Below are positions 1 through 64,000 of a DNA stretch of 64,000 nucleotides, in pieces. Positions within the stretch are counted from its first letter, which is position 1. Each line of letters begins with the position of its first letter. The position numbers and the translations under genes are program-made. The notes beneath the pieces were generated by a model. It was not told the DNA's origin and ran no database searches. It was given only the letters and a program-made list of their open reading frames with translations. This stretch comes from Synergistaceae bacterium (GTDB lineage: Bacteria; Synergistota; Synergistia; Synergistales; Synergistaceae): positions 1-64,000 of the forward strand of contig JAUNJZ010000010.1 in assembly GCA_030533085.1 (NCBI GenBank), given 5' to 3'.

Positions 1-53
1 ACCGAGCGCGTAGTGGACTTTCACCACCTGGTTGTTGACCATGCCGGGCGCAC
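1..53 (-). mobile_element. 5' end of a group IIC intron (partial)
   Basis: Read on the minus strand from position 53, the sequence opens GTGCGCCCGGCATGG and continues with a GGTGGTGAAAGTCCAC block. This matches the start of domain I in bacterial class C group II introns; the Oceanobacillus intron, recalled from memory, starts GTGTGCCCGGCATGG. The intron runs left out of the window, so its ribozyme core and reverse transcriptase are not visible. The boundary lies 8 nt past a rho-independent hairpin, the preferred target of class C introns. Family assignment is from memory of the consensus. Confidence 0.8.
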
Positions 54-60
54 GAAACAG

Positions 61-88
61 ACAAGCCCCCTTGAAAAAGGGGGCTTGT
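61..88 (-). terminator. rho-independent hairpin interrupted by the intron
   Basis: A perfect 10-bp stem (61-70 with 79-88) lies just past the stop codon at 95. The expected T tract on the minus strand has been replaced by a short CTGTTTC and then the intron 5' end. It would terminate the gene at 95-1660. Confidence 0.85.
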
Positions 89-94
89 TGCTTG

Positions 95-1660
95 TTATTC
101 TTCCCGCAGCATCCTTAAATCTTCGTAGTCTATCGGCATGTTTGTCTGTAAATGCTTTTTATTGACCTGGTTTCCTTTAAGCCCAGCCATTTCATAGATG
201 TAATCGCGAGGTCTTTGTATCCGGTCTTCGGGCAGTTCTATAAAAGGTACGTTGACAAGGGGAAGGGCGTTTCCGTAGTTTATCATCGTATCGTAAGAGA
301 CGCTTTCCTCCTGTTCCTGCGCTATCTTTGTCAAATCCGGAGGCAAGAAGCCGAATTTATAAAGCTCGTCCGTCTTACCCGCTGATTTTGGGAGCCGCTC
401 TTTGTTATAGACGTCCATGTTGCGGCCTTCGAGATTTTCTACGGGAGACAGAGAATCGGGCATTTTAAAGCAGAAGCTGTCGGTTTGCCCTATGAACCCC
501 TTTCTGTGGACGTAATCTGATTTAAGCAGCTCTATGGGAACATGCGTTCTGAAGGTTGACTGCCAGATCAGCAGGTTGTTGGAGCGGATATTGTTGACGG
601 CGCTGTCAAAGACCATATACTGCTTTTCTTCCCATTCGTCGAGAGCCAGAGCGTAGATCACGGAGTCCGGATAGAGCGCGGCAGTGTAAAGCAGCCAGTA
701 AAGGTATTCTTCGTTATGTCCGGCGACTGAGAAGGGCAGACATTCGGCCGTTCCTCCCATGTAGGGGGTATAAGACTCTCCGGGGGCGAAAGCTCCGGCA
801 GACATGGGAGAGTAAGCGGTCAGGATGATGTTCGCTATCTCACGAAGCTCTTCTTGCTTAAATCTTAATATCAGATTGCCCAGCTCGCATATTTCTTCCT
901 TCAGAGACTTTGCGGCCAGTTTTTTAAAATCATCTTTTGTAAATTCCTTGTCCTGTCCTGAGATGAGCATGTTGGTAAGATTGACCAGCTCTTTACCGTA
1001 GTAGCCGGTCAGTCGTTTGTAGCCTTTTACATTGCCTTGTTCTTTGTTGCGCAGCGCGACGCGCCCTTTGAGATGTTCAGTCCATTTTACAAGGGCGATG
1101 CGGGCGCAGAGCTCGCATATCCGGCGAACGGCTGAGTCGATGATCCATTCCTTCATATTTGCCGGCTTGGGAACGTTGCGCAGCAGCAGAGAGGCCGCTT
1201 CTTTGCTGAAAACGTCGAGAGTTATGCAGCGGGGAGAAAAGAGTATCTCCTGCAAGAAGTCTACTTCGGTGACGTGAGGGAAGAATTCGGTGAGGCCGTC
1301 CAACTCGTTATTTTCGATGCTTTCTTTGAGTTCGTCGGTCAGCTCGCCTTTGCTCTTTACGCTATAGAATATCTTCTTCATGTCGAGCGGAGAGCGCAGC
1401 AGGGAAGCGCCGTTGGGGAAGAGTACGACGTCAAAGCGGCCGCGCTTTCTGTAAAAAGAGCCTTTTTCCATAATATCATGTTCGATAAGTTTAAACGAGA
1501 GATCGGGACGTCTCTGTTTGTTCCATTTAATGGAGTTATAGAAGACTTCGATGCGGTAAATATCGGGGATGTCCGCTATCAGCTCGGCAGTCTCCCTTAC
1601 CTTTTCCATCCAGTAATAACAGACCTCATCCTGGGGTCCTACGTATCCTGTTGACCTCAT
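95..1660 (-). CDS. hypothetical protein, about 521 residues
   Basis: I do not recognise this family. The protein looks soluble, with no signal peptide or membrane segment. It has a charged helical middle (roughly residues 200-290) and a C-terminal third rich in Pro, Asn and Tyr. A GTG at 1672 is in frame, but the Shine-Dalgarno GGAGAGG sits about 11 nt before the ATG at 1660, so I take 1660 as the start. It is monocistronic, with a terminator on each side. Position in the accessory block, next to an intron, suggests a cargo or element gene. Function is unknown. Confidence 0.7.
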   Translation of the reverse strand: MRSTGYVGPQDEVCYYWMEKVRETAELIADIPDIYRIEVFYNSIKWNKQRRPDLSFKLIEHDIMEKGSFYRKRGRFDVVLFPNGASLLRSPLDMKKIFYSVKSKGELTDELKESIENNELDGLTEFFPHVTEVDFLQEILFSPRCITLDVFSKEAASLLLRNVPKPANMKEWIIDSAVRRICELCARIALVKWTEHLKGRVALRNKEQGNVKGYKRLTGYYGKELVNLTNMLISGQDKEFTKDDFKKLAAKSLKEEICELGNLILRFKQEELREIANIILTAYSPMSAGAFAPGESYTPYMGGTAECLPFSVAGHNEEYLYWLLYTAALYPDSVIYALALDEWEEKQYMVFDSAVNNIRSNNLLIWQSTFRTHVPIELLKSDYVHRKGFIGQTDSFCFKMPDSLSPVENLEGRNMDVYNKERLPKSAGKTDELYKFGFLPPDLTKIAQEQEESVSYDTMINYGNALPLVNVPFIELPEDRIQRPRDYIYEMAGLKGNQVNKKHLQTNMPIDYEDLRMLREE

Positions 1661-1756
1661 GATTGAATACACCTCTCCTTATTTAAAAATTTGTCTGAAG
1701 GAAGGGAAACCCTTGGAACATTATTATACACGAAAGGCTTAAGAAAGCAAAAGCAC

Positions 1757-1787
1757 AAAAAAAGAACCGAAGCGGAAGCTTCGGCTC
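1757..1787 (-). terminator. terminator after the pseudopilin gene
   Basis: On the minus strand a 10-bp stem (1764-1773 with 1778-1787, one G-T pair) is followed by seven T residues. It lies about 30 nt past the stop at 1818. Confidence 0.85.
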
Positions 1788-1817
1788 TCTGGTTGTTACT
1801 TACGAAGTGTATAAAGC

Positions 1818-2756
1818 TCATTGAAGAATTGTATATCCGGCATTTACCATCGCGTCAATAAGCGCTTGTTTGGTCTGATAAAAGCTATCTTGTCTGCCAG
1901 GTTCTACGCAGGAACTCTTTCTCCGTATATATGTAACTCCATCAACTACTACTACCCATCCCTGAGCGATGCGCCCTCTGTTTGTACTGGGATCATTCCA
2001 CCAATTTGAATCTCCGTATCCGTTGGCATATGTAACTGTATATAGAACGTTTCCTTTGGAATCCGTGACGGGATAATCCCACCAATACATCTTCGACACA
2101 GTTTTTGAATTGTGCATAAGAGGTTTAATAGTATTTAAGTAGTAATCTTGATCCATCAGCATCCCTTCTTTTCCTTTGTAAAAGTTTGTATAAAGATCTG
2201 ATTTCCACTTACTGATCAGTTTGGTAGTCGCGTCGTCGTTTGTATATGGGTTAGGATTCGCAGCAAGGAATTGCAGCCACAAGGTCTCAAATCTATAGCG
2301 CGCGGTGGGGTCAACGTTTTTGTCTATATGCTCTGTGCATAAAATCCACTTCTGCTCTTTGCCGTCTACCAGATACCAAAACAAACCGATGCTTCCGCCG
2401 CTCTGGCACATCCCGTCGATGACCGCGTTATTGTTATTGGGCGAAATGCTGTAAGTCACTCTGTGCCCGATATCGCAGTTGTCTATCGCCTTTTCCAGAT
2501 CTACGGAGGTGATGTTGAAGACGCCGCTTGACGCGCGTTCAACATTAAGGGCTGACATAAGCGTGCGGCGGTTCGCCTGACAGACGATCTCCTCTGATTT
2601 TTCAAGCGGAGCCGCTGTCGAAAATACAAGCATCCCGGCAAGGATACCGACAATCAAAACGGCAATCAGTATCTCAACGAGGGTGAAGCCCCTGTTTTTG
2701 CCTTTGGTGTGAGAGGCAGAGAAAGAACAAATTGAAATGAACTCAGTCCTGGCCAT
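1818..2756 (-). CDS. type IV pilin-like (prepilin/pseudopilin) protein
   Basis: Residues 23-40 hold a class III prepilin signal: Gly23 followed by FTLVEILIAVLIVGIL, with the Glu5 of the mature protein present. A PilD-type peptidase should cleave after Gly23 and methylate Phe24. The mature part is about 290 residues, long for a major pilin and rich in Trp, Asn and Asp, with scattered Cys that could form disulfides. The start is supported by GAGGAGG about 11 nt upstream. No pilus assembly genes are nearby, so this is an orphan minor pilin or pseudopilin. The ligand or role is unknown. Confidence 0.8.
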   Translation of the reverse strand: MARTEFISICSFSASHTKGKNRGFTLVEILIAVLIVGILAGMLVFSTAAPLEKSEEIVCQANRRTLMSALNVERASSGVFNITSVDLEKAIDNCDIGHRVTYSISPNNNNAVIDGMCQSGGSIGLFWYLVDGKEQKWILCTEHIDKNVDPTARYRFETLWLQFLAANPNPYTNDDATTKLISKWKSDLYTNFYKGKEGMLMDQDYYLNTIKPLMHNSKTVSKMYWWDYPVTDSKGNVLYTVTYANGYGDSNWWNDPSTNRGRIAQGWVVVVDGVTYIRRKSSCVEPGRQDSFYQTKQALIDAMVNAGYTILQ

Positions 2757-2860
2757 TATATATAAAACCTCCTCGATGTTTGAAACGCTATTCTCCAGCT
2801 CATTAATTTCAATTAATAACTACTTCGATTATAACCGCAAATATAATCAAAAGCAAATAT

Positions 2861-2899
2861 AAAAATGAAAGAGCGGGGGAGTGCTGACCCCACTCTTTC
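2861..2899 (-). terminator. distal terminator downstream of the SLH porin
   Basis: A 12-bp stem (2867-2878 with 2888-2899, one G-T pair) is followed on the minus strand by five T residues. It is the second of two hairpins after the porin stop at 3070. Confidence 0.75.
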
Positions 2900-2935
2900 G
2901 TTCCGATTGGCGTCTTTTGTCCCGCCGTTTACGCC

Positions 2936-2981
2936 AAAAACAAATCCAGCCCCTGAAACAGGAGAGGCTGGATTTTGTTTT
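2936..2981. terminator. bidirectional hairpin after the porin gene
   Basis: The inverted repeat AATCCAGCC/GGCTGGATT is flanked by A-rich and T-rich runs on both sides, so it could terminate in either direction. It is most likely the first terminator of the minus-strand porin transcript. Confidence 0.7.
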
Positions 2982-3069
2982 GTGCGGGCCTTGTGCGGGC
3001 CCGCGAGCGATAAGGAGGGGTTATGCCCTGAACCCCGGAGGGGCCTTAAAGCCCCCCAATCTTAGTGTC

Positions 3070-4563
3070 TTAGAAATTTACGATGGTGCGGAATCTTACG
3101 ATATGGTCTTTCTCGTCGGTGAGCTTGAACGAGCGGAACATATTGCCGTAGTCGATGTTGTCGTAGGCGAGCTGGAAGCCGATTGCCGGCGTGTACTGCC
3201 AGTTAAGTCCGACCGTCCAGTTTTTGACCTTATCCGCTCCGTCCAGATCGTAATCGGCCTGCGCGTAACGAAGGAAACTGCCCCAGGCGTCATTCCATTT
3301 CTGATCGGCTCTGACGAGCAGCATCTTCGTATCGGCGATGCCGGCCTTATAGATGGAGCTGTCGTAACCGTTGGACCAGTTATAGGCGTTGTCGGCCGTG
3401 CCGAAGAAGTTCTTGTCAAGCTGGCCGTACTCGAACCAGAAGGAGCTGAAGCCGAGCGCTTCCTGTTTCACGTCGGCGATTATCTTCCAGGCGTCCTGAT
3501 GGTCTGTATCGCGGTCGGTATCCTGGTAGTAGTAGACGCCTTTAAGGGAGGCGGCGGGGATGACGTTCCATCCGAACCAGGCGCCGTAGGTGTTGGCGTC
3601 TCCGCCTATACGGTCATTGTCGTCTTTGATCCACGAACCCATGAGTCCGGCTCTGAACTTCTCGCTGAAATTGCCGTCGAGCTTAAGGGCGTAAAAGGCT
3701 ACGTCTTCGCTGTCGTAATCGGCGTCGGGATAACGCTCGGATTCGATGTTTCTTGCGATGACCGCTTCGACGCCTGCTTTATCGCCGAGAGCCGCGCCGG
3801 CTCTGAAGCCGTCCGCTACGAAGCTGTTGAACCAGCCGTCGTTCTCGCCGGGATGATAGAGACCGGAGTCGCCTTCCCAGTCGATATTGAAGCGTCCTAT
3901 CTGGAGCCAGCTGTCGTTTCCGAGCTGGCCGCGCCAGAAGAGGCGGTCGAACTTAAGCTTGTTCGCTTCGACTCCGTTCTTGTCGTGATCCAGCGCCATG
4001 CGGATGAAGACGTACTCGTTTCCGCTGTCGTTAAGGAACTTCTGGAGGTTGAGCCTTGCTTCGCCGAACTCGAACCAGTTCTTCGTTATCCCTCTTTCAG
4101 CGTCGCGAACTCTGGTATTGTCGTTATTTCCCCAGTTCGCGTCGAAGTTGAAGGAGCCGGAGAAGCGCCAGCCGCCTACGCGGTCCTCAAGAGTGGTAAG
4201 ACGCAGATTCTGTTCGGAGACCTTAACGCCGAGCGCTTCGAGCTCTTCGTGGAACTCCATGACGAGGCGTTTAAGGGCTCGCATATCTGTTTCGTTAGCC
4301 TTTTTAGCGTCGAGGTTGGCGACGGCGCGGGCTACTACCGAGGCTATTTCGTAGCGTGTGGCGTGCTGCTTTCCGCGCATATTCCCGTCGGGATAGCCGG
4401 AGATGAGGCCGCGGGCTGAAAGCTGGGCTACCGCGTCGTAAGCCCAGTGACCTTCAGGAACGTCGGCGAAGGGCGAACTGTAGGCGAACGCCGGAAGGGC
4501 GGCGGCCGTAATGAACAGTCCGGTCAGTATTACAAACAGCTTCTGTTTTAGACTTTTTCGCAT
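3070..4563 (-). CDS. SLH-domain outer-membrane porin
   Basis: A signal peptide (about residues 1-27, ending PAFAY) precedes one SLH domain at about residues 29-90, with the FADVPEGHWAYDAV and RYEIA blocks. A short coiled coil (about 95-130) follows, then roughly 370 residues of alternating, aromatic-rich beta strands ending in Phe, typical of a barrel C-terminus. This layout matches OmpM-type porins of Synergistota and Negativicutes, in which the SLH domain binds the peptidoglycan secondary polymer and tethers the outer membrane. It is monocistronic, with two terminators and a repeat-bearing leader. SD AGAGGG lies 11 nt before ATG. Expression is probably high. Confidence 0.88.
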   Translation of the reverse strand: MRKSLKQKLFVILTGLFITAAALPAFAYSSPFADVPEGHWAYDAVAQLSARGLISGYPDGNMRGKQHATRYEIASVVARAVANLDAKKANETDMRALKRLVMEFHEELEALGVKVSEQNLRLTTLEDRVGGWRFSGSFNFDANWGNNDNTRVRDAERGITKNWFEFGEARLNLQKFLNDSGNEYVFIRMALDHDKNGVEANKLKFDRLFWRGQLGNDSWLQIGRFNIDWEGDSGLYHPGENDGWFNSFVADGFRAGAALGDKAGVEAVIARNIESERYPDADYDSEDVAFYALKLDGNFSEKFRAGLMGSWIKDDNDRIGGDANTYGAWFGWNVIPAASLKGVYYYQDTDRDTDHQDAWKIIADVKQEALGFSSFWFEYGQLDKNFFGTADNAYNWSNGYDSSIYKAGIADTKMLLVRADQKWNDAWGSFLRYAQADYDLDGADKVKNWTVGLNWQYTPAIGFQLAYDNIDYGNMFRSFKLTDEKDHIVRFRTIVNF

Positions 4564-4595
4564 TGAATATGACCCTCTTTTGTTTGATCGTCTTT

Positions 4596-4658
4596 AAAGC
4601 CTGAATTTTGCGTTTTTTAGGCCTTTCAAAGCCTGTTTTTGCCTTTTTCAGGCCTTTG
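4596..4658. repeat. two tandem 31-32 bp dyads in the porin leader
   Basis: Two imperfect copies (4596-4627 and 4628-4658) each begin AAAGCCTG and end AGGCCTTT, so each is also an inverted repeat around a T-rich loop. They lie 33-95 nt before the porin ATG, probably in its 5' untranslated leader. Confidence 0.7.
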
Positions 4659-5115
4659 GTCCATCCGAAAGCGCGGCCGCTTTTGTTCTTTCATTCCCTT
4701 GAGTAAAAGCGCAAAACCTTATCATGTTCTGTGAAGTTTCCTGGTTTCCTTGCCAGCTGGTAAGGCTGCCTCTTGCTGTCGGGAGGTCAAGTTCATGACC
4801 GGCCCTGTTTTCGGTCCTCTGTCGCGTGAGATTGGGTATTAGCGGCGCTGATAGAAAGTGGCCACCCCCTCTTGTTTCAACGTGCGTTCGTTTATACGCT
4901 CTGATCATTCTAGCCGTAAATTTACCCGCCTCCAAAAGCGCGAGAAAACCGGTCATAATGCGGCTTTGTAAGCTGTTAGGACTTTACTCCCTGAGTTTAC
5001 TGCCGGCATATTTGACTATTTTTAGATAACCGCTTGTTTTCTACTTTTGTTCTTTTATATAATGCTGGTAAGCGGTAGAAGCGTCAGGGCCGCGGCAGGC
5101 TGTTGAGAACTGTCA
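4659..5115. other. intergenic stretch without a supported gene
   Basis: Open frames on both strands here have no ribosome binding site and no recognisable protein. On the minus strand a segment around 4830-4880 has a GTGGCCACTTTC string that faintly recalls non-coding ends of some IS21-like elements, but no transposase is present. The stretch should contain the porin promoter and, near 5050, an A+T-rich patch before the next gene. I could not place either confidently. Confidence 0.4.
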
Positions 5116-5634
5116 GTGATTTCGCTGTTAGTTCTCAGTGGAGCAAAGGAGGATATACAAATAAAGAACGCAAAATTTCTTCTAATAATCAATCTTCTTT
5201 TGCTTTCTCAGAAAGCAGAAGCGTTTTGTCCTCTTTGTGTTTTCGGCGCTGGAGCCGGGCTCTTTGAGGCCGCGGTTCGCGCCCGTATTGCCGGAGTCGG
5301 CATGTGGACCGGAGGATTGGCGCTTGCGCTGCTTTATCTGCGCGCGAAGGGCGAGTACAGAATGACTAAAGCGGCGGCCGCTTTCTTCTTTTGTTCACCC
5401 TTTCTCTTTGCGGCTCCGCTTGCGGCAGAGCTTTACAGATCAGGCTGGCAGCCGGCGGCTCTAATAGACGCCCTTGTTCCTTCGGCGACAGGACTTGCGG
5501 CCGGCTTTGCGGTCAGCTTCGCTTCGGCGGTACTGGCCTGCGTTATCTCGCGGCTGCTGCCCTTTAAGATACCCTTCCTGCGTCTTACCGTCGTGTTGTC
5601 GGCTCTTTATTACACCGACTGCTGCTTCTTTTAA
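5116..5634 (+). CDS. small membrane protein with an FCPLC motif
   Basis: The protein has a hydrophobic leader ending QKAEA, a Cys-Pro-Leu-Cys motif directly after it, and about four membrane segments. Small membrane proteins starting AFCPLC are known in archaea and bacteria, with no established role; the Cys pair may be redox active or bind metal. The start is odd. The GTG at 5116 has no ribosome binding site, whereas AAAGGAGG at 5145-5152 sits 8 nt before an in-frame ATA at 5161, exactly where the leader-like KNAKFLL begins. Either ATA is used or an ATG has mutated. Confidence 0.6.
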   Translation: MISLLVLSGAKEDIQIKNAKFLLIINLLLLSQKAEAFCPLCVFGAGAGLFEAAVRARIAGVGMWTGGLALALLYLRAKGEYRMTKAAAAFFFCSPFLFAAPLAAELYRSGWQPAALIDALVPSATGLAAGFAVSFASAVLACVISRLLPFKIPFLRLTVVLSALYYTDCCFF

Positions 5635-5673
5635 GAGGCTTTTAAATTCACATTACAAAGGACTGGATTGATC

Positions 5674-6408
5674 ATGACAAAAGAAGAAAACGCGGCCGTT
5701 TTCGCCAAGAGCTCCAGCGGCGACATAAACTCGCTTGAAGACCGTATCTGGGGATGCGTGAATCTGGTATCGCTTGAAGAGCACTGTTATTCCTCCTGGA
5801 TGAGGACGAACGACGAAAGCTGGCTTATTCAGATGGAGAAGTACCGGAGCGCAAGACAGGAGGTCATGAGCGACATTCTGGGGGAGGGAGTCAGGTCGAA
5901 CAAGGCCGAGCTGTGGTGCATGTTCAAGCACAACTGCGCCGCGGCCATGCGTTACTGGGAGAGCGGGAATCGCTTCCTGAAGGACGAAGCGGATAGGGCT
6001 ATGCGCTATTTCGATTATTCGAGGCTCTGCGTTGAGTGTCTGCTTGCCATAACCGCCATCTGCCGCGGAGAAGCTAAAGCCGAGGAACAAAACAGGCCGC
6101 CGCTTTCTGATGAAGCCTTTTGGAACGACCGGAAGCCTGAATGGAATAGTCCCAAAACCGAGGAACAACAGACGTCTCAGGAGGTTCAGGAGGCGGAAGA
6201 ACAGGTAGAACCGGCCGGCAACGACGCCCAGAAAGCTCAGGAAGTCCCTGAAGCCTCTGAAGCCCCTGCGGCACCGGCACTGCCGGCGGGGCCGGACCGT
6301 CCGGCGGGGCAGGACCGTCCTGCGGCGCCGGGAGAAGAGACTGATAAGAGGAATTGGCTGACGGAGGCGGCGGCAAAGCTTAAAGAGACGCTCCGCTGCT
6401 GTTTTTAA
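5674..6408 (+). CDS. helical hypothetical protein with a Pro/Glu-rich tail
   Basis: Residues 1-130 predict as an all-helical domain with several Trp and Cys. The last 100 residues are low complexity (Glu, Gln, Pro, Ala), including a duplicated GPDRPAG/GQDRPAA segment, and end in an amphipathic helix and CCF. No family is recognised. AAAGGA lies 11 nt before ATG 5674; an upstream in-frame TTG at 5668 is possible but too close. It follows the CPLC membrane gene by about 40 nt and precedes the next gene by 20 nt, so the three genes look cotranscribed. Confidence 0.6.
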   Translation: MTKEENAAVFAKSSSGDINSLEDRIWGCVNLVSLEEHCYSSWMRTNDESWLIQMEKYRSARQEVMSDILGEGVRSNKAELWCMFKHNCAAAMRYWESGNRFLKDEADRAMRYFDYSRLCVECLLAITAICRGEAKAEEQNRPPLSDEAFWNDRKPEWNSPKTEEQQTSQEVQEAEEQVEPAGNDAQKAQEVPEASEAPAAPALPAGPDRPAGQDRPAAPGEETDKRNWLTEAAAKLKETLRCCF

Positions 6409-6428
6409 CAAATAGGAGGACAAATGTC

Positions 6429-7079
6429 ATGAGTTACGATTTTTCATTGGTAGACCGCAGCGGCAGTACGGTCATCCTGCGCAGGCCGCATTACGAGCAG
6501 GGTGGGACCTACGCTGTAAACGGAACGCGCGAGGCGTGGTTCAATATAACCTTCAATTACGCTCCTATCTTTTGCAAGGTCTTTGACGCCAATCTTGGCA
6601 TTAAGGTGTTGCAGGGAAAAACGGCCGCGCTTTCTATTCCTGTGCTGGAGCGGGCCCTGGATAAACTGGACCCGACGGACAACGACGGCCCAGGCGAAAA
6701 AGAGCTGGAAGAAGAACTCAAGAAGATAATCGGCAGTCTGGAAGAGGCTGTCGGAACAGCAAAGGAGCGAAGGACTAAAAAACTGCCTGAGTCGCCGCGC
6801 GAGCTTGAGTTGCTGCTGGACAACCTCTTTACAAAGGTAAAACAAATCGACGAAAACAAAGCCGGCGGAGAAGCCCGGTTTATAAAAATGATGCTGGGAA
6901 TATACGAAAACAACGCAAGGACTCTTGCCAGACGCTATTTCAGCGTAGACCCCGTCACGCGAAAAACCGTATCTAACTACTGGGACTGCAACGAATATAA
7001 CGCCTATAAGGCAATCAATTCACTTCTGAATCTGGCAAAGGCCGCTCCGCCGGACAGCGTCTGGCAAATCGATTATTAA
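6429..7079 (+). CDS. conserved phage-type hypothetical protein
   Basis: The protein begins YDFSLVDRSG, then has HYEQGGTYAVNGTREAWFNITFNYA near residues 21-45 and a C-terminal YWDCNEYNAYKAINSLLNLA block ending in DSVWQIDY. I recognise this arrangement from uncharacterised proteins of phages and mobile elements, which have no assigned function. A charged helical insert (about residues 75-125) separates the blocks. TAGGAGG lies 9 nt before ATG 6429; an earlier ATG at 6424 is out of frame and stops after two codons. A terminator at 7176 ends the unit. Confidence 0.65.
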   Translation: MSYDFSLVDRSGSTVILRRPHYEQGGTYAVNGTREAWFNITFNYAPIFCKVFDANLGIKVLQGKTAALSIPVLERALDKLDPTDNDGPGEKELEEELKKIIGSLEEAVGTAKERRTKKLPESPRELELLLDNLFTKVKQIDENKAGGEARFIKMMLGIYENNARTLARRYFSVDPVTRKTVSNYWDCNEYNAYKAINSLLNLAKAAPPDSVWQIDY

Positions 7080-7175
7080 TGACATTAAAAACAGACCCCG
7101 GAACGATTATACCCCACAGGAAGTATCCCGTGGGAAAACCCTTAACAGATATTAACGACACTTTTCACAGCTAAG

Positions 7176-7214
7176 CAGGGGCTCTTCGCCTAACTGCGCA
7201 AGCCCCTGTTTTAT
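7176..7214 (+). terminator. terminator of the 5.1-7.1 kb operon
   Basis: The stem CAGGGGCT (7176-7183) pairs with AGCCCCTG (7201-7208) and is followed by TTTTATT. Confidence 0.8.
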
Positions 7215-7302
7215 TCCTTTGAAACTTCTTGTGAACTTAGTTAGCCCCTAAACGCCACAAACAATAAAAACAATCATTCATCAGCTTTAACGAGGTACTA
7301 TC

Positions 7303-8380
7303 ATGAAATTCATATACGAAAGAGACGCCGCGGAAAAACGGGGCGTCTGTAAGCGCATAGCAGAGGCGGTCTCTGCCGGCGGTACGCTCGGCGTCCCTGC
7401 GGAGAAGGCTGCTTATGAGCGAAGTTATGAGCGAAGTTGTGAGCGAAGTATCAGGTACTTAAATCCCCCAAACTGCCCACAGCGAACTATAAAGCCATTA
7501 AAGCCGTTTTTGAAATGGGCCGGAGGCAAGGGGCAGCTTCTTGCCGAGCTTCAGAAATACTATCCCTTCAAAGACGGGAAAATCACAAGATACGCCGAGC
7601 CCTTCGTAGGAGGAGGCGCGGTGCTCTTTGATATTCTCAGTAGGTACGATTTAAAAGCCGTATACATCAGCGATATTAACGCCGAGCTCATCAACAGCTA
7701 TCGCGTCATCAGGGACGATATTGACGAGCTGATTCCGCTGCTTGCCGCTATGCAGAACGAATTTGTCCCGATGGATACGGAGCGCCGCAAAGCCTATTAT
7801 CTGGCAAGGCGCGACCGCTTCAACGAATTGAAAGCTGGCGGCGGCGCAGGTACCAATACGGAAAAAGCGGCGCTTATGATTTTCCTCAACAAGACTTGTT
7901 TCAACGGTCTCTACCGAGTGAACAAAAAGGGACTCTTCAATGTTCCGATGGGTTCCTACAAGACTCCGCTTATCTGCGATGAAGCAAACCTTCGCGCCGT
8001 ATCGGAGACATTACGGAATGTGACCGTCGTCTGCGGCGACTACAGACTGTCGGCCGGCTTCATTGACGAAGAGACCTTCGTATACTTAGACCCCTCCGTA
8101 CCGTCCAATTACAGCCACCGCAAGCTTTACCGCGTATACGGAAAATCTGTTTAATGATAAGGAACAGCTTGAGCTTGCGCGATTTGTTGAAAGTATGCAC
8201 CGAAAAGGAGCCAAGATCGTAGTAAGCAACTCAGATCCTAAAAACTCCAACGCAGAAGATGACTTCTTCGATAACATCTATTCGGCGCACAAGATCAAAA
8301 GAGTCGAAGCGACTCGTATGATCAACCGCGACGGCAAGGCAAGAGGTAAAATTAAGGAATTACTCATATCGAATTTCTGA
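7303..8380 (+). pseudogene. Dam-type DNA adenine methylase, frameshifted in DPPY
   Basis: The core matches class alpha N6-adenine methylases: PFLKWAGGKGQLL and EPFVGGGAVLFDIL for S-adenosylmethionine binding, then target-recognition text, then YLDP at the catalytic motif. After DP the frame is lost. Shifting by one base at the CCCC run at 8091-8094 restores the full catalytic motif and a normal C-terminus through NLFNDKEQLELARFVESMHRKG to the stop at 8380. The first open frame ends at 8155. The roughly 65-residue N-terminal extension before KPFLKWAGG is unusual and contains a threefold 12-bp repeat. No cognate nuclease is visible, so this looks like an orphan or element methylase. Confidence 0.85.
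7413..7448 (+). repeat. three tandem 12-bp repeats in the methylase gene
   Basis: Three copies of TTATGAGCGAAG, the last with one change, encode YERSYERSCERS in the non-conserved N-terminal extension of the methylase reading frame. It is a simple-sequence tract that could vary in copy number without breaking frame. Confidence 0.75.
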
Positions 8381-8391
8381 GGCTGCTGGGT

Positions 8392-8429
8392 AAAGAAAAG
8401 ACCGGAAAGAGAAAAACCCCCTTCCGGTC
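8392..8429 (-). terminator. terminator shared between converging genes
   Basis: The stem GACCGGAAAG (8400-8409) pairs with CTTCCGGTC (8421-8429). On the minus strand it is followed by TTTTCTTT, which fits termination of the gene ending at 8447. Confidence 0.75.
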
Positions 8430-8446
8430 TATTTGCGCTTTGAGGC

Positions 8447-8998
8447 TTAATGCTCGCGCTCCCACGCCAACACAAAATCGAAGATTCGCCGCGCTGTGGC
8501 AACAGAAACTTTAGACAGATCTCCTTTGTGGAGATACGTGGAAACATTCCCAGGCACCAAATCAAGCTCCTTGGCAATTCTGTGACAGGTGACCTCCGGA
8601 TGTTTTTCCAGGAAAGAGCATACATAAGCGCGGAGCTTGCTTTTAAGCTCAGTATCCCTTGTCTTTTTATTTACGGCAGCCCTGTAGCTGACATATACCT
8701 TTGTGTACTCGTAGGGGATAGCCGCCGGCTGTCCCTCCGCCATCCTCATAAAGGCCTCATGATCTCCCTCAGCGGTCTCATACAGCCGCTGGTATTCGGC
8801 ATACAGCTTCTCGTTTACTGGCTTTGTATGTTTTAACAGAAGCTCCATCCGGTCGTAAACAAAGGCATAGCAAAAGAGCGGTTCGCGCAGCCGAGGGTTT
8901 CTCCCTGCCGCCTCCTGAGCTAAAAGGCTTATCCTCATTGAATCGCCATGCGACAGAAAACGAACGTATCCCTTAATGTAGTGTTTGAAACTCAGCAT
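8447..8998 (-). CDS. hypothetical protein with a C-terminal helix-turn-helix
   Basis: The N-terminal 120 residues are helical, beginning LSFKHYIKGYVRFL. The C-terminal 55 residues look like a helix-turn-helix (CHRIAKELDLVPGNVSTYL and a recognition-like helix) followed by ATARRIFDFVLAW, so DNA binding is likely. An in-frame GTG at 9004 is too close to the ribosome binding site GGTGGGG, so ATG 8998 is preferred. It lies downstream of a small broken reading frame and a membrane protein on the same strand. A regulator or partner of the element is possible; the target is unknown. Confidence 0.65.
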   Translation of the reverse strand: MLSFKHYIKGYVRFLSHGDSMRISLLAQEAAGRNPRLREPLFCYAFVYDRMELLLKHTKPVNEKLYAEYQRLYETAEGDHEAFMRMAEGQPAAIPYEYTKVYVSYRAAVNKKTRDTELKSKLRAYVCSFLEKHPEVTCHRIAKELDLVPGNVSTYLHKGDLSKVSVATARRIFDFVLAWEREH

Positions 8999-9021
8999 TC
9001 TCACCCCACCCTTTAAGAGCT

Positions 9022-9179
9022 CTAAAGCTCCGCTTCTGTCTGCTCCCTGCCGGATTCCCTGAACTCAGCACGGTATTGCTCGTAAAGATAGCGGAAGAGC
9101 GACGCGTCGCGTGAGTTCAGAGCGCAGAGCTCTCTATAGCCTTTGTTAACTCTTTTTTAAACAGCGTCTTATCCGACAT
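9022..9179 (-). pseudogene. small reading frame of about 52 codons with a one-base frameshift
   Basis: From ATG 9179 the frame reads MSDKTLFKK and then runs into a stop within 20 codons. Adding one A to the A6 run at 9153-9158 continues it as RVNKGYRELCALNSRDASL and on to FRYLYEQYRAEFRESG, ending at 9022. This gives a coherent charged 52-residue product that fills the gap between its neighbours. Either the gene is broken, the base call is wrong, or polymerase slippage on the A run restores it. No family is recognised. Confidence 0.45.
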
Positions 9180-9212
9180 TGTCTGCTTCACCCTATTGTA
9201 TTTTAGCAAAAC

Positions 9213-9830
9213 TCAGACTAAAAGGGCAGCAAGGAGACGGCCGGAGGCTACCGCGCCGTATGGAAGCAGCGATACCGCAAAGAGCCTGACGAAGTCGTCC
9301 GTGAGAGCCTCCATCCAGCGGCGTATACGACGCATTTTCGCGTCCGCCTTGATTATCGGCTGAGTTAGCTTTCCCGTAATCTGCCATGTGTCAAGTATCC
9401 GCTCCATACCGCTTACAGTCTTGTCAACAAGATTCATGGTGATCACGGACGGCTCCGTTTCCTTGTTTTTTTCAAGCACTACCTTCACAGTCGCCCTATT
9501 ATTGTTTTCATCTATCACTTTAGCCAGCTTCCCCAGATATGCTTCCCTGTTCTTTTCATCCAGCAGCTCAAGCAGCATCCCGTTAATGCTTTTGTCCCGC
9601 TTGCGGTCTACAAAGAAATAGGCGAACCTCAAAAGCTCGTCGCAAAGAATGAGCATAAACAAGACAAAAGCCAGCTTCGCGACCGTGCTCCAAATCTCCT
9701 GATTGCTCAAAGAAGGAGCCCTCAATAAATGCAATACCCAACTGAAATAGATCAGAGCCCTTACTAAGAAGGATTTGCTGTCTAACACCAGCAGCTTGAA
9801 GCGCTCTTTCTTCCTTTCGTCTATCGTCAT
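9213..9830 (-). CDS. hypothetical membrane protein, 205 residues
   Basis: There are two membrane segments near residues 22-38 and 50-73 (LAFVLFMLILCDELLRFAYFF) and a weaker hydrophobic helix at the C-terminus. The central 100 residues are soluble and charged. No family is recognised. GGTGAGGT lies about 9 nt before ATG. It is the first gene of a short minus-strand run that continues into the broken small frame and the helix-turn-helix gene. A two-helix anchor plus soluble domain also fits a phage or plasmid membrane accessory protein. Confidence 0.6.
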   Translation of the reverse strand: MTIDERKKERFKLLVLDSKSFLVRALIYFSWVLHLLRAPSLSNQEIWSTVAKLAFVLFMLILCDELLRFAYFFVDRKRDKSINGMLLELLDEKNREAYLGKLAKVIDENNNRATVKVVLEKNKETEPSVITMNLVDKTVSGMERILDTWQITGKLTQPIIKADAKMRRIRRWMEALTDDFVRLFAVSLLPYGAVASGRLLAALLV

Positions 9831-10136
9831 TACTTTAACCTCACCAATTTACTTGTTCGTTTTCTTGTTCTCTAATTTGATTATTATAACCTAACATATC
9901 AAACCTACTATAGTTGGAGACAGCTAAATTTACATATAAGATCTCTCTAAGAGCTCAATGTGGGGCTGGACACGACCGTGCGGCGGCACTAAATTCTATT
10001 AAAGGCTGGGGCATCAGCTTCTAAGGGAGTTCCTGTAAGACGTTCTGATGCGGAGCAATTTGTATCAGAGCGCAAGGAACGATGATCTTAGTTTCTCCCG
10101 GTTTTTTTAACCGTGGGGAGTATGTCATCATCATTA
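9831..10136. other. intergenic stretch with one hairpin
   Basis: No supported gene is present. The clearest structure is CTCCCGGTT (10095-10103) pairing with AACCGTGGGGAG (10109-10120) through one bulge, without a clean T tract on either strand. The promoter of the membrane gene at 9830 should lie at the left end, which is A+T rich. Confidence 0.4.
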
Positions 10137-10168
10137 ACTAAAACAACAGGCCGGAGAAAGCCCGGCCT
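10137..10168 (-). terminator. terminator of the helicase gene
   Basis: The stem AGGCCGG (10148-10154) pairs with CCGGCCT (10162-10168). The minus-strand tail is GTTGTTTTAG. It begins only 4 nt past the stop codon at 10173. Confidence 0.75.
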
Positions 10169-10172
10169 CACT

Positions 10173-12686
10173 TTAGAACTCCTGCGCTTCTTTATACAGC
10201 TTTCTCGACCGTCTCGTCCATTCTTCTTCAGTGATGAAGCGGTCTATAAATTTGTCTTTATTCAGCCAGTCGAAGGGGATGAGGCCGTCCGCTTCCTTAA
10301 AGCTGCGTCCCTTGAAATAAGAACCGTCCTTTAAATCTTTCCATTTGTCTTTTCTGAACCACATGTACCTGTATTCCCCTGATTCAAAAGCGGCTTCGCT
10401 TTTCTCTAAAAAGTCAGAGCTTATTGCTAAAAAGGGATTCTGCTTTCCCTCCTTCGTCATCCAGTAAAAACGAGGGTCAAGCACCGTTAGCGTTCCCCAA
10501 TCCTCAGTCGAACGCTCCAAACGCCCCATCGCCTGAATAAGATTGAAAAGCATCAGGTTCATCCTGTGTTCGCTTTCGCTCCTTATCTTTCCCGTCTTTT
10601 CAAGCAGCTCAAGCCTCCGCTTCTCAGAAGCTCCGTTGTTGTCATAAGGAAGCTTGTCCATTATTACCCAGGTCAGCTTTTCCCTTACCGCGTCAAAGCC
10701 CTCCCTGAAAGAATTGGAGGCGACCAGTACCGGCGACTGGCTGTTTAAGTAATTCCCGACAAGCTTGACCCTCGGCATCTCTCCCTGTACGAAGAGCTCC
10801 CTGCCGGGCATCGGATCAAGCAGCGGACGCAGCGTCGCCGCTACCGACTTCATCCGCTCTATCGAAGTGCAAAGTATCAGCACCCCGCCGTTATTATGCT
10901 TCACATATCCAGGCACGTACTTACGGCAGAAGTTGTTCAGATTGGTTATCCTGTCCTCGCTCATCTGCTTCTCACTGGGACCGCAGCCGGGCAGCTTCAG
11001 CTCTTCATTAGCCTTCGGGACCCAAAGCTGAACATGCCTGTGCTCAAAGGGAGAGGGCACTTCGACCACCGGCGTATTCTCAGGCAAACCGGCTTCCGCC
11101 GTAAACACCGACGGCAAGGAATCGATAAGCAAGGTGCCGCTTATAAAGCCCGAATACTCAGCCTCCGGTATATATTTCTCAATATCGGAAGAAAGCGAGT
11201 TTTCTTCCGAATACTTTAAAATAGCCAACCCTTCCGAATCCACCGTTATATACGAAGGCGGTTCCGCTATTTCTTTCTTCTTTATTTGTTCTTTGACATT
11301 CTCTTTGATACGTTCCAGCAGCGCTCCGGTCTCGGCGAACTTATCGTAAAGGCGCTTGTTTGCCGGCAGCGCGTCGCGCACTACCTCTTCCGGTAAAGCG
11401 GAAAGCTCTTTGCTTAAAAATTCAGAATCGCTTTTGAGCGTTTCACAAAGCGAAGCCGCTTCCTCGATCTTCCAACACTTTCCCTCAGTTACCTCCTGAA
11501 GCAGTTCAAGCATCTTTTCCCAATTCTTAAATATAAGGCTCTTTCTCGGAAAAAGCTCCTTTACAGCCTTTTTATACGCGGCTCCCGGGAACAAAGGCGC
11601 GGTCAGCGTTTTGTATACCTCGGCCGTCTCAAGCCGGAATTCGCTTTCCTCGGCTGTAAAGTAACCCATCAAGTGATGAGCCTCGTCAAAGAAGTAGTTG
11701 TTTGCCGATAAAAGCGCTGCCTTTTTGCCTGAAGCCTTCTCGTCTTTTGACTCAGAAAGCTCGCTTTCTATTTCATTTACTATCTCATTTGCTATCTCAT
11801 CTGAATCAGTAACTTCGCTTTCCGGCTCTTTTTCAAGCTCGGCTCTCTTTAACGCCTGAAGCTTGCTGGTTACAACGCTGTGGTTGCTGATGATCAGAGC
11901 CGATTTCTGAAAACAGCTGGCGTAATAGGGACAGGGGCGCTCCTCCGAATGACGGGCGAATGCGCAGAACTCCGAATCGCAGTTCTCCTCCGAAGCGTTT
12001 ATAAAGGGCAGAAGATCTCCTTCTCCCTCATCCGACAGCTCGGCAGCCCTGTCTATATCAAGGCTTATTCTTTTGCTTCCGGCTCCCGCTATGACGTCAA
12101 GCTTTGCCGTTGAAAAGACCAGCGTGCGGTTCTCGCGCAGCGAGTGGATGATAAGATCGCGGCCGCCGGAAGTCCACTGGCGGAACTTCTTCAACTGATT
12201 GGGGCAGATGAAATTGGCTCTGCCCTTGACCGTATGGCAGTTCCAGTCGTCAAAGCTTCCCGGAGGAAGCCCGACGTCGGCCAACAGCTTCTTAAATGCC
12301 GGAATATCCTTCGTGATAAGCTGGTTCTGTAGTATCTTCGTCTGAGTTGAGATGACGGTGCGCTTGCGGTACAGCCACCACGACACAAAGGCCAGTATCA
12401 GCAGAACATAGGTCTTGCCGGTGCCGACCGGGGCCTGTCCTATTTGGTATCCGCAGCCCTTTAACTCAGCTCCTGTTTCAATACCCATAGCGGCGTCAAG
12501 CTCTATTCTTTGACGTCTGGCGTAATGCCGCTCCATCTCTTCGGCCATGGATGCAAGCAGTGTGCGCTGGCCGGGCCTGCGCTCTATCTTTAGCTTGTCG
12601 TAAAGCCAAAGACAGTTCTCAAGAAATCCGCCTTTATATAGTTTGCTGCCTTTTGGCTTTTTAGGTCTTTGCGCTTTTGCCGCCAT
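10173..12686 (-). CDS. DinG/XPD-like iron-sulfur superfamily 2 helicase
   Basis: Walker A APVGTGKT is at residues 85-92, DEAH at 334-337, and motif VI QAMGRLERS at 718-726. Between motifs I and II lie Cys161 in the VKGRANFIC context and Cys241, Cys252 and Cys258 in the PCPYYASC region. This is the four-cysteine [4Fe-4S] pattern of XPD/DinG helicases, which unwind DNA 5' to 3'. At 837 residues it is longer than chromosomal DinG, with an acidic insert (about 283-320) and an extra charged C-terminus. It lies downstream of the ankyrin array on the same strand. Element-borne DinG-like proteins occur on plasmids and with type IV CRISPR loci; no cas gene is present here. Confidence 0.85.
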   Translation of the reverse strand: MAAKAQRPKKPKGSKLYKGGFLENCLWLYDKLKIERRPGQRTLLASMAEEMERHYARRQRIELDAAMGIETGAELKGCGYQIGQAPVGTGKTYVLLILAFVSWWLYRKRTVISTQTKILQNQLITKDIPAFKKLLADVGLPPGSFDDWNCHTVKGRANFICPNQLKKFRQWTSGGRDLIIHSLRENRTLVFSTAKLDVIAGAGSKRISLDIDRAAELSDEGEGDLLPFINASEENCDSEFCAFARHSEERPCPYYASCFQKSALIISNHSVVTSKLQALKRAELEKEPESEVTDSDEIANEIVNEIESELSESKDEKASGKKAALLSANNYFFDEAHHLMGYFTAEESEFRLETAEVYKTLTAPLFPGAAYKKAVKELFPRKSLIFKNWEKMLELLQEVTEGKCWKIEEAASLCETLKSDSEFLSKELSALPEEVVRDALPANKRLYDKFAETGALLERIKENVKEQIKKKEIAEPPSYITVDSEGLAILKYSEENSLSSDIEKYIPEAEYSGFISGTLLIDSLPSVFTAEAGLPENTPVVEVPSPFEHRHVQLWVPKANEELKLPGCGPSEKQMSEDRITNLNNFCRKYVPGYVKHNNGGVLILCTSIERMKSVAATLRPLLDPMPGRELFVQGEMPRVKLVGNYLNSQSPVLVASNSFREGFDAVREKLTWVIMDKLPYDNNGASEKRRLELLEKTGKIRSESEHRMNLMLFNLIQAMGRLERSTEDWGTLTVLDPRFYWMTKEGKQNPFLAISSDFLEKSEAAFESGEYRYMWFRKDKWKDLKDGSYFKGRSFKEADGLIPFDWLNKDKFIDRFITEEEWTRRSRKLYKEAQEF

Positions 12687-12848
12687 TTGTCTGTTTGTCC
12701 CTTTGCGTCGATTTCCGTTTCGCTCTATTTGCTACTATAATTATACAAAAGAACGTGAGGTGAAAACAAGCAGAATCGTTACAGCAGAGAGCTTTCGTTA
12801 TAGTTCTTGTTGATAGGCCGGTTCTTCCTGCTCTGAGGCAATACGTGC

Positions 12849-13325
12849 CTAGCTGAGATGCCGCGCAATGTACTCTTCAGCCGATAGGTTCGTCTCGGCA
12901 CGTCGGCCTCTTAAGGATTTTTGAAACGAGGCCTCCAGTAGCTCGACCCGTAACTCAGGCCAATTATTTAATCCCTCCAGCGGCAACCTGCCGTTATTGT
13001 CAGGGAGATTATAATCGCAGTCGGCATCAATAAACGCTTTAGCACAGTCTAGTCTTCCCCAACTGCAAGCCATACGAAACGGGGTGCGACCATCTTTGCC
13101 TTTTATATTTACATTTGCTCCCAAACTTACCAACAGTGCGCAGCCCTTCGGATCGTTGGAAGCTACCCTGCTATGCAGCAGCGTCCAGCCTTCTTCTGCA
13201 CCAAAATCAAGGGAAAATCCGGACTCGACCGCCTTACTGATTATCAAAGCGATCTCAGGGTCGTTTCTTAAAAAAGCAGCTATGATACTGTTGTATATTA
13301 CCTTTTGTTCTTGATCGTCCCGCAT
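12849..13325 (-). CDS. ankyrin-repeat protein with an in-frame stop before its tail
   Basis: This is a single unit of the array: a helical start (MRDDQEQKV), three ankyrin repeats at about residues 40-130 (EGWTLLHSRVASN, DGRTPFRMACSWGRLDCAKAFI and NGRLPLEGL), then an YIARHLS helix. TAG at 12849 ends it there. The same frame continues ARIASEQEEPAYQQEL to a TAA at 12798. That text matches the tail of the paralogue at 15362, so the stop looks premature. A start at 13352 (MDAVPK) is possible, but alignment to the paralogues favours 13325. Confidence 0.7.
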   Translation of the reverse strand: MRDDQEQKVIYNSIIAAFLRNDPEIALIISKAVESGFSLDFGAEEGWTLLHSRVASNDPKGCALLVSLGANVNIKGKDGRTPFRMACSWGRLDCAKAFIDADCDYNLPDNNGRLPLEGLNNWPELRVELLEASFQKSLRGRRAETNLSAEEYIARHLS

Positions 13326-13338
13326 ATTGTTTACTTTG

Positions 13339-13377
13339 GGTACTGCATCCAATTTTTATGTTACCGCATCCTATCTA
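13339..13377 (-). repeat. two copies of the array leader motif
   Basis: GGTACTGCATCCAATTTTT (13339-13357) and GTTACCGCATCCTATCTA (13360-13377) are variants of the motif found upstream of, and between, the other ankyrin genes. On the coding strand the consensus reads TAAATTGGATGMRGTAACC. Confidence 0.7.
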
Positions 13378-13378
13378 T

Positions 13379-13412
13379 AAAAAAGCCCCGTGGAAGATAT
13401 TCTCCACGGGGC
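13379..13412 (-). terminator. terminator after the 180-residue ankyrin gene
   Basis: A 10-bp stem (13385-13394 with 13403-13412) is followed on the minus strand by six T residues. It separates the last ankyrin gene from the rest of the array. Confidence 0.9.
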
Positions 13413-13448
13413 CGGTCGGCGCGAAAACCAACCTCAAATCACTAGCCG

Positions 13449-13991
13449 TTAAAGCTCCATGCCGCAGCTTTCGACTTCCTGTTCCTGTCTGTTGTTGATG
13501 TGGTTTTCTATTTGTTTGATCAGATCCAGCTTGCTTTGATATCTTTTATTGTCCGGGTTTTCAGCCAATTTCTTTGAGGCGGCGGCTTTAACAATATCCA
13601 ACACCGTAACGGTGTTCGTATATTGATACGGAGTGATATTCGGGTTCGCCCCCGCGTCCAACAGCAGCTTGGCTTTTTCTGTATCTTCCTCACGGCAGGC
13701 TTTGTAAAAGGCTGTGCGTCCCCATCTGTCCCGATGGTTGACGTTGGCTCCCAGCTCTATCAAAGTAGACAGGGAATCGGTGGTATTTGGGCGTATTGCT
13801 TCAAGCAGCAGCGTCCGGCCGTTTTTGTCGGCGTAATCGACAGGGAAGCCTTTATCAACGGCCTTTCGGATCATACCGGGGCCGGCGTGCGACTTAAACT
13901 TATTCTCGGGCAGTAGGTATGAGTCAACGACAATAGCCTCTATGAGCTCTTCATATAACAAATCCAGCTTCTTCTTCTTATCTGCGGTCAT
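13449..13991 (-). CDS. ankyrin-repeat protein of the array, 180 residues
   Basis: It has a helical N-terminus with the shared GFPVDYADKNGRTLL block at about residue 48, then ankyrin repeats NHRDRWGRTAFYKACREEDTEK and LLLDAGANPNI. A Lys-rich helical stretch replaces the usual PLDLLE segment. The protein ends EVESCGMEL, a Glu-Leu tail like its neighbours. AGGAGGAGAAAGGAC immediately precedes ATG, a strong ribosome binding site. It has no signal peptide. Ankyrin repeats bind proteins; the partner is unknown. Confidence 0.8.
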   Translation of the reverse strand: MTADKKKKLDLLYEELIEAIVVDSYLLPENKFKSHAGPGMIRKAVDKGFPVDYADKNGRTLLLEAIRPNTTDSLSTLIELGANVNHRDRWGRTAFYKACREEDTEKAKLLLDAGANPNITPYQYTNTVTVLDIVKAAASKKLAENPDNKRYQSKLDLIKQIENHINNRQEQEVESCGMEL

Positions 13992-14101
13992 GTCCTTTCT
14001 CCTCCTGGGCGACTTTGCCTGGTTTGATTTTCCAGACTCGCTTAATTGTTCCGTTATCTTCTCCCTCTCCTCGCCATTGCCTATACGGGGAGATTTTGCG
14101 C

Positions 14102-15184
14102 TTAAATCTCAGGACCAAAATCCTTAGTTTGCTGTTTATCGTTCTTTATGTTTAATAGTTTCCAATCTCCTTCTGAAATAACGCCCTGTTGAAACTGTTT
14201 TTCGAGAACGTCTTTTGGAAGCTCCAGACGTGTTATGAACAGCTCCAGCTCCGCGCGGGCCTCTTTACCGTATTTCGCTTCCAGTATTTCGAGCGGGCCT
14301 TTACCGTCGTCGGCCGTAATGTTTAAGTCCGCTCCGGAGGCGATTAAGATCTTCGCGCAGTCTATGCAGCCGTTCATACAGGCTTGAAATACCGGAGTCT
14401 GGTCGTCTCTATCCCGCTTGTTTATGTCGGCGCCAAGTTTCAGTAAAACGTCACATGTCTTATCGTCTCCGGAATAAGCCGCCTGATGCAACAGCGTTTG
14501 ACCCCAGAATTCACGGCTGTCAGTGAAATCCACCGGAAAACCGGCTTTAATTGCTTTCCGGACAATCTTATGTGCGTCCGGATCATGATCGTCTTCAATG
14601 AATTCCTGAAGCTTCTTATAAACAACTATCGCAAGCTCTTCTTCATCTGCCGACATGCCTTCTTCCTCGTTCATCGCGGTTAAAAGCTCTTTTACATCTT
14701 CTTTATCAAGAGGTTCCGTCATTGCGTCCCACTGCCGGTCCTCTTCTTCATCCTCTTTTAGTTTGTTTATATTTTCATTTTCGATGAGTGTACGAGCTCG
14801 GTCAGTCATTAAGCTCAGCAGCGTTAATTCTAAAATCGCTTCGCAGCACTTCTCTTTTCCAAACAGCAACGCGTGGTATGTCAGCGTGTGACCGTCCTTA
14901 TCCTTATGGTCTAAAGGAAAGCCGGCAGCTGCCGCTTCTTTTATCTGAGAAACGGCTTCTTTCTCACTCTCTCCGACAATAGCCTGACGCAGCTGTTCAA
15001 AAGTAACGTCAACAGGGAGCTTTGGAGATTCCTGCTTGCTTTTATCTTTAAGATTCGCGAAAAAGCTTGTCCCCCGCGCAGCTTGCGGCTGCTCTTTATC
15101 AGCTTTTAACCTGTTGAATAATCTTCCCTTCTGTTGTTTGCGCAGCTTAGCCGCGCGAGACGTTTTTCTTTCCAATTTTTTCAT
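14102..15184 (-). CDS. two-unit ankyrin-repeat protein, 360 residues
   Basis: A strongly basic N-terminus (residues 1-55, rich in Lys and Arg) precedes a first, degraded ankyrin unit (AAAAGFPLDHKDKDGHTLTYHALLFGKEKCCEAIL). After an acidic linker comes a second, intact unit from about residue 200 (KAGFPVDF, QTLLHQAAYSGDDKTCDVLLKLGADINKRD, DQTPVFQACMNGCIDCAKIL, PLEILEAKYGKEARAEL). The C-terminus is TKDFGPEI, the same last five residues as the 451-residue protein at 17887. AAAGGAAAAGGGA precedes ATG. It probably arose by fusion of two array units. Confidence 0.8.
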   Translation of the reverse strand: MKKLERKTSRAAKLRKQQKGRLFNRLKADKEQPQAARGTSFFANLKDKSKQESPKLPVDVTFEQLRQAIVGESEKEAVSQIKEAAAAGFPLDHKDKDGHTLTYHALLFGKEKCCEAILELTLLSLMTDRARTLIENENINKLKEDEEEDRQWDAMTEPLDKEDVKELLTAMNEEEGMSADEEELAIVVYKKLQEFIEDDHDPDAHKIVRKAIKAGFPVDFTDSREFWGQTLLHQAAYSGDDKTCDVLLKLGADINKRDRDDQTPVFQACMNGCIDCAKILIASGADLNITADDGKGPLEILEAKYGKEARAELELFITRLELPKDVLEKQFQQGVISEGDWKLLNIKNDKQQTKDFGPEI

Positions 15185-15198
15185 TCCCTTTTCCTTTG

Positions 15199-15363
15199 TT
15201 TACTGCATCCAATCTAATTATTCTTCTATCCCTTCGCCCTGGATACCGCATCCGATTTTATATTACCTCACACTTTTTGCCCTTATTCTTCTTTATTCTT
15301 CATTCTTTTCGCCCTGGTTGCCGCATCCAATTTATTATCCATAGTTACCTCATCCAATTTATT
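15199..15363 (-). repeat. run of four clear leader motifs between ankyrin genes
   Basis: Copies lie at 15199-15216, 15241-15260, 15316-15337 and 15342-15363, with a decayed one at 15261-15278. On the coding strand each reads about TAAATTGGATGCGGTAACC followed by a purine-rich stretch that resembles the start of an array gene (for example AGGGCGAAAAGAATG). The last copy abuts the stop codon of the gene ending at 15362. They look like remnants of duplicated gene starts. Confidence 0.75.
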
Positions 15364-15844
15364 ACAGCTCCTGCTGATAGGCCGGCTCATCTTCTGCTGA
15401 AACGCCGCGGAGCTGGCTATAGCGTTCTTTGATGTACTCCATTAGTTCATCGCGCACAGCTTTACCTTTTCTTAGTTCTAAAAGGTCCATGGGGTTAGGC
15501 AGTTCGGTACTGTTATCCGGGGTAGTCCATCCGGCGCCGGCATCTATCAAAATCTTCGCGCAGTCAATATGACCCTGAGAGCAAGCTCTGCTAAACGAGT
15601 TGTGTCCCCATTTATCACGGAGGTTAATATCAGCACCCAATTCTATAAGCGTCCGGCAGCATTCGGGTTTATTCCAATTTGCGGCGCCGTGCAGCAGCGT
15701 AAGGCCGTATTTATCTGCGTAATCAATAGGGAAGCCGTCAGCGATAGCCGCTTTTATTCGATTTACAGCTTCTGTTCCCGTTTCGCGATAAATAGTAGTT
15801 ATCAGCACATTGAACATTTCTTGCTGTTCTTCTTTGTCCAGCAT
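15362..15844 (-). CDS. ankyrin-repeat protein of the array, 160 residues
   Basis: This is the cleanest single unit. A helical start (LDKEEQQEMFNVL) is followed by AAIADGFPIDYADKYGLTLL, ankyrin repeats HGAANWNKPECCRTLIEL and NSFSRACSQGHIDCAKIL, the segment NPMDLLELRKGKAVRDEL, a YIKERY helix and the tail EDEPAYQQEL. There is no signal peptide and no membrane segment. The ribosome binding site is GAGTGAGAG close to ATG 15844. It can serve as the reference for its damaged neighbours. Confidence 0.82.
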   Translation of the reverse strand: MLDKEEQQEMFNVLITTIYRETGTEAVNRIKAAIADGFPIDYADKYGLTLLHGAANWNKPECCRTLIELGADINLRDKWGHNSFSRACSQGHIDCAKILIDAGAGWTTPDNSTELPNPMDLLELRKGKAVRDELMEYIKERYSQLRGVSAEDEPAYQQEL

Positions 15845-15890
15845 TATCTCTCACTCTTTTTGACATTATTCCTCTTTCTTTTCCCTATGT

Positions 15891-16080
15891 TTACTGCATC
15901 CAATTTGAATTATCTCTCATTCTCTTTCCCTCGGTTACTTCCCTCATTCTCTTTCTTTCGGTTACCGCATCTAATTTGAATGTTTATTCTTCTCCCCTTT
16001 CCCTTTACTTCTTCTTCTTCTATCTCTTCGCCATGGTTTCATTCTTCATTCTTTTCGTCTTGGTTACTTCATCCGATTTA
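15891..16080 (-). repeat. leader-motif repeats and pyrimidine-rich spacer
   Basis: Leader motifs occur near 15891-15908 and 15959-15979, with a third (GGTTACTTCATCCGATTTA) near 16063-16081, and degenerate copies between. The spacer is strongly C/T-rich on the plus strand. No gene is supported in it. The right-hand copy touches the old tail stop of the next ankyrin gene. Confidence 0.7.
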
Positions 16081-16100
16081 TTAAAGCTCCTGCTGGTAGT

Positions 16101-16574
16101 CTAGCTCTTCCTCTTTTGAAGATTGAGATGCCGGGCGATGTACGCTTCCAGTTCCGCTTTTTCGGTTGTCCAACCACGAAATCCCAGATCCTTCAACGGC
16201 AGCTTGCCATCGTTGCTTGGGATATCCCATCTTGCGCCGGCGTCTATTAAGAGCTTCGCGCAATCGATATTTACTCGCCAACAGGCGTTTAAAAAAGGAG
16301 TCCATCCACAATTATCCTTAAGATTGGGGTCAGCGCCTAGTTCAATAAGCGCCCGACAGCACTCTGGCCTGTTATGCCCGGCCGCCTGATGCAGCAGTGT
16401 CCAGCCGTCTTTATCTATGTAATTTACTGGGAACCCTGCTTCCACCGCTTCACGTATCAGCTTCGCCGCCTTCTTGTCGTTTCTTCCGTTGAGTATTCCT
16501 TTTCCACAGAGAGTAAACGCAAGCCTATAATACATAGTTTTTAATTCTCCTATGTTTCTCTCTTCCTTCGACAT
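16101..16574 (-). CDS. ankyrin-repeat protein of the array, tail frameshifted
   Basis: A single unit: MSKEERNIGELK start, EAGFPVNYIDKDGWTLLHQAAGHNRPECCRALIELGADPNL, CGWTPFLNACWRVNIDCAKLLIDAGA, LPLKDLGF and AYIARHLNLQ. In its own frame it ends KRKS at 16101. A one-step frame change just before the end gives SSKEEELDYQQEL, ending at 16081, which matches the conserved tail of 15362, so an indel has removed the tail. ATG 16574 follows the leader motif GGATGAGGTAACC; an upstream GTG at 16622 is possible. Confidence 0.75.
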   Translation of the reverse strand: MSKEERNIGELKTMYYRLAFTLCGKGILNGRNDKKAAKLIREAVEAGFPVNYIDKDGWTLLHQAAGHNRPECCRALIELGADPNLKDNCGWTPFLNACWRVNIDCAKLLIDAGARWDIPSNDGKLPLKDLGFRGWTTEKAELEAYIARHLNLQKRKS

Positions 16575-16627
16575 GGTTACCTCATCCAATTTATATTGCC
16601 TTGATTGCTTCATCAGATTCACATTCC

Positions 16628-17716
16628 CTATATCTCAGGGGCGTCGTTTAATTCTTCCTGCGCGGAAGCTTTCTGCGCAATATTGAGATGTTCGGCAATA
16701 TACGCCTCCAACTCATCTCTTATACCTTTCCCATGCCTTTCCTCTAATATATCCAGCGGCAGTTCGCCGATTTCGTCAGGGATGTTAGGATCGCCCCCGG
16801 CGTCGATTACTAGCTTGGCACAGGGTATACCACTTAATGAGGAGTCGCAGGCATCGTAAAAGGGAGTCTTTCCCCGGTTATCCTCAACATTGACGTCTGC
16901 TCCAGCGTCAGTCAGGAGTTTGACGTTCTCAAAACACGCGTGGCTACAGGCTTGATGAATAGGGGCTCTCCCCCACCTATTCCGCGCGTTCACGTCGGCT
17001 CCGAGTTCGACAAATACCCGGCAGCACTCCGGTTTATCAAACTCCGCTGCCCAATTCAACAGCGTGTTCCCGTCTCTATCCAAGTGATCTATCGGAAAAC
17101 CTGCGGCAACAGCTTCTCTTATCAGCTGATTGATCTGATCACAATGACTTTCACCCTTCATCATGATGTTGTGTGCGAGCTTGCCGTGTATCATTTTAAA
17201 GTCTTTCTTGGTCATTTTAAGACTTCTGTTTGTAAGCCAATCTGTGGACTTCTTGAATATACCGGGTTTGACAGACTTGACCTGCGTTATGTATTCTTCT
17301 ACCTGAGCGCGGATTTCTTCTCCACCCCGTTGTTGTTCCAGTACATCCAACGGCGAAATACCGTTTTTGTCTGGAGCGTCAGGGTCGGCTCCTGCGTCAA
17401 TCAGAGCTTTGACGCAGTCAAAACCTTCTTTACCGCTCATTCTGTTTAATCTGAAACAGGCGTTAAACATCGCGGTCTTGTTCATTCTGTCCTTGTAATT
17501 GACGTCGGCTCCCAGCTCAATGAGTGCCTGGCAGCACTCAGGGCTGTTATAGCAGACCGCCAGGTGAAGCATTGGCCAGCCTGTAACGCCTTCAGCATGA
17601 TCGACAGGAAAACCGTTAGCTACCGCTTCGCGTATCATGTCAACGGCGTTAGGATCCTTTGAAGCTATTGCTTTTGCAAGCTTCATGTATATTCTTTGAT
17701 TTTTCGTTTTGTTCAT
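16628..17716 (-). CDS. two-unit ankyrin-repeat protein, 362 residues
   Basis: Two complete array units lie head to tail. Unit 1 (about residues 1-150) has AVANGFPVDHAEG, the PECCQALIELGADVNYKD repeat and SPLDVLEQQRGGEEIRAQVEEYI. Unit 2 (about 180-350) has AVAAGFPIDHLDRDGNTLLNWAA, PECCRVFVELGADVNARN and NVEDNRGKTPFYDAC, then PLDILEERHGKGIRDELEAYIAEHL. The tail is EELNDAPEI. TAAGGAGGAATTATAAA precedes ATG. Its stop lies only 53 nt before the next array gene, so these two genes at least are cotranscribed. Internal duplication is obvious. Confidence 0.85.
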   Translation of the reverse strand: MNKTKNQRIYMKLAKAIASKDPNAVDMIREAVANGFPVDHAEGVTGWPMLHLAVCYNSPECCQALIELGADVNYKDRMNKTAMFNACFRLNRMSGKEGFDCVKALIDAGADPDAPDKNGISPLDVLEQQRGGEEIRAQVEEYITQVKSVKPGIFKKSTDWLTNRSLKMTKKDFKMIHGKLAHNIMMKGESHCDQINQLIREAVAAGFPIDHLDRDGNTLLNWAAEFDKPECCRVFVELGADVNARNRWGRAPIHQACSHACFENVKLLTDAGADVNVEDNRGKTPFYDACDSSLSGIPCAKLVIDAGGDPNIPDEIGELPLDILEERHGKGIRDELEAYIAEHLNIAQKASAQEELNDAPEI

Positions 17717-17827
17717 TTTATAATTCCTCCTTACGCAGATAATTTCGTTTAGCCGTCCGGTATTAATATATCTGTTAGTTTAGATAACGCCCAAAAGCCT
17801 AAAAAGAAGCTCTGTTATTGGGAAAGA

Positions 17828-17849
17828 CCCCGCCTGATATCAGGCGGGG
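17828..17849. terminator. perfect 22-bp palindrome after the 451-residue gene
   Basis: An 11-bp perfect dyad (CCCCGCCTGAT and its complement) sits between the stop at 17887 and the next gene. The minus-strand tail is TCTTTCCC, a modest T run. It may only partly stop transcription into the ankyrin genes. Confidence 0.65.
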
Positions 17850-17886
17850 ATATACTGTCTCTTGTAATCTTGCGATTTTAAAGCTA

Positions 17887-19242
17887 TTAGATTTCAGGTC
17901 CGAATTCCTCTTCGTCCTGTTCCACGTCTTCTACCGCGATTTCACGGTTCTCTACGATTTCTCGGTTCTCTACATTTGCTTCTTTGACCTGTTCTATCCG
18001 CTCTTCCTTGACCTCTTCACGGTGCTCTTCGACTATCTCATCAGAGATGTCTATCCCGCGCTGAATATTCAGGTCGGTCACAACGCCGCTTGCGCTTACC
18101 GCGGCTGAACTGACAGAGACGCCTCCGTCCTTCGTCATTCGCGCGGACTCAAAGCGGCAGTCCTTCCCATCGCTTACCGTGCAGGAGGCCTCATAGAAGT
18201 CTGATTCGGGGTCCGCCGTTACCGTCGCGTACAGAACGAAGGGAACCTTTCGTTCTTCCGGAATAGGCTTATCGACCTCGATTTCAACGTCGTTCTTCTC
18301 CAGAGAGGTCTTCAGATTCTCATAGAAATTCTCAAAGACCGGCTTAAGCTCTTTAGGAGCGCTCTTTATGTACTCGTCAATGTGCTTATCCAGATCCTGT
18401 TTGTGGATCAGCGTTATCGACGGATTCATAAAGTTCTCTTTTATATTCTTCGTCTCTTCGTCAAGTATCTTGTCAAAGCGTATCCTATCGACTCCCAGCT
18501 CTTCTTTCTTAATATGGAAGTCCTTCTCCAGCCAGTCGTTTATCGATACCGTGTGATTCACAGGGTCCGCCTTATTAAGACAATACTCGTAAATAGAATT
18601 AAGCTCCTGAAGCATCGCCTTTCTGATAGGCTCCCGCAGGTCCGCGGCAATTATCCTGTCGTTTGCTTTTACCAGCGCGTTTTTGATCCTTCTTATGTCG
18701 ATGCTGCCGTCGCTTACGGTATCCAGAAAGATTGACCTGCTGCGGGCTATATCGACGTTCAGCAGCTCTCTTTCAAGTCCTTTATACGCCTCTTTATCCG
18801 TATTGACCAAAGCCCACAGGCTGCGTCTTGAGGCGTCGAACTCTGAGGGAGAGAAGAGGCCGGCCAGCACGTCTTTGAAGCGCGTTTTGTCTTCCGGCAG
18901 AATATGAGCCTCGGCCGATTTGCGGATATCGTCAACCGCCTTTTCGTCGAGGAAGTAGTCGCCGCCCCTTACTTCATCCTCATGAGCTCTGACGCAGAGG
19001 ATGAAATCTGAGCTGTGAATTTTCCCGTCTTTAATTCCCGGCAGCTGTTTGTTCAGCTCGTCTTTATCGCTCTTGAAAGCTTCAAGATAAGCGGCGGTTC
19101 CGGGGAAATAGATGTTGATACCGCTTTGGAAGACGTTGTCTCCGTATTTATCCATTATGTCTCTGCGGGCCAGCAGCTCATTCGGATAAGGGCCGCTTTT
19201 TTTATGTGAACGCGAAGTAAGCTTTTTATTAAATCCAGGCAT
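17887..19242 (-). CDS. 451-residue hypothetical protein with an ankyrin-array tail
   Basis: I recognise no family. It looks soluble and mainly helical to about residue 330, has a beta-rich patch (VPFVLYATVTADPESDFYEASCTV), then a Glu-rich coiled stretch with repeated ENREIVENREIA, and ends EEEFGPEI. The final FGPEI is identical to that of the ankyrin protein at 14102, yet four of the five codons differ synonymously. The gene lies directly upstream of the array on the same strand. It may be a partner, substrate or fellow cargo of the ankyrin proteins. There is no signal peptide and only a weak ribosome binding site. Confidence 0.65.
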   Translation of the reverse strand: MPGFNKKLTSRSHKKSGPYPNELLARRDIMDKYGDNVFQSGINIYFPGTAAYLEAFKSDKDELNKQLPGIKDGKIHSSDFILCVRAHEDEVRGGDYFLDEKAVDDIRKSAEAHILPEDKTRFKDVLAGLFSPSEFDASRRSLWALVNTDKEAYKGLERELLNVDIARSRSIFLDTVSDGSIDIRRIKNALVKANDRIIAADLREPIRKAMLQELNSIYEYCLNKADPVNHTVSINDWLEKDFHIKKEELGVDRIRFDKILDEETKNIKENFMNPSITLIHKQDLDKHIDEYIKSAPKELKPVFENFYENLKTSLEKNDVEIEVDKPIPEERKVPFVLYATVTADPESDFYEASCTVSDGKDCRFESARMTKDGGVSVSSAAVSASGVVTDLNIQRGIDISDEIVEEHREEVKEERIEQVKEANVENREIVENREIAVEDVEQDEEEFGPEI

Positions 19243-19533
19243 CTTTGATATTCGCTCTGTGTAAAAAGCACAGCGGCTTTTACAGAGCTCCTCCTTTAGT
19301 GATTAGTTTCATTTGTAGTTGCTTTTAGTATATTCGTTCTTTTCCGTACCTTTGGGTTTTTTACCGCAATTGTCAGTTGGAGCTCCCTAAATTCACAAAT
19401 AAATTTTGAGCGTAGAAGACGAAAACGGGGAAGCTTTAGCGCCTCTGAAAGCATTATACAGCCCGCCCGAGGATGAAAACAAGAAGAAAGCGCGGCTAAT
19501 TTTTGAGAAAGCAATCGATTGGAGGAATCCCAT

Positions 19534-20292
19534 ATGCCGAGACTGAAAACCGGATGGGTAAAGAAACAGGATATAAAACCGTCAGTCGCTCCCGGCGACT
19601 ATAAAGAAACGACAGACAAACACGAAGTCACCGTCACAGGGGGTCCCTGCGCCGCCGGACGGTCCGGTGCCACAAGCCGCGCCGATGCGGGAAGCGACGC
19701 CGATACAAAGCCCAAGGCTCGTTCCAGGAACCGCTATTACAAGGAAACCGAAGCTGAGAAGGCCGAAAGGAAGAGGCTGAAGGCCCGAAAGAAATTCACC
19801 CCCGGCTTCATAAACAAAGAAGGGGATATTCAGATGAGGCACAGACGGCGCCAGTATGAGAACAAGCTCGACAGGCAGTCCGCCGGGAATGAAGATATAG
19901 CCGACAAGCTGCTTATCAAGCTGACTCAGGAAACTGAAGCTCCGTTGAAAACCGAAATGGACCCAAAAGAGCTCTGTGAAATACTGGGGCTGAAGTTCGT
20001 CACGAAAGACGATATGGTGCTGCGCCTCTTCAGGTCGCCTCTTTCCGTCCCTGTCGGCAGCTGCTTTCATATCGTTGACTCCTACCTTGACGACCCCGTA
20101 GAGCTCATTCAGATACTCAACAAGACCACCTTGATGTTCGTCTTTAAGACCCTTTCTACGGGAATGGTCACCACCTACATACCGACCGCTTTGCGTGAGG
20201 CGCGGAAGATTGAGTATCTCCCGAAAAAACCGGCTCCTGTCAGCAGCGGCAGGAAAAGGCGGATACAGGAAGCGCGAAAGGGGCTGGCGTAA
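19534..20292 (+). CDS. basic hypothetical protein, 252 residues
   Basis: The N-terminal half is low complexity and highly basic (SRNRYYKETEAEKAERKRLKARKKF), likely disordered and able to bind nucleic acid. The C-terminal half (about residues 120-235) is folded: a helical LCEILGLKFV segment and a beta-rich block ending VFKTLSTGMVTTYIPTALREAR. No family is recognised. GGAGGA lies 9 nt before ATG 19534, so the in-frame TTG at 19519 is not the start. It heads a four-gene plus-strand cluster, divergent from the ankyrin side. Confidence 0.6.
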   Translation: MPRLKTGWVKKQDIKPSVAPGDYKETTDKHEVTVTGGPCAAGRSGATSRADAGSDADTKPKARSRNRYYKETEAEKAERKRLKARKKFTPGFINKEGDIQMRHRRRQYENKLDRQSAGNEDIADKLLIKLTQETEAPLKTEMDPKELCEILGLKFVTKDDMVLRLFRSPLSVPVGSCFHIVDSYLDDPVELIQILNKTTLMFVFKTLSTGMVTTYIPTALREARKIEYLPKKPAPVSSGRKRRIQEARKGLA

Positions 20293-20297
20293 CGGCT

Positions 20298-20792
20298 ATG
20301 GCACAGTTTAGAAAACGCCTTGAAGAAGAAGCTATAAGAGTGCCTCATCCGGAGTACGACGACGAGCTTGAAGAGGATGAAGAGGATCTTGAAGAGGAAG
20401 ATGACGAAGACGGTTGGAACGTCAACAACCGTAAGTATATTCCGCTGCCCCAGGAGCTGCTGATCCAGCTTGGGGGAAAGGGCTGCATCCGCAAGTATTA
20501 TGAACAGACGGTTGACAAGATATACGAAGCCATGTGCGCCCATAAGGTCTATTACGACAAGCAGATGGCCCGCTGCGGTTATCCGATAAAAGACATCATC
20601 CCGACCAAAGAGCAGATCCGCAATCACATCTTCGACTGGGACTCCTTCCTTTTCGGATGGTTCGCCTTTGAGATAAAGAACAGGGAAGGGGACGCGCGGC
20701 TTTGGTGTCCTGAAGATTCCCTGCCTCTGATGAACACCTTTATAGAGGACGTATCTTCTGGCAAGCAGCCGCGAATCCTGCGGGGGATATAA
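20298..20792 (+). CDS. hypothetical protein with an acidic N-terminus
   Basis: Residues 18-40 are almost entirely Asp and Glu. The rest is a compact helical domain with Trp, Tyr and Cys residues (LIQLGGKGCIRKYYEQTVDK and IFDWDSFLFGWFAFEIKN). No family is recognised. It starts 5 nt after a strongly basic gene product and could bind that neighbour through charge; this is inference. GAAAGGGG lies about 14 nt upstream, a loose ribosome binding site. Confidence 0.55.
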   Translation: MAQFRKRLEEEAIRVPHPEYDDELEEDEEDLEEEDDEDGWNVNNRKYIPLPQELLIQLGGKGCIRKYYEQTVDKIYEAMCAHKVYYDKQMARCGYPIKDIIPTKEQIRNHIFDWDSFLFGWFAFEIKNREGDARLWCPEDSLPLMNTFIEDVSSGKQPRILRGI

Positions 20793-20798
20793 GAGATT

Positions 20799-21488
20799 TT
20801 GAAGCACAGAGACCATATTTCACTGGGGCTTCTGGTATTCTCAGGGGTAACGCTGGGAACGGCATTCACAAAATTAGCCGCGTTTTTCATAATAATCTTC
20901 CCCGCTTTCTTATCTCTTGACTATCTGCCCAGACTGGCCGTATTCCTGGCCGGCGTCTCTTTTCCGGACACCGACCAGCTCATATGGCCTAAAAAGGCGA
21001 TGGGACACAGGATGCTGACCCCCTTTCACGTCTTAAGCACCCCTATCATACTGACTGTAGCCTGCGCCCTGCTGTATTGGCTGTTACCGCAGCCCGCGCG
21101 GAATCTAATAAATGAGCCTTTAGGCTTATTTTCCGCCTTTACCTTCGGCTGGTTCGTCCATCTGTTGGGAGACGTAATACAGGGCGGCGTCAGGTTGGGC
21201 TTCGGAAGTAAAAAGCGCTTCGGCATTACCTCTTTCAACTGGAAGGTCTACACTGAAAGTCTTATCGGGACGCTTCTGTCGCTTGCTTTAAAGGGCTGCG
21301 GACTTGCCGCTTACGCTCTTACCTTTACTCTGGCCATGGACGCCGGAATGATAGCGGGAACCACTAACGCCATTGCCGCTTCCGCGCTGGTGCTCCAGGC
21401 TATAGGCTGCGGAAACGCGGTTACCTTCCTGGGCTTTCTTGCGGTCTACAGCCTCCTGTACTGCGGCTTTTTAAAATCAATACTATAA
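20799..21488 (+). CDS. YdjM-like membrane metal-dependent hydrolase family protein
   Basis: There are about six membrane segments. FPDTDQLIWPKKAMGHRMLTPFH near residues 55-77 and a later FGWFVHLLGDVIQGG block carry the Asp/His pairs of the YdjM (DUF457) family, membrane proteins predicted to be metal-dependent hydrolases and, in E. coli, LexA-regulated. The usual arrangement of a paired acidic motif plus HR in one loop and HLLGD in another is intact. It starts with TTG 6 nt after the previous stop. The length of 229 residues is slightly above the E. coli protein. The substrate is unknown. Confidence 0.7.
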   Translation: MKHRDHISLGLLVFSGVTLGTAFTKLAAFFIIIFPAFLSLDYLPRLAVFLAGVSFPDTDQLIWPKKAMGHRMLTPFHVLSTPIILTVACALLYWLLPQPARNLINEPLGLFSAFTFGWFVHLLGDVIQGGVRLGFGSKKRFGITSFNWKVYTESLIGTLLSLALKGCGLAAYALTFTLAMDAGMIAGTTNAIAASALVLQAIGCGNAVTFLGFLAVYSLLYCGFLKSIL

Positions 21489-21504
21489 GAGGAGTTCAAA
21501 CTCA

Positions 21505-21978
21505 ATGTCAGAAAACACAGTTACCGTAAATCCCGAAAAGCTGAAAAACATACCGCTGCGGATAAGCCCAGCGAACTTTCTGCCAAGCGTCTTGCTTTTA
21601 GCCGTCGTCTTCTGTATCTTCCAGAGAGTAACGGAAACGATAGTGAAATCCGCGGAGCCTTATATGCCCTGGGAGCTGATCACCGGTACCGAGGCGCTAC
21701 TGTATACCATATGGGTTTTTATAATTCTGTTTAAGATCTTCTCGGTAATCGATACCTTGTTTTCTCAAAGACTTTTAGTGCAGGGAGATCTGTTGATATA
21801 CCGGAAAGGGCTGCTTCGCAGAAGCGAGGTGACGATAAACAGGAACTGGATAGAGCTGGTGGAAAGACGGCAGGGAATATGGCAACGGCTGATAGGAGCC
21901 TGTGACTTGACGATATGTACGCTTCAGGTAAGCTTCACGATAAACGCGGTCCCATATGACCTTGATATCAAACCTTAA
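21505..21978 (+). CDS. membrane protein with a bacterial PH-like (DUF304) domain
   Basis: Two membrane helices (about residues 27-45 and 60-78) are followed by a beta-rich soluble domain: LLIYRKGLLRRSEVTINRNWIELVERRQGIWQRLIGACDLTICT. The G-LL-R-V-I-R--I--V---Q---QRL-G--L pattern is the bacterial pleckstrin-homology fold of YdbS/YdbT proteins. TAAGAGGAGTTC precedes ATG. It is the last gene of the plus-strand cluster and is followed at once by a terminator. Role in the element is unknown. Confidence 0.7.
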   Translation: MSENTVTVNPEKLKNIPLRISPANFLPSVLLLAVVFCIFQRVTETIVKSAEPYMPWELITGTEALLYTIWVFIILFKIFSVIDTLFSQRLLVQGDLLIYRKGLLRRSEVTINRNWIELVERRQGIWQRLIGACDLTICTLQVSFTINAVPYDLDIKP

Positions 21979-21985
21979 GAAAACA

Positions 21986-22018
21986 AGACCTCCGGAAATT
22001 CCGGGGGTCTTTTAATTT
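21986..22018 (+). terminator. terminator between the cluster and the integrase
   Basis: AGACC-CCGG (21986-21995) pairs with CCGG-GGTCT (22001-22010) and is followed by TTTTAATTT. It lies between converging genes and can serve both. Confidence 0.8.
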
Positions 22019-22025
22019 ATCTAAT

Positions 22026-23273
22026 TTAATTAGGCAGCAGGCCGTCAATTTTCGACAGAGCCTTTTTTAAGTTTTCCGGCGACAGGTGGGCGTATCGCTG
22101 CGTCATCCGTATTGTTTCATGCGTCATAAGACGCTGTACAGTGTAGAGCTCAACTCCCGCCATAACAAGCTGGCTGGCAAAATCGTGCCGGAGGTCGTGC
22201 CAGCGGAAATTCTCGATTTTCGCCTCTTTTAAGAGGCGTTTCCAGTCTCTCATAATTGACGTATATGCTACCGGAGTTCCCTGTTTCCCGCGGCGTATTA
22301 CGTGATCTTCCGGCTTTATCGGCCCCCATGTTTGTTCACTGTATTCGCGCCATACTTCAAGAGCTTTTTTCGCAACGACGGATAGCGGCAGGTCATAGCT
22401 TTTTTTGCTTTTTGCCAGACGCGGCGATATATGTATGGTTTGACCTCCGTCGGGCTGCGACGTAATATCGCCCCAGCACAGCCCTAGTAAAGCGCCGCAC
22501 CGGATACCGGTGTGGTTTGCTATGGTCACGGCAGTTTTCAGGTAATCTTTGCCTTGTTTCTGTTCACGCGCTTCCAAAGCTGCGTACAGCCGTTTACGCT
22601 CTTCAGGCGATAAGTAGCGGGTTTTGACGTCGCTGTCGGTCGTTGCTTGCTTGGCGATTCGGGGGAATTGATAGTCTTCTTCTATTAACCCCTCGCGCTT
22701 CGCCCAATTTATCATGGCTATTAGTCTTGACATATATTCGTTAATAGAGGCTCCTTTAAGGCCCTTTTGTCTATATGTTTCGATGCAGTCCGTTATCATC
22801 TTTTTATCGATATCGTTAAAACGTAACGGGAAAAGCGCGGAGAAGCGCGAAATGCTATGTAATATATGTTTATGGCTTCGGTTTGGAGCCAGACCGTATG
22901 CCGGCTGCAAGTACTCAGCGTATTTATCGCGGATTTCTCGCAGCGTTGGATTTTTGATTTCGATTTCCGGCTCAGCCTTTGGTTTTACGAGCTTTTTAAT
23001 ATCCTTTTCTTCACCGATGGCTTTTTGAGCAAGTAGTTTCATTGCGGTTTCACGCGCCGCTTTGAGCGTTGTCGCTCCATCCGCTATCTTTATTTGCTTT
23101 GTTTTGTTATCAACCGGGGATGTATAGCTAATATACCATGTTCGCCGCCCCGAAGGGCGGATCATCAGATATAGACACGGTATGCCTCCCGCGCCTTTAT
23201 CCCAGTATCTTATGATCTTATCCGCCGGCTGTAATTTGTTGATTTTCGATTGTGTCAGCGCTTCTGCTGCCAT
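22026..23273 (-). CDS. tyrosine recombinase (integrase) with an N-terminal arm-binding domain
   Basis: Residues 1-90 form a DUF4102-like arm-DNA-binding domain (WDKGAGGIPCLYLMIRPSGRRTWYISY). A SAM-like core-binding domain follows (about 105-205), then the catalytic domain. Arg258 (HTGIRCGALLGL), a Lys near 293, His359 and Arg362 (HDLRHDF), His385 and Tyr394 make a full catalytic set, so the enzyme appears intact. AAGGAGG precedes ATG. It sits at the right edge of the accessory block, facing away from the core genes, as expected for the integrase of an island or prophage. Inverted repeats lie upstream. Confidence 0.9.
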   Translation of the reverse strand: MAAEALTQSKINKLQPADKIIRYWDKGAGGIPCLYLMIRPSGRRTWYISYTSPVDNKTKQIKIADGATTLKAARETAMKLLAQKAIGEEKDIKKLVKPKAEPEIEIKNPTLREIRDKYAEYLQPAYGLAPNRSHKHILHSISRFSALFPLRFNDIDKKMITDCIETYRQKGLKGASINEYMSRLIAMINWAKREGLIEEDYQFPRIAKQATTDSDVKTRYLSPEERKRLYAALEAREQKQGKDYLKTAVTIANHTGIRCGALLGLCWGDITSQPDGGQTIHISPRLAKSKKSYDLPLSVVAKKALEVWREYSEQTWGPIKPEDHVIRRGKQGTPVAYTSIMRDWKRLLKEAKIENFRWHDLRHDFASQLVMAGVELYTVQRLMTHETIRMTQRYAHLSPENLKKALSKIDGLLPN

Positions 23274-23357
23274 TTCATACGCCTCCTTATTTCGACTAAA
23301 ATAACTAACAAACGACTAACAGATATATTATCTTATATCACATGGTTTTGTCTATAC

Positions 23358-23432
23358 AATTTGACCAATAGATGGTTTTTACTGTGATATCAAGGGGGCG
23401 ATTTCGCATTGGTCAAATTTTCCTGACCAATA
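23358..23432. repeat. inverted and direct TTGACCAAT sites upstream of the integrase
   Basis: AATTTGACCAAT (23358-23369) and its exact complement ATTGGTCAAATT (23408-23419) face each other 38 bp apart. A third partial copy, TGACCAATA, lies at 23424-23432. They sit 85-160 bp before the integrase start. They could be arm-type integrase or excisionase sites, part of an attachment site, or operators of the integrase promoter. Confidence 0.6.
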
Positions 23433-23475
23433 CTGGCTCTGCTATATTTATAGCACAAAATCGCCGTTTTGGCAC

Positions 23476-23522
23476 AAAAAAAGAGCGGCGGGAGGGCGTT
23501 TTTCTTTCGCTCTCCCAGCCGT
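23476..23522 (-). terminator. terminator of the glycerol gene cluster
   Basis: On the minus strand a GC-rich stem (CGGCTGGGAG with CTCCCGCCG, one mismatch) is followed by seven T residues. It lies 60 nt past the stop at 23581 and probably marks the first resident-chromosome signal to the right of the element. Confidence 0.75.
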
Positions 23523-23580
23523 TTTTATCGCCTTTTTCAATATTTCCGGCAGCTCGCGGCTTGTCTCTTTTCGCGCCGCT

Positions 23581-23934
23581 CTAATACAGCTCTTTAGTCG
23601 CTATGATGTCCGCTCCTGTTCCGCAGACGTTTTTTATCATTACGTCCCCGATATGGACCGGCAGTTCCGCCTTGCTCTCGCGGATGGCTTTCAGGCAGTC
23701 GGCTATCTTTGACTTGTCTATCGCCTTTGAAGTTTTCACGGAGAGCGGCATTTTACTGCCCGTCGCCTCCATCAGCGAGGTTACCATGCGCGTTGGGCGC
23801 GTCAGCTCTTCCTCCGCGTATTTTTTGCCGATGGCGCAGCTCTCTCCCGTTATGGAAATTATCTTTTCATCCGCCAGCTCCGCCGTTATCTGGCAGCCCA
23901 TCGGGCAGCCTATGCAGGTCAGTTCTTTTTTCAT
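23581..23934 (-). CDS. DUF1667 protein of the anaerobic glycerol cluster
   Basis: A short protein with an N-terminal CIGCPMGCQ motif (three Cys near residues 7-14) plus Cys30 and a later NVCGTGADI block, consistent with an iron-sulfur or metal site. DUF1667 proteins are regularly encoded beside GlpA-like and FAD-dependent oxidoreductases in anaerobes and probably form the third, electron-transferring subunit, in the place of GlpC. GGAGGTG, which also forms the end of the upstream gene, sits 6 nt before ATG, so the two are translationally close. Confidence 0.85.
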   Translation of the reverse strand: MKKELTCIGCPMGCQITAELADEKIISITGESCAIGKKYAEEELTRPTRMVTSLMEATGSKMPLSVKTSKAIDKSKIADCLKAIRESKAELPVHIGDVMIKNVCGTGADIIATKELY

Positions 23935-23937
23935 GGC

Positions 23938-25194
23938 CTACACCTCCACGCTCACGGTTATTTCGCTCAGGCCGGGACGCCCTTCCAGCAGCGCGGCGTC
24001 GAGCTTCATGGAGACCATTTCGCCTGGGGCCAGTATGCGGTGTCTGCGCGTCAGCAGCTTTTCTTCTCCCGCTGAGACTGTGACGGAGGCATTTTTATAG
24101 ACGCCGCGCGGCCTGAACATCAGCGTTACGGAGCCGCGCGCTCCGCTCGTGACATATTGCGGCACTACCCCCATAACTCCGTTTCCTTCGCGAATGCGTA
24201 TCCTTTCGGCCGCTTCCGGCAGTTCTCCCTTTACGTGGAGCCAGGCGTTTTTTCCCGCCGCCTCTGCCTCCTGCGAGACGAAGTCAACAAGGTCGTGGAC
24301 ATGCAGCGCGTTGCCGCAGGAGAATATCCCATCGACGGAGGTGCGCAGCGCCTCGTCCACAACGGCGCCGTTCGTCGCCGGAGCAATTTCCACTCCCGCC
24401 ATCTGGGAAAGTTCGTTTTCCGGTATCAGCCCGACGGAGAGCAGCAGAGTGTCGCATTCGTAATACTTTTCCGTTCCGGGAATCGGCTTTAACTTTTCGT
24501 CCACCTCCGCGACGGTGACTCCCTCTATGCGGTCGCGCCCCGCGATATCGATTATCGTGTGGCTGAGCAGCAGCGGTATGCCGTAATCGTCAAGGCACTG
24601 GACGATGTTTCTTTTCAGTCCGGCGGAGAATGGCATCAGCTCTACGCAGGCTTCGACCTTCGCCCCCATGAAGGTCATTCGGCGCGCCATTATAAGGCCG
24701 ATGTCGCCTGAGCCGAGTATCATCACCTTTTTGCCGGGCATTATCCCCTCCATGTTTACAAAACGCTGCGCCGTCCCCGCCGTGTATATTCCGGAGCATC
24801 TCCAGCCGGGGATGGCGAGCGAGCCGCGCGGGCGCTCGCGGCAGCCCATAGCCAATATTATCGCGTCGGCCTCTATCTCTTCCAGTCCGGCGGAGCGGCT
24901 GACGCAGGTGATTTTTCTGTCCTTCGTGACGTCGATCACCATCGTCCCGCAGCGGCTCTCTATGCCGTATTCTATGGCCTTGTCGATGTAGCGCTGCGCG
25001 TACTCCGGCCCCGTCAGCTCTTCTTTGAAGGTGTGGAGGCCGAAGCCGTTGTGTATGCACTGTTTGAGTATGCCTCCGAGGCAGTCCTCGCGTTCGAGAA
25101 TGAGTATGTCGCGGCAGCCTGCCTCGCAGGCCGATACGGCGGCGGCGAGACCGGCCGGCCCTCCGCCGACGACGGCTATCTGTACCTTACGCAT
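23938..25194 (-). CDS. FAD-dependent NAD(P)-type oxidoreductase of the glycerol cluster
   Basis: The Rossmann FAD-binding motif GGGPAGLAAAVSA is at residues 8-20, with a second dinucleotide fold at ILGSGDIGLIMARR and an ATG-like motif IILAMGCRERPRG. A GIFSCGNALHVHD block binds FAD, and a C-terminal beta-rich domain follows. The family works with GlpA-like dehydrogenases, probably as the subunit passing electrons from glycerol 3-phosphate to a carrier (compare GlpB). ATG 25194 overlaps the upstream stop by 8 nt; a longer frame to 25281 only adds out-of-family residues. Part of glpK, GlpA-like, this gene, DUF1667. Confidence 0.85.
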   Translation of the reverse strand: MRKVQIAVVGGGPAGLAAAVSACEAGCRDILILEREDCLGGILKQCIHNGFGLHTFKEELTGPEYAQRYIDKAIEYGIESRCGTMVIDVTKDRKITCVSRSAGLEEIEADAIILAMGCRERPRGSLAIPGWRCSGIYTAGTAQRFVNMEGIMPGKKVMILGSGDIGLIMARRMTFMGAKVEACVELMPFSAGLKRNIVQCLDDYGIPLLLSHTIIDIAGRDRIEGVTVAEVDEKLKPIPGTEKYYECDTLLLSVGLIPENELSQMAGVEIAPATNGAVVDEALRTSVDGIFSCGNALHVHDLVDFVSQEAEAAGKNAWLHVKGELPEAAERIRIREGNGVMGVVPQYVTSGARGSVTLMFRPRGVYKNASVTVSAGEEKLLTRRHRILAPGEMVSMKLDAALLEGRPGLSEITVSVEV

Positions 25195-26641
25195 CCTCCG
25201 CGCTCCCCCTTTCAAAGAGATAGTGAGAGAGAAGCTTTGAGCCGCGGCCAGCCTTTGTCGCCTCCAGCGGGTCGAGCCCAAGCTCTTCGCATAGTATCTC
25301 GATTGTTCTCGGCGTGCAGAAGCCGGCCTGACAACGTCCCATGCCGGCCCTTACGCGCAGCTTGATTCCGTCCATTGTCCGCGCCCCTACCGGGCGGCGT
25401 ATGGCCTGTCTTATCTCTGCCTCTGTAACTGTTTCGCAGCGGCAAACGACCTTTGAATAGTCGGGGTTGGCCGCTATGGCGCGCGCGCGTTCATCAGCGC
25501 TCATTTCACGGAATACCGGTATTGCGCGGCGCGTTGGAATGAATTTTTCGTTCGGCGCGGCTTTCAGCCGTTCCGCCGTCAGCTCCGCCAGATAGCGCGC
25601 TATTGCGGGAGCGGAGGTGAGGCCGGGAGACTCCACGCCTCCGGCGTTGAAGAAAAGCTCCGCGTCCGGCGCTTCGCCGAGGATGAAGTCGTCCCTGTCG
25701 CTGTGGGCGCGAATGCCTGAGAATGTCGTGATAAAGGAGCGCGTCGGGATCTCCTCCCATGTCATTGAAGCCTCGCGGAGGATTTTGTCAAGGCCGGCGC
25801 GGGTCGTCCGCGAATCCTCTTTTTCATCGATATCCTCTGCCGTGGGGCCGATGAGCAGCGTACCGTCCACCGTAGGGGCTACCAGTATCCCCTTTCCCAT
25901 CTTTGTCGGAAGCTGGAATATCGCGGCGTTGAAGTATCCGGCATATTTTTTGTCCACGATGTAATATTCGCCGCTGCGCGGGGAGATATGGAATTTATCT
26001 TCCGATACCATATTGTTTATTTCATCTGAATGTATACCGGCGCAGTTGATGACGGCGCGCGCGCTGAAGCTCTTTTCGCCGCAGCTGACGCGCCAGAGGC
26101 CGCCGCTCTTTTCTATCGAGGATACTTCCATATTTCTGACGAAGCGGACTCCGTTGCGCGCGGCGTTTTCGGCGTAGGCTATCGTGAGACCGTAGGGGCA
26201 GACGATGCCTCCCGTCCCCACAAGCAGAGCCTTCGTCGCCTTTGGCGAAATGTGCGGCTCTCTGCGCCGTATCTCCTCCGCGCCGATTATCGAAAGCTTT
26301 TGGACGCCGTTCTTCCGGCCGCGTTCAAGAAGCTCCGTGAGCCTGCCGTCGTCCGCTTCGTCAAAGGAGACGACGAGCGAGCTGTTTCTTCTGTAACGGA
26401 CCTCAAGCTCTTCGCATATATCGTCGAACATCGCGTTTCCGGCCACGTTGTATTTCGCCTTCAGCGTCCCCGGCTTCGCGTCGTAACCGCCGTGGATTAT
26501 CGCCGTGTTCGCGCGGCTCTGTCCGGCGCATATATCCGACGATTTTTCAAGCAGGATAATATTCAGGTCGAAGCGCGAAAGCTCGCGCGCGACTGCGCAG
26601 CCCACGACGCCGCCGCCTGTGATCAGGACGTCATATATCAT
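25187..26641 (-). CDS. GlpA-like glycerol-3-phosphate dehydrogenase with a [2Fe-2S] BFD-type domain
   Basis: The N-terminal DAO-type FAD domain begins VLITGGGVVGCAVARELSRFDL and contains the NTAIIHGGYDAKPGTLKA block of the GlpA/GlpD family. The C-terminal 100 residues carry VVCRCETVT and MGRCQAGFCTPR, the four cysteines of a BFD-like [2Fe-2S] domain. It should oxidise glycerol 3-phosphate to dihydroxyacetone phosphate under anaerobic conditions together with the two downstream genes. AAAGGA precedes ATG. A strong hairpin separates it from glpK, so it may be expressed at a lower level or from its own promoter. Confidence 0.85.
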   Translation of the reverse strand: MIYDVLITGGGVVGCAVARELSRFDLNIILLEKSSDICAGQSRANTAIIHGGYDAKPGTLKAKYNVAGNAMFDDICEELEVRYRRNSSLVVSFDEADDGRLTELLERGRKNGVQKLSIIGAEEIRRREPHISPKATKALLVGTGGIVCPYGLTIAYAENAARNGVRFVRNMEVSSIEKSGGLWRVSCGEKSFSARAVINCAGIHSDEINNMVSEDKFHISPRSGEYYIVDKKYAGYFNAAIFQLPTKMGKGILVAPTVDGTLLIGPTAEDIDEKEDSRTTRAGLDKILREASMTWEEIPTRSFITTFSGIRAHSDRDDFILGEAPDAELFFNAGGVESPGLTSAPAIARYLAELTAERLKAAPNEKFIPTRRAIPVFREMSADERARAIAANPDYSKVVCRCETVTEAEIRQAIRRPVGARTMDGIKLRVRAGMGRCQAGFCTPRTIEILCEELGLDPLEATKAGRGSKLLSHYLFERGSAEDA

Positions 26642-26681
26642 ACATTCAACACCAATCCTTTCGTGCCCCTCCTTCGGCGTG

Positions 26682-26711
26682 AAAAAGGCCCGCCCGTGGG
26701 GCGGGCCTTTG
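26682..26711 (-). terminator. hairpin between glpK and the GlpA-like gene
   Basis: AAAGGCCCGCCC pairs perfectly with GGCGGGCCTTT around a 4-nt loop, and the minus strand continues TTTTTCACG. It should end or attenuate the glpK transcript before the dehydrogenase genes. Confidence 0.85.
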
Positions 26712-26729
26712 GCCTTGCTCTCTCTGTCG

Positions 26730-28247
<1,518 letters not shown>

Positions 28248-28281
28248 TTACATTAGATTTTATTATGTTGACATTACTGAT

Positions 28282-28310
28282 ATTCTACAAATTTACATCC
28301 TTCGCGTCAA
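28282..28310 (-). promoter_or_regulatory. sigma-70-type promoter of glpK
   Basis: On the minus strand, TTGACG (-35) and TAGAAT (-10) are separated by exactly 17 nt. The -10 lies about 55 nt before the glpK ATG. Confidence 0.7.
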
Positions 28311-28520
28311 TGGAAAATTTTGTTTATAGGCAATAATCTATTGCCAAAAAAAGCAAAAAAGCTCTGGACGAAAAAAAATTTTTCCGCCTCTTCCGCGCGC
28401 GGCGGAAAGCGGACGCGCGATTTCGGGCTATTGACATCGTGGGAAAAAACTCCATACTGGACGGCGGCGTCGATTTTAATTTTCGCTTCGCCAACAGGAT
28501 ATAATAAGGAGATGTTTGCA

Positions 28521-29429
28521 GTGGCAGAAAAATTATGCGGAGTTTTCGCCCCCGTTCCCACACCTTTTAACAGTGACGGCTCTCTGGACGAGAGCGGCTG
28601 GAGAAAAAATCTCCGGCTGTGGAGCGCCTCCCCGCTGGACGGCATCGTCATCGCCGGCTCTAACGGCGAGCTTCCCTTTCTTTCTCTCGACGAGCGGGCG
28701 CGGCTGACGGAAATAGCGAGGGAAGAGGCCGGCGGACGGCTTCACATTATGACGGGGGCGCATTTTCCCTCCACGGCGGATACGAAGGCGGCGGCGCGGC
28801 GGCTTGCCGAAGCCGGCGCGGACAGCCTTCTGCTGCTGCCGCCTCATTACTACAAGGGAAAAGATGAGATGCTCGCCGCTTATTTCACTGATGTCGCCGA
28901 CAGCTCGCCGCTGCCGGTATTCCTCTACAACATGCCGGCCAACACCGGCGTCGATATCAGCGTCGGCGTGATATGCGCGGCGGCGCGCCACGAGAATGTG
29001 CGCGGAATCAAAGACACCTCCGGCGATATGACGAAGCTCGGCTACACCGCGCTCCGCACGCCGGAGCGTTTTTCAGTCTTCGGCGGCACAGGCAACTGGT
29101 TCCTCGCCGCGCTCTCAATGGGAGCCTGCGGCGGAACGATGGCCGTCTCCATCCTTTTCCCACGCTCATGCCGTATGCTCTACGAGGCATTCATGGGCGG
29201 ACGCATGGAAGAGGCGGTCGCGCTGCAAAAAAGACTGTTGCCCGTCAGCGACGCGATAACGCGGCGCTTTGGCATTCCTGGGCTGAAAGCGGCGCTCGAA
29301 GCCCGCGGAATGACAGGCGGCCCCTGCCGCCGTCCGCTGCTGCCGATATCCGAGGCGGACAAGGCTGAGCTGCTGGGCATAATAAACGCCTCCGGCCTCG
29401 ACGAATACGAGCAGTGGAGGAGCCGCTGA
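28521..29429 (+). CDS. dihydrodipicolinate synthase (DapA)-family aldolase
   Basis: A class I aldolase of about 302 residues. GVFAPVPTPF opens it, SNGELPFLSLDER replaces the GTTGE loop, LYNMP carries the catalytic Tyr, and GIKDTSGD carries the Schiff-base Lys. The loop and the orphan context fit an oxo-acid aldolase or lyase such as 4-hydroxy-2-oxoglutarate aldolase better than lysine biosynthesis, though DapA activity cannot be excluded. AAGGAG at 28506-28511 is well spaced for GTG 28521; ATG 28512 directly abuts it, so GTG is the likely start. A TTGACA at 28431 may be its -35 element. Confidence 0.82.
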   Translation: MAEKLCGVFAPVPTPFNSDGSLDESGWRKNLRLWSASPLDGIVIAGSNGELPFLSLDERARLTEIAREEAGGRLHIMTGAHFPSTADTKAAARRLAEAGADSLLLLPPHYYKGKDEMLAAYFTDVADSSPLPVFLYNMPANTGVDISVGVICAAARHENVRGIKDTSGDMTKLGYTALRTPERFSVFGGTGNWFLAALSMGACGGTMAVSILFPRSCRMLYEAFMGGRMEEAVALQKRLLPVSDAITRRFGIPGLKAALEARGMTGGPCRRPLLPISEADKAELLGIINASGLDEYEQWRSR

Positions 29430-29480
29430 GCTTTTTTTGATCGCGCAGACGGCAATACTGCGCCGGCATAAAGAAAAAGC

Positions 29481-29510
29481 TTGCCAGACCCACGCGCTCT
29501 CTGCTATTAT
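29481..29510 (+). promoter_or_regulatory. probable promoter of rpsO
   Basis: TTGCCA (29481-29486) and TATTAT (29505-29510) are separated by 18 nt. The leader to the rpsO start is about 80 nt, long enough for the S15 autoregulatory fold known in other bacteria. Confidence 0.55.
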
Positions 29511-29597
29511 ATCCCTGCCCATTACACGGACAGGCGCGAAGCGTCAGCCTGAGTTATGGGAAGTCGGGCGTTACAGGCCCAGAATGGAGTGATCTAT

Positions 29598-29864
29598 ATG
29601 ATCGAGAAGGATAAGAAACAGGCAATCATCGAAGAGTACAAGACGCACGAAGCGGACACCGGCTCTACGGAAGTTCAGGTGGCGATCCTCACGGCGCGCA
29701 TCCGCGAGCTGACGGAGCACATGAAGAGCCACAAAAAGGACTTTCACAGCCGCCGCGGTCTTCTGATTATGGTCGGAAAGCGCCGCAAGCTTCTTCAGTA
29801 TCTGAAAGACAGGGACTTCGGACGCTACCAGTCGCTCATTCAGCGCCTCGGCCTCCGTCACTAA
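29598..29864 (+). CDS. rpsO: 30S ribosomal protein S15
   Basis: At 88 residues it is full length, with the S15 signature [20 protein letters not shown] and the [20 protein letters not shown] block that contacts 16S rRNA in the platform. ATG 29598 follows GGAGTGATC; the frame is open further upstream but without family residues. It sits in the classic rpsO-pnp order, separated by a strong terminator, so pnp may rely on readthrough or its own promoter. Confidence 0.97.
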
Positions 29865-29895
29865 TCAAAAACACGGAAATATCAAATATTTATCC

Positions 29896-29932
29896 GGCGA
29901 AAGGTATAACCTTTCGCCATTTTTTATTTTTT
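29896..29932 (+). terminator. terminator of rpsO
   Basis: GGCGAAAGG pairs with CCTTTCGCC around a 5-nt loop, followed by a long T-rich tail. Confidence 0.9.
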
Positions 29933-29976
29933 GTGCTATCCTTTTCTATGTGAAGATATAAGCTAGGAGGAAAAGA

Positions 29977-32301
29977 ATGAAAAAGACGTATGAATTGGAC
30001 TTCTATGGCAAAAAGATGTCATTTGAGGTCGGCCGCCTCGCGAAACAGGCGAACGCGGCGGTGCTCGCGAGACATGGCGACACGGCGCTGCTCGTTACTG
30101 CGGTGCTTGCGGAAAAGGCGCGCGAAGGACTTGATTTCTTCCCGCTGCTCGTAGATTTTGAAGAGCGCTATTATTCGGCCGGAAAGGTTCCCGGAGGCTT
30201 CATCAAGCGCGAGGGACGCCCTTCTGAGTCCGCCATCCTGAGCGGACGCATGATAGACCGCTCTATACGCTCGCTCTTCCCTGAATGGATGAGAAACGAC
30301 GTTCACGTTGTAGCCACCGTCATGTCGGTGGATCAGAAAAATCCCGCTAACATCCTTGGAATTAACGGCGCTTCGCTCGCCCTCGCCATATCGGACATTC
30401 CGTGGGACGGCCCTATAGCGGCTGTGCGTATAGGCTGCATCAACGGCGAGCTGGTGGTGAATCCCGACGAATCGGATCTGCCGGAAAGCACTCTCGACCT
30501 GGTCGTCGCCGGACATAAGGGCGGCATAACGATGGTCGAAGCGGGGGCCAAAGAGGTTTCCGAAGAGCTGCTTGTAGACGCGATGGAGCTTGCCAACGAG
30601 GCCATTCGCAAAATCGTCTGCTTCATAGAGGACGTCGTCGCTGAAATAGGCAAGCCGAAGGCTCAGCTTCCGGCTCCGGCTGTGATAGAGGAAATAGACG
30701 GCTGGATGCGCGACAACCTTACCGACGAAATATACCAGGCTGTGCAGATAAATCAGAAACAGGAGCGCGGCGCGGCCATAGCGGCGGCGCAGCAGAAGGC
30801 GGAGGACTTCTTCGCCGAAAGCCGCCCTGACTCCGCGAAATATATCGCCTCAGTAATGGACGAAATGGTAAAGAAAGCCGTGCGCAGGCTGCTGCTCGTT
30901 GACAGAAAGCGCGCGGACGGGCGCGCGATGAATCAGCTTCGTCCGATAACATGCGAGGTAGACATCCTGCCCATGACCCACGGCTCGGCGCTTTTCACGC
31001 GCGGCGAAACGCAGTCTCTCGGCGTAACCACACTCGGCATGATGGGTTCTGACGATCAGGTTATGGACGGCCTCAAGCTGGATGAGCCGTCGAAGAGATT
31101 CATCCTGCATTACAACTTCCCCCCGTACTCGGTCGGCGAAGTGCGCCCGATGCGCGGTCCCGGACGGCGCGAGATAGGGCACGGAGCGCTGGCGGAACGC
31201 GCGCTGCGCGCCACCTTCCCTGACGACGAATCCTTCCCCTACGTGGTGCGTCAGGTCTCCGACATACTTGAATCAAACGGCTCCAGCTCGATGGCCTCAG
31301 TTTGCAGCGGCAGCCTTTCAATGATGGCGGCCGGCGTGCCGGTCAAAAAGGCCGTGGCCGGTATCGCGATGGGGCTGATAGCCGACGGCGGACAGGTCTG
31401 CATACTCACGGATATTCAGGGACTTGAGGATCATTACGGCGACATGGACTTCAAAGTCGCCGGCACGCGCGACGGAGTTACCGCGCTGCAAATGGACAAC
31501 AAGGCCGGCGGCATCACCCGCGAGATACTGACAGAGGCGCTTTCGCAGGCCAGAGAGGGGCGCTTCCAGATACTCGACGTCATGGACGCGGCGATAGCGG
31601 CCCCGCGCGCGGAGCTTGCCCCCACCGCCCCCAAGATCGTCTCATTCAACATCGACCCGGAAAAGATACGCGACGTTATCGGCTCCGGCGGAAAGACGAT
31701 TCGCGGCATAGTGCAGCAGACAGGCGCGAAAATCGACGTTGAGGACAGCGGCCGCGTCAGCGTGGCGGCTGTCAGCGACGACGCGGCTCAGATGGCCGTC
31801 AGAATAATCCGCGACCTTGTCCGCGAGGTTGAGGCCGGAGAGATCTTCGTCGGCACAGTTACAAGAATGCTCTCCTTCGGCGTATTCATCGAAGTGCTGC
31901 CAGGCAAGGAAGGCATGCTCCATGTGAGCGAAGTCAGCGGCTACCGCGTTCCGACGCTTGAAGATGCCTTCGACATCGGCGACAAAGTGCTGGTGACTGT
32001 GAAAGAGATAGACGACATGCACCGCGTCAACCTCAGCCGCAAGCGCCTGCTTGACAGGTTTGACGAGCTGGCGCTGAACCCCGACTTCGCGGAGCAGATC
32101 CCGGTTGAGAGAGCGCGTGAGGAAAAATACTCGCAGTTCCCCAAGGGCGGCGGCGAACGCAGCGGCGTAGGACGTGAACGCGACGGCGGAGAACGCCGCG
32201 ACAGAGGCGACCGCGGGCACGACCGTCCGCGCGGCGGAGACGCGGAGGGAGACAGACAGCACCGTCCGGCGCGCCGCTTCGAGAGAGAGCGCAAAAACTG
32301 A
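29977..32301 (+). CDS. pnp: polyribonucleotide nucleotidyltransferase (PNPase)
   Basis: At 774 residues it has two RNase PH domains (first around [24 protein letters not shown], second around [15 protein letters not shown]), a KH domain ([13 protein letters not shown] near residue 568) and an S1 domain ([29 protein letters not shown]). It degrades RNA 3' to 5' using phosphate and is a degradosome core enzyme. After S1 comes a tail of about 60 residues rich in Arg, Gly and Asp ([18 protein letters not shown]), probably disordered and RNA binding. TAGGAGG precedes ATG. The dut gene begins 4 nt after its stop. Confidence 0.97.
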
Positions 32302-32305
32302 AAAT

Positions 32306-32743
32306 ATGGATAAAATAACAGTAAAAGTCAGGGCGGAGGAGGGCGTCACCCTCCCTGCCTACGCCACGCCGGGGTCGTCGGGGATGGATATACGCGCCCG
32401 CGAGGCGGCGGTTATCAAGGCCGGCAAACGCGGCTGCGTCGGGACTGGGCTGTACCTTGAAATGCCGGAGGGCTGCGAGGCGCAGATACGTCCGCGCAGC
32501 GGCCTCGCCCTCAAAAACGGCGTGACGGTGCTTAACAGCCCCGGCACGATAGATTCCGATTACCGCGGCGAGATCCGCATCATCCTGGCGAATTTCGGCG
32601 AGGAAGATTTCAGGATAGAGCCTGGCGACCGCATCGCGCAGATGGTATTCGCGACGGTGACGCAGGTCGCTCTTGAAGCGGCGGAAGAGCTTGGCGAGAC
32701 GCGGCGTGCCGGCGGGGGCTTCGGAAGCACCGGAAAGAAATAA
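32306..32743 (+). CDS. dut: deoxyuridine 5'-triphosphate nucleotidohydrolase (dUTPase)
   Basis: All five trimeric dUTPase motifs are present in order: [42 protein letters not shown] and the C-terminal [13 protein letters not shown] arm. It hydrolyses dUTP to dUMP, keeping uracil out of DNA. ATG 32306 is 4 nt past the pnp stop; the frame extends upstream inside pnp but without family residues. Coupling to pnp suggests cotranscription. A terminator follows. Confidence 0.95.
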
Positions 32744-32785
32744 CTTCCATCGCCGTCCGCGAAGAAATTCATAAATAAAAAAACT

Positions 32786-32829
32786 CCCGCGCCGCAGGGG
32801 CTTCACCCTGAAAGCGCGGGGATTTTTTT
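32786..32829 (+). terminator. terminator of the pnp-dut transcript
   Basis: CCCGCGC (32786-32792) pairs with GCGCGGG (32814-32820) over an inner CAGGG/CCCTG stem, followed by seven T residues. A-rich flanks allow it to work both ways. Confidence 0.85.
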
Positions 32830-32928
32830 ATCGCTGGGGCCTCCCGGCGCTTGACTTGAAGCCGACTCTAACCTTTATCCTGTGTGGACGTAATATTTTA
32901 TAATCATAATGAATGGGGAGCTGTTGTT

Positions 32929-34077
32929 TTGAAATACAGAGAACTTGGACGCACCGGCCTTATGGTCGGAGAGATCGGACTTGGCTGCGAGGGCTTTGTC
33001 GATCACGACGGAGCGCTTATCGACGAACTGCTTGACTGCGCTCAGGAGGCCGGCGTCAACTGCCTCGACCTCTACTCTCCGCAGCCTGACATACGCAGCA
33101 TGCTGGGGCGGTCGCTGCGCGGGCGGCGCGATAAATTCATCTTGCAGGCGCAGCTCTGCACGGCATGGAAAAACGGGCAGTATGAGCGTACCCGCGACAT
33201 CGAAGAGGTGAGAGCCTCCTTTGAAGACCTGCTGGCGCGCCTTGAATGCAAAAGCGTCGAAATCGGAATGATACATTATGTCGACTCCTCGGAGGACTGG
33301 CGCAGCGTAGCCGGCGGAGAGCTGATGGAATACGCGCGCGCCCTGAAAGCGGACGGAAAAATCTCCGCCGTCGGCATGAGCAGTCACAATCCGACAGTTT
33401 CGCTCGAGGCGGTCAAAAGCGGAATGATTGACGTGCTGATGTTCAGCGTCAACCCATGCTACGACCTGCAGCCCGGCGACGAGGACTGCGAAAAGCTGTG
33501 GAGCGAAGAGAGCTACAGCGGACTGCTGGTGAATATGGACGCGGAGCGCAGAGAGCTTTATGAATATTGTCAGGCGAATGGCGTCGCCATCACCGTAATG
33601 AAGGCATTCGGCGGCGGCGACCTGCTTGACGCGGCTCGCTCTCCCGCAGGAGCTGCGCTGACTCCGTGGCAGTGCCTGCACTATGCCCTTACGCGCCCCG
33701 CCGTGGCGACCGTATTATCCGGCGCTCATACCGTGGAAGAGCTGAAGATCTCCCTTGCATACGAAAGCGCCTCCGACGAAGAGCGGGACTACGCGAAAGC
33801 TCTCTCCTCATTTCCCGGGATAAGCTGGAAAGGGCACTGCATGTACTGCGGCCACTGCGCCCCCTGCCCTGTCGGTATCGACGTAGCGGCGGTGACGAAA
33901 TTCCTCAACCTTGCGAAGGCGCGGGAGGGAGTGCCGGAGACGGTGCGCGAACACTACGCGCTGCTGCCGCGCTCGGCCTCCGACTGCACCGGATGCGGCG
34001 GCTGCGAGAGCCGCTGCCCCTTTGAAGTTCCGGTGAGGGAAAACATGAGAGCCGCGAAGGAGCTCTTTGGAAGCTGA
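32929..34077 (+). CDS. aldo/keto reductase family protein with C-terminal [4Fe-4S] ferredoxin domain
   Basis: Residues 1-270 form the aldo/keto reductase barrel (KYRELGRTGLMVGEIGLGCEG, IGMIHYVDSSEDW, NGVAITVMKAFGGGDLLD). The last 90 residues contain CMYCGHCAPCPVGID and CTGCGGCESRCPFEVP, two [4Fe-4S] cluster motifs. This fusion is common in anaerobes, and no substrate is known. Where classical members have a catalytic Lys at the end of strand 3, this one reads FILQAQL, so normal carbonyl reduction is doubtful. The start is TTG 32929, set by GGGGAG 8 nt upstream. A TATAAT lies at 32899. Confidence 0.85.
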   Translation: MKYRELGRTGLMVGEIGLGCEGFVDHDGALIDELLDCAQEAGVNCLDLYSPQPDIRSMLGRSLRGRRDKFILQAQLCTAWKNGQYERTRDIEEVRASFEDLLARLECKSVEIGMIHYVDSSEDWRSVAGGELMEYARALKADGKISAVGMSSHNPTVSLEAVKSGMIDVLMFSVNPCYDLQPGDEDCEKLWSEESYSGLLVNMDAERRELYEYCQANGVAITVMKAFGGGDLLDAARSPAGAALTPWQCLHYALTRPAVATVLSGAHTVEELKISLAYESASDEERDYAKALSSFPGISWKGHCMYCGHCAPCPVGIDVAAVTKFLNLAKAREGVPETVREHYALLPRSASDCTGCGGCESRCPFEVPVRENMRAAKELFGS

Positions 34078-34127
34078 CCCCGCTGCCGTCTGTCAAATCG
34101 CCGAAAAAAATTATAAAAAAATTTCCG

Positions 34128-34152
34128 CCGCGCGATTTTCGCGCGGTTTTTG
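34128..34152 (+). terminator. terminator after the aldo/keto reductase gene
   Basis: CCGCGCG (34128-34134) pairs with CGCGCGG (34140-34146) around a short loop, followed by TTTTTG. Confidence 0.8.
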
Positions 34153-34304
34153 TTGTACTTTTGTTGTACCTCTGATGTTATCATGTAAGATAACGGCGGA
34201 GTCGGAGATTGCCGTAAGGTGTGTGAGCGTATGAGGAAAATCGACAAAAAAATATACATTGCGGCCTTGCGCGCCGCCGCCGGAAATAATGGGGGCGCGG
34301 CGCT

Positions 34305-36254
34305 GTGAGAAGCTCCCTGCGCTCCTCGCCGGATATAAGAAGCTTTCGCCTCAGCGATGATCCGAGACGGATATATTACGCCGGCTGGGATAAGGAAGGC
34401 CGCGGCCTCAGGCGTGAACTGAGCGAAATGACCGACAGGGGAAGCCGCGGCAAAATAATCGGCTGCCAGCTCGCGGCCGCCGCCCTTGCCGCCCTCATAC
34501 TCTCCATTATGCTGCTGACCGGCGAAAACTCATGGATATACGGGGAAAACGCCCATACGAAAACCTACGTCACGGGGGAATACCGCGCGGACGGCGGGGA
34601 GTGGCTTCCGCTGAAAAAGGGAGAAATTCCGAATCTCAGCGACAGCCGCAGGATAGAAATCCGCGGGCATTTTTCGCACGATATCGAAAAAAATCTCTGC
34701 ATCGCGCTGCGGATACAATACCTTGACGTCAAAATAGCGCTGAACGGCAGAGAAATATTCTCATTCGGAGAGAAAGGCTCCCGTCACCGCCTCTCAGGAA
34801 GCGGGGGAGACGTCTGGACGACATTCCTATCCCCCGGCGTCACAAGCGCCGACTGCGTTGAGATGGAGCTATACAACGTCTACGGCAACCGCTACCTGCC
34901 GAGCGCGGAAAAGCTGCTTGGCAACATATATTTTGGCACGGAAGGCTCGCTCTACCGCCAGCTCTTCGCGGCGCGCGGCCTCTCCGCCGTGCTCGCCCTC
35001 TTCATATTCATCATCGGACTGCTTGAGCTATTCGCCGTCCTGCTCTTCGTCATGATCGGCTACAGGAACATCTATTCGCTGCTCTACAACGCCGGCTATA
35101 CGCTGTTCGCGGCGGTCTGGTTCTTCATACAGAACGATTTCAGCTTCCTGCTCCCGACCCCGGCCTTCACAGCCTACATGGAAATATTGAGCATGTACAT
35201 GGTAACGGCCTTCTTCGCCCTCTACGTCGCGGAATATATGAGCGGCACGCGCCGCGCCCTCACGCGGCTGACAGCCTCGGCTGCCTTCCTCGCAGTAACC
35301 GCGCTCAGCCTGCTGCAAATCACGGGCCGCTTCGAGGCCTATCAGACGCTGAACCTCTCGACAGCCGCCTGTCTTCTGGGAATAATCTCCTCCTTCTTCT
35401 CACTTGTCGTCGAGGCTGTGAAGACAAAAAAGAGAGCGCCTAGAATGGCCGTCTATCCGACGCTGCTGATTACAGCCGGCGTCCTTTGCGACGCCTGCGT
35501 CTACGCAGTTATCCCCGGCGGCTACGCGATATTCACTCAGGTTGGCTCGATACTCGCCGCCGCTATCCTTGGAGGGCTCATCATCTTTGAATATAAAAAC
35601 AAACTCGACGCCGCCGCGCGCGTGGAACGCGTGGAAAACGAGCTGACGCAGAGCCGCGTCGCGATAATGATAAGCCAGATACAGCCGCACTTCCTCTTCA
35701 ACGCGCTGGCGACGATAAAGGCCCTCTGCGACGTGGAGCCGGAGGCGGCGCAGGAGGCCATAGCCCACTTTTCAAAATACCTGCGCGCCAACATGGACTC
35801 GCTCACGACAAAAGAGCTGATCCCCTTTGAACAGGAGCTGGTCCATGTGGAAAACTACCTCTATATAGAAAAAATACGCTTTCAGGAAAAGATCAACTTC
35901 GTATATGACATAAAAACCGCGGACTTCTACCTGCCAGCCCTCTCGGTGCAGCCGCTCGTCGAGAACGCCGTGCGCTACGGCGTAGCCTCGGCCAAGGGCG
36001 TCGGAACAGTCGCCGTCGAGACGGACGAGGACGAAAAGGGCTATACTGTCCGCGTGAAAGACAACGGCGTCGGCTTCGACTTTATGAAAAGCCCGCGCGA
36101 CGACAGAAGCCATGTCGGAATCGAAAACGTCAGAAGCCGCATCGAAATAATGTGCGGCGGCACGCTGACGATAGAAAGCGGCGCGGACGAAGGCACGACA
36201 ATAACATTATTCATACCCAAGGCGGTGGCCTCTGATGAAAGTAATAGCGGTTGA
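34305..36254 (+). CDS. LytS-like sensor histidine kinase with a 7TMR-DISM-type sensor
   Basis: A membrane segment (about residues 45-65) leads to a periplasmic beta-rich domain (about 70-220) and then about seven membrane helices (220-430), the 7TMR-DISM layout. The kinase core is the LytS/HisKA_7 type: QPHFLFNAL carries the phosphorylated His (about residue 467), followed by SVQPLVENAVRYG (N box) and DNGVGFDF (G1 box). The start may be later than the GTG used here, because the first 40 residues are charged and poorly conserved in appearance. It overlaps the response regulator gene by 20 nt. The ligand is unknown. Confidence 0.85.
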   Translation: MRSSLRSSPDIRSFRLSDDPRRIYYAGWDKEGRGLRRELSEMTDRGSRGKIIGCQLAAAALAALILSIMLLTGENSWIYGENAHTKTYVTGEYRADGGEWLPLKKGEIPNLSDSRRIEIRGHFSHDIEKNLCIALRIQYLDVKIALNGREIFSFGEKGSRHRLSGSGGDVWTTFLSPGVTSADCVEMELYNVYGNRYLPSAEKLLGNIYFGTEGSLYRQLFAARGLSAVLALFIFIIGLLELFAVLLFVMIGYRNIYSLLYNAGYTLFAAVWFFIQNDFSFLLPTPAFTAYMEILSMYMVTAFFALYVAEYMSGTRRALTRLTASAAFLAVTALSLLQITGRFEAYQTLNLSTAACLLGIISSFFSLVVEAVKTKKRAPRMAVYPTLLITAGVLCDACVYAVIPGGYAIFTQVGSILAAAILGGLIIFEYKNKLDAAARVERVENELTQSRVAIMISQIQPHFLFNALATIKALCDVEPEAAQEAIAHFSKYLRANMDSLTTKELIPFEQELVHVENYLYIEKIRFQEKINFVYDIKTADFYLPALSVQPLVENAVRYGVASAKGVGTVAVETDEDEKGYTVRVKDNGVGFDFMKSPRDDRSHVGIENVRSRIEIMCGGTLTIESGADEGTTITLFIPKAVASDESNSG

Positions 36255-37032
36255 CGACGAAAGACTTTTGCTTAACGACCTCTTGCGCCAGCTGGAGAAA
36301 ATAGCCTCCGTTGAAAGCGCAGTCGGCTTCGGCAATCCGCGCGGCGCGCTGGAATGGCTGAAGGAAAATCGCGCCGACGTCGCCTTCCTCGATATAAATA
36401 TGGGGGAAATGAGCGGGCTCGAGCTGGCGAAACGGATGAAAGAACTCATCCCCTCCATCGCGGTGATATTCCTGACAGGCTACTCGGAATACGCGCTGGA
36501 CGCTTTCAGCCTGCACGCCTCCGGCTATCTCATGAAGCCTGTGACAAAGAAAGATATCGAAGAAGAGCTGGAAAACCTGCGCCCGCTGAAACGGAGCGCC
36601 CCCGCGCGGCTGTTCGTCAGCACCTTTGGAAACTTCGAGCTGATCTTCGACGGCGCACCCGTAAAATTCGAGCGCTCAAAGGCAAAAGAGCTCTTCGCCT
36701 GCCTGATAGACCGCAGAGGGGCGGCGCTGACAATGGAAGAAATCTCCGCCCGCCTCTGGGAAGAAGAGGACTACAGCCCCTCAAAACTCAGACAGATACA
36801 CACCTTCATCGCCAGCATGATGCGGACGCTGGAGGCTGTCGGCCTCGGCGACGCGGTGATCAAGCAATATAACGCCGTCGCGGTGAATCCTAGAAAAATA
36901 GAATGCGACTACTTCCGCTTCATGGAGCGCGATCCCGAGGCGATAGCCTCCTTTAGCGGCGAATACATGAGCAACTACAGCTGGGCGGAATTTACGGCCG
37001 GCACGCTCTGCCGAATGAAAGACGGACTTTAA
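36235..37032 (+). CDS. response regulator with a SARP/OmpR-like winged-helix output domain
   Basis: The receiver domain (residues 1-118) has the acidic pair DD near 7-8, phosphoacceptor Asp in VAFLDINMGEMSG, Thr in FLTGYSEYALDAF, and Lys in LMKPVTKKD. The C-terminal domain (about 125-230) reads LFVSTFGNFELIFDGAPVKFERSKAKELFACLIDRRG, a winged helix of the SARP/OmpR class. A LytTR output would be usual beside a LytS-type kinase. It overlaps the kinase gene, so the pair is translationally coupled. Targets are unknown, and no repeated operator was seen nearby. Confidence 0.85.
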   Translation: MKVIAVDDERLLLNDLLRQLEKIASVESAVGFGNPRGALEWLKENRADVAFLDINMGEMSGLELAKRMKELIPSIAVIFLTGYSEYALDAFSLHASGYLMKPVTKKDIEEELENLRPLKRSAPARLFVSTFGNFELIFDGAPVKFERSKAKELFACLIDRRGAALTMEEISARLWEEEDYSPSKLRQIHTFIASMMRTLEAVGLGDAVIKQYNAVAVNPRKIECDYFRFMERDPEAIASFSGEYMSNYSWAEFTAGTLCRMKDGL

Positions 37033-37059
37033 AGAGCCGCCCTGAAAAGAGGCGGCGCG

Positions 37060-37496
37060 GGGGTTGCTGAAAAAGTCTTGAATCCGAAGCTAGACAAATC
37101 CGTATAGACAAGAGCGTCGACCTTCGGCTTGCGTTGGCTCGCAGGGACAACAGAAAGACTGGCGGAGGCAATACCATCTCATATAACGGACATTTATATG
37201 CCCCAGCCGGTGAATACAGCGGCTCGCTGCGTCCCGGATGCGCGGTTGAGGTAAGAGATACGCTTGATGGAGATATCTACGTTGTGTATAAGGGGGAAGC
37301 GATACTCATGAGTGAAGTACAAAAACAGCCCAAGGCTGCCCGCATGAAAACGGAAAAGAAAAAGGCGGGCAATGCGACGCCTCACAAGCCCGCCCCCAAC
37401 CACCCATGGCGTGGGCGGTTCACAGATAAACCTGATGAAGACAATGCCACAGATGAAAGGAGTATGTGACATTTTCTCTGGCTATTGACAACACTT
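37060..37496 (+). mobile_element. degraded insertion-sequence fragment
   Basis: This gap between core genes contains the transposase remnant. To its right is GTGACATTTTCTCTGGC, which resembles the outer end of ISNCY-like elements, and on the left near 37062 is a GGTTGCTGAAAAAGTC string typical of many insertion-sequence ends. The two ends do not pair as one intact inverted repeat, so two different elements may have contributed. Confidence 0.5.
37134..37469 (+). pseudogene. C-terminal remnant of an insertion-sequence transposase
   Basis: From about codon 10 the frame reads GNTISYNGHLYAPAGEY, VEVRDTLDGDIYVVYKGEAILM, and a Lys/Pro-rich tail ending APNHPWRGRF. This looks like the beta-barrel C-terminus and HPWR ending of ISNCY/IS481-like DDE transposases. 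The catalytic core is absent, and the opening codons come from unrelated DNA, so this is a 3' fragment. No ribosome binding site is visible. It lies between a two-component pair and purR. Confidence 0.7.
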
Positions 37497-37497
37497 T

Positions 37498-38337
37498 TTA
37501 CAATTTCAGACGCGCTAAAATTCCCCGCACTCCGTCATTGTCCGGCGTGACTATCAGACGGTTTTCTCCGTCTTCGCTGTGTTTCAGCGTCAGCAGCGAG
37601 CGATAGTCCGGCACTGATTTTTCCTTCGGTTCATCGTGGGCTATGAATACTCCTATTCCGGCGACTTCAGCGTCGAACTGTTTTGCCATCAGCAGCATAC
37701 CGGAGGCGGTGCTGCCGCCGCGCATAAAGTCGTCCACTATGAGTACGCGGCAGCCGCGTTTCATCTGGCGTGTGCCTATGTACATTGTTTTTACGTCGCC
37801 GCTGGCGGTGGGGTAGTGTACTCCGACGGCGGCTCCGTCGCTCGGGCGGTTGCGGAAGCGGCAGACGGCAAGGGGGACGCCCAGCGCGTACGCGGCGAAC
37901 ATGGCAATGGGAATCCCCTTGACTTCAGAGGTCATTACAACGTCCGGCGTCGAATCGGTGAAGAGGGAGGCCATGCAGTAGCCCAGCGAGAGGGCGATTT
38001 CGGGGTTGAATATAAGGTCGCTGTAGTATATCAGCCCACCCGGAAGATTTCTCTCCGGATCGCTCAATTTTTCTGCTATATCGGTCAGCAGGGAGCGGCG
38101 GTATTCGGGCGTGCAGAGCGGCACGAAGCGCGCGCCTCCGCTGCGCCCTCTGTCTACCTGCATCTGTCCGAAGCCTTCGGCCTCCATAGCGGAATTTATG
38201 ACTTCGACATCGTCGCTGATGACGGTCTTTGAGACGTTAAATTTTCCTGCAAGATCTGTCAGGGAGATCGGTTTTGATGGACAGAGCATGAATTTTGCAG
38301 CTAATCTGACCAGTCTTTCCGTTCTTTGACCTCTCAT
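37498..38337 (-). CDS. purR: PurR-type purine operon repressor (PRTase-fold regulator)
   Basis: An N-terminal winged helix (residues 1-75: RLVRLAAKFMLCPSKPISLTDLAGKFNVSKTVISDDV) precedes a type I phosphoribosyltransferase domain with the PRPP loop VLIVDDFMRGGSTA (about 205-218). In Bacillus this protein is not catalytic; PRPP binding relieves repression of purine genes. Length of about 279 residues is normal. TTGGAG lies 8 nt before ATG 38337; the GTG at 38346 is too close. The gene follows ispE by only 5 nt, an order seen in many Firmicutes. Confidence 0.9.
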   Translation of the reverse strand: MRGQRTERLVRLAAKFMLCPSKPISLTDLAGKFNVSKTVISDDVEVINSAMEAEGFGQMQVDRGRSGGARFVPLCTPEYRRSLLTDIAEKLSDPERNLPGGLIYYSDLIFNPEIALSLGYCMASLFTDSTPDVVMTSEVKGIPIAMFAAYALGVPLAVCRFRNRPSDGAAVGVHYPTASGDVKTMYIGTRQMKRGCRVLIVDDFMRGGSTASGMLLMAKQFDAEVAGIGVFIAHDEPKEKSVPDYRSLLTLKHSEDGENRLIVTPDNDGVRGILARLKL

Positions 38338-38342
38338 TATGA

Positions 38343-39212
38343 TCACTCCAAATCATATGTTTTTAATACCCACTGTTCCCTGTTGAATCGTTCCGCGGCC
38401 AGACGGCGTTTTTTTTCATCGTCGTATAGTCCGAAGAAAGCGCTGCCGCTGCCGCACAGCCCCCAGCCCAGCGAGCCTGTTTCGGCGGCTATCCCCTGCG
38501 CCGTCGTATATTCAGCGTGTTCGTCGGCCAGTACGCTGAAAAAATCGTTAGGCAGAAGCCCGGCTCTTTCTTTACGCGACAATTTTCCAAGATATCTCTC
38601 CCTCTCGGCCTCGATATCTTTTATATCTGCATCCCGCTCTGCGCCAAAAGATGCGCCGCGCCTTTCGTCCAGCTTCGCGTATGCCTCTTTTGTATTCGAC
38701 CTCCATCTGGGAAATACCAGAAGCCAGCCGAGATCAAGATCCGCTTTGAGCGGCGTCATTATTTCGCCTATTCCGCGCGCCGTCGCCATAATATTATCCG
38801 AAGCCAGGAAGGCCACGTCCGCCCCCAGCTTTGCCGTATCTTCCTCCGGCAGCTCCGCGCCGTAAAAGTCGCGAAGCCATCTGATCATCGCGCCCGCGTT
38901 GCCGCTTCCCGCGCCTATGCCGCTTCCGGTCGGGAAAAATTTTTCAAGCGTTATCTCAAGCGGCGGGATATTTTTATTATATTTTCTTGCGGTGGAAAGA
39001 ACTTTAGTTATCAGGTTCTCACCTTTTATCTCCATTCCCGCCACGTTAAGATGATCACTTATAATTTCAACGCATTTTGGCTCAATTGTCAACACCTCTA
39101 TCGCTGTTTTTTGCCAGAAGACTGAGTAAATTTCGTGATAGCCATTCTCTTTTTTTGACAAAACCCTAAGAAGCAGATTTATTTTTATCGGAGAAGAAAT
39201 AATGGAACGCAT
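38343..39212 (-). CDS. ispE: 4-diphosphocytidyl-2-C-methyl-D-erythritol kinase
   Basis: A GHMP kinase with an N-terminal PIKINLLLRVLSKKENGYHEI substrate block, the ATP loop PTGSGIGAGSGNAGA (about residues 92-106) and a C-terminal CGSGSAFFGLYD motif. It phosphorylates CDP-methylerythritol in the non-mevalonate isoprenoid pathway. The usual P-GGLGGGSSNAA loop is altered to P-GSGIGAGSGNAG, still glycine rich. ATG 39212 is preferred, 9 nt after GAGAGG; the GTG at 39221 abuts the site. Confidence 0.92.
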   Translation of the reverse strand: MRSIISSPIKINLLLRVLSKKENGYHEIYSVFWQKTAIEVLTIEPKCVEIISDHLNVAGMEIKGENLITKVLSTARKYNKNIPPLEITLEKFFPTGSGIGAGSGNAGAMIRWLRDFYGAELPEEDTAKLGADVAFLASDNIMATARGIGEIMTPLKADLDLGWLLVFPRWRSNTKEAYAKLDERRGASFGAERDADIKDIEAERERYLGKLSRKERAGLLPNDFFSVLADEHAEYTTAQGIAAETGSLGWGLCGSGSAFFGLYDDEKKRRLAAERFNREQWVLKTYDLE

Positions 39213-39237
39213 TGCCGCCACCCTCTCTGCGTAATTG

Positions 39238-39267
39238 AAAAGCCCCGGCTTTTGAGCCGGGGCTTTC
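39238..39267 (-). terminator. terminator of the Veg-like gene
   Basis: AGCCCCGGCT pairs with AGCCGGGGCT around a 4-nt loop, flanked by A and T runs on both sides. It ends the transcript from 39528. Confidence 0.85.
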
Positions 39268-39282
39268 TTCTGTCATTGGCTG

Positions 39283-39528
39283 TTAGAAGAGACTTTCACC
39301 GCTCGATTCAAGCTGCAGTTCTACCTCTTTTGTCAACAGGTCGGTGTAGCTGAATGAGATCGTGCTCTGCTGAGACTCAATGTATACCGTGAAGAGGCTG
39401 GGGTAGGTCTCTTTTATTATTCCCGAACGCTCTTCAATCTTGCGTCTTCCGTTTGCCGCGCGATATGAGATTCTGGACCCTTTGTGGAGAGACACTATCT
39501 CACGAATCGATTCTATAGTAATTGGCAC
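39283..39528 (-). CDS. Veg-like protein (DUF1021)
   Basis: A small basic protein of about 81 residues, ITIESIREIVSLHKGSRISYRAANGRRKIEERSGIIKETYPSLFTVYI, matching the Veg family. In Bacillus subtilis Veg affects biofilm matrix gene expression; its biochemical action is not settled. The SH3-like core is complete. GGAGGTG lies 7 nt before GTG 39528; the upstream open frame to 39591 lacks family residues. In many Firmicutes the gene is next to ispE, as here. Confidence 0.85.
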   Translation of the reverse strand: MPITIESIREIVSLHKGSRISYRAANGRRKIEERSGIIKETYPSLFTVYIESQQSTISFSYTDLLTKEVELQLESSGESLF

Positions 39529-39632
39529 ATGCAACACCTCCACAATGTCATTGAGTAATTGTACATCAAAACAGGTAAAAATGCAATACATTATGGCGAA
39601 TTTGCGCTGGCCTTGAACTGCCGTTGCAGGAT

Positions 39633-41543
39633 CTATCTTTTTATTAAGATTCTTTTTTCTCCGACGCGCCGGGTTATGCCTTTGCTGTCAAAGTATTCCA
39701 GAAGCGGCAGAGTGTATTTTCTGCTGCTTTCGGTCGCGTCGCGCAGGGCGGCGAGCGTTATTTCTCCCGCTATGCCTTCCAGCTTTTCTCTGAAAGCCGC
39801 TTCTGTCTCCGGCACCAGCAGGAAGCCGCCTGTCACTATGCTCAGCTCTTTTCTCTCTTTCAGATATGAGATTATGCGCCTCATCTGCTCCGGCGAGTAG
39901 GCGAGCGCGGCCTGCGCCTCTTCCAGCGTGGGCATTGCGAAGCCCTTTTTCAGCGCGTATTTTTTCAGCGCTTCTACCTCCGAAGCGAACAGCCCCGCGT
40001 CAAAGGGCTGGAAGTCGTTCAGTGACGCGCGCTCCTCCCGGAATTTCAGCGCGCCGCGCCTTTCGAGCAGGGCCAGCAGCTCGCGCGCAAATTTTGTATC
40101 CGGCAGCTCCAATATTTTCGCGCATTCTTCAGCCGCCATCCCCTTTCTTTCGGGATGTTCCTTGTGGAAGGCTTCCAGCGCCTTTGTCAGCTTTGACGAT
40201 ATGCTTTCCAGCTTTTCAGCTGAGATCAGCGCCGCGTCTCCGTATCGGACGATTCCAATTTCTCCGCGCGCCTCAAAGGACGATAGGGCGCGCATCAGCT
40301 CGGCGGCCGTCGTTTCGTTCATTCGCGCCGCCTTTGCCGCGCTTATTATTCCCCGGCAGTTTATCAGCGCCAGCAGCCGTTCTTTGAGCGGCGGAGAGGC
40401 GGCGAGGCTTTCTATGAATTTTATCAGCGCGGCTTTTTCCTCTTTATTTTTGGGCCTTTCTCCCGCAGGCATCAGTATTTTGCCTCCGGCTACCGTAACG
40501 AGAGGGCTGTATGTGCGGAGGATGAAGCAGCTGTCTATCGACGTTACGACCGCTTCTTCCGTTATGAGCTGGGCGACTGTTTTTTCTCCGGGGGCTATTT
40601 GCTCCTTGTCCAGCAGAGAAAGACGTGTTACGACATCTGTCGTCCCAACGTGAAGGCGCAGCCGCTGCCAGTGTTTGAGAGGCTCGGCTCCGGCCAGCAG
40701 TTCGATTTGCACGTCAAGGCATTTTGACGGGGTGAAGCGGTTTTTTGCCGTCACGACATCTCCGCGTTTCACGTCGTCGAGGGATATTCCGGCCAGATTT
40801 GCCGCCACTCTCTGTCCTGCGGTGGCTTTTTCTACCGGCGCTCCATGTACCTGTAACGAGCGGATCTTTGAAAGCGCCCCGCCGGGGAGCACCTCTATCT
40901 CTTCCCCTTCCGACACTTCGCCGTTTATCGCGGTGCCTGTTACGACTGTGCCGAAGCCCGATATGTGAAAGGCTCTGTCAACGGGGAGGAAGAAGGCTCC
41001 TTTGCGGCTTCGCGCCTCCGTGCTCTCGGTCATTTGCTGCAATGCCTTTTTCAGTTCCTCTATTCCGGCGCCTGTGACGGCGGAGACGGGAAGGAGCGGC
41101 TTGTCCGCGAGGAATGTGCCTGCCAGCAGAGTTCGCGCGTCCTCTATTGCCATTTCCAGCATTTCTTCGTCGACCAGATCTATCTTATTGATGACGGTAA
41201 GCCCGTTTTTTATTCCCAGCAGCGACAGTATTGCCAGATGTTCCCGCGTTTGCGGCATTACGCCGTCGTCGGCGGCGATCACGAGCATGACGGCGTCGAC
41301 TCCGGCTGCCCCCGCTACCATCTGTCTGATGAATTTTTCATGTCCCGGCACGTCCACTATGCTCACGGTCTGCCCTGATGGCAGCGTGAAGGGGGCGAAG
41401 CCCAGCTCTATCGTCATGCCGCGCCGCTTTTCCTCGGCGAGACGGTCGCAGTCAACGTCTGTGAGCCGCTTTACCAGAGATGTTTTGCCGTGGTCGATAT
41501 GTCCGGCCGTGCCTATAACGAATGGGTATTCCTGATTTGCCAT
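39633..41543 (-). CDS. selB: selenocysteine-specific translation elongation factor
   Basis: At 636 residues it has the GTPase domain (GHIDHGKTSL, DVPGHE and NKIDLVD), EF-Tu-like domains 2 and 3, a long middle, and C-terminal winged helices (from about residue 380) that bind the SECIS hairpin. It delivers Sec-tRNA to the ribosome at UGA codons. ATG lies 1 nt after the selA stop, so the two are coupled. It implies selenoproteins, selC and selD elsewhere; none is obvious in this window. Confidence 0.95.
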   Translation of the reverse strand: MANQEYPFVIGTAGHIDHGKTSLVKRLTDVDCDRLAEEKRRGMTIELGFAPFTLPSGQTVSIVDVPGHEKFIRQMVAGAAGVDAVMLVIAADDGVMPQTREHLAILSLLGIKNGLTVINKIDLVDEEMLEMAIEDARTLLAGTFLADKPLLPVSAVTGAGIEELKKALQQMTESTEARSRKGAFFLPVDRAFHISGFGTVVTGTAINGEVSEGEEIEVLPGGALSKIRSLQVHGAPVEKATAGQRVAANLAGISLDDVKRGDVVTAKNRFTPSKCLDVQIELLAGAEPLKHWQRLRLHVGTTDVVTRLSLLDKEQIAPGEKTVAQLITEEAVVTSIDSCFILRTYSPLVTVAGGKILMPAGERPKNKEEKAALIKFIESLAASPPLKERLLALINCRGIISAAKAARMNETTAAELMRALSSFEARGEIGIVRYGDAALISAEKLESISSKLTKALEAFHKEHPERKGMAAEECAKILELPDTKFARELLALLERRGALKFREERASLNDFQPFDAGLFASEVEALKKYALKKGFAMPTLEEAQAALAYSPEQMRRIISYLKERKELSIVTGGFLLVPETEAAFREKLEGIAGEITLAALRDATESSRKYTLPLLEYFDSKGITRRVGEKRILIKR

Positions 41544-41544
41544 T

Positions 41545-42978
41545 TCAGTGCGCCTTTTCCGCCGGCATGTAGAGTATTTCGTCCAGAGCGGCGATTATAC
41601 GCTTTTCATCGCCGGGGCGGAGCGTGCGCATGTGGAAGAGCAGCCTGTCTTCCGCCGCGCCGGCAATAACTGGGCTGGCGGCGCTGCGCAGCCGCTCCGC
41701 CAGCTTTCCGGCGCTGCCCATTTCCGGCAGACGCAAAGCGACGGCGAAGCCGGGAAGCTCCGACTGCGGGAAGGAGCCGCCTCCGACTGTGTCTTTCACC
41801 GGTACGGCTTCTATTGAAAAGCGCCGTATCCTTGTCTTTTTGAAAAAATTTTTGAGGCCGCGGCTGAATCTCATAGCGGCGGCGCGCAGCTCGTCTTCTT
41901 TTTTGAATATCATTTCAACTGTGGGCACGGCGCTGTAGTCGCCGCGCAGATATAGGCGCAGCGTCGCCTCGAAGGCGGCGAGCGTCATCTTGTCCACGCG
42001 CAGCGCTCGCAGAAGCTGGTGCGATTTGAGGCGGGCAATAAGCTCTTTTTTGCCGACAATGGCTCCTATCTGCGGCCCGCCCAAGAGCTTGTCGCCGGAA
42101 AAGGTAACTATGTCGCAGCCGGCGCGCAGCGACTCCGCGACGGTGGGGTCGTTCTCGCTCGACAGTCCGGCGGCGGAGGCGTCTATCAGCATACCGCTGC
42201 CCAGATCCTCCATCAATATGAGGCCGCGCGCGTGAGCCAGCTCCGCCAGCTCCTCGCGCGGCACGGCTGAATGAAAGCCTGTTATGCGGTAATTTGAAGG
42301 ATGTATTTTCAGCAGCATGGCGCATTCTTCGCCTATAGCCTTTTCATAGTCGCCGAGATGCGTCCGGTTCGTCGTTCCGATTTCAACCATCTTTGTCCCG
42401 GAGAGGGCCATAATATCCGGAATGCGGAAGGAGCCGCCTATCTCTACCAGCTCGCCGCGCGATACTATCGATTCTTTATCCTTTGCCAGCGCGGAGAGCG
42501 CCAGTATCACCGCCGCGGCATTATTGTTCACGACAAGCGCCGCCTCCGCTCCGGTGAGGCGGCAGAGCAGCCATTCCACATGGTCGTTTCTGTTGCCGCG
42601 CTTTCCTTCGTCAAGAGAATATTCAAGCGTGTTGTAAGCGCCGGCTACTGCGCAGACCTCTTTTACCGCCTCATCAGCGAGCAGCGAACGTCCTAGGTTG
42701 GTATGTATGACGACGCCGGTCGCGTTTACAACCCTGCGCAGCCCCGGGGCGGCCTTTCTTTGCAGCAGCGCCCGCGCCTCCGCTTCTATCGTTTCCGCGT
42801 CGAAGGCGGTGTCCGCGTCTTTTATAATTTTTGCGCGCAGCGCGGCAAGCATCTCCGACAACAGAAATTTTACCGTTTCGCGCCCAAGCTTTTCCTCATA
42901 TTCGGCTACCCATGGCAGCGCAAGCAGCCTGTCCATCGAGGGGATTTTTCTCATTACCGTCTGAATCTTCGCGTCCAA
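41545..42978 (-). CDS. selA: L-seryl-tRNA(Sec) selenium transferase
   Basis: A pyridoxal-phosphate enzyme converting Ser-tRNA(Sec) to Sec-tRNA(Sec). VVNATGVVIHTNLGRSLL near residue 80, EYSLDEGKRGNR, and FSGDKLLGGPQIGAI, whose Lys binds the cofactor (about residue 280), are all present. Length is normal. GGGAGGA lies 6 nt before TTG 42978; the frame is open to ATG 42996 but that start would overlap the ribosome binding site. Paired with selB. Confidence 0.95.
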   Translation of the reverse strand: MDAKIQTVMRKIPSMDRLLALPWVAEYEEKLGRETVKFLLSEMLAALRAKIIKDADTAFDAETIEAEARALLQRKAAPGLRRVVNATGVVIHTNLGRSLLADEAVKEVCAVAGAYNTLEYSLDEGKRGNRNDHVEWLLCRLTGAEAALVVNNNAAAVILALSALAKDKESIVSRGELVEIGGSFRIPDIMALSGTKMVEIGTTNRTHLGDYEKAIGEECAMLLKIHPSNYRITGFHSAVPREELAELAHARGLILMEDLGSGMLIDASAAGLSSENDPTVAESLRAGCDIVTFSGDKLLGGPQIGAIVGKKELIARLKSHQLLRALRVDKMTLAAFEATLRLYLRGDYSAVPTVEMIFKKEDELRAAAMRFSRGLKNFFKKTRIRRFSIEAVPVKDTVGGGSFPQSELPGFAVALRLPEMGSAGKLAERLRSAASPVIAGAAEDRLLFHMRTLRPGDEKRIIAALDEILYMPAEKAH

Positions 42979-43042
42979 GGGAAATCCTCCCTGCATCGTA
43001 TTTGTCTTAACTGTATAATTGTATATGAAAAATGAAAGAAAG

Positions 43043-44152
43043 CTATATTATTTCTGACCAAATCAGATTGGCGACTCTCATTCCCTTTTTCGTCAGCCGT
43101 ATGCCTTTCTCGTCCGCCGTATATAGTTCGTCAGGAAATTTTCGCAGCGCGGCCAGAAGGGAAGCCCACTCATTTTCGCCGTAACGCTCCGCGAAATCCA
43201 CCCTGTCGAGCCCCTCCGTCATTCTCAGCCCCAACACGGCGGCTTCGCGGGCGGCTCTTTCACGCGGCAGTCGTTCGTTTTCCGCTATGGGCAGTTCTTT
43301 TTTATATATAGACTCGGCGTAAGCTTTTAGAGAGCCGAAATTTTTATAACGCAGCCCGTTCAGATAGCCCGCCGCTCCCGGCCCAAGCCCCAGATATTCG
43401 CCCTCTTTCCAGTAATTGATATTGTGGCGGCTTTCGCGCCACTCTTTTGCAAAGTTCGCGACCTCGTACTGCGCGTAGCCGCGGCGCGGCAGATACCACT
43501 GCGCCCATCTGTACGGGGGGTAGCCGTCTGCCAGCGTCTCTGGGGGGAGCGCGGCCCAGGGGGTTCCCTCTTCAAGCGACAGCTGATAAAGCGAAATATG
43601 GTTCAGTCCGCAGCGCACAGCCTCATGCAGCGTCCGCCCCCAGTTTTTGAAGCTCTGACGCGGCAGGCCGAAGATGAAATCTCCGCTTACGGAGAAGCCG
43701 GCGGCCAGAGCCGCCGATATCGCGCAGAGGGCCTCTCTTGCGCTGTGCAGCCGCCCCATCTGTTCAAGCTCCGCGTCGTCAAAGCTTTGCACGCCGATGC
43801 TGACGCGATTCACGCGCCAGTCGCGCCACGCAAGCAGATGATCCGCGCGCAGCGAGTTCGGATTTGCCTCGACGGTGACTTCGGCCTCCGCCTCGAAATC
43901 GAAATTGCGCTCTATAAGAGAGATCAGCGCCTCCCAGAGCGCGGCAGGAAGCACGGTCGGAGTGCCGCCGCCGAAGTAACAGGTCGATAATTTCAGCCGC
44001 CCGACTTCGGCGGCGCGAAGCGACAGCTCGCCTTCCAGCATTGCCAGCCACAGTTCGAAATCGCCGCTTTGCGGCACGGCGCTCTCAAAGGCGCAGTAAT
44101 TGCATTTGCGCTCGCAGAATGGAATATGTATGTAAAGCGAACGGCAGCTCAT
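43043..44152 (-). CDS. hemW: radical SAM heme chaperone HemW
   Basis: A protein of the HemN-like family with the radical SAM cluster C13-X3-C17-X2-C20 in HIPFCERKCNYCAF, the FGGGTPT SAM-binding motif, and the C-terminal HemW domain. The length of 369 residues and the missing N-terminal extension separate it from the oxygen-independent oxidase HemN. HemW inserts heme in other bacteria. AAGGGG precedes ATG. It lies between selA and lepA; hemW next to lepA is a common order. Confidence 0.92.
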   Translation of the reverse strand: MSCRSLYIHIPFCERKCNYCAFESAVPQSGDFELWLAMLEGELSLRAAEVGRLKLSTCYFGGGTPTVLPAALWEALISLIERNFDFEAEAEVTVEANPNSLRADHLLAWRDWRVNRVSIGVQSFDDAELEQMGRLHSAREALCAISAALAAGFSVSGDFIFGLPRQSFKNWGRTLHEAVRCGLNHISLYQLSLEEGTPWAALPPETLADGYPPYRWAQWYLPRRGYAQYEVANFAKEWRESRHNINYWKEGEYLGLGPGAAGYLNGLRYKNFGSLKAYAESIYKKELPIAENERLPRERAAREAAVLGLRMTEGLDRVDFAERYGENEWASLLAALRKFPDELYTADEKGIRLTKKGMRVANLIWSEII

Positions 44153-44201
44153 GACAGCGCCCCTTTTTCGCGCCTGCGGCTTTTCTGCCGAAAGAGCCCC
44201 T

Positions 44202-46013
44202 CTATTTGTCCTCTGATTTTGTCACGTCCATGAAGGCGAGGAATGCCTCCTGCGGTATGGAGACGCGGCCGACCTGCTTCATCCTCTTTTTGCCCTCTTT
44301 CTGCTTTTCCAGCAGCTTGCGCTTACGCGTAACGTCGCCGCCGTAGCATTTGGCGAGAACGTCCTTGCGCACAGCCTTGATGTTCATGCGGACGATGACC
44401 TTTCTGCCGACGGCAGCCTGCACTGGAACTTCAAAGAGCTGGCGCGGTATCAGCTCCTTGAGCTTGCCGACCACGGCGTGCCCGCGGTGATAGGCCTGAT
44501 CGGCGTGGCAGATGAACGAGAAGGCGTCCACAGGCTCCTCCTGCATCAGAATATCGACCTTGACGAGCTTCGCGGCGCGGAAACCGGTGTGGTCGTAATC
44601 CAGAGAGGCGTAGCCGCGCGTGCAGGATTTCAGCCTGTCGTGGAAGTCGAGGATAAATTCCGCGAGCGGCATGTCGTAGCTGAGCCGCACGCGCTCCGGC
44701 GTGATGTAATCCATGCTGACATAGCTTCCGCGTTTGTCCTGACAGAGCTGCATCGCCGCGCCGACGAACTGCTCCGGCATAAATATCGAAAGCTTTATAT
44801 ACGGCTCGCGTATCTCTTCAATGCGCCCCTGATCGGGGAAGTCCGACGGGCGGTGCGCCTCGATGACGCTGCCGTCCGTAAGCGCGACCTGATAGACGAC
44901 ATTCGGCGCGGTGGCCACAAGGTCTACTCCAAATTCGCGGTTCAGCCTTTCCTTCGCTATCTCCATATGCAGCAGCCCGAGGAAGCCGCAGCGGAAGCCG
45001 AATCCCAGCGCGGCGGAGTTTTCCGGCTCAAAGCTGATTGCCGAGTCGTTTATCTGTAATTTCTCCAGCGCCTCGCGCAGCTGGTTTATATCCTCACGTT
45101 CGACCGGATAGAAGCCGCAGAATACGACCGGCTTCACCTTCTTATACCCGGCAAGCGGGGCGGCGGCGGGGCGGGCGGCGTCCGTGACGGTGTCGCCGAC
45201 GTGAGCCTCGTCTATCGTTTTTATGCTTGCGCAGATAAAGCCGACCTCTCCGGGGCCAAGGCGCTCTACCTTCACCATCTCCGGCTTGAATATGCCTACC
45301 TCATCCAGCTGATAATTCTGCCCCGTAGCCATGAAACGCACGTTTTTGCCCGCTTCGAGAAGGCCGTTCACCACGCGCACATAGCAGATAACGCCCTTGT
45401 AATTGTCATATACGGAGTCGAAAATCAGCGCCTGAAGCGGAGCGTCGGCGTCTCCGCCGGGGGGCGGCACGTCGCGCACGATACGTTCCAGCAGCTCAGG
45501 CACGCCCTCTCCGGTCTTGGCCGAAATAGAGACAGCGTCATCCGCGTTAATGCCGATGATATCCTCAAGCTCGCGCTTCACCTGCTCCGGGTGCGCGGAG
45601 GGGAGATCTATCTTATTCAGCACCGGCACCAGTTCAAGATCCAGGTCTGCCGCCAGATAGCTGTTCGCCACAGTCTGCGCCTCAACGCCCTGAGAGGCGT
45701 CGACGACCAGCACCGCCCCTTCGCAGGCAGCGAGCGAGCGTGAGACCTCGTAGGAAAAATCAACGTGACCCGGCGTGTCGATGAGATTCAATATATAATC
45801 CCTGCCGTCCTGCGCGCGATACTCCATGCGCACGGGCACGGACTTTATCGTAATGCCGCGTTCGCGCTCAAGGTCGAGCATATCCAGAAGCTGCGCCTTC
45901 ATATTGCGTTTATCTATCGTCCCCGTCCCCTCGAGCAGCCGGTCGGCCAGAGTTGACTTGCCGTGGTCAACGTGGGCGATAATGCTGAAATTCCTTATAT
46001 TCTCAAGTTTCAT
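44202..46013 (-). CDS. lepA: elongation factor 4 (LepA)
   Basis: Full length at 603 residues. It contains the GTPase loop [40 protein letters not shown] and [11 protein letters not shown]-like domains, and the C-terminal LepA domain ([21 protein letters not shown], then [19 protein letters not shown]). It binds the ribosome and influences translocation and 30S assembly under stress. A GAGGGAG site lies 12 nt before ATG. It diverges from rsmA with a 136-nt gap that should hold both promoters. Confidence 0.97.
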
Positions 46014-46149
46014 TGCCGTTAATCCACTCCCTCAGATTCACCGTGTATTTTAGCTGATAACATGAGCGGAGGGCAATGTATAATTTTCGCCTCCGAGATG
46101 ATAAAATAAAAAGAGGCGCACTTGCGGCGGCGAAAAATTTAACGAAAGC

Positions 46150-47013
46150 ATGGACGCGATGGCGGAAAAAAAACGATTTATCCACAACACTGATATAGGG
46201 CAGAATTTTCTTATCGACGGCTCGGTCGTCGATTTCATGATAAAAAGGGCGGCTGTCGGAAAGGGCGACGTCGTCCTTGAAATAGGCCCGGGCGACGGCA
46301 TATTGACGAGAGGGCTGCTCAGCGCCCCGCTTGAAGCGCTCTATACCGTGGAGCTTGACGAACGTCTGCGCGAGGGAATAGAGCGCATAGCGGCGAGAGA
46401 CGGGCGCTGCTCCATATTCTGGGGCGACGCGGTGCGGTTTGACTACCTCTCGAAGCTGCCGCGCAGGCCGACGAAGATAATAGCGAATCTTCCCTATCAT
46501 ATCACCACGCCGCTGCTGTGGACCTTTCTGGAAAAGCTCGTTCCGGCGGGCGTGGCCTACATGCTGCTGATGGTGCAGCTCGAATCCGCCGAACGGATAG
46601 TATCCCCCGCCGGACACAGGGAGCGCTCGCCGCTCGGAGTAACGGTGGAGGCGATGGGGGAGGCTGAGATCGTGCGACGGATACCCCCCTCGGCCTTTCA
46701 CCCCCAGCCGCGCGTCAACTCCGCGCTCGTTGAGATAAAAATTGAAAAAAACAGAGATCTTGCCAATAACAGGACATGGCGCGGATTGCTGAAACGCTCC
46801 TTCGCCCAGCGCAGAAAAACGCTTTCCAACAACTGGTCGGCAGGCTGCGGCATAGAGCGTGCGCGGGCGCTCGAAATACTGGAAAAGCACGGATTGAGCG
46901 CCACTGCTCGCGCCGAAGAGCTTGCAGTCGATAAATGGTTTGAGCTGGCAAAAGTCCCCGACTTCTATCTTAAAGAAAAAAAGGCGGAAAAAAACGATGT
47001 CATGGAAGCTTAA
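46150..47013 (+). CDS. rsmA: 16S rRNA dimethyladenosine methyltransferase
   Basis: A class I methyltransferase of the KsgA/RsmA family. It has GQNFLIDGSVVDFMI at the start, LEIGPGDGILTRGLL for S-adenosylmethionine, and the catalytic motif IANLPYHITTPLL, followed by FHPQPRVNSALV. It dimethylates two adjacent adenines in helix 45 of 16S rRNA. Two starts (46150 and 46159) are in frame; the ribosome binding site is weak. It overlaps trmB by 17 nt. Confidence 0.93.
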   Translation: MDAMAEKKRFIHNTDIGQNFLIDGSVVDFMIKRAAVGKGDVVLEIGPGDGILTRGLLSAPLEALYTVELDERLREGIERIAARDGRCSIFWGDAVRFDYLSKLPRRPTKIIANLPYHITTPLLWTFLEKLVPAGVAYMLLMVQLESAERIVSPAGHRERSPLGVTVEAMGEAEIVRRIPPSAFHPQPRVNSALVEIKIEKNRDLANNRTWRGLLKRSFAQRRKTLSNNWSAGCGIERARALEILEKHGLSATARAEELAVDKWFELAKVPDFYLKEKKAEKNDVMEA

Positions 47014-47932
47014 CGAAATAATCGTGAGCCGCACAGAGGCGCTGCCGATCGAGTGGAACGAAATGTCGCCCTCCGGGCGGGTCTTTGTGGAAATAGGCTT
47101 CGGCAACGGAGAATTTCTTGAATATCTGGCCCGCGCCAACCCGGAAACGCTTATCGTGGGCGTAGAGGTTTCGCAGTGGTGCGTCACGAAAGGAGCGCGC
47201 CGCCTGCTGGCCGCCGGTCTTTCCAACGCGCGGCTGATGCACGGAGACGCGCGCTTCCTGCTGCGTCATTGCTTCGCGCCGGAAAGCGTGGAGCGCGTCT
47301 ACATGAACTTCCCATGCCCGTGGCCCAAGACGAGACACGCCGCGCGCCGCGTAACAGTGCCGGCATTTTCCGATCTGATGAACTACCTGATAGCGCCGAA
47401 CGGCAGCTTTGAGCTGGCGACAGACGTGGACTGGTACGCAGAGGAGACGGCGGAAGTCTTCGCCTCAAACAGCGCCTTCCGCTCCGACCCGGCCGCGCTG
47501 AACCCGGAAAGGCCGTACGTGACGAAATACGAGAGAAAATGGAAGGCGATGGGAAAGGATACCTGGAGCCTGACAATACATAAGGATAAAAAGCTTGACG
47601 AGGTAACGGAAAGAGAGGAAGATTGGCCGATGGAGGGCGAAGCTAAGACACAAAAGAGCGTGAAAGAGGTCATAGACTCACTGAAGGGGCGTGAAGGCGC
47701 CGGAGTGGGAGGCAAAGGACACTGGGTATTCCGCGACGCCTTCATATCGGAAGAGGGCGTCGGGCTGATGCTCGTAATAACGGCCGACGACGGCTTTGAA
47801 CAGCACTTCTACCTCAAAGCGATTCCAAACCCGCGCGGCGTGACGATAAAAGTCGATTCCGTGGGCCATCCTTACAGAACCCCGGCAATGAGAGCGGCGC
47901 TGCTCAGCGCGCTGGCCGCCGCCAACGATTGA
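46997..47932 (+). CDS. trmB: tRNA (guanine-N7)-methyltransferase with an extra C-terminal domain
   Basis: Residues 1-200 are TrmB: VFVEIGFGNGEFLEYLA, GVEVSQWCVTKGARRLL, YMNFPCPWPKTRHAARR and TDVDWYAEE. The enzyme makes m7G46 in tRNA. In family members I know the motif reads FPDPWPK; here Cys replaces the Asp. A C-terminal domain of about 100 residues (GHWVFRDAFISEEGVGLMLVITADDGFEQHFYLKAIP) has no counterpart in E. coli, though extended forms occur in thermophiles. AAGGCGG precedes ATG 46997. It overlaps rsmA and ends before a bidirectional terminator. Confidence 0.88.
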   Translation: MSWKLNEIIVSRTEALPIEWNEMSPSGRVFVEIGFGNGEFLEYLARANPETLIVGVEVSQWCVTKGARRLLAAGLSNARLMHGDARFLLRHCFAPESVERVYMNFPCPWPKTRHAARRVTVPAFSDLMNYLIAPNGSFELATDVDWYAEETAEVFASNSAFRSDPAALNPERPYVTKYERKWKAMGKDTWSLTIHKDKKLDEVTEREEDWPMEGEAKTQKSVKEVIDSLKGREGAGVGGKGHWVFRDAFISEEGVGLMLVITADDGFEQHFYLKAIPNPRGVTIKVDSVGHPYRTPAMRAALLSALAAAND

Positions 47933-47961
47933 TAAGCTGATTCTTTGATATCCGGATAATA

Positions 47962-47998
47962 AAAAAACAGCGGAGGGGGCTTTCCTCCGCTGTTTTTT
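47962..47998. terminator. bidirectional terminator between trmB and the MFS gene
   Basis: A perfect stem AAAACAGCGGAGG/CCTCCGCTGTTTT has A runs on one side and T runs on the other. It overlaps the stop codon of the minus-strand MFS gene at 47997. Confidence 0.9.
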
Positions 47999-49205
47999 AT
48001 CCGCGCCGCCTCTTTATCAGCTTCCTGCCGCCGTACCACAGCGCCACTGTCCACGGCAGAAAAGCCACCACATTCAGCGTAGCCTGAAGTCCGACCGCGT
48101 CCGCGATGATACCGACCGGCGTTACGAAAAGATTGGCGATCCCCCACGATACGCCGTTTGACAGCGAACTCACCATACTGCGCGAATCGGGGCAGCGCCT
48201 CTGCGCCATAGCCGTTGTGACCGGCGTGCTGGCCTGCAAAAAGGCGAAGCCAGCCATCAGCGAAAGCAGACAGAAAAAGCTCGAATCATGAAGGCCGACG
48301 ATAAGAAAAAAAGGAGCGATAGCAAGCGCCCAGAGAAGCACCTTCTCGTCGCCTATCATATCCGCGAGCTTCCCTCCCGCGATGCCGGCCAGCGTCGCCG
48401 AAAGCGTAACGGCGAAAAGCGTCATCCCCCCCGCCGCGATGCTGCTGCCGCGAGTGATAAGGAGCATCGGCAGGAATATCTTGATCGACTGAAAAACTGC
48501 GTCCCGAACGCTGGTTATTGAAACAATCCAGCCGACCTTTGAGACCAGATAGCGCAGATTCTCAAAAAAATGAGGGCGGGGAGAAGATTCCATATCCCGC
48601 ACCTTCTCCTCCGCGCTCGCCCCCATCTGACGCCAGATATAAAGACAAAGGAGCGCGACAGCGGGGATGATCGCGGCCGGGAAGCCGGGCTTGCCAAGAA
48701 TCGAAATCATAAAGACGACATAAATCGGCCCGATGGCGCTGCCGAAAGTGCCGCTGGCCTGAAAAAGGGAAAGATAAAAGGCAAGCGCGCCTCCGCCCGC
48801 CGCCGCGCCGCATCTGCCCGTCCCCTGCGGATGGAAAAGCGCTGTCCCAGCGCTCATCATACCCACGAATATAAAGGCTGCGCCGTAACTCGGCGAAAGC
48901 GGCAGCAGCGCCGCGCCGGAGACAGACAGCAGCGGCCCCCACACCGCAAGCCACGGACGCTTGAGCTTGTCCGCGACATAACCGGAGACTGGCTGGCCGA
49001 AAAGATTTGTAATGCCGAAAAGGGCGTTAAGAAAGCCGGCCTGACTCAACGTCAGCGATATAGACTGCGCCAGCATCGGTATCACAGTCGGCAGCGCGGT
49101 CGAATGCATATCATTCAGGCCATGCAGAAAAATTACACCAAGCAGCGTGCGTTTATTTTTCCCGGAAACAGCGCGTTTATCGTTACGGACAGATGACGAA
49201 TCCAT
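47997..49205 (-). CDS. major facilitator superfamily transporter, FSR-like
   Basis: About 402 residues and 12 predicted membrane helices. The start (GVIFLHGLNDMHSTALPTVIPML), the FGQPVSGYVADKLKRPWL loop between helices 2 and 3, and GTALFHPQGTGR resemble the fosmidomycin-resistance (FSR) branch of the superfamily, proton-driven exporters. The substrate cannot be told from sequence. GGAGG lies 8 nt before ATG 49205; the open frame to 49238 adds only an unlikely hydrophobic start. It diverges from rsmD. Confidence 0.85.
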   Translation of the reverse strand: MDSSSVRNDKRAVSGKNKRTLLGVIFLHGLNDMHSTALPTVIPMLAQSISLTLSQAGFLNALFGITNLFGQPVSGYVADKLKRPWLAVWGPLLSVSGAALLPLSPSYGAAFIFVGMMSAGTALFHPQGTGRCGAAAGGGALAFYLSLFQASGTFGSAIGPIYVVFMISILGKPGFPAAIIPAVALLCLYIWRQMGASAEEKVRDMESSPRPHFFENLRYLVSKVGWIVSITSVRDAVFQSIKIFLPMLLITRGSSIAAGGMTLFAVTLSATLAGIAGGKLADMIGDEKVLLWALAIAPFFLIVGLHDSSFFCLLSLMAGFAFLQASTPVTTAMAQRRCPDSRSMVSSLSNGVSWGIANLFVTPVGIIADAVGLQATLNVVAFLPWTVALWYGGRKLIKRRRG

Positions 49206-49287
49206 AAAAAAAACCTCCAAAATCCTTATATACATCAAAGCTATCCGCTATTATACTCTTTGTGTGAGGCGGCGGGGGGAATAAATC

Positions 49288-49785
49288 ATGAAAGAAATGA
49301 GACCGACGACCGGCAAAGTCATGCTGGCGCTATTCAACATATTGGGAAATATCCGCGGCAGAAGCTTCCTGGACCTCTTCTCAGGCAGCGGACAGATAGC
49401 GCTGACCGCCGCGAAAAAAGGCGCCGCCCCCGTAGTATGCGTTGAATCCGAGCGCGCACGCCACGCCGCTATTGTGAAAAAAGCGCCTGCCGATGTAAAA
49501 TGTCTCTGCGCCGACGTTCGCCGCGCCGTCGCCCGCATGGCGAAAAAGGGAGAATGCTTTGATATAATATTCGCCGACCCGCCATACAATCTTGGATGGG
49601 GCGAGGAACTTCCGCGGCTGCTCGCCGGTAACGAAAACATATCGGCCCCAGGCGGCGTTATAATCTTTGAACATTCGGAAGAGGAAGAGCCGGCCGCGAT
49701 GGATGAGACGAAATGGAAGCGCGAAGACAGAAAATACGGCGGCACAGTGCTCAGCTTCTACAGCAGGAGGAACGAAAATGATTAG
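49288..49785 (+). CDS. rsmD: 16S rRNA (guanine966-N2)-methyltransferase RsmD
   Basis: MRPTTGKVMLALFNILG matches the RPT-D-V-EALFNIL block that usually follows about 20 residues, so the N-terminus is short. FLDLFSGSGQIALTAAKKGA binds S-adenosylmethionine, and IIFADPPYNLGWGEE is the catalytic DPPY motif. It methylates 16S rRNA in the head of the 30S subunit. Overlap of 8 nt with coaD matches the widespread rsmD-coaD pair. An upstream start for the missing segment is not visible. Confidence 0.9.
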   Translation: MKEMRPTTGKVMLALFNILGNIRGRSFLDLFSGSGQIALTAAKKGAAPVVCVESERARHAAIVKKAPADVKCLCADVRRAVARMAKKGECFDIIFADPPYNLGWGEELPRLLAGNENISAPGGVIIFEHSEEEEPAAMDETKWKREDRKYGGTVLSFYSRRNEND

Positions 49786-50266
49786 AGCGATATATCCGGG
49801 TTCATTCGACCCGATAACAAACGGACATATATATATATCGGAACGGGCGGCGGCGCTCTTCGACGAGCTGATCGTCGCCGTACTCGTGAACCCCGAAAAA
49901 CGCTCCACCTTCAGCGAGGAAGAGCGGCAGATAATGGCGCGCGAGGCGCTCGTCCACCTGCCGAACGTCAAAGTGAAATACTTCAACGGCCTGCTGGTCG
50001 ACTTCATGCGCCAGCAGCAGAGCCGCATCATCATACGCGGCCTGCGCGCCCTCTCAGACTTTGAATACGAATTTCAGCTCGCGCAGATGAACCGCCAGCT
50101 CGCCCCGGAAATAGAAACCTTCTTCATCGTCACCGACGCGAAATACTCCTACCTCTCAAGCCGCGCGATAAAAGACGCCTTCCAATTCGGCGGCGCGGTG
50201 CGCGACATGGTCCCCCCCGGAGTCTACCGCCGCCTGCGCGAAAGAATACCGCCGAGGAATCTGTAA
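49778..50266 (+). CDS. coaD: phosphopantetheine adenylyltransferase
   Basis: At 162 residues it has YPGSFDPITNGHIYISERAA (HxGH-type nucleotidyltransferase site) and FFIVTDAKYSYLSSRAIKDAFQFGG at the C-terminus. It makes dephospho-CoA from phosphopantetheine and ATP. CAGGAGG inside rsmD lies 8-9 nt before ATG 49778. No clear T-tailed terminator follows; a long-range inverted repeat (GTGCCGG at 50295 and CCGGCAC at 50344) lies in the gap. Confidence 0.95.
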   Translation: MIRAIYPGSFDPITNGHIYISERAAALFDELIVAVLVNPEKRSTFSEEERQIMAREALVHLPNVKVKYFNGLLVDFMRQQQSRIIIRGLRALSDFEYEFQLAQMNRQLAPEIETFFIVTDAKYSYLSSRAIKDAFQFGGAVRDMVPPGVYRRLRERIPPRNL

Positions 50267-50427
50267 TGGTTATAAGACGAGCCGAACAAGCACAGTGCCG
50301 GCAAAAACGTGAAAAGCGTTATCCTTTTGAAAAGCTGCGCATACCGGCACGATGGTCATAGAGGATCTGTTATTTGCACGCTCACGGAACGACGGTAGAA
50401 TAAAGATAATAGAAACAGCCAAAACAG

Positions 50428-51147
50428 CTATAGGCCGTGGGTTGGTTTGTGCGTCACGGACGTTACTTTGCCGAGGACTTTAAACTCGCCGGCTAAGAGC
50501 TCTTCCAGAGAAATGTGTATCTTTGTGCCGTCGGTCGAAACCAGCTCGATGGAGCCATCATCGTTCTGGATGATCTTTTTTAAAGCCAGCTGCCTTTTGT
50601 AATAAACCAATGCAACGTCAAAGTCCAGCAGCTTTGCCTCTGGATTAACGATAATGCGGCTGTTTGCGGTGATGCCGTGAGCCGGTATGATGCCATCCGT
50701 TACCGTCAGGGCGAATGGGGCGTTATTTATGGAAAAATAACTACCTACATCCGCTTTAGGTACGCAGATAAGCCTCTCTGTAGCTTCACTGCGTGGCGTA
50801 GTGGAACACATTTCCAACAGTAAGCGCAGGGAAAAGTGTTGAATGATCACGTAGTCGACCTGATCTAAAGATTTTTCACGGCCGACAGGCACGCTTTCAT
50901 GCAAATTCAGACATTCTTCTGGAAGTTCCACACCGGCTGTCTCGCCCAGTAAATAGCTCACAGTTGTATTGAACTTTTTTGCGATATCCAACAGCAGCGC
51001 ATTGGATGGAACTTTCTTGCCGCGCTCTATTTCGCTTAAGTAAGCCTGCGTAATATTAAGGATTTCTGCTATTTCACTTTGTGTTCGGCTACCGCGGAGC
51101 GCACGTATTCGATCAGAGAGTATCTTATAATTCTTTTTCATTGTCAT
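50428..51147 (-). CDS. XRE-type repressor with an S24-like C-terminal domain, catalytic Ser missing
   Basis: A helix-turn-helix (residues 8-66: LSDRIRALRGSRTQSEIAEILNITQAYLSEIERGKKVPS) is followed by a C-terminal LexA/CI-like fold. Where S24 proteins carry GDSM, this one reads VTDGIIP, so the autocleavage Ser is absent, although a LALKK segment is kept. It probably acts as a non-cleavable regulator responding to another signal. No ribosome binding site precedes ATG, so the transcript may be leaderless. It diverges from a surface-protein gene across three TAGCTA sites, suggesting direct control of both. Confidence 0.8.
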   Translation of the reverse strand: MTMKKNYKILSDRIRALRGSRTQSEIAEILNITQAYLSEIERGKKVPSNALLLDIAKKFNTTVSYLLGETAGVELPEECLNLHESVPVGREKSLDQVDYVIIQHFSLRLLLEMCSTTPRSEATERLICVPKADVGSYFSINNAPFALTVTDGIIPAHGITANSRIIVNPEAKLLDFDVALVYYKRQLALKKIIQNDDGSIELVSTDGTKIHISLEELLAGEFKVLGKVTSVTHKPTHGL

Positions 51148-51185
51148 ACTATAATCTAGAAAATATAGCCCACATAGTGTATATA

Positions 51186-51231
51186 TAGCTAAAAATAGCT
51201 ACAAGAGTTGACATAAAATTTCTGTTAGCTA
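51186..51231. promoter_or_regulatory. three phased TAGCTA sites, candidate operators
   Basis: The palindromic hexamer TAGCTA occurs at 51186, 51196 and 51226. The intervals of 10 and 30 bp place all three on the same face of the helix. The last one overlaps the -10 element of the rightward promoter. Confidence 0.55.
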
Positions 51232-51235
51232 TAAT
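51208..51235 (+). promoter_or_regulatory. promoter of the Synerg-CTERM surface protein gene
   Basis: TTGACA (51208-51213) and TATAAT (51230-51235) are separated by 16 nt, a perfect match to both consensus hexamers. The start codon is about 54 nt downstream of the -10 element. Confidence 0.75.
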
Positions 51236-51288
51236 AAATATCTGATGTTGCTTTGGGTAAATTTATATACTGAAGGGAGTAAGCAATA

Positions 51289-53133
51289 ATGAGAAATGTT
51301 GTCCGAGGTCATGATAGTTTGTCTGTTGTTAAGGTATGGATATGTCTGTTGGCGGCAGTGGCGCTGTGTCTTGTATCTTCTGCTTCTTACGCGAGCATTA
51401 TAAACAGTAACGGCACCAGAAGGTACGTTATCAATGGCGACCATACGTGGGGGTTGTGGAATATTCAGGATGAAGCTATTTCTTCTCTGACTGTAAATGA
51501 TGGTTCAAGCCTAAGGTTATTTTTGGGCGAAGCTGAACCGGGGATATATTGTATCGGCAATATCTACGGGGACGGTAATCTTGAAATATCGGGCGGCGGG
51601 CGGTTATGTGGTGATTATGGCATAGTGGGGCAAGAAGCAAGACTGGTGTCCTATAATGTTTACGGACTTAAAAGCATTAATAGCATAACTCTTACGGCTT
51701 CAGGCATTCTGCCTGGACTCTTTATTTTCCAAGCTTTTCCATATGATAATACCAATTCATATAGGTCTGTTTCGTTGGACAGGCAGATACTCGTCGTTGA
51801 TAATGTAAGGCAGTCTGCGCAGTCTGACATGGAGTCTACCTTCTGTGCGACTGGAGGATATATGAATAAGGATATCTCTATTAACGGTGGCGTGTCCATG
51901 TCGCTTAACAGCAGCGATTTTGCATCCGCCTCCTTAGGCGGTTTTTCAAATGGTTCTTTAAATATAGTTGGCGACAGCGAAATATCAGTAGTCAGTTCCA
52001 CTGTCAAAAATTATTCCGTGAGCAAACAGGTTGGTGGTGTTGGCGCAGTGATTGCAGGCGGAGCTAGTGTCAGTATGTACGATTCCGTTGCGGCATCAAC
52101 CCAAACAGAGATCCTCGGTGATTCTAAATTTGTTCTTAAAGGACAGAGCCGCATAATAGCTAAGGATGTTACGGTCGCCTCAGAGGGGACATTGGAGGGC
52201 TACTTAGGCGTAAATGCAGCTGGACCTGCGATTGGCACGTCAAAGCTGTGGAAAGCGGTATCAGAGGTGGACAGCTCTTATATTGAAATATCGGGGATAT
52301 CATTTACGGGTACTGGAAAACATTATCTGTCTGTCTGCGGCGGAGGTTCTGCCATAACGTATGGCGGTGGTGAAGGAATAAACCTCGTGCAGTCTCCCGG
52401 CAGCGCAGAAAATAAAATACGGGGAGCCTCGGAGATAGTCATAATTGGAGACGCCGCTTTTTCCGGCTTGCGCCGCGGCTATGTTTATTGCGGAGGAACA
52501 GTTTGTGGAGAACGTGCCTCAAGCACTGTTGGCAGCGCGCTGCTTATATTTAAAGATATAGACGCGCGGAATATTCAAGAGTCATTCTCAGGAGTGCTAT
52601 CAGGGCAGGGGTGGAGAACTGAATATCCCACAGGAGATCCTCTCGCTCCTGTGACTACCGATTACACGGATTCCGTTCTCGGCGACAGCGTGCTTATGCT
52701 CGACAACGTGAAGGCTGACATCTCTTCCAGTGACGTTAATGTAAAATATTTCGACGAGATCATTCTAAAAAATAACAGTTCCGTAAAGATGACTACATTT
52801 GACAGCGACCTCAAAAAAGTGACGGTCTCCGGCAGCTGGAGTTCAGCCAGCGGTTCAGTCGATGCCTTGACTTTCAAGGAAGAAGTGAAAAACAGGGATA
52901 TGATAGTTGTAACTGTCGAAGCTGACGCTGTTGCCTCAGGCGTAACGAAAGCAGCCTGGTCTGACGACGGTATGAGGTTGATTGTATATACGGCAGGCTC
53001 TCAACCGCCAACGCCATCAGATGGTGGCTCTGGCGGCGGATGCAGCGCTGGGTGCGGAGTGCTGGCTGTATTTGCGTTTATGGGAATTCCTGCCGTAATC
53101 ACAGCCATAAAAAAATTTAAGCGCTTTGTGTAA
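51289..53133 (+). CDS. secreted surface protein with a Synerg-CTERM-like sorting signal
   Basis: A signal peptide (residues 1-36, ending SSASYA) precedes about 530 residues of beta-rich, Gly/Ser/Val-rich sequence resembling a beta-helix or autotransporter-like passenger. The C-terminus is PSDGGSGGGCSAGCGV, then a hydrophobic helix, then KKFKRFV, the pattern of the Synerg-CTERM sorting domain of Synergistota. It should be exported and processed at the envelope. No catalytic motif is visible; adhesin is a possible role. AAGGGAG precedes ATG. A hairpin follows. Its repressor is divergent. Confidence 0.78.
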   Translation: MRNVVRGHDSLSVVKVWICLLAAVALCLVSSASYASIINSNGTRRYVINGDHTWGLWNIQDEAISSLTVNDGSSLRLFLGEAEPGIYCIGNIYGDGNLEISGGGRLCGDYGIVGQEARLVSYNVYGLKSINSITLTASGILPGLFIFQAFPYDNTNSYRSVSLDRQILVVDNVRQSAQSDMESTFCATGGYMNKDISINGGVSMSLNSSDFASASLGGFSNGSLNIVGDSEISVVSSTVKNYSVSKQVGGVGAVIAGGASVSMYDSVAASTQTEILGDSKFVLKGQSRIIAKDVTVASEGTLEGYLGVNAAGPAIGTSKLWKAVSEVDSSYIEISGISFTGTGKHYLSVCGGGSAITYGGGEGINLVQSPGSAENKIRGASEIVIIGDAAFSGLRRGYVYCGGTVCGERASSTVGSALLIFKDIDARNIQESFSGVLSGQGWRTEYPTGDPLAPVTTDYTDSVLGDSVLMLDNVKADISSSDVNVKYFDEIILKNNSSVKMTTFDSDLKKVTVSGSWSSASGSVDALTFKEEVKNRDMIVVTVEADAVASGVTKAAWSDDGMRLIVYTAGSQPPTPSDGGSGGGCSAGCGVLAVFAFMGIPAVITAIKKFKRFV

Positions 53134-53150
53134 TCTGAATAACTGCTGTT

Positions 53151-53180
53151 ATCGGCGGCGGATGGTTCTCCGCCGCCGAT
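53151..53180. terminator. hairpin after the surface protein gene
   Basis: A 12-bp GC-rich stem (53151-53162 with 53169-53180) lies between converging genes. It lacks a strong T tract on either strand. Confidence 0.6.
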
Positions 53181-53227
53181 AATTTACATTACGAAGCAAC
53201 GCCCGATTATCCAAAGTGTCATCTCCT

Positions 53228-54439
53228 TCAGACAATGATTATCCGCCTTTTGTGTTCTTCGCCGGGGCGGCCGTTTGGTATCAGCTCTTCCCATAATTCG
53301 CAGGCCAACGCCTCGAAGCGCGCCGTTTCCGCGGCGTAACGCGACAGCCGCGCCGCTTTGCCGTAGGTCGTCACGATTGGCAGGGCTGCACGCTCTCTCA
53401 TTTCGTGGAGCAGCTTGCGCCCTTTTTCGTTCATTCCGAGGACGCGGATGTACGGCGGGCCGAGGCGCTGTGCGGCGCGGTTTGTCCAGTGGTCCAGCCC
53501 CAGCAGGATATGTATCGCGGCGCGTCTGATACGCCCGGCGGGGTAGCGTTTCGATGTGCAGGCAGCGAGCCATTCGCTGAAGCTTTTTGAGCTTATGGCC
53601 GCCTCTTTCATTTTAAATTCTATTCCTTCACTGATTTCGGCGATGCCGCCCAATTCACGTGGCGAGGCGCGCAGCAATGAGGCGCGCAGAATTTTCCACA
53701 GAGCGTCGTCGTTGGCGCAGATGCGTCCCTCGTCGATTTTTTTTCTTAATATTGCAGCCGCGGGGGCCGGCATTTTGTCCAGCGCTGCTTCCATGTTTCC
53801 GCTTTTTATCGCCTTTCTGATTGCGGCGGCGCTTGGTATTTCGCTCAGCTCCGCGCTGTTGTAGGCCGAGCCTGTTCTCAGCAGCGGCATAGGCGTTATC
53901 GCGTATTTTTTTTGCTTTATGCGCGCCATGTATGATAAGGCGAGTATGTTATTGCTGCCCGCAAATATGGCCGCGCTGCCCTGTATGGCCTCTTCCGCCG
54001 CGCGCGCGCGCGCCTCGACGAATGAGAGGCCTGAGTTCAGATTTTTTTTCAATGACTGCTTGAAAGCTTCCGGCTCTTCTAGTAGAATATTAATGATGTT
54101 GTCCGAGAGGCAATGAGGGTTTTCTGCGCCAAAAGAAAGGTGTGTGACGCTTTGCGTGGCGGCGAGTATGTCTACAGCGCCGTTTGCGAAAACGCCCGCA
54201 TTGTGCGCTGAAAATGTGACGGGCAGCTCGAGCGCCAGATCGACGCCGCAGGAGAGGGCCATTTCGGCTCTCGTCCATTTATCGGCAAGCGCCGCTTCTC
54301 CGCGCTGGACGAAATTTGACGAGAGTACGACGACTACGGCTTCGGCGCGGCAGAGTTCGCGGGCTTTTTCGATGTGGTAGATGTGCCCTTTATGAAGAGG
54401 GTTGTATTCGGCAATAATCCCGGCTGCGGGATATAGCAT
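53228..54439 (-). CDS. tmcAL: tRNA(Met) cytidine acetate ligase
   Basis: About 403 residues. The N-terminal nucleotidyltransferase site reads GIIAEYNPLHKGHIYHI, with LSSNFVQRGEAALADKWTRAEMAL and ELPVTFSAHNAGVFA, all hallmarks of TmcAL (YlbM/DUF795). The enzyme uses acetate and ATP to acetylate C34 of elongator tRNA(Met). It lies back to back with ackA, which links acetate to acetyl phosphate and ATP; in many Firmicutes it is near ackA or the YceD gene. ATG 54439. Confidence 0.92.
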   Translation of the reverse strand: MLYPAAGIIAEYNPLHKGHIYHIEKARELCRAEAVVVVLSSNFVQRGEAALADKWTRAEMALSCGVDLALELPVTFSAHNAGVFANGAVDILAATQSVTHLSFGAENPHCLSDNIINILLEEPEAFKQSLKKNLNSGLSFVEARARAAEEAIQGSAAIFAGSNNILALSYMARIKQKKYAITPMPLLRTGSAYNSAELSEIPSAAAIRKAIKSGNMEAALDKMPAPAAAILRKKIDEGRICANDDALWKILRASLLRASPRELGGIAEISEGIEFKMKEAAISSKSFSEWLAACTSKRYPAGRIRRAAIHILLGLDHWTNRAAQRLGPPYIRVLGMNEKGRKLLHEMRERAALPIVTTYGKAARLSRYAAETARFEALACELWEELIPNGRPGEEHKRRIIIV

Positions 54440-54519
54440 AGAGATTCCACCGTCCTTTCCTGTATTAGGATACCATAAAGAGGCGGTATGATCAGATTAA
54501 GGGAGGCAATTCAGTTCTA

Positions 54520-55722
54520 ATGAAAATTCTCGTTCTCAACTGCGGCAGTTCCTCATTGAAGTATCAGCTTATCGATACGGACGGCGAAAAGGTTCTCGCA
54601 AAGGGGCTTGTGGAGCGTATCGGCATTGAAGGGTCGCGCATCAAGCACACAAAGACCGGTCAGGATTCCGTGACGCGCGAGGTTCCGTTCCCCGACCATT
54701 CCGCGGCTATCAAATATGTCCTCGGTATCCTCGTAGATCCGGAGCAGGGCGTGCTGAAGAGCCTTGACGAGCTTTCGGCGACGGGACATCGCATAGTCCA
54801 CGGCGGAGAGAAGTTTACGAAGTCCGTTCTGGTGACGCCTGAGGTGGTCAAGGGGATCGAAGAGGTCATTCCTCTCGCGCCGCTGCACAACCCTGCGAAT
54901 CTTCAGGGGCTGAAAGCCGTTATGGACGCTCTTCCCGACAAGCCGAACGTGGTGGTTTTCGACACGGCTTTCCATCAGACGATGCCCCCGAAGGCCTTCA
55001 TCTATGGCATTCCTTACAAGTATTATGAGGAAAACCGCGTGCGCCGTTACGGCTTCCACGGCACGAGCCACGGCTATGTGGCGAACAGGGCGGCGGAAAT
55101 CCTCGGCAAGGATATCAAGGATTTGAAGATAATCACCTGCCATCTCGGAAACGGCAGCTCTATCACAGCGGTGGACGGCGGCAAATCGGTGAATACAAGC
55201 TTCGGCTACGGCACGGCGGAAGGCATCCTTATGGGAACGCGCAGCGGAAATCTTGACCCCTCCGTGATGATATTCCTGATGGAGCAGCTCGGCGACGCGC
55301 AGAAGGTCAGCGACCTTGTCCACAAGCAGTCCGGACTTCTCGGCGTTTCCGGCGTTTCAAGCGACCTGCGCGACGTTGAAGAGGCCGCCAATAACGGCAA
55401 CGAGCGCGCGAAGCTCGCTCAGGATATTCTCATTGCCGGAGTCAAGAAGTACATCGGCTCTTTCGCCGCAGAGATGGGCGGGGTGGACGTCGTCGTATTC
55501 ACGGCCGGAATAGGCGAGAACGGTATCGGTTTCCGCCAGAAGGTCTGTGAAGATATGGAGTTCATGGGGATCAAGATAGACCCAGAAAAGAACAACGTGC
55601 GCGGCAAAGAGGTAATTTTCAGCACGCCAGATTCAAAGGTCACTGTGATGGTAGTCCCGACTGATGAAGAGATGGTCATCGCGCGCGACACGAAGAGATG
55701 CGTTGAGGAAGCAAAGAAATAA
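54520..55722 (+). CDS. ackA: acetate kinase
   Basis: Full length at 400 residues. NCGSSSLKYQLID, GHRIVHGGEKFTKS, VFDTAFHQTMP, RRYGFHGTSHGYVANRAA and CHLGNGSSITAVDGGKSVNTS are all present, as expected for the ASKHA fold. It interconverts acetyl phosphate plus ADP with acetate plus ATP, the last step of fermentative ATP formation. GGGAGG lies about 13 nt before ATG. No pta gene is in the window. The YceD-like gene starts 2 nt after its stop. Confidence 0.97.
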   Translation: MKILVLNCGSSSLKYQLIDTDGEKVLAKGLVERIGIEGSRIKHTKTGQDSVTREVPFPDHSAAIKYVLGILVDPEQGVLKSLDELSATGHRIVHGGEKFTKSVLVTPEVVKGIEEVIPLAPLHNPANLQGLKAVMDALPDKPNVVVFDTAFHQTMPPKAFIYGIPYKYYEENRVRRYGFHGTSHGYVANRAAEILGKDIKDLKIITCHLGNGSSITAVDGGKSVNTSFGYGTAEGILMGTRSGNLDPSVMIFLMEQLGDAQKVSDLVHKQSGLLGVSGVSSDLRDVEEAANNGNERAKLAQDILIAGVKKYIGSFAAEMGGVDVVVFTAGIGENGIGFRQKVCEDMEFMGIKIDPEKNNVRGKEVIFSTPDSKVTVMVVPTDEEMVIARDTKRCVEEAKK

Positions 55723-55724
55723 AT

Positions 55725-56309
55725 ATGGAAAGCTATCTGATCTCGGCTCCCGAAAACTGGAAATGCAGGCTGGTCTTATCCGCCGTGCCTAAAGACGGCG
55801 CGCCTTATACGGATAAATTCACCGTGCCTGTCGACCGGCCTGTGAGTTACTGGGATCAGATATATACGCTGCTCTCCGACCCGGAGGTTTATGTCGAGGC
55901 TTTTCGCTCAGAGGGGCGCATAGTCGCCGCCATATCGCTGCGCGCCAGGGTCAGCGCACCCTGCGCGCGCTGCCTTGACAGCGCGGCCTGCGATATAGAG
56001 AGCGAGCTGCGCTACATATTTTCTCTTCGCCGCGACGAGGGCAAGCGGGATGAAAACGCTTCGGTGCAGGATGGGGAAGAGGATATAATCCTACTTGATT
56101 CGTGGGAGGACGAGATCGACCTTGCCCAGCTCGTCTGGGAGACGCTGATAACGGCTCTTCCTGCGGCGATCCTCTGTTCCCCGGATTGCAAAGGGCTTTG
56201 TCCGCAGTGCGGCGCGAATCTCAATAACGGCCCGTGCGGCTGCAAAGGGGAAAAGGGCGACCCGCGTCTTGAAATTTTGAAAGATTTTATTAAAGACGAA
56301 GAAAAATAG
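55725..56309 (+). CDS. YceD-like (DUF177) zinc-binding protein
   Basis: A 194-residue protein with the DUF177 core. VSAPCARCLDSA (CxxC) lies in the middle and CSPDCKGLCPQCGANLNNGPCGC at the C-terminus, together a likely metal site. It is typically encoded just before rpmF, as here; in E. coli YceD affects 23S rRNA accumulation. The acidic stretch DEGKRDENASVQDGEEDI and LDSWEDEIDLAQLVWE are typical of the family. It starts 2 nt after ackA. Confidence 0.88.
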   Translation: MESYLISAPENWKCRLVLSAVPKDGAPYTDKFTVPVDRPVSYWDQIYTLLSDPEVYVEAFRSEGRIVAAISLRARVSAPCARCLDSAACDIESELRYIFSLRRDEGKRDENASVQDGEEDIILLDSWEDEIDLAQLVWETLITALPAAILCSPDCKGLCPQCGANLNNGPCGCKGEKGDPRLEILKDFIKDEEK

Positions 56310-56391
56310 TACTGCAAAAAAAACGGATTTAGTGATAAAATTGACCGGTTGGAAAAAAGTTCCGGCGAAGATTTAAGGGGGGAAATAAATA

Positions 56392-56592
56392 ATGGCAACT
56401 CCAAAGAGGCGAGTATCCCACTCCCGCACACACAACCGCAAGGCGCACTGGCTTGGTTCGCTTGAAGGCCCCAGCCTCACATCCTGCAAGCATTGCGGAG
56501 AAACGATCGAGACCTACCGCGCCTGCCCGGCGTGCGGCTATTATAGAGGCCGTCAGGTCATCAAAATTGCAGAAGAAAAGACGACGGACTAG
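56392..56592 (+). CDS. rpmF: 50S ribosomal protein L32
   Basis: At 66 residues it has ATPKRRVSHSRTHNRKAHW at the start and a zinc ribbon CKHCGETIETYRACPACGYYRGRQV, so it is the zinc-binding (C+) form. GGGGGGA lies about 10 nt before ATG. It sits in the common yceD-rpmF-plsX order, here with fapR inserted before plsX and a terminator-like hairpin between. Confidence 0.96.
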   Translation: MATPKRRVSHSRTHNRKAHWLGSLEGPSLTSCKHCGETIETYRACPACGYYRGRQVIKIAEEKTTD

Positions 56593-56613
56593 TTCATTCT
56601 GACAGTTTGAAAG

Positions 56614-56646
56614 ATGGGACGAGAGCTATGGCTTTTGTCCCATTTT
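56614..56646 (+). terminator. probable terminator after rpmF
   Basis: ATGGGAC (56614-56620) pairs with GTCCCAT (56637-56643), with an inner partly paired loop and a TTTTCC tail. Confidence 0.6.
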
Positions 56647-56816
56647 CCATTTTGCAGGGCGCGCCGGATATTCCCGTATCAATGATGCGTTGAGCCGCGC
56701 TTATGTGCGTCTGTGAGAATTAAACGATCGCTATCGGTTCCTCTGCTTTCTTCCGATAATCTTCCCTGCCAGAGAATAAATCAAAAAAAATCATAATAGA
56801 ATTCCGCTTAAAGCCC

Positions 56817-56845
56817 TTGACAACAGAGGGTTCATATAATATCTT
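56817..56845 (+). promoter_or_regulatory. probable promoter of the fatty-acid operon
   Basis: TTGACA (56817-56822) and TATCTT (56840-56845) are 17 nt apart. A TATAAT at 56835 is too close to be the partner. Transcription would start near 56852. Confidence 0.55.
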
Positions 56846-56853
56846 GTCTGGTG

Positions 56854-56870
56854 TTATGACCTGCTCTTAA
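56854..56870 (+). promoter_or_regulatory. candidate FapR operator
   Basis: TTATGACCTGCTCTTAA matches the Bacillus FapR site TTAGTACCTAGTCTTAA, recalled from memory, at 13 of 17 positions and is partly palindromic. It covers the predicted transcription start just upstream of fapR, where a repressor would block initiation. Confidence 0.5.
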
Positions 56871-56895
56871 ATATTGTTTGTTTAAGGAGAGAGAG

Positions 56896-57486
56896 ATGCG
56901 TTCGGAAGGCAGAAAGCAGAGGCATGTAAAGCTCGTCAGGCTGATAGAATCAAACCCGATGATGACGGACGAGGAGATATCGTCGAAGCTCAGCGTCAGC
57001 CTCAGCACGGTTCGCCTTGACCGCGGGCTGCTTGGTATTCCGGAGCTGCGCGAGCGTATGAGGGCTATGGCGGAGCAGGCAGCCAGCCGTCTGAAATCTC
57101 TGCGCGACGACGAAGTCGTAGGCGAGCTTCTTGGACTGGAGCCAAATTTATGGGCGCTCTCGATGCTCTCAACGACGCCGGAAATGGCCTTTCGTCAGAC
57201 GGACATGGTCGGGGATTACCATATATACACGCAGGCGGCCTCGCTTGCCATCGCCACCATTGAGGCGGAGATGGTCGTCGTCGCGACGGCCCGTCTTAAA
57301 TATTGCCAGCCGGCGCATATCGGAGAAAAGATAGTCGCAAGATCTAAAGTCGGTACCCATAAGGGCAACAAGTATGTCGTAAGCGTCCATTCCCAGATCG
57401 GCGAGAGGGAAATATTTGTCGGGCGTTTCGTCGTTGCCGCGATTGAAGCTTACAATAAAGAAAAATTGGGGGACGAAATATGCTGA
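56896..57486 (+). CDS. fapR: FapR, malonyl-CoA-responsive repressor of fatty-acid synthesis
   Basis: An N-terminal helix-turn-helix (residues 8-55: RQRHVKLVRLIESNPMMTDEEISSKLSVSLSTVRLDRGLLGIPE-like text) is joined to a hotdog-fold effector domain (about 90-190, with ATARLKYCQPAHIGEKIVARSKV and GREIFVGRFVVAAIE-like strands). In Bacillus, malonyl-CoA binding releases the protein from DNA. AAGGAGAG precedes ATG 56896; an in-frame TTG at 56878 is less likely. It heads the operon and overlaps plsX by 7 nt. Confidence 0.9.
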   Translation: MRSEGRKQRHVKLVRLIESNPMMTDEEISSKLSVSLSTVRLDRGLLGIPELRERMRAMAEQAASRLKSLRDDEVVGELLGLEPNLWALSMLSTTPEMAFRQTDMVGDYHIYTQAASLAIATIEAEMVVVATARLKYCQPAHIGEKIVARSKVGTHKGNKYVVSVHSQIGEREIFVGRFVVAAIEAYNKEKLGDEIC

Positions 57487-58493
57487 TAGCACTGGATGCC
57501 ATGGGGGGCGACCATGCGCCCGAAGAGCCGTGCAAGGGGGCGGTGATCGCATGCAGGGAAAAACCTCATCTCTCGATTGCGCTTGTAGGCGACAGCGAAA
57601 AGATAAAACCGATCATTGAAAAGGCCGAAAGGAATGTGCGCGCCCGTCTCAGCATAGTACATACCGACGAAGTGATAACGGGGAGCGATTCACCCTCGCT
57701 CTCGATCAGGAGGAAGAAGGGCTCCAGCCTTGTCGTCGGCTTTGAGATGGTACGCTCGCGCGAGGCTGACGGCATCGTATCATCGGGAAACACCGGAGCG
57801 ATAGCCGCCGGAGCCGTGCTTCTGCTGGGGCGCATTCCAGGGATAGACCGTCCGGGGCTGGGCGCGGTGCTGCCGGTGCTGGGGCGCTCCACGCTGCTGA
57901 TGGACGTTGGGGGCACTGTGCGCTGCAAGCCTATAAATCTGCTGCAATTCGCGCAGATGGGTTCGATATATATGAAGCTCTTCCAGCATGTTGAAAATCC
58001 CTCCGTGCGCCTTTTGAGCAACGGCGAGGAGACGACAAAGGGAGACGACGTGATATCGGCGGCGCGCGAGCTGATAAAGGCCAGCAGCCTCAATTTTCAG
58101 GGCTACGCCGAGGGCAAGGACATACCGAACGGGATAGCCGACGTGGTGGTATGCGACGGCTTCACGGGCAACGTAGTTATAAAATTCGGAGAGGGGCTCG
58201 GCGAGCTGCTGAGAAGCCAGTTCAAGGAGGAATATATACATCACACTCTTCCCAAGATAGGGCTTTTTTTCATGTGGCCCGCTATGAAGCGCGTGATGGG
58301 CCGCTTTGACTGGGAAAAATACGGCGGTTCTCCCGTGCTGGGAGTAAACGGCAGCGTGGTGAAGGTGCATGGGCGTTCGACGGCAAACGCGATAGCCCAC
58401 GCGATAACAGGAGCCGCGACATTTATAGAACACAACGGCGTTGACAGGATAAAAGAAGAGATAACAAGAGGCGTTGCAAATGACAATGATTAA
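57480..58493 (+). CDS. plsX: phosphate acyltransferase PlsX
   Basis: Full length at 337 residues. IALDAMGGDHAPEEPCKGAV opens it, and SSGNTGAIAAGAVLLLGRIPGIDRPGL and DVGGTVRCKPINLLQFAQMG follow. It makes acyl phosphate from acyl-ACP for phospholipid synthesis at the membrane surface. Its start overlaps fapR and its end overlaps fabH, so the three genes are translationally linked, the usual order in FapR-regulated operons. Confidence 0.96.
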   Translation: MLIALDAMGGDHAPEEPCKGAVIACREKPHLSIALVGDSEKIKPIIEKAERNVRARLSIVHTDEVITGSDSPSLSIRRKKGSSLVVGFEMVRSREADGIVSSGNTGAIAAGAVLLLGRIPGIDRPGLGAVLPVLGRSTLLMDVGGTVRCKPINLLQFAQMGSIYMKLFQHVENPSVRLLSNGEETTKGDDVISAARELIKASSLNFQGYAEGKDIPNGIADVVVCDGFTGNVVIKFGEGLGELLRSQFKEEYIHHTLPKIGLFFMWPAMKRVMGRFDWEKYGGSPVLGVNGSVVKVHGRSTANAIAHAITGAATFIEHNGVDRIKEEITRGVANDND

Positions 58494-59448
58494 CGGATAT
58501 CCCGTGAAAATTGCGGGAACCGGGAAGTATATTCCTGAAAAAATAATGACGAATTTCGATTTTGAAAAATTTCTCGACACCAGCAACGAATGGATCGAGA
58601 GCCGTACCGGCATAAAAAAGCGTCACATCGCCTCCAAAGAGGAAAGGTGCAGCGACCTGGCTTTCAAGGCCGGAGCGGCCGCCCTTGAGGATGCCGGAAT
58701 AAGCGCCGGAGAGCTTGACCTTATCGTTGTGGCCACTGATACGCCCGACACATACTGCCCATGCACGGCGGCGAAGGTACAGGGAATGCTTGGCGCGGAG
58801 AAGGCAGGAGCCTACGATGTGATAGCCGGCTGCACCGGCAGCCTCACTGCGATGCTCACGGCCATCGGCGGCATATCCAGCGGCGTATGGAACAATGTGC
58901 TGGTTATCGGCTCCGAGGATTTTGCCGAGGTGCTTGACTGGAACGACCGCAGCACCTGCATACTCTTCGGCGACGGCGCGGGGGCCTGCGTGCTTTCGCG
59001 TTCGGATGATGAAAATGTGCGTTTCATATCAGGCGAGCTGCTGGCGGACGGAAAAAAATACGATCTTATAACGATAGACAAAGAAGATGGGCGCGACTCT
59101 CCCGTGCTGCGCATGAAGGGGTCGGAGGTATTCCGTTTTGTAAATACCCATCTTCCCGCGTTTCTCAAAGACTTCTGCGACAAATCAGGCATAATCCCGG
59201 CCGACGTGGATTTCTGGGTGCTTCATCAGGCCAACACTAGGATCATCGACGGCCTTTTCAAGCGTCTGGGGGCGTCGAGCGAACGCACGCTTACCAATCT
59301 TGAGAACTACGGCAACACCTCCGCCGCATCTTTAATGATAACCCTTGACGAAACGATGAAGGCTGGGCGCATAAAGAGCGGAGACAAGGTTGTATTCACC
59401 GCGTTCGGCGCTGGAATGACGCTCGGCGCGCTGCTCTACGCCGCATAG
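58480..59448 (+). CDS. fabH: 3-oxoacyl-ACP synthase III
   Basis: About 322 residues. The catalytic triad is visible: Cys in DVIAGCTGSLTAML (about 115), His in VLHQANTRIID and Asn in NLENYGNTSAAS. It condenses acetyl-CoA with malonyl-ACP to start fatty-acid synthesis. Three starts are in frame; AAGAGG is best spaced for ATG 58480. It overlaps plsX by 14 nt. Confidence 0.95.
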   Translation: MTMINGYPVKIAGTGKYIPEKIMTNFDFEKFLDTSNEWIESRTGIKKRHIASKEERCSDLAFKAGAAALEDAGISAGELDLIVVATDTPDTYCPCTAAKVQGMLGAEKAGAYDVIAGCTGSLTAMLTAIGGISSGVWNNVLVIGSEDFAEVLDWNDRSTCILFGDGAGACVLSRSDDENVRFISGELLADGKKYDLITIDKEDGRDSPVLRMKGSEVFRFVNTHLPAFLKDFCDKSGIIPADVDFWVLHQANTRIIDGLFKRLGASSERTLTNLENYGNTSAASLMITLDETMKAGRIKSGDKVVFTAFGAGMTLGALLYAA

Positions 59449-59461
59449 GGAGTAAATGACG

Positions 59462-60403
59462 ATGTTTGAAAACAATCCCGTAACCAAACTTTTGAAAATC
59501 AAGTATCCTATCATACAGGGCGGAATGGCATGGGTGGCAGACGCCGAGCTGGCGGCGGCCGTAAGCAACGGCGGCGGGCTTGGGGTCATCGCGGCGGCCA
59601 GTATGCCGCCGGAAGCGCTTGAAAAAGAGCTGTTGAAGATAAAGAGGCTGACAGACAAGCCATTCGGCCTCAATATAATGCTCATGTCTCCGACAGCCGG
59701 AGACGCTCTCGACTTGGCGGCAAAATACCGCGTTCCCGTTGTCACGACCGGAGCGGGACTGCCCGGTAAAGTTCTGGAACGGCTCAAGCCTCTCGGAACT
59801 ACGGTAATGCCCGTGGTCGCCTCCGTCTCACACGCGGAGCGCATAGCGAAGCAGGGGGCCGACGCCGTGATAGCGGAAGGCACAGAGGCCGGCGGGCATA
59901 TTGGCGAGATAACCACGATGAACCTCGTCCCCCAGATAGCCGACGCTGTCAGTATCCCGGTCATAGCGGCCGGCGGCATCGCGGACGGCAGAGGGGCGGC
60001 GGCGGCTTTCGCGCTGGGGGCCAAGGGGGTTCAGGTAGGGACGCGCTTCGTCTGCGCCGACGAGTGCACTGTCCACATAAACTATAAAGAGAAGATAATC
60101 AGCTCGAACGACCGCGCCACGGTCGTTACGGGACGTTCGCTCGGTCATCCGGTGCGCGCGCTGAAAAATAAATTCACAAAACAATTTGAAAGGCTGGAAA
60201 GCAGCGGAGCGCCGGCAGCCGAACTTGAGGCGCTTGGCTCCGGCAAGCTGCGCCTCGCCGTGGTCGAGGGAGACACAGAGATGGGTTCTCTTATGGCCGG
60301 GCAGTCCGCCGGGCTGGTAAATGCCGTCGAGCCGGCGGCCGTCATTATTGAGAGCATTATCTCTCAGATGAATAACATACTTTCAGAAATGGCGAGGTTA
60401 TAA
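59462..60403 (+). CDS. fabK: enoyl-ACP reductase II (FMN-dependent)
   Basis: A nitronate-monooxygenase-like TIM barrel with IKYPIIQGGMAWVADAELAAAVSNGGGLGVI at the start, TTGAGLPGKVLERLK, EGTEAGGHIGEITTM and the flavin-phosphate loop AAGGIADGRGAAAAFALGAKGVQVGTRF. FabK replaces FabI for the last reduction of elongation, using FMN, and its holders are typically resistant to triclosan. GGGAG is 8-9 nt before ATG 59462; ATG 59456 lies too close. Confidence 0.94.
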   Translation: MFENNPVTKLLKIKYPIIQGGMAWVADAELAAAVSNGGGLGVIAAASMPPEALEKELLKIKRLTDKPFGLNIMLMSPTAGDALDLAAKYRVPVVTTGAGLPGKVLERLKPLGTTVMPVVASVSHAERIAKQGADAVIAEGTEAGGHIGEITTMNLVPQIADAVSIPVIAAGGIADGRGAAAAFALGAKGVQVGTRFVCADECTVHINYKEKIISSNDRATVVTGRSLGHPVRALKNKFTKQFERLESSGAPAAELEALGSGKLRLAVVEGDTEMGSLMAGQSAGLVNAVEPAAVIIESIISQMNNILSEMARL

Positions 60404-60406
60404 TTG

Positions 60407-61360
60407 ATGAAATATGCCATCATCTTCCCCGGACAGGGCGCTCAGCGTCCAGGAATGGGAAAGGACGTCTGCGAGCGCTATATTTCGGCGAAGAGGATAT
60501 TCGACGAGGCCGACGAGGCTCTCGGCTTTTCGCTGAGCGACATAATCTTCAACGGAACACCGGAGAAACTGGCGCTAACGGAGATCACGCAGCCGGCGAT
60601 ACTTACCGTCAGCATAGCCATATTCAGGGCGCTTGAACAGGAGCTCGGAACGGCGGTCGAGCCGGCATGCATGGCGGGACACAGCCTTGGGGAATATACC
60701 GCTCTGGTGGCCTCGGGGGCTCTCTCGCTCGCGGACGGCGTGCGTCTCGTACACAAACGCGGCCGGCTGATGCAGGACGCGGTGCCTCTTGGGATGGGAT
60801 CTATGGCCGCTATAATCGGTATGGAACTGCCCGATGTAAGCGCCATCTGCGCCGAGGCGGCATGCGGCGAGGTTTGTCAGGCGGCGAATGTCAATTCACC
60901 GACGCAGATAGTGATATCGGGGCACGCAGGCGCGGTGATGCGCGCCGTGCAGCTGATCGAGCAGAAATACACCGCCAAGGTGGTTCCGCTGCGCGTAAGC
61001 GCCCCCTTCCACTGCGACCTGATGCGCCCCGTCGGCGACCAGCTCAGAAACGCTTTCAGGGCGCTTGAGTGGCATGAGCCGAAGTTTCCGATAATCGCCA
61101 ATGCGACCGCGCGCGAAGTGCAGAAGATTCCGGCCGTGCGCGATGCTCTGTACACGCAGACATTCTCGCCGGTGATGTGGTCGCAGTCCGTCCTTGAAAT
61201 GGAAAAGCGCGGCATGGAAGGCTATATCGAACTTGGCCCGGGAAGCGTCCTTTCCGGCCTCGTGCGTAAAATATGCAAGGGCAAACGCCCCTGCGCCGTA
61301 TCCAATTCTGAGGAATTGACAGCGGCGGCGGATTATTTGAGAGGTGCGAAAAATGACTGA
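60407..61360 (+). CDS. fabD: malonyl-CoA:ACP transacylase
   Basis: About 317 residues. IIFPGQGAQRPGMGKDV at the start, the nucleophile elbow MAGHSLGEYTALVASGAL (Ser about 90), an SAPFHCDLMRPV block with the catalytic His, and GPGSVLSGLVRKI near the end. It loads malonyl groups onto ACP. ATG 60407 follows fabK by 3 nt; GAGGTT overlaps the end of fabK. It overlaps fabG by 8 nt. Confidence 0.95.
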   Translation: MKYAIIFPGQGAQRPGMGKDVCERYISAKRIFDEADEALGFSLSDIIFNGTPEKLALTEITQPAILTVSIAIFRALEQELGTAVEPACMAGHSLGEYTALVASGALSLADGVRLVHKRGRLMQDAVPLGMGSMAAIIGMELPDVSAICAEAACGEVCQAANVNSPTQIVISGHAGAVMRAVQLIEQKYTAKVVPLRVSAPFHCDLMRPVGDQLRNAFRALEWHEPKFPIIANATAREVQKIPAVRDALYTQTFSPVMWSQSVLEMEKRGMEGYIELGPGSVLSGLVRKICKGKRPCAVSNSEELTAAADYLRGAKND

Positions 61361-62093
61361 TAAAAAAGTTGCGCTTGTGACGGGAGCGGGACGCGGCATA
61401 GGGCGCGCCGTCGCGCTGGAGCTTGCGCGCCGCGGCTGCGCCGTAGCGGTCAACTACAGCCGTTCCGAAGGCCCCGCGATGGAAGCGGCGGAGCAGATAG
61501 CGGCGATGGGCGGCGAAGCCTTTGCCGTCAAGGCCAATGTCGCCGACGGGGCGGAGGTAAAGGAGATGTTCAAGGCCGTAACCGAAAAGCTCGGAGCCGT
61601 GAACATTCTCGTCTGCAACGCCGGAATCACGAAGGACAACCTGCTCATGCGCATGAAAGAAAGCGAATGGGACGAGGTGATCGAAACAGACCTCAGCTCG
61701 CTCTTTTACTGCGCGAAAGAGGCGGTGCGGCCAATGCTCAAGGGGCGCTGGGGACGGATAATAGCGATAAGCTCTGTCAACGCCCTGCGCGGAGGAGCGG
61801 GGCAGTGCAACTACGCCGCCGCGAAAGCCGGCATGATAGGCTTTGTCAAGAGCCTTGCCCGCGAAATAGCGGCGAAAGGGATCACAGTAAACGCGATAGC
61901 GCCTGGCTTCATAGAGACGGACATGACGGCCGTACTTTCGGAAGAGCTGAAGGCGAAATTCATAGAGTCGATACCGGCCGGGCGCGCGGGAAGTCCGCAG
62001 GATGTGGCCGATTTAGCAGCTTTCCTCGCCTCCGATCAGGCGTCATATTTGCAGGGGCAGGTCATAGCAGTTGACGGCGGCATAACTATGTAG
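61353..62093 (+). CDS. fabG: 3-oxoacyl-ACP reductase
   Basis: A short-chain dehydrogenase of about 246 residues: cofactor loop VTGAGRGIGRAVALEL, NAGIT, active-site Ser in ISSVNALRGGAGQ and the NYAAAKAG Tyr-Lys pair, then PGFIETDMT. It reduces 3-oxoacyl-ACP with NADPH. GAGAGG lies 8 nt before ATG 61353. The gap of 80 nt to acpP contains AAAGGAGAG and no terminator. Confidence 0.95.
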   Translation: MTDKKVALVTGAGRGIGRAVALELARRGCAVAVNYSRSEGPAMEAAEQIAAMGGEAFAVKANVADGAEVKEMFKAVTEKLGAVNILVCNAGITKDNLLMRMKESEWDEVIETDLSSLFYCAKEAVRPMLKGRWGRIIAISSVNALRGGAGQCNYAAAKAGMIGFVKSLAREIAAKGITVNAIAPGFIETDMTAVLSEELKAKFIESIPAGRAGSPQDVADLAAFLASDQASYLQGQVIAVDGGITM

Positions 62094-62173
62094 TAAAAAG
62101 GTTATAAAGTCTTGAGAGACTTTTGACATAAAGGGAAAACGACGGAATAAATCTGTAAAGGAGAGAAACAAAA

Positions 62174-62425
62174 ATGAAAATCGAAGAAGTGCAGGGCAAG
62201 CTGAAGGAAATCGTAATGGACCGCCTCAACGCGGAAGAAGATCAGATCAAGCCGGAGGCCTCTTTCGTAGAGGATCTCGGAGCCGACTCGCTTGACATCG
62301 TCGAGCTGATCATGGGTATCGAAGAAGAATTTGACATCGAAATCCCCGACGAAGACGCCGAAAAGCTGACCACAGTCGGCGAAGCTATGGAATATGTAAA
62401 GGCGAAGCTCGGAGCCGAAGAATAG
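62174..62425 (+). CDS. acpP: acyl carrier protein
   Basis: At 83 residues it is strongly acidic, with [35 protein letters not shown]; the Ser of DSLD carries phosphopantetheine. It shuttles intermediates among the Fab enzymes encoded around it. AAAGGAGAG lies about 8 nt before ATG. A hairpin just downstream may adjust acpP against fabF expression. Confidence 0.97.
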
Positions 62426-62440
62426 CGAAGTGCAAAGATT

Positions 62441-62468
62441 GGGGGACTGCTCCGGTGGTCCCCCTTTT
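62441..62468 (+). terminator. attenuator-like hairpin between acpP and fabF
   Basis: GGGGGAC pairs with GTCCCCC and is followed by only TTTTA. The short T tract suggests partial termination, which would give more acpP than fabF transcript. Confidence 0.65.
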
Positions 62469-62483
62469 ACAGGGAGGGTGCCT

Positions 62484-63737
62484 ATGAGGCCAGAGAATAA
62501 GAGAAGAGTGGTAATCACAGGTTGCGGCGCCGTTACCCCGATAGGGATCGGAAAAGAGGAATTCTGGAAAGCGCTTGAGCGCGGAGAAAACGGCGCTGAT
62601 TTCATCACGCTTTTTGACACGGAAAAACATGCCACCAAAATCGCGGCGGAGGTAAAAAATTTTAATCCTGAAAACTGGCTGGATAAAAAAGAGGTGCGCC
62701 GCACAGACCGCGTGCTTCATTTCGTGACGGCCGCAGCCGACCTTGCCGTGAAGGATTCGGGACTTGACATTGAAAAACTCGACAGGAATATGTTCGGCGT
62801 CTATGTGGGAAGCGGGGAGGGCGGAATCAGTACGATAGAAGACAACTTCCGCGCCCTCTACGAAAAGGGCTCCAACAGAGTCAGCCCCTTCATGGTGCCG
62901 ATGATGATTACAAATATGCCGGCCGCCTATACCGCGATACGTTTCGGCGCGAAGGGGCCGAACATGGCCGTGGTTACGGCCTGCGCCAGCTCCATAAACA
63001 GCATGGGAGAGGCCTGCAACTGCATTATTCGCGGAGACGCCGACGTTATACTGACAGGCGGCGCGGAGGCTGCGGTAACGCCGCTTGCCACGGCCGGCTT
63101 TGCCGCCCTCAAGGCGCTTTCAAACCGCAACGACGACCCAAAGGCGGCATCACGCCCCTTCGATCTCGGACGCGACGGCTTCGTCATCGGCGAAGGTGCC
63201 GGAATCCTCGTATTTGAAGAATACGAACATGCGAAGGCGCGCGGCGCGCACATCTACGCTGAGGTGAGCGGCTACGGCCTCTCATGCGACGCGCATCATA
63301 TCACGGCTCCCGACCCAGACGGAGACGGCGCTTACCGCGCAATGGAGATGGCTGTGAGAAAAGCTGGCTGGAAGGCGGAGGAAATAGACCTCATCAACGC
63401 CCACGGGACCTCGACGCCTCTCAACGATAAAATGGAGACTTTGGCCATAAAGCGTCTGATGGGCGAAAGGGCAAAAGATGTGATGGTTCACTCCACGAAA
63501 TCGATGATAGGGCACGCGCTGGGCGCCGCCGGCGCGATAGAGACGATAGCGGTGATCATGGCTATGGAAACAGGCGTCGTTCATCCGACGATAAACCAGA
63601 TCACGGCCGACCCAGACTGCGACCTGAACACAGTGCCCAATAAGGCGGTAAAGGCAAAAGTCGAGCGCGCCATCATCAACAACTTCGGCTTCGGCGGACA
63701 TAACGGAGTTCTCGCCATAGAACGCCGCAAAGACTGA
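62484..63737 (+). CDS. fabF: 3-oxoacyl-ACP synthase II
   Basis: About 417 residues. [15 protein letters not shown] opens it. The catalytic Cys lies in [14 protein letters not shown] (about residue 165), His in [11 protein letters not shown] and in [14 protein letters not shown]. It elongates acyl-ACP, including the temperature-sensitive C16 to C18 step known in E. coli. GGGAGGG lies 5-6 nt before ATG 62484; the frame is open to 62430 without family residues. rnc starts 2 nt after its stop. Confidence 0.95.
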
Positions 63738-63739
63738 AA

Positions 63740-64000
63740 ATGAAAAATGACATGGGGCGTGAAGAACAGCTTTGCGCCCTACAGGAAAAGCTTCATTACA
63801 GATTCAGCGACAGAGGGCTGCTTGAAGAGGCTCTTACTCATGCCTCCTACGCGAACGAAAACGGGGTAAAATTCAACGAGCGGCTTGAATTTCTGGGCGA
63901 CGCAGTGCTGGAGCTGATAAGCTCCGCGCGCCTCTTCGTCTCCTGCCCTGACTGTAACGAAGGACAGCTCACGCGGCTGCGCGCGCAGCTGGTATGCAAA
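63740..64000 (+). CDS. rnc: ribonuclease III, 5' part only
   Basis: The first 87 codons are visible; the window ends inside the gene. [15 protein letters not shown] and the RNase III signature [14 protein letters not shown] (about residues 52-65), with its metal-binding acidic residues, are intact, followed by LTRLRAQLV. The double-stranded RNA-binding domain lies beyond the window. It starts 2 nt after fabF, a common arrangement. ATG 63752 is an alternative start. Confidence 0.93.

What the first reader, a model, noticed from the sequence alone, without database searches (positions are those of the whole stretch)
17887..19242. Unknown 451-residue protein as the likely partner of the ankyrin array
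It sits at the head of the array on the same strand, shares the FGPEI tail with an ankyrin protein, and carries a Glu-rich segment with duplicated ENREI units before the tail. Nothing in it matches a family I know. If the tail is a docking or export tag, this would be the non-ankyrin cargo or effector of the same route.
Basis: inference. Interest (0 to 1): 0.55.

Follow-up and report, generated by a model that had tools for sequence, protein, structure and literature searches.

The report
Orphan protein sharing ankyrin end tag
An island gene with no known relatives ends in the same short protein tag that all its neighbouring ankyrin-repeat genes encode, which suggests that they plug into one common partner whose nature is still unknown.

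Summary
The gene is real: 17887-19242 (-) encodes 451 residues, reads as coding like its neighbours, and has no relative in any collection searched. It lies in a low-GC region with an integrase, in a Synergistota-like genome.

All six ankyrin genes of the array encode a version of the tag (FGPEI, DAPEI, three YQQEL, GMEL). Two do so only beyond a lesion: an in-frame TAG, and a frame change. In the whole 2.63-Mb genome, QQE[IL]-stop occurs three times, all in the array, and [DE][FY]xxE[IL]-stop ends no convincing gene elsewhere. Copies of the tag differ only by synonymous changes while neighbouring codons diverge, so it was kept as protein. In an ankyrin model it is disordered.

The best reading is a C-terminal docking tag shared by an orphan protein and an ankyrin family. 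Export is not supported: no type IV coupling or VirB4-type ATPase was found, and there is no signal peptide or membrane segment. The tag was absent from 73 ankyrin ORFs outside this genome, and 114 other Synergistota genomes have ankyrins without this protein, so it is local to this island. The receptor and the protein's activity remain unknown.

The parts
17887..19242 (-). orphan 451-residue protein (P1), the finding
   Evidence: ORF; coding statistics; no Pfam, PDB, PADLOC or NCBIfam family and only chance-level PHROGs matches
17890..18057 (-). acidic C-terminal segment of P1, residues 396-451, net charge -17
17938..17973 (-). tandem VENREI VENREI duplication in P1 (residues 424-435)
   Evidence: read from sequence
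17890..17904 (-). FGPEI tag of P1
17828..17849 (-). strong hairpin between P1 and the first ankyrin gene, terminator-like
   Evidence: z -3.84; not listed by the terminator scan
16628..17716 (-). ankyrin protein, two units, tail NDAPEI
16101..16622 (-). ankyrin protein ending early by a frame change; the tail EEELDYQQEL lies in another frame, ending at 16081
16081..16101 (-). out-of-frame DYQQEL tag of the 16101 gene
15362..15844 (-). ankyrin protein, one unit, tail PAYQQEL; model pLDDT 89 with disordered tail
14102..15184 (-). ankyrin protein, tail KDFGPEI
13449..13991 (-). ankyrin protein, tail SCGMEL
12849..13352 (-). ankyrin protein stopped by an in-frame TAG
12798..12848 (-). in-frame continuation after that TAG, ending EEPAYQQEL
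10173..12686 (-). DinG/YoaA-like helicase downstream of the array; ends EAQEF, possibly a degenerate tag
22026..23273 (-). tyrosine integrase at the edge of the low-GC region

Best explanation
P1 is a cytosolic, lineage-restricted protein of an integrated element. Its C-terminus is a flexible acidic linker ending in a short docking tag. Each ankyrin protein of the adjacent array is, or was until recently, built the same way: a folded ankyrin module followed by a disordered stretch ending in [F/Y/D/C]-x-x-E-[I/L]-COOH. The proposal is that one receptor binds the free C-terminal tag and so recruits P1 and the ankyrin proteins to the same place. The ankyrin modules then supply varied target binding, and P1 a different activity. 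Shown: the tag is real, confined to this array as far as searched, disordered in an ankyrin model, and conserved as protein. Inferred: that it binds one receptor, that the receptor lies in this cell, and that P1 is functionally tied to the ankyrins. Unknown: the receptor and what P1 does.
For: QQE[IL]-stop occurs 3 times in 2.63 Mb, all 3 in the array. Of 9 sites of [DE][FY]xxE[IL]-stop, 3 are array tails and the other 6 end open frames of 3-62 residues. FGPEI of P1 and of the 14102 gene differ at 4 bases, all synonymous (simulated p about 5e-4). Between the 15362 and 12849 genes the last eight residues differ only synonymously (5 of 5 changed codons), against 10 nonsynonymous, 1 stop and 2 synonymous changed codons in the sixteen just upstream (Fisher p 0.003 without the stop). 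The ankyrin model is confident (pLDDT 89) except the last nine residues. P1 and the ankyrins show no similarity outside the tail. P1 has no membrane segment or signal peptide by hydropathy.
Against: Two of six ankyrin genes have lost the tag to lesions, so it may be dispensable for some members or the array may be decaying. P1 and the array are probably separate transcripts. No receptor candidate was identified. P1 has no homologue, so conservation of its own tag cannot be tested beyond the comparison with the 14102 gene. The motif is short and partly defined after the fact.
Confidence: 0.45

Rival explanations
1. The tail is an export signal: P1 and the ankyrin proteins are effectors sent out of the cell by a C-terminal-signal secretion system.
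For: Short disordered acidic C-termini and ankyrin modules are typical of effectors of type IV systems (recalled). The tail is shared by unrelated proteins.
Against: No VirD4 or AAA_10/VirB4 match in the own genome; no signal peptide; Glu at position -1 does not fit the C-terminal signals I recall. About 5% of the genome may be missing and other secretion systems were not searched.
Confidence: 0.15
2. The common end is a recombination relic or coincidence: gene 3' ends were shuffled within a repeat-rich array and P1 picked one up, without function.
For: The array is repeat-rich: 10 copies of an 18-base leader repeat between 13338 and 16592, and paralogues with fused units. P1 sits next to it.
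Against: Four synonymous and no nonsynonymous differences between the P1 and 14102 tails; no similarity of the flanking DNA by eye; the same pattern in the QQEL pair. None of the leader repeats lies at P1.
Confidence: 0.15
3. Competition: the ankyrin proteins carry the tag of P1 as a mimic and compete with P1 for its receptor, or bind P1 itself, in the manner of antitoxins.
For: Many ankyrin copies against one P1; different folds with the same end. An ankyrin protein that inhibits enzymes of its own cell is known: Bd3460 of Bdellovibrio (PMC4686830, abstract and section 9 read).
Against: No toxic domain in P1 by profiles. Bd3460 binds largely by shape, and no shared tail is mentioned in the parts I read.
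Confidence: 0.1
4. Polymorphic toxin with an ankyrin poly-immunity array: P1 is the toxin, the ankyrins are immunity proteins.
For: Ankyrin immunity proteins (Imm-ank) in poly-immunity loci are described (PMC3482391, passages). One odd gene heads an array of paralogues.
Against: P1 has no toxin domain, trafficking domain or signal peptide, and its C-terminus, where toxin domains sit in such systems, is a low-complexity acidic tail.
Confidence: 0.07

Closest known systems
Ankyrin-repeat proteins (Pfam PF12796, PF00023)
   Same: the six array neighbours are true ankyrin proteins by profile; one was modelled and matches solved ankyrin structures
   Different: P1 is not one; the C-terminal tag is absent from 73 ankyrin ORFs outside this genome
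PDC-M72A, candidate defence protein with ankyrin repeats (PADLOC)
   Same: the 16628 ankyrin protein matches at E 1.4e-24
   Different: the match covers only positions 244-386 of the 392 of the profile, and P1 matches nothing in PADLOC
Imm-ank poly-immunity loci of polymorphic toxin systems
   Same: ankyrin paralogues beside a non-ankyrin gene
   Different: no toxin or trafficking domain found in P1
Acidic C-terminal docking tips such as that of single-strand DNA-binding protein (recalled)
   Same: acidic disordered linker ending in a hydrophobic residue
   Different: here Glu is next to last and Ile or Leu last; the SSB tip, as I recall it, ends in Pro-Phe

Membership tests
any known protein family (P1) | profile match above threshold | tested here: not met
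   0 families in Pfam, NCBIfam and PADLOC; only E 0.06-0.11 in PHROGs; none in PDB
ankyrin-repeat protein (P1) | ankyrin repeats in sequence | tested here: not met
   phmmer against window ORFs gives nothing below E 2
effector of a type IV secretion system | coupling and VirB4 ATPases in the genome | tested here: not met
   PF02534 and PF12846: 0 matches in G000, about 95% complete
effector of a type IV secretion system | tail-dependent translocation | not testable with these tools
   needs an experiment
polymorphic toxin system | toxin domain and trafficking domain in the candidate toxin | tested here: not met
   no profile match; no signal or membrane segment by hydropathy
polymorphic toxin system | immunity-type neighbours | tested here: inconclusive
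   neighbours are ankyrin proteins, which can but need not be immunity proteins
PDC-M72 candidate defence system | full-length M72A with its partner gene | tested here: not met
   partial match only; no PADLOC match in P1
SSB C-terminal tip | terminal Pro-Phe after acidic residues (recalled) | tested here: not met
   7 of 7 tails end Glu-Ile or Glu-Leu
type IV CRISPR (helicase neighbour) | other type IV cas genes beside the DinG | tested here: not met
   of the 10 proteins scanned, only the helicase matched a type IV model (E 4.5e-52); one E 0.009 Cas8b match is weak. Not every island ORF was scanned

The most novel reading that the evidence does not exclude
A mobile island encodes its own C-terminal address system: a tag of about five residues ([FY]-x-x-E-[IL]-COOH) on an acidic flexible arm directs unrelated proteins, a variable set of ankyrin adaptors and one orphan protein, to a single receptor not yet described.
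Probability: 0.25. Interest if true: 0.7.

Novelty: new variant of a known kind. Interest (0 to 1): 0.42.

Why it matters
Ankyrin genes are common in this phylum (115 of 185 genomes carry Ank_2), and the two searches for ankyrins with the phylum's names listed no paper whose title or abstract start is about them. A tag shared with a non-ankyrin protein gives a concrete handle, a bait peptide, to find what such an array is connected to.

Tried and rejected
Relatives of P1: none in phages, plasmids or viral contigs (whole protein and two halves), and only itself in the phylum. The single hit in genome contigs (L012) was read and rejected: the ORF looks like an extracellular solute-binding lipoprotein and shares the stretch GGDYFLDEK (name recalled). 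The weak phylum hits at E 0.004-0.1 (nine genomes) are not relatives in the two cases read: L013 looks like methionyl-tRNA formyltransferase and L014 like a YbbR-domain protein (names recalled). The other seven were not read. The genome-contig scan uses exact 8-residue patterns, so distant relatives would be missed.

Synteny through neighbours: the helicase has only partial, low-identity DinG-like relatives, and the 19519 protein has none beyond one weak hit. No island elsewhere could be compared.

Structure of P1: pLDDT 34.7, discarded; no fold search was made with it.

Third site of the GPEI pattern (C46): of 6 ORFs of at least 80 aa in that locus none ends in the pattern.

Attachment sites: only a 15-base repeat (23714 and 2479), taken as chance, so the element's borders are not defined. 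Its left limit is also uncertain because the contig begins at window base 1.

Papers: searched for ankyrin immunity, ankyrins in Synergistetes or Synergistota, ankyrin arrays with C-terminal motifs, and FGPEI. Searches found no paper; the others gave listings, of which I read passages of PMC3482391 and the abstract and section 9 of PMC4686830.

Full report
What was checked. The ORF at 17887-19242 on the minus strand encodes 451 residues from an ATG. Its codon usage scores 0.30 log units per codon, within the range of the other island genes (0.16-0.33), while its shifted frames and the overlapping opposite-strand ORFs score at or below zero. The Glu-rich end (residues 396-451, 41% acidic, net -17), the doubled VENREI and the FGPEI end are as described.

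Setting. The window is the start of a contig of a 2.63-Mb, 76-contig genome whose searched relatives are all of one phylum. Bases 1 to about 24,000 mostly have a GC of 0.44-0.54 (one 1-kb block 0.56), against mostly 0.53-0.61 beyond. A tyrosine integrase lies at 22026-23273, and many genes around P1 are without families. I read this as an integrated element; its borders were not found and no tRNA is in the window.

P1 is an orphan. No Pfam, NCBIfam, PADLOC or PDB match and only chance-level PHROGs matches; no tblastn match in phages or plasmids at E 1; nothing in viral contigs with the whole protein or two halves. Of 185 genomes of the phylum, only its own has a clear match. Nine others gave E 0.004-0.1; the two of these that I read look like housekeeping genes. 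The one hit in genome contigs is a chance match to what looks like a solute-binding protein. Single-sequence AlphaFold gave pLDDT 34.7, which is useless.

The tail is in every ankyrin gene of the array. Intact genes end NDAPEI, PAYQQEL, KDFGPEI and SCGMEL. The 12849 gene stops at a TAG, and the frame continues for 16 codons to end EEPAYQQEL. The 16101 gene stops early, and another frame over the same bases ends EEELDYQQEL. P1 ends EEEFGPEI. So seven of seven genes encode a version, five of them in an intact reading frame.

The tail is confined to the array as far as searched. QQE[IL]-stop: 3 sites in the genome, all in the array (backward-read control 4). [DE][FY]xxE[IL]-stop: 9 sites, 3 in the array (control 13); the other 6 end open frames of 3, 9, 20, 29, 34 and 62 residues and do not look like genes, and one of them ends in TGG, which the pattern lets through. 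None of 44 hand-picked non-array ORFs of the window ends E[IL]. Of 73 distinct ankyrin ORFs outside this genome, drawn from loci fetched up, none ends in E followed by I, L, V, F or M. A profile of the array ankyrins finds many ankyrin proteins in the phylum (75 of 185 genomes at E 1e-12, its own included), but among the listed matches outside the own genome the alignments end before the tag, the furthest at position 176 of 181. Other tails such as DAPEI and GMEL were not searched genome-wide.

The tail was kept as protein. The five codons FGPEI of P1 and of the 14102 gene differ at four bases, all silent; random placement of four substitutions gives an all-silent outcome about 5 times in 10,000. 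For the 15362 and 12849 genes, the last eight residues have five changed codons, all silent, while the sixteen codons before have ten amino-acid changes, one stop and two silent changes (Fisher p 0.003 without the stop). This argues against a recent DNA transfer of the end. The comparison covers only two pairs of genes. In the model of the 15362 protein (7-row alignment, pLDDT 89.2) the ankyrin fold is confident and residues 151-159, which hold the tail, are below 50, as expected of an exposed linear motif. The best Foldseek matches are mostly designed ankyrin proteins, so the fold itself says nothing on function.

Mechanism. A short free C-terminus shared by proteins with no other similarity and kept by selection is most simply a docking tag for one receptor. 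I give this 0.45. Export is less likely: no type IV ATPases, no signal peptide or membrane segment. The genome is about 95% complete and no other secretion system was searched, so export is not excluded. An inhibitor or immunity role of the ankyrins has precedents (PMC4686830 abstract and section 9; PMC3482391 passages), but P1 shows no toxin features.

Against the reading. P1 is separated from the array by a strong hairpin and lacks the repeated leader of the ankyrin genes: 10 copies with 3 mismatches or fewer, 0.06 expected, all between 13338 and 16592. Two of six ankyrin genes have lost the tag. The motif was defined after looking. The phylum is full of ankyrin genes without P1 (114 of 115 Ank_2-positive genomes).

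Verdict. Observation confirmed and strengthened; the partnership with this particular array is supported; the cargo or effector reading is not.

Noticed in passing
window 13338-16592 (-): Ten copies of a leader repeat near AAATTGGATGCRGTAACC in the gaps and starts of the ankyrin genes (0.06 expected by chance); several contain a two-codon ATG-NNG-TAA.
   Followed up: partly
window 12849-12851 and about 16101-16130 (-): Two ankyrin genes are cut short just before the tag, one by an in-frame TAG and one by a frame change, while the tag beyond is intact.
   Followed up: partly
window 10173-12686 (-): DinG/YoaA-like helicase that matches the PADLOC type IV CRISPR DinG model at E 4.5e-52 without other type IV cas genes among the proteins scanned; it ends AQEF.
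   Followed up: partly
window 19254-19295 (-): A Shine-Dalgarno-like AGGAGG lies about 50 bases before the ATG of P1 with a 13-pair hairpin between them (the whole 81-base stretch folds no better than shuffles, z -0.57).
   Followed up: partly
window 7303-8154 (+): D12-type adenine methyltransferase whose profile match stops at position 184 of 253, so it may be truncated.
   Followed up: no
phylum search: Large ankyrin sets (often 20-38 Ank_2 matches per genome) in family f3 of the phylum.
   Followed up: no

Follow-up and report, generated by a model that had tools for sequence, protein, structure and literature searches.

The window, a 64,000-nucleotide stretch of a Synergistaceae genome, carries two divergently transcribed genes, REP and SYN, that face away from each other across a common control region (Table 1). 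REP encodes a helix-turn-helix regulator, and SYN encodes a predicted secreted protein. The pair is bounded on the left by coaD and on the right by a gene that we take, by recognition, to be tmcAL-like. Apart from REP itself, no phage gene lies between coaD and tmcAL in the window.

Table 1. Features of the REP–SYN island and its boundaries, in window coordinates.
Feature	Position	Strand	Description
coaD, left flank	49781-50266	+	island boundary; 96% identical in G013
REP	50428-51147	-	XRE helix-turn-helix and S24/LexA-like domain; start at 51147 or 51141
Common control region REP/SYN	51148-51288		aligns with the control region of cI and cro in Synergistaceae prophages
TAGC half-site	51166-51169		occupies the repressor-proximal operator position; overlies a possible REP -10
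TAGCTAAAAATAGCTA	51186-51201		pair of hexamers with 10-bp spacing, reading TAGC-N8-GCTA, upstream of the -35
SYN promoter TTGACA-16-TATAAT	51208-51235	+	TTGACA at 51208, TATAAT at 51230; 12/12 consensus match
Candidate degenerate operator ATTTCTGTTAGCTAT	51218-51232		overlaps the SYN -10; two mismatches in eight half-site bases
Third TAGCTA	51226-51231		right half of the -10 operator; two-base overlap with TATAAT
SYN	51289-53133	+	predicted secreted, beta-rich, 614 aa; tail resembling Synerg-CTERM, with GGGCSAG, a hydrophobic stretch, and a basic end
Perfect inverted repeat TTATCGGCGGCGG...CCGCCGCCGATAA	53149-53182		between SYN and tmcAL, terminator-like; read from the sequence
tmcAL-like gene, right flank	53228-54439	-	island boundary

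In most family genomes with an assembled junction, tmcAL closely adjoins coaD. The first-pass annotation had described an island between housekeeping genes, and the junction is indeed empty in most relatives where it is resolved. REP–SYN is found there, in the same divergent orientation, only in the window genome and in G013, a member of another genus; the gene pair, expected to stay together in other Synergistota, is thus adjacent in the only other genome with orthologs of both genes. Identity between these two genomes is 49% for REP and 41–43% for SYN, compared with 68–96% for the flanks, and both genes have a G+C content of 0.46–0.47 in both genomes, compared with 0.56–0.65 for the flanks. 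The flanking genes place the window nearer to G015 and G029, both of which have no REP–SYN at the junction, indicating that the island is either ancient with losses or horizontally exchanged at this site. A lone papain/lectin-like gene with Synerg-CTERM-like features occupies the same junction in G028, which belongs to the genus of G013. In G015, a short exported ORF and a subtilase whose tail is Synerg-CTERM-like stand opposite the REP relative, so that the same kind of control module is attached there to another exported protein.

REP matches the Pfam families HTH_3 (6e-11) and Peptidase_S24 (1e-4; 22.3 bits, slightly below the cut-off of 23.3). An AlphaFold model built from five sequences (pLDDT 74) shows the LexA/CI C-terminal fold, with Foldseek matches to the lambda-186 hybrid repressor (E 6e-8), LexA (E 1e-6), and lambda CI, and REP is accordingly a CI/LexA-fold repressor. 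In an alignment with Synergistota homologs, the S24 nucleophile serine is absent from REP both at and beside its position. The serine of the G-[DE]-S-M motif is likewise missing in the relatives from G013, G015, and G009, and across these four proteins its place is taken by Ile, Asn, Asp, or His. The catalytic lysine is retained (LALKK in REP; present in five of five clade members), and the REP hinge (LLLEMCSTTP) contains neither an Ala-Gly nor a Cys-Gly scissile bond, compared with CCGNG in a prophage relative. The replacement of GDSM by TDGI proposed earlier is right as to the loss of the serine but not as to its register: aligned on neighboring conserved residues, the stretch reads DGII, so that serine is replaced by isoleucine, not glycine. 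The proposed lack of a cleavable domain agrees with the loss of the catalytic serine, seen in the alignment and in the residue check on the tree described below, and this loss would make REP non-cleavable.

SYN has no Pfam match. Its model is beta-rich (mean pLDDT 64), with helices at 11–28 and 600–610 and weak matches to beta-helix proteins; assignment to a specific fold was rejected, the best Foldseek hit having an E value of 8e-3 on a low-confidence model. The sequence and model display a signal-like N-terminus, a GGGC-x-AG motif, a C-terminal hydrophobic stretch, and a basic tail. SYN had been described as a Synerg-CTERM secreted protein divergent from the regulator. The divergent arrangement stands, but membership in Synerg-CTERM (TIGR04564) does not, as its scores of 15.7 bits (genome scan) and 7.4 bits (hmmscan) both fall under the curated cut-off of 22.5, even though the motif, hydrophobic stretch, and basic tail are all present; its G013 ortholog scores 19.0. 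The signal-like N-terminus, the hydrophobic tail, and the low-confidence beta-rich model suggest that SYN is a surface or envelope protein. The terminator scan did not pick up the inverted repeat downstream of SYN. Behind SYN in G013 come a CsgG-family gene and a gene for a small exported protein (L069:5010-6565), suggestive of an export operon.

The control region contains a single 12/12 promoter match, the perfect TATAAT placed 16 nt from TTGACA and overlapped by the last TAGCTA, exactly as first annotated. The form TTGAC[AT]-16-TA[TA]AAT, with its 16-nt spacing, is kept in G013 and G015. The three TAGCTA hexamers were also correctly placed, at 51186, 51196, and 51226, with spacings of 10 and 30 bp. 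Three copies in a 141-bp intergenic region exceed the 0.38 expected (P about 0.0014 in dinucleotide shuffles), and with six copies in the window against 10.6 expected, the hexamer is not generally common. Paired TAGCTA copies 3–30 bp apart occur nowhere else in the 2.63-Mb genome, in which a reversed control pattern was matched once per strand, and the G015 region has two copies 30 bp apart, like the window.

The hexamer itself is nonetheless unlikely to be the operator unit. Across the control regions of the window, G013, G015, and two prophages, the enriched element is the dyad TAGC-N5-GCTA, with five exact sites against 0.03 expected; when up to one mismatch is allowed, eleven sites are present against 0.69 expected (shuffle maximum 3 in 200). 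No spacing other than N5 stands out in these five regions. This 13-bp dyad, and not TAGCTA, is the candidate operator of the group; the window hexamers appear to be half-site remnants of it, and the suggested three palindromes on one helical face are therefore not a conserved feature. What the relatives conserve instead is a layout of three sites, located just upstream of the -35, across the -10, and across the promoter of the repressor itself. In the alignment of the five regions, these appear as a TAGC half-site 12–15 bp before the -35, a dyad over the -10, and a dyad over the repressor promoter. The repressor-proximal operator is an exact TAGC-N5-GCTA in G013 and has one mismatch in G015.

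All eleven dyad sites lie in the relatives and none in the window, which has no exact TAGC-N5-GCTA in its control region and retains half-sites together with a single degenerate dyad that covers the SYN -10. This candidate scores 11.0 bits, the fifth best of 64,000 window positions, against a position weight matrix derived from the same control regions that had yielded the motif. It is the best site of the window control region; about 2.5 sites scoring 10.5 bits or more are expected per 64 kb. No clear operator is present in the control region of the G009 member. A phylum-wide search with the promoter pattern returned mostly unrelated single matches. Elsewhere in the window, a strong operator-like dyad (AAAGCTATCCGCTAT, 49237-49251; 16.5 bits, 0.05 expected per 64 kb) lies at a TATAAT that precedes an MFS transporter gene (47997-49208, minus strand). 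It was dropped as a second target because the MFS loci of relatives, including that of G015, do not contain it.

In a tree of 36 S24-type repressors, the four serine-less chromosomal members (window, G013, G015, and G009) group together with moderate support (94/66). The CI protein of a Synergistaceae prophage in G007, which has the serine (GESM), is the sister or outgroup to these four (97/98 for the five) and the nearest serine-bearing relative of REP. The loci in G007 and G025 are both prophages with terminase and head genes, accompanied by tail genes and a Rha/KilAC antirepressor in G007 and by a portal gene in G025. Their CI proteins resemble REP in a near-identical recognition helix (ITQAYxSE), common operator dyads, and an alignable control region; the local alignment score between the window region and that of the G007 prophage is reached by 0 of 300 shuffles, and that with G025 by 1 of 300. 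They differ from REP in keeping the serine (GESM/GDSM), in having a cro-like gene opposite, and in lying within prophages. The first-pass description of a system with no prophage thus holds for the locus but not for the repressor, which is of phage ancestry. Close relatives of REP were found in none of the viral contigs, phage records, and plasmids searched, where matches reached the HTH level only, and a scan of genome contigs returned the G009 MAG as the only true relative.

The S24 domain of the G025 CI groups elsewhere in the tree, apart from the REP clade. The two prophages (L204 and L205) thus have near-identical HTH domains and operators, yet their S24 domains lie apart, which suggests domain swapping in CI. 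A 152-aa REP paralog in the window genome (G000:C63:19010-19279; L082:8843-9301) has nearly the same recognition helix (ITQAYLCEIE) and no S24 domain, and could compete for REP sites. Similar short forms occur in G029 and in G009:C90, the latter in divergent orientation to a Synerg-CTERM match. Further S24-type repressors with an intact GDSM motif are encoded in the window genome at G000:C64 and G000:C42 (L080 and L081), near genes that by eye look like those of mobile elements (integrase-like, HicA/HicB-like, and resolvase-like).

Taken together, REP–SYN is probably a captured phage CI repressor–operator module that regulates itself and represses a beta-rich envelope protein, and that is probably not SOS-inducible. 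A phage CI repressor and its operators would have been captured by the host as one module, giving rise to REP and its control region. REP dimers would bind TAGC-N5-GCTA-type sites, one over the SYN -10, one just upstream of the -35, and one over the REP promoter; sites so placed would let REP repress both SYN and itself, autoregulation being read solely from operator positions. With the S24 nucleophile lost, REP should not self-cleave with RecA, which would uncouple SYN from DNA damage. Derepression of SYN would then have to follow another cue; a ligand or an antirepressor could provide it, as could dilution and noise where the operator is weak. Weighing against a captured module are the degenerate window sites, the G009 region with its lack of a clear operator, and the restriction of the pair to two genomes. 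Of the CI-like switch first envisaged, the anatomy of the control region survives, but a switch in the sense of bistability does not, as no cro equivalent remains.

REP could instead be an ordinary local XRE autoregulator that was never captured with its operators, its likeness to prophage CI reflecting AT-rich promoters and a common XRE origin. It is common for XRE regulators to diverge from the genes that they control, no clear operator is present at the G009 relative, and XRE proteins of about 130 aa without an S24 domain also stand divergent to Synerg-CTERM genes. We consider this account unlikely, given that the whole control region aligns with that of a prophage at a score no shuffle reaches, that the common dyad recurs at matching positions, and that the tree places REP beside a prophage CI. 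The recognition helix that REP has in common with Synergistaceae prophages raises a different prospect, namely that REP is a domesticated, SOS-blind immunity repressor that holds SYN off and also shuts down the lytic promoter of incoming phages that carry TAGC-N5-GCTA operators. This is rather improbable; if true, the surface protein of the host would in turn be reset by the CI or antirepressor of such phages, and envelope display would be tied to phage infection.

It is quite improbable that REP has remained damage-responsive, through in-trans cleavage by another S24 protease or RecA-independent proteolysis, which would make SYN an SOS-type gene. Retention of the lysine in all members, the three intact GDSM repressors in the same genome, and the serine kept in other S24-type divergent pairs (G029 and G006) are compatible with this idea, against which stand the missing nucleophile and a hinge in which the prophage Cys-Gly (CCGNG) has become C-S. 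Least probable is that REP–SYN is what a decayed prophage left behind, that it no longer has a part in regulation, and that the window operators are in decay. Low G+C content, degenerate window operators, and a REP–SYN identity well below that of the flanks would all suit a remnant, but two genera have both ORFs intact, the promoter matches the consensus perfectly, and the stretch between coaD and tmcAL has no other phage gene.

The captured-module interpretation of REP–SYN sits within a wider pattern. Among the matches listed for twelve family genomes (114 Synerg-CTERM and 81 HTH_3 genes), at least six divergent pairs have the HTH_3 gene within 1.5 kb upstream of the Synerg-CTERM gene, against 0.26 expected, and none is in the same orientation. 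Some of the six are mutually orthologous (e.g., G015 and G029), making the independent cases fewer, perhaps four. The Synerg-CTERM partners include papain/lectin-like, Big_2, and cohesin-domain proteins. Two further S24-type divergent pairs, in G029 and G006, keep the serine, and the G006 pair is among the six. Two more pairs in the window genome (G000:C31:16460-18643, L195; G000:C67:16559-17540, L083) consist of an XRE gene of about 130 aa back-to-back with a Synerg-CTERM or Synerg-CTERM-like gene. The literature searched yielded no mention of Synerg-CTERM, and XRE genes back-to-back with exported Synerg-CTERM proteins of papain, Big_2, and other types are apparently undescribed there. If the pattern holds, surface display in the phylum of the Synergistaceae would be set by many small local repressor units and not by a global regulator.

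Several known systems resemble parts of this arrangement. Among solved chains, the HTH domain of DdrO from Deinococcus is the best match to that of REP. DdrO is, like REP, an XRE repressor; it is not known to carry an S24 domain, and the IrrE protease eliminates it. The CI/Cro switches of lambda, 434, and 186 have in common with REP–SYN the repressor fold, divergent promoters, and operators, candidate ones at REP–SYN, over the -10/-35 and the repressor's own promoter. In contrast to them, the REP locus has no cro, no phage genes, and apparently no cleavable domain; the opposing second repressor is absent, and SYN takes the place of a small HTH protein as the divergent partner.

By analogy, the nearest precedent is FddR of Francisella, a captured, autoregulated phage repressor with a divergent target, which is cleavable and damage-responsive (PMC13148647). 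Both combine a host-captured phage repressor, a divergently transcribed target, and a palindromic motif, and the REP locus matches FddR in being a divergent unit of phage-repressor ancestry at a host locus devoid of phage genes. Such self-contained divergent units have been argued to spread laterally (PMC13148647). FddR keeps all cleavage residues, and its motif is GTG-N11-CAC (PMC13148647), whereas REP lacks the nucleophile serine, the motif is TAGC-N5-GCTA, and the partner is a predicted envelope protein. What appears new relative to FddR is a serine-less member tied to such a protein: a traceable capture of a phage repressor and its operators as a unit, apparently stripped of the SOS trigger and attached to a predicted envelope gene, in a phylum with little genetics.
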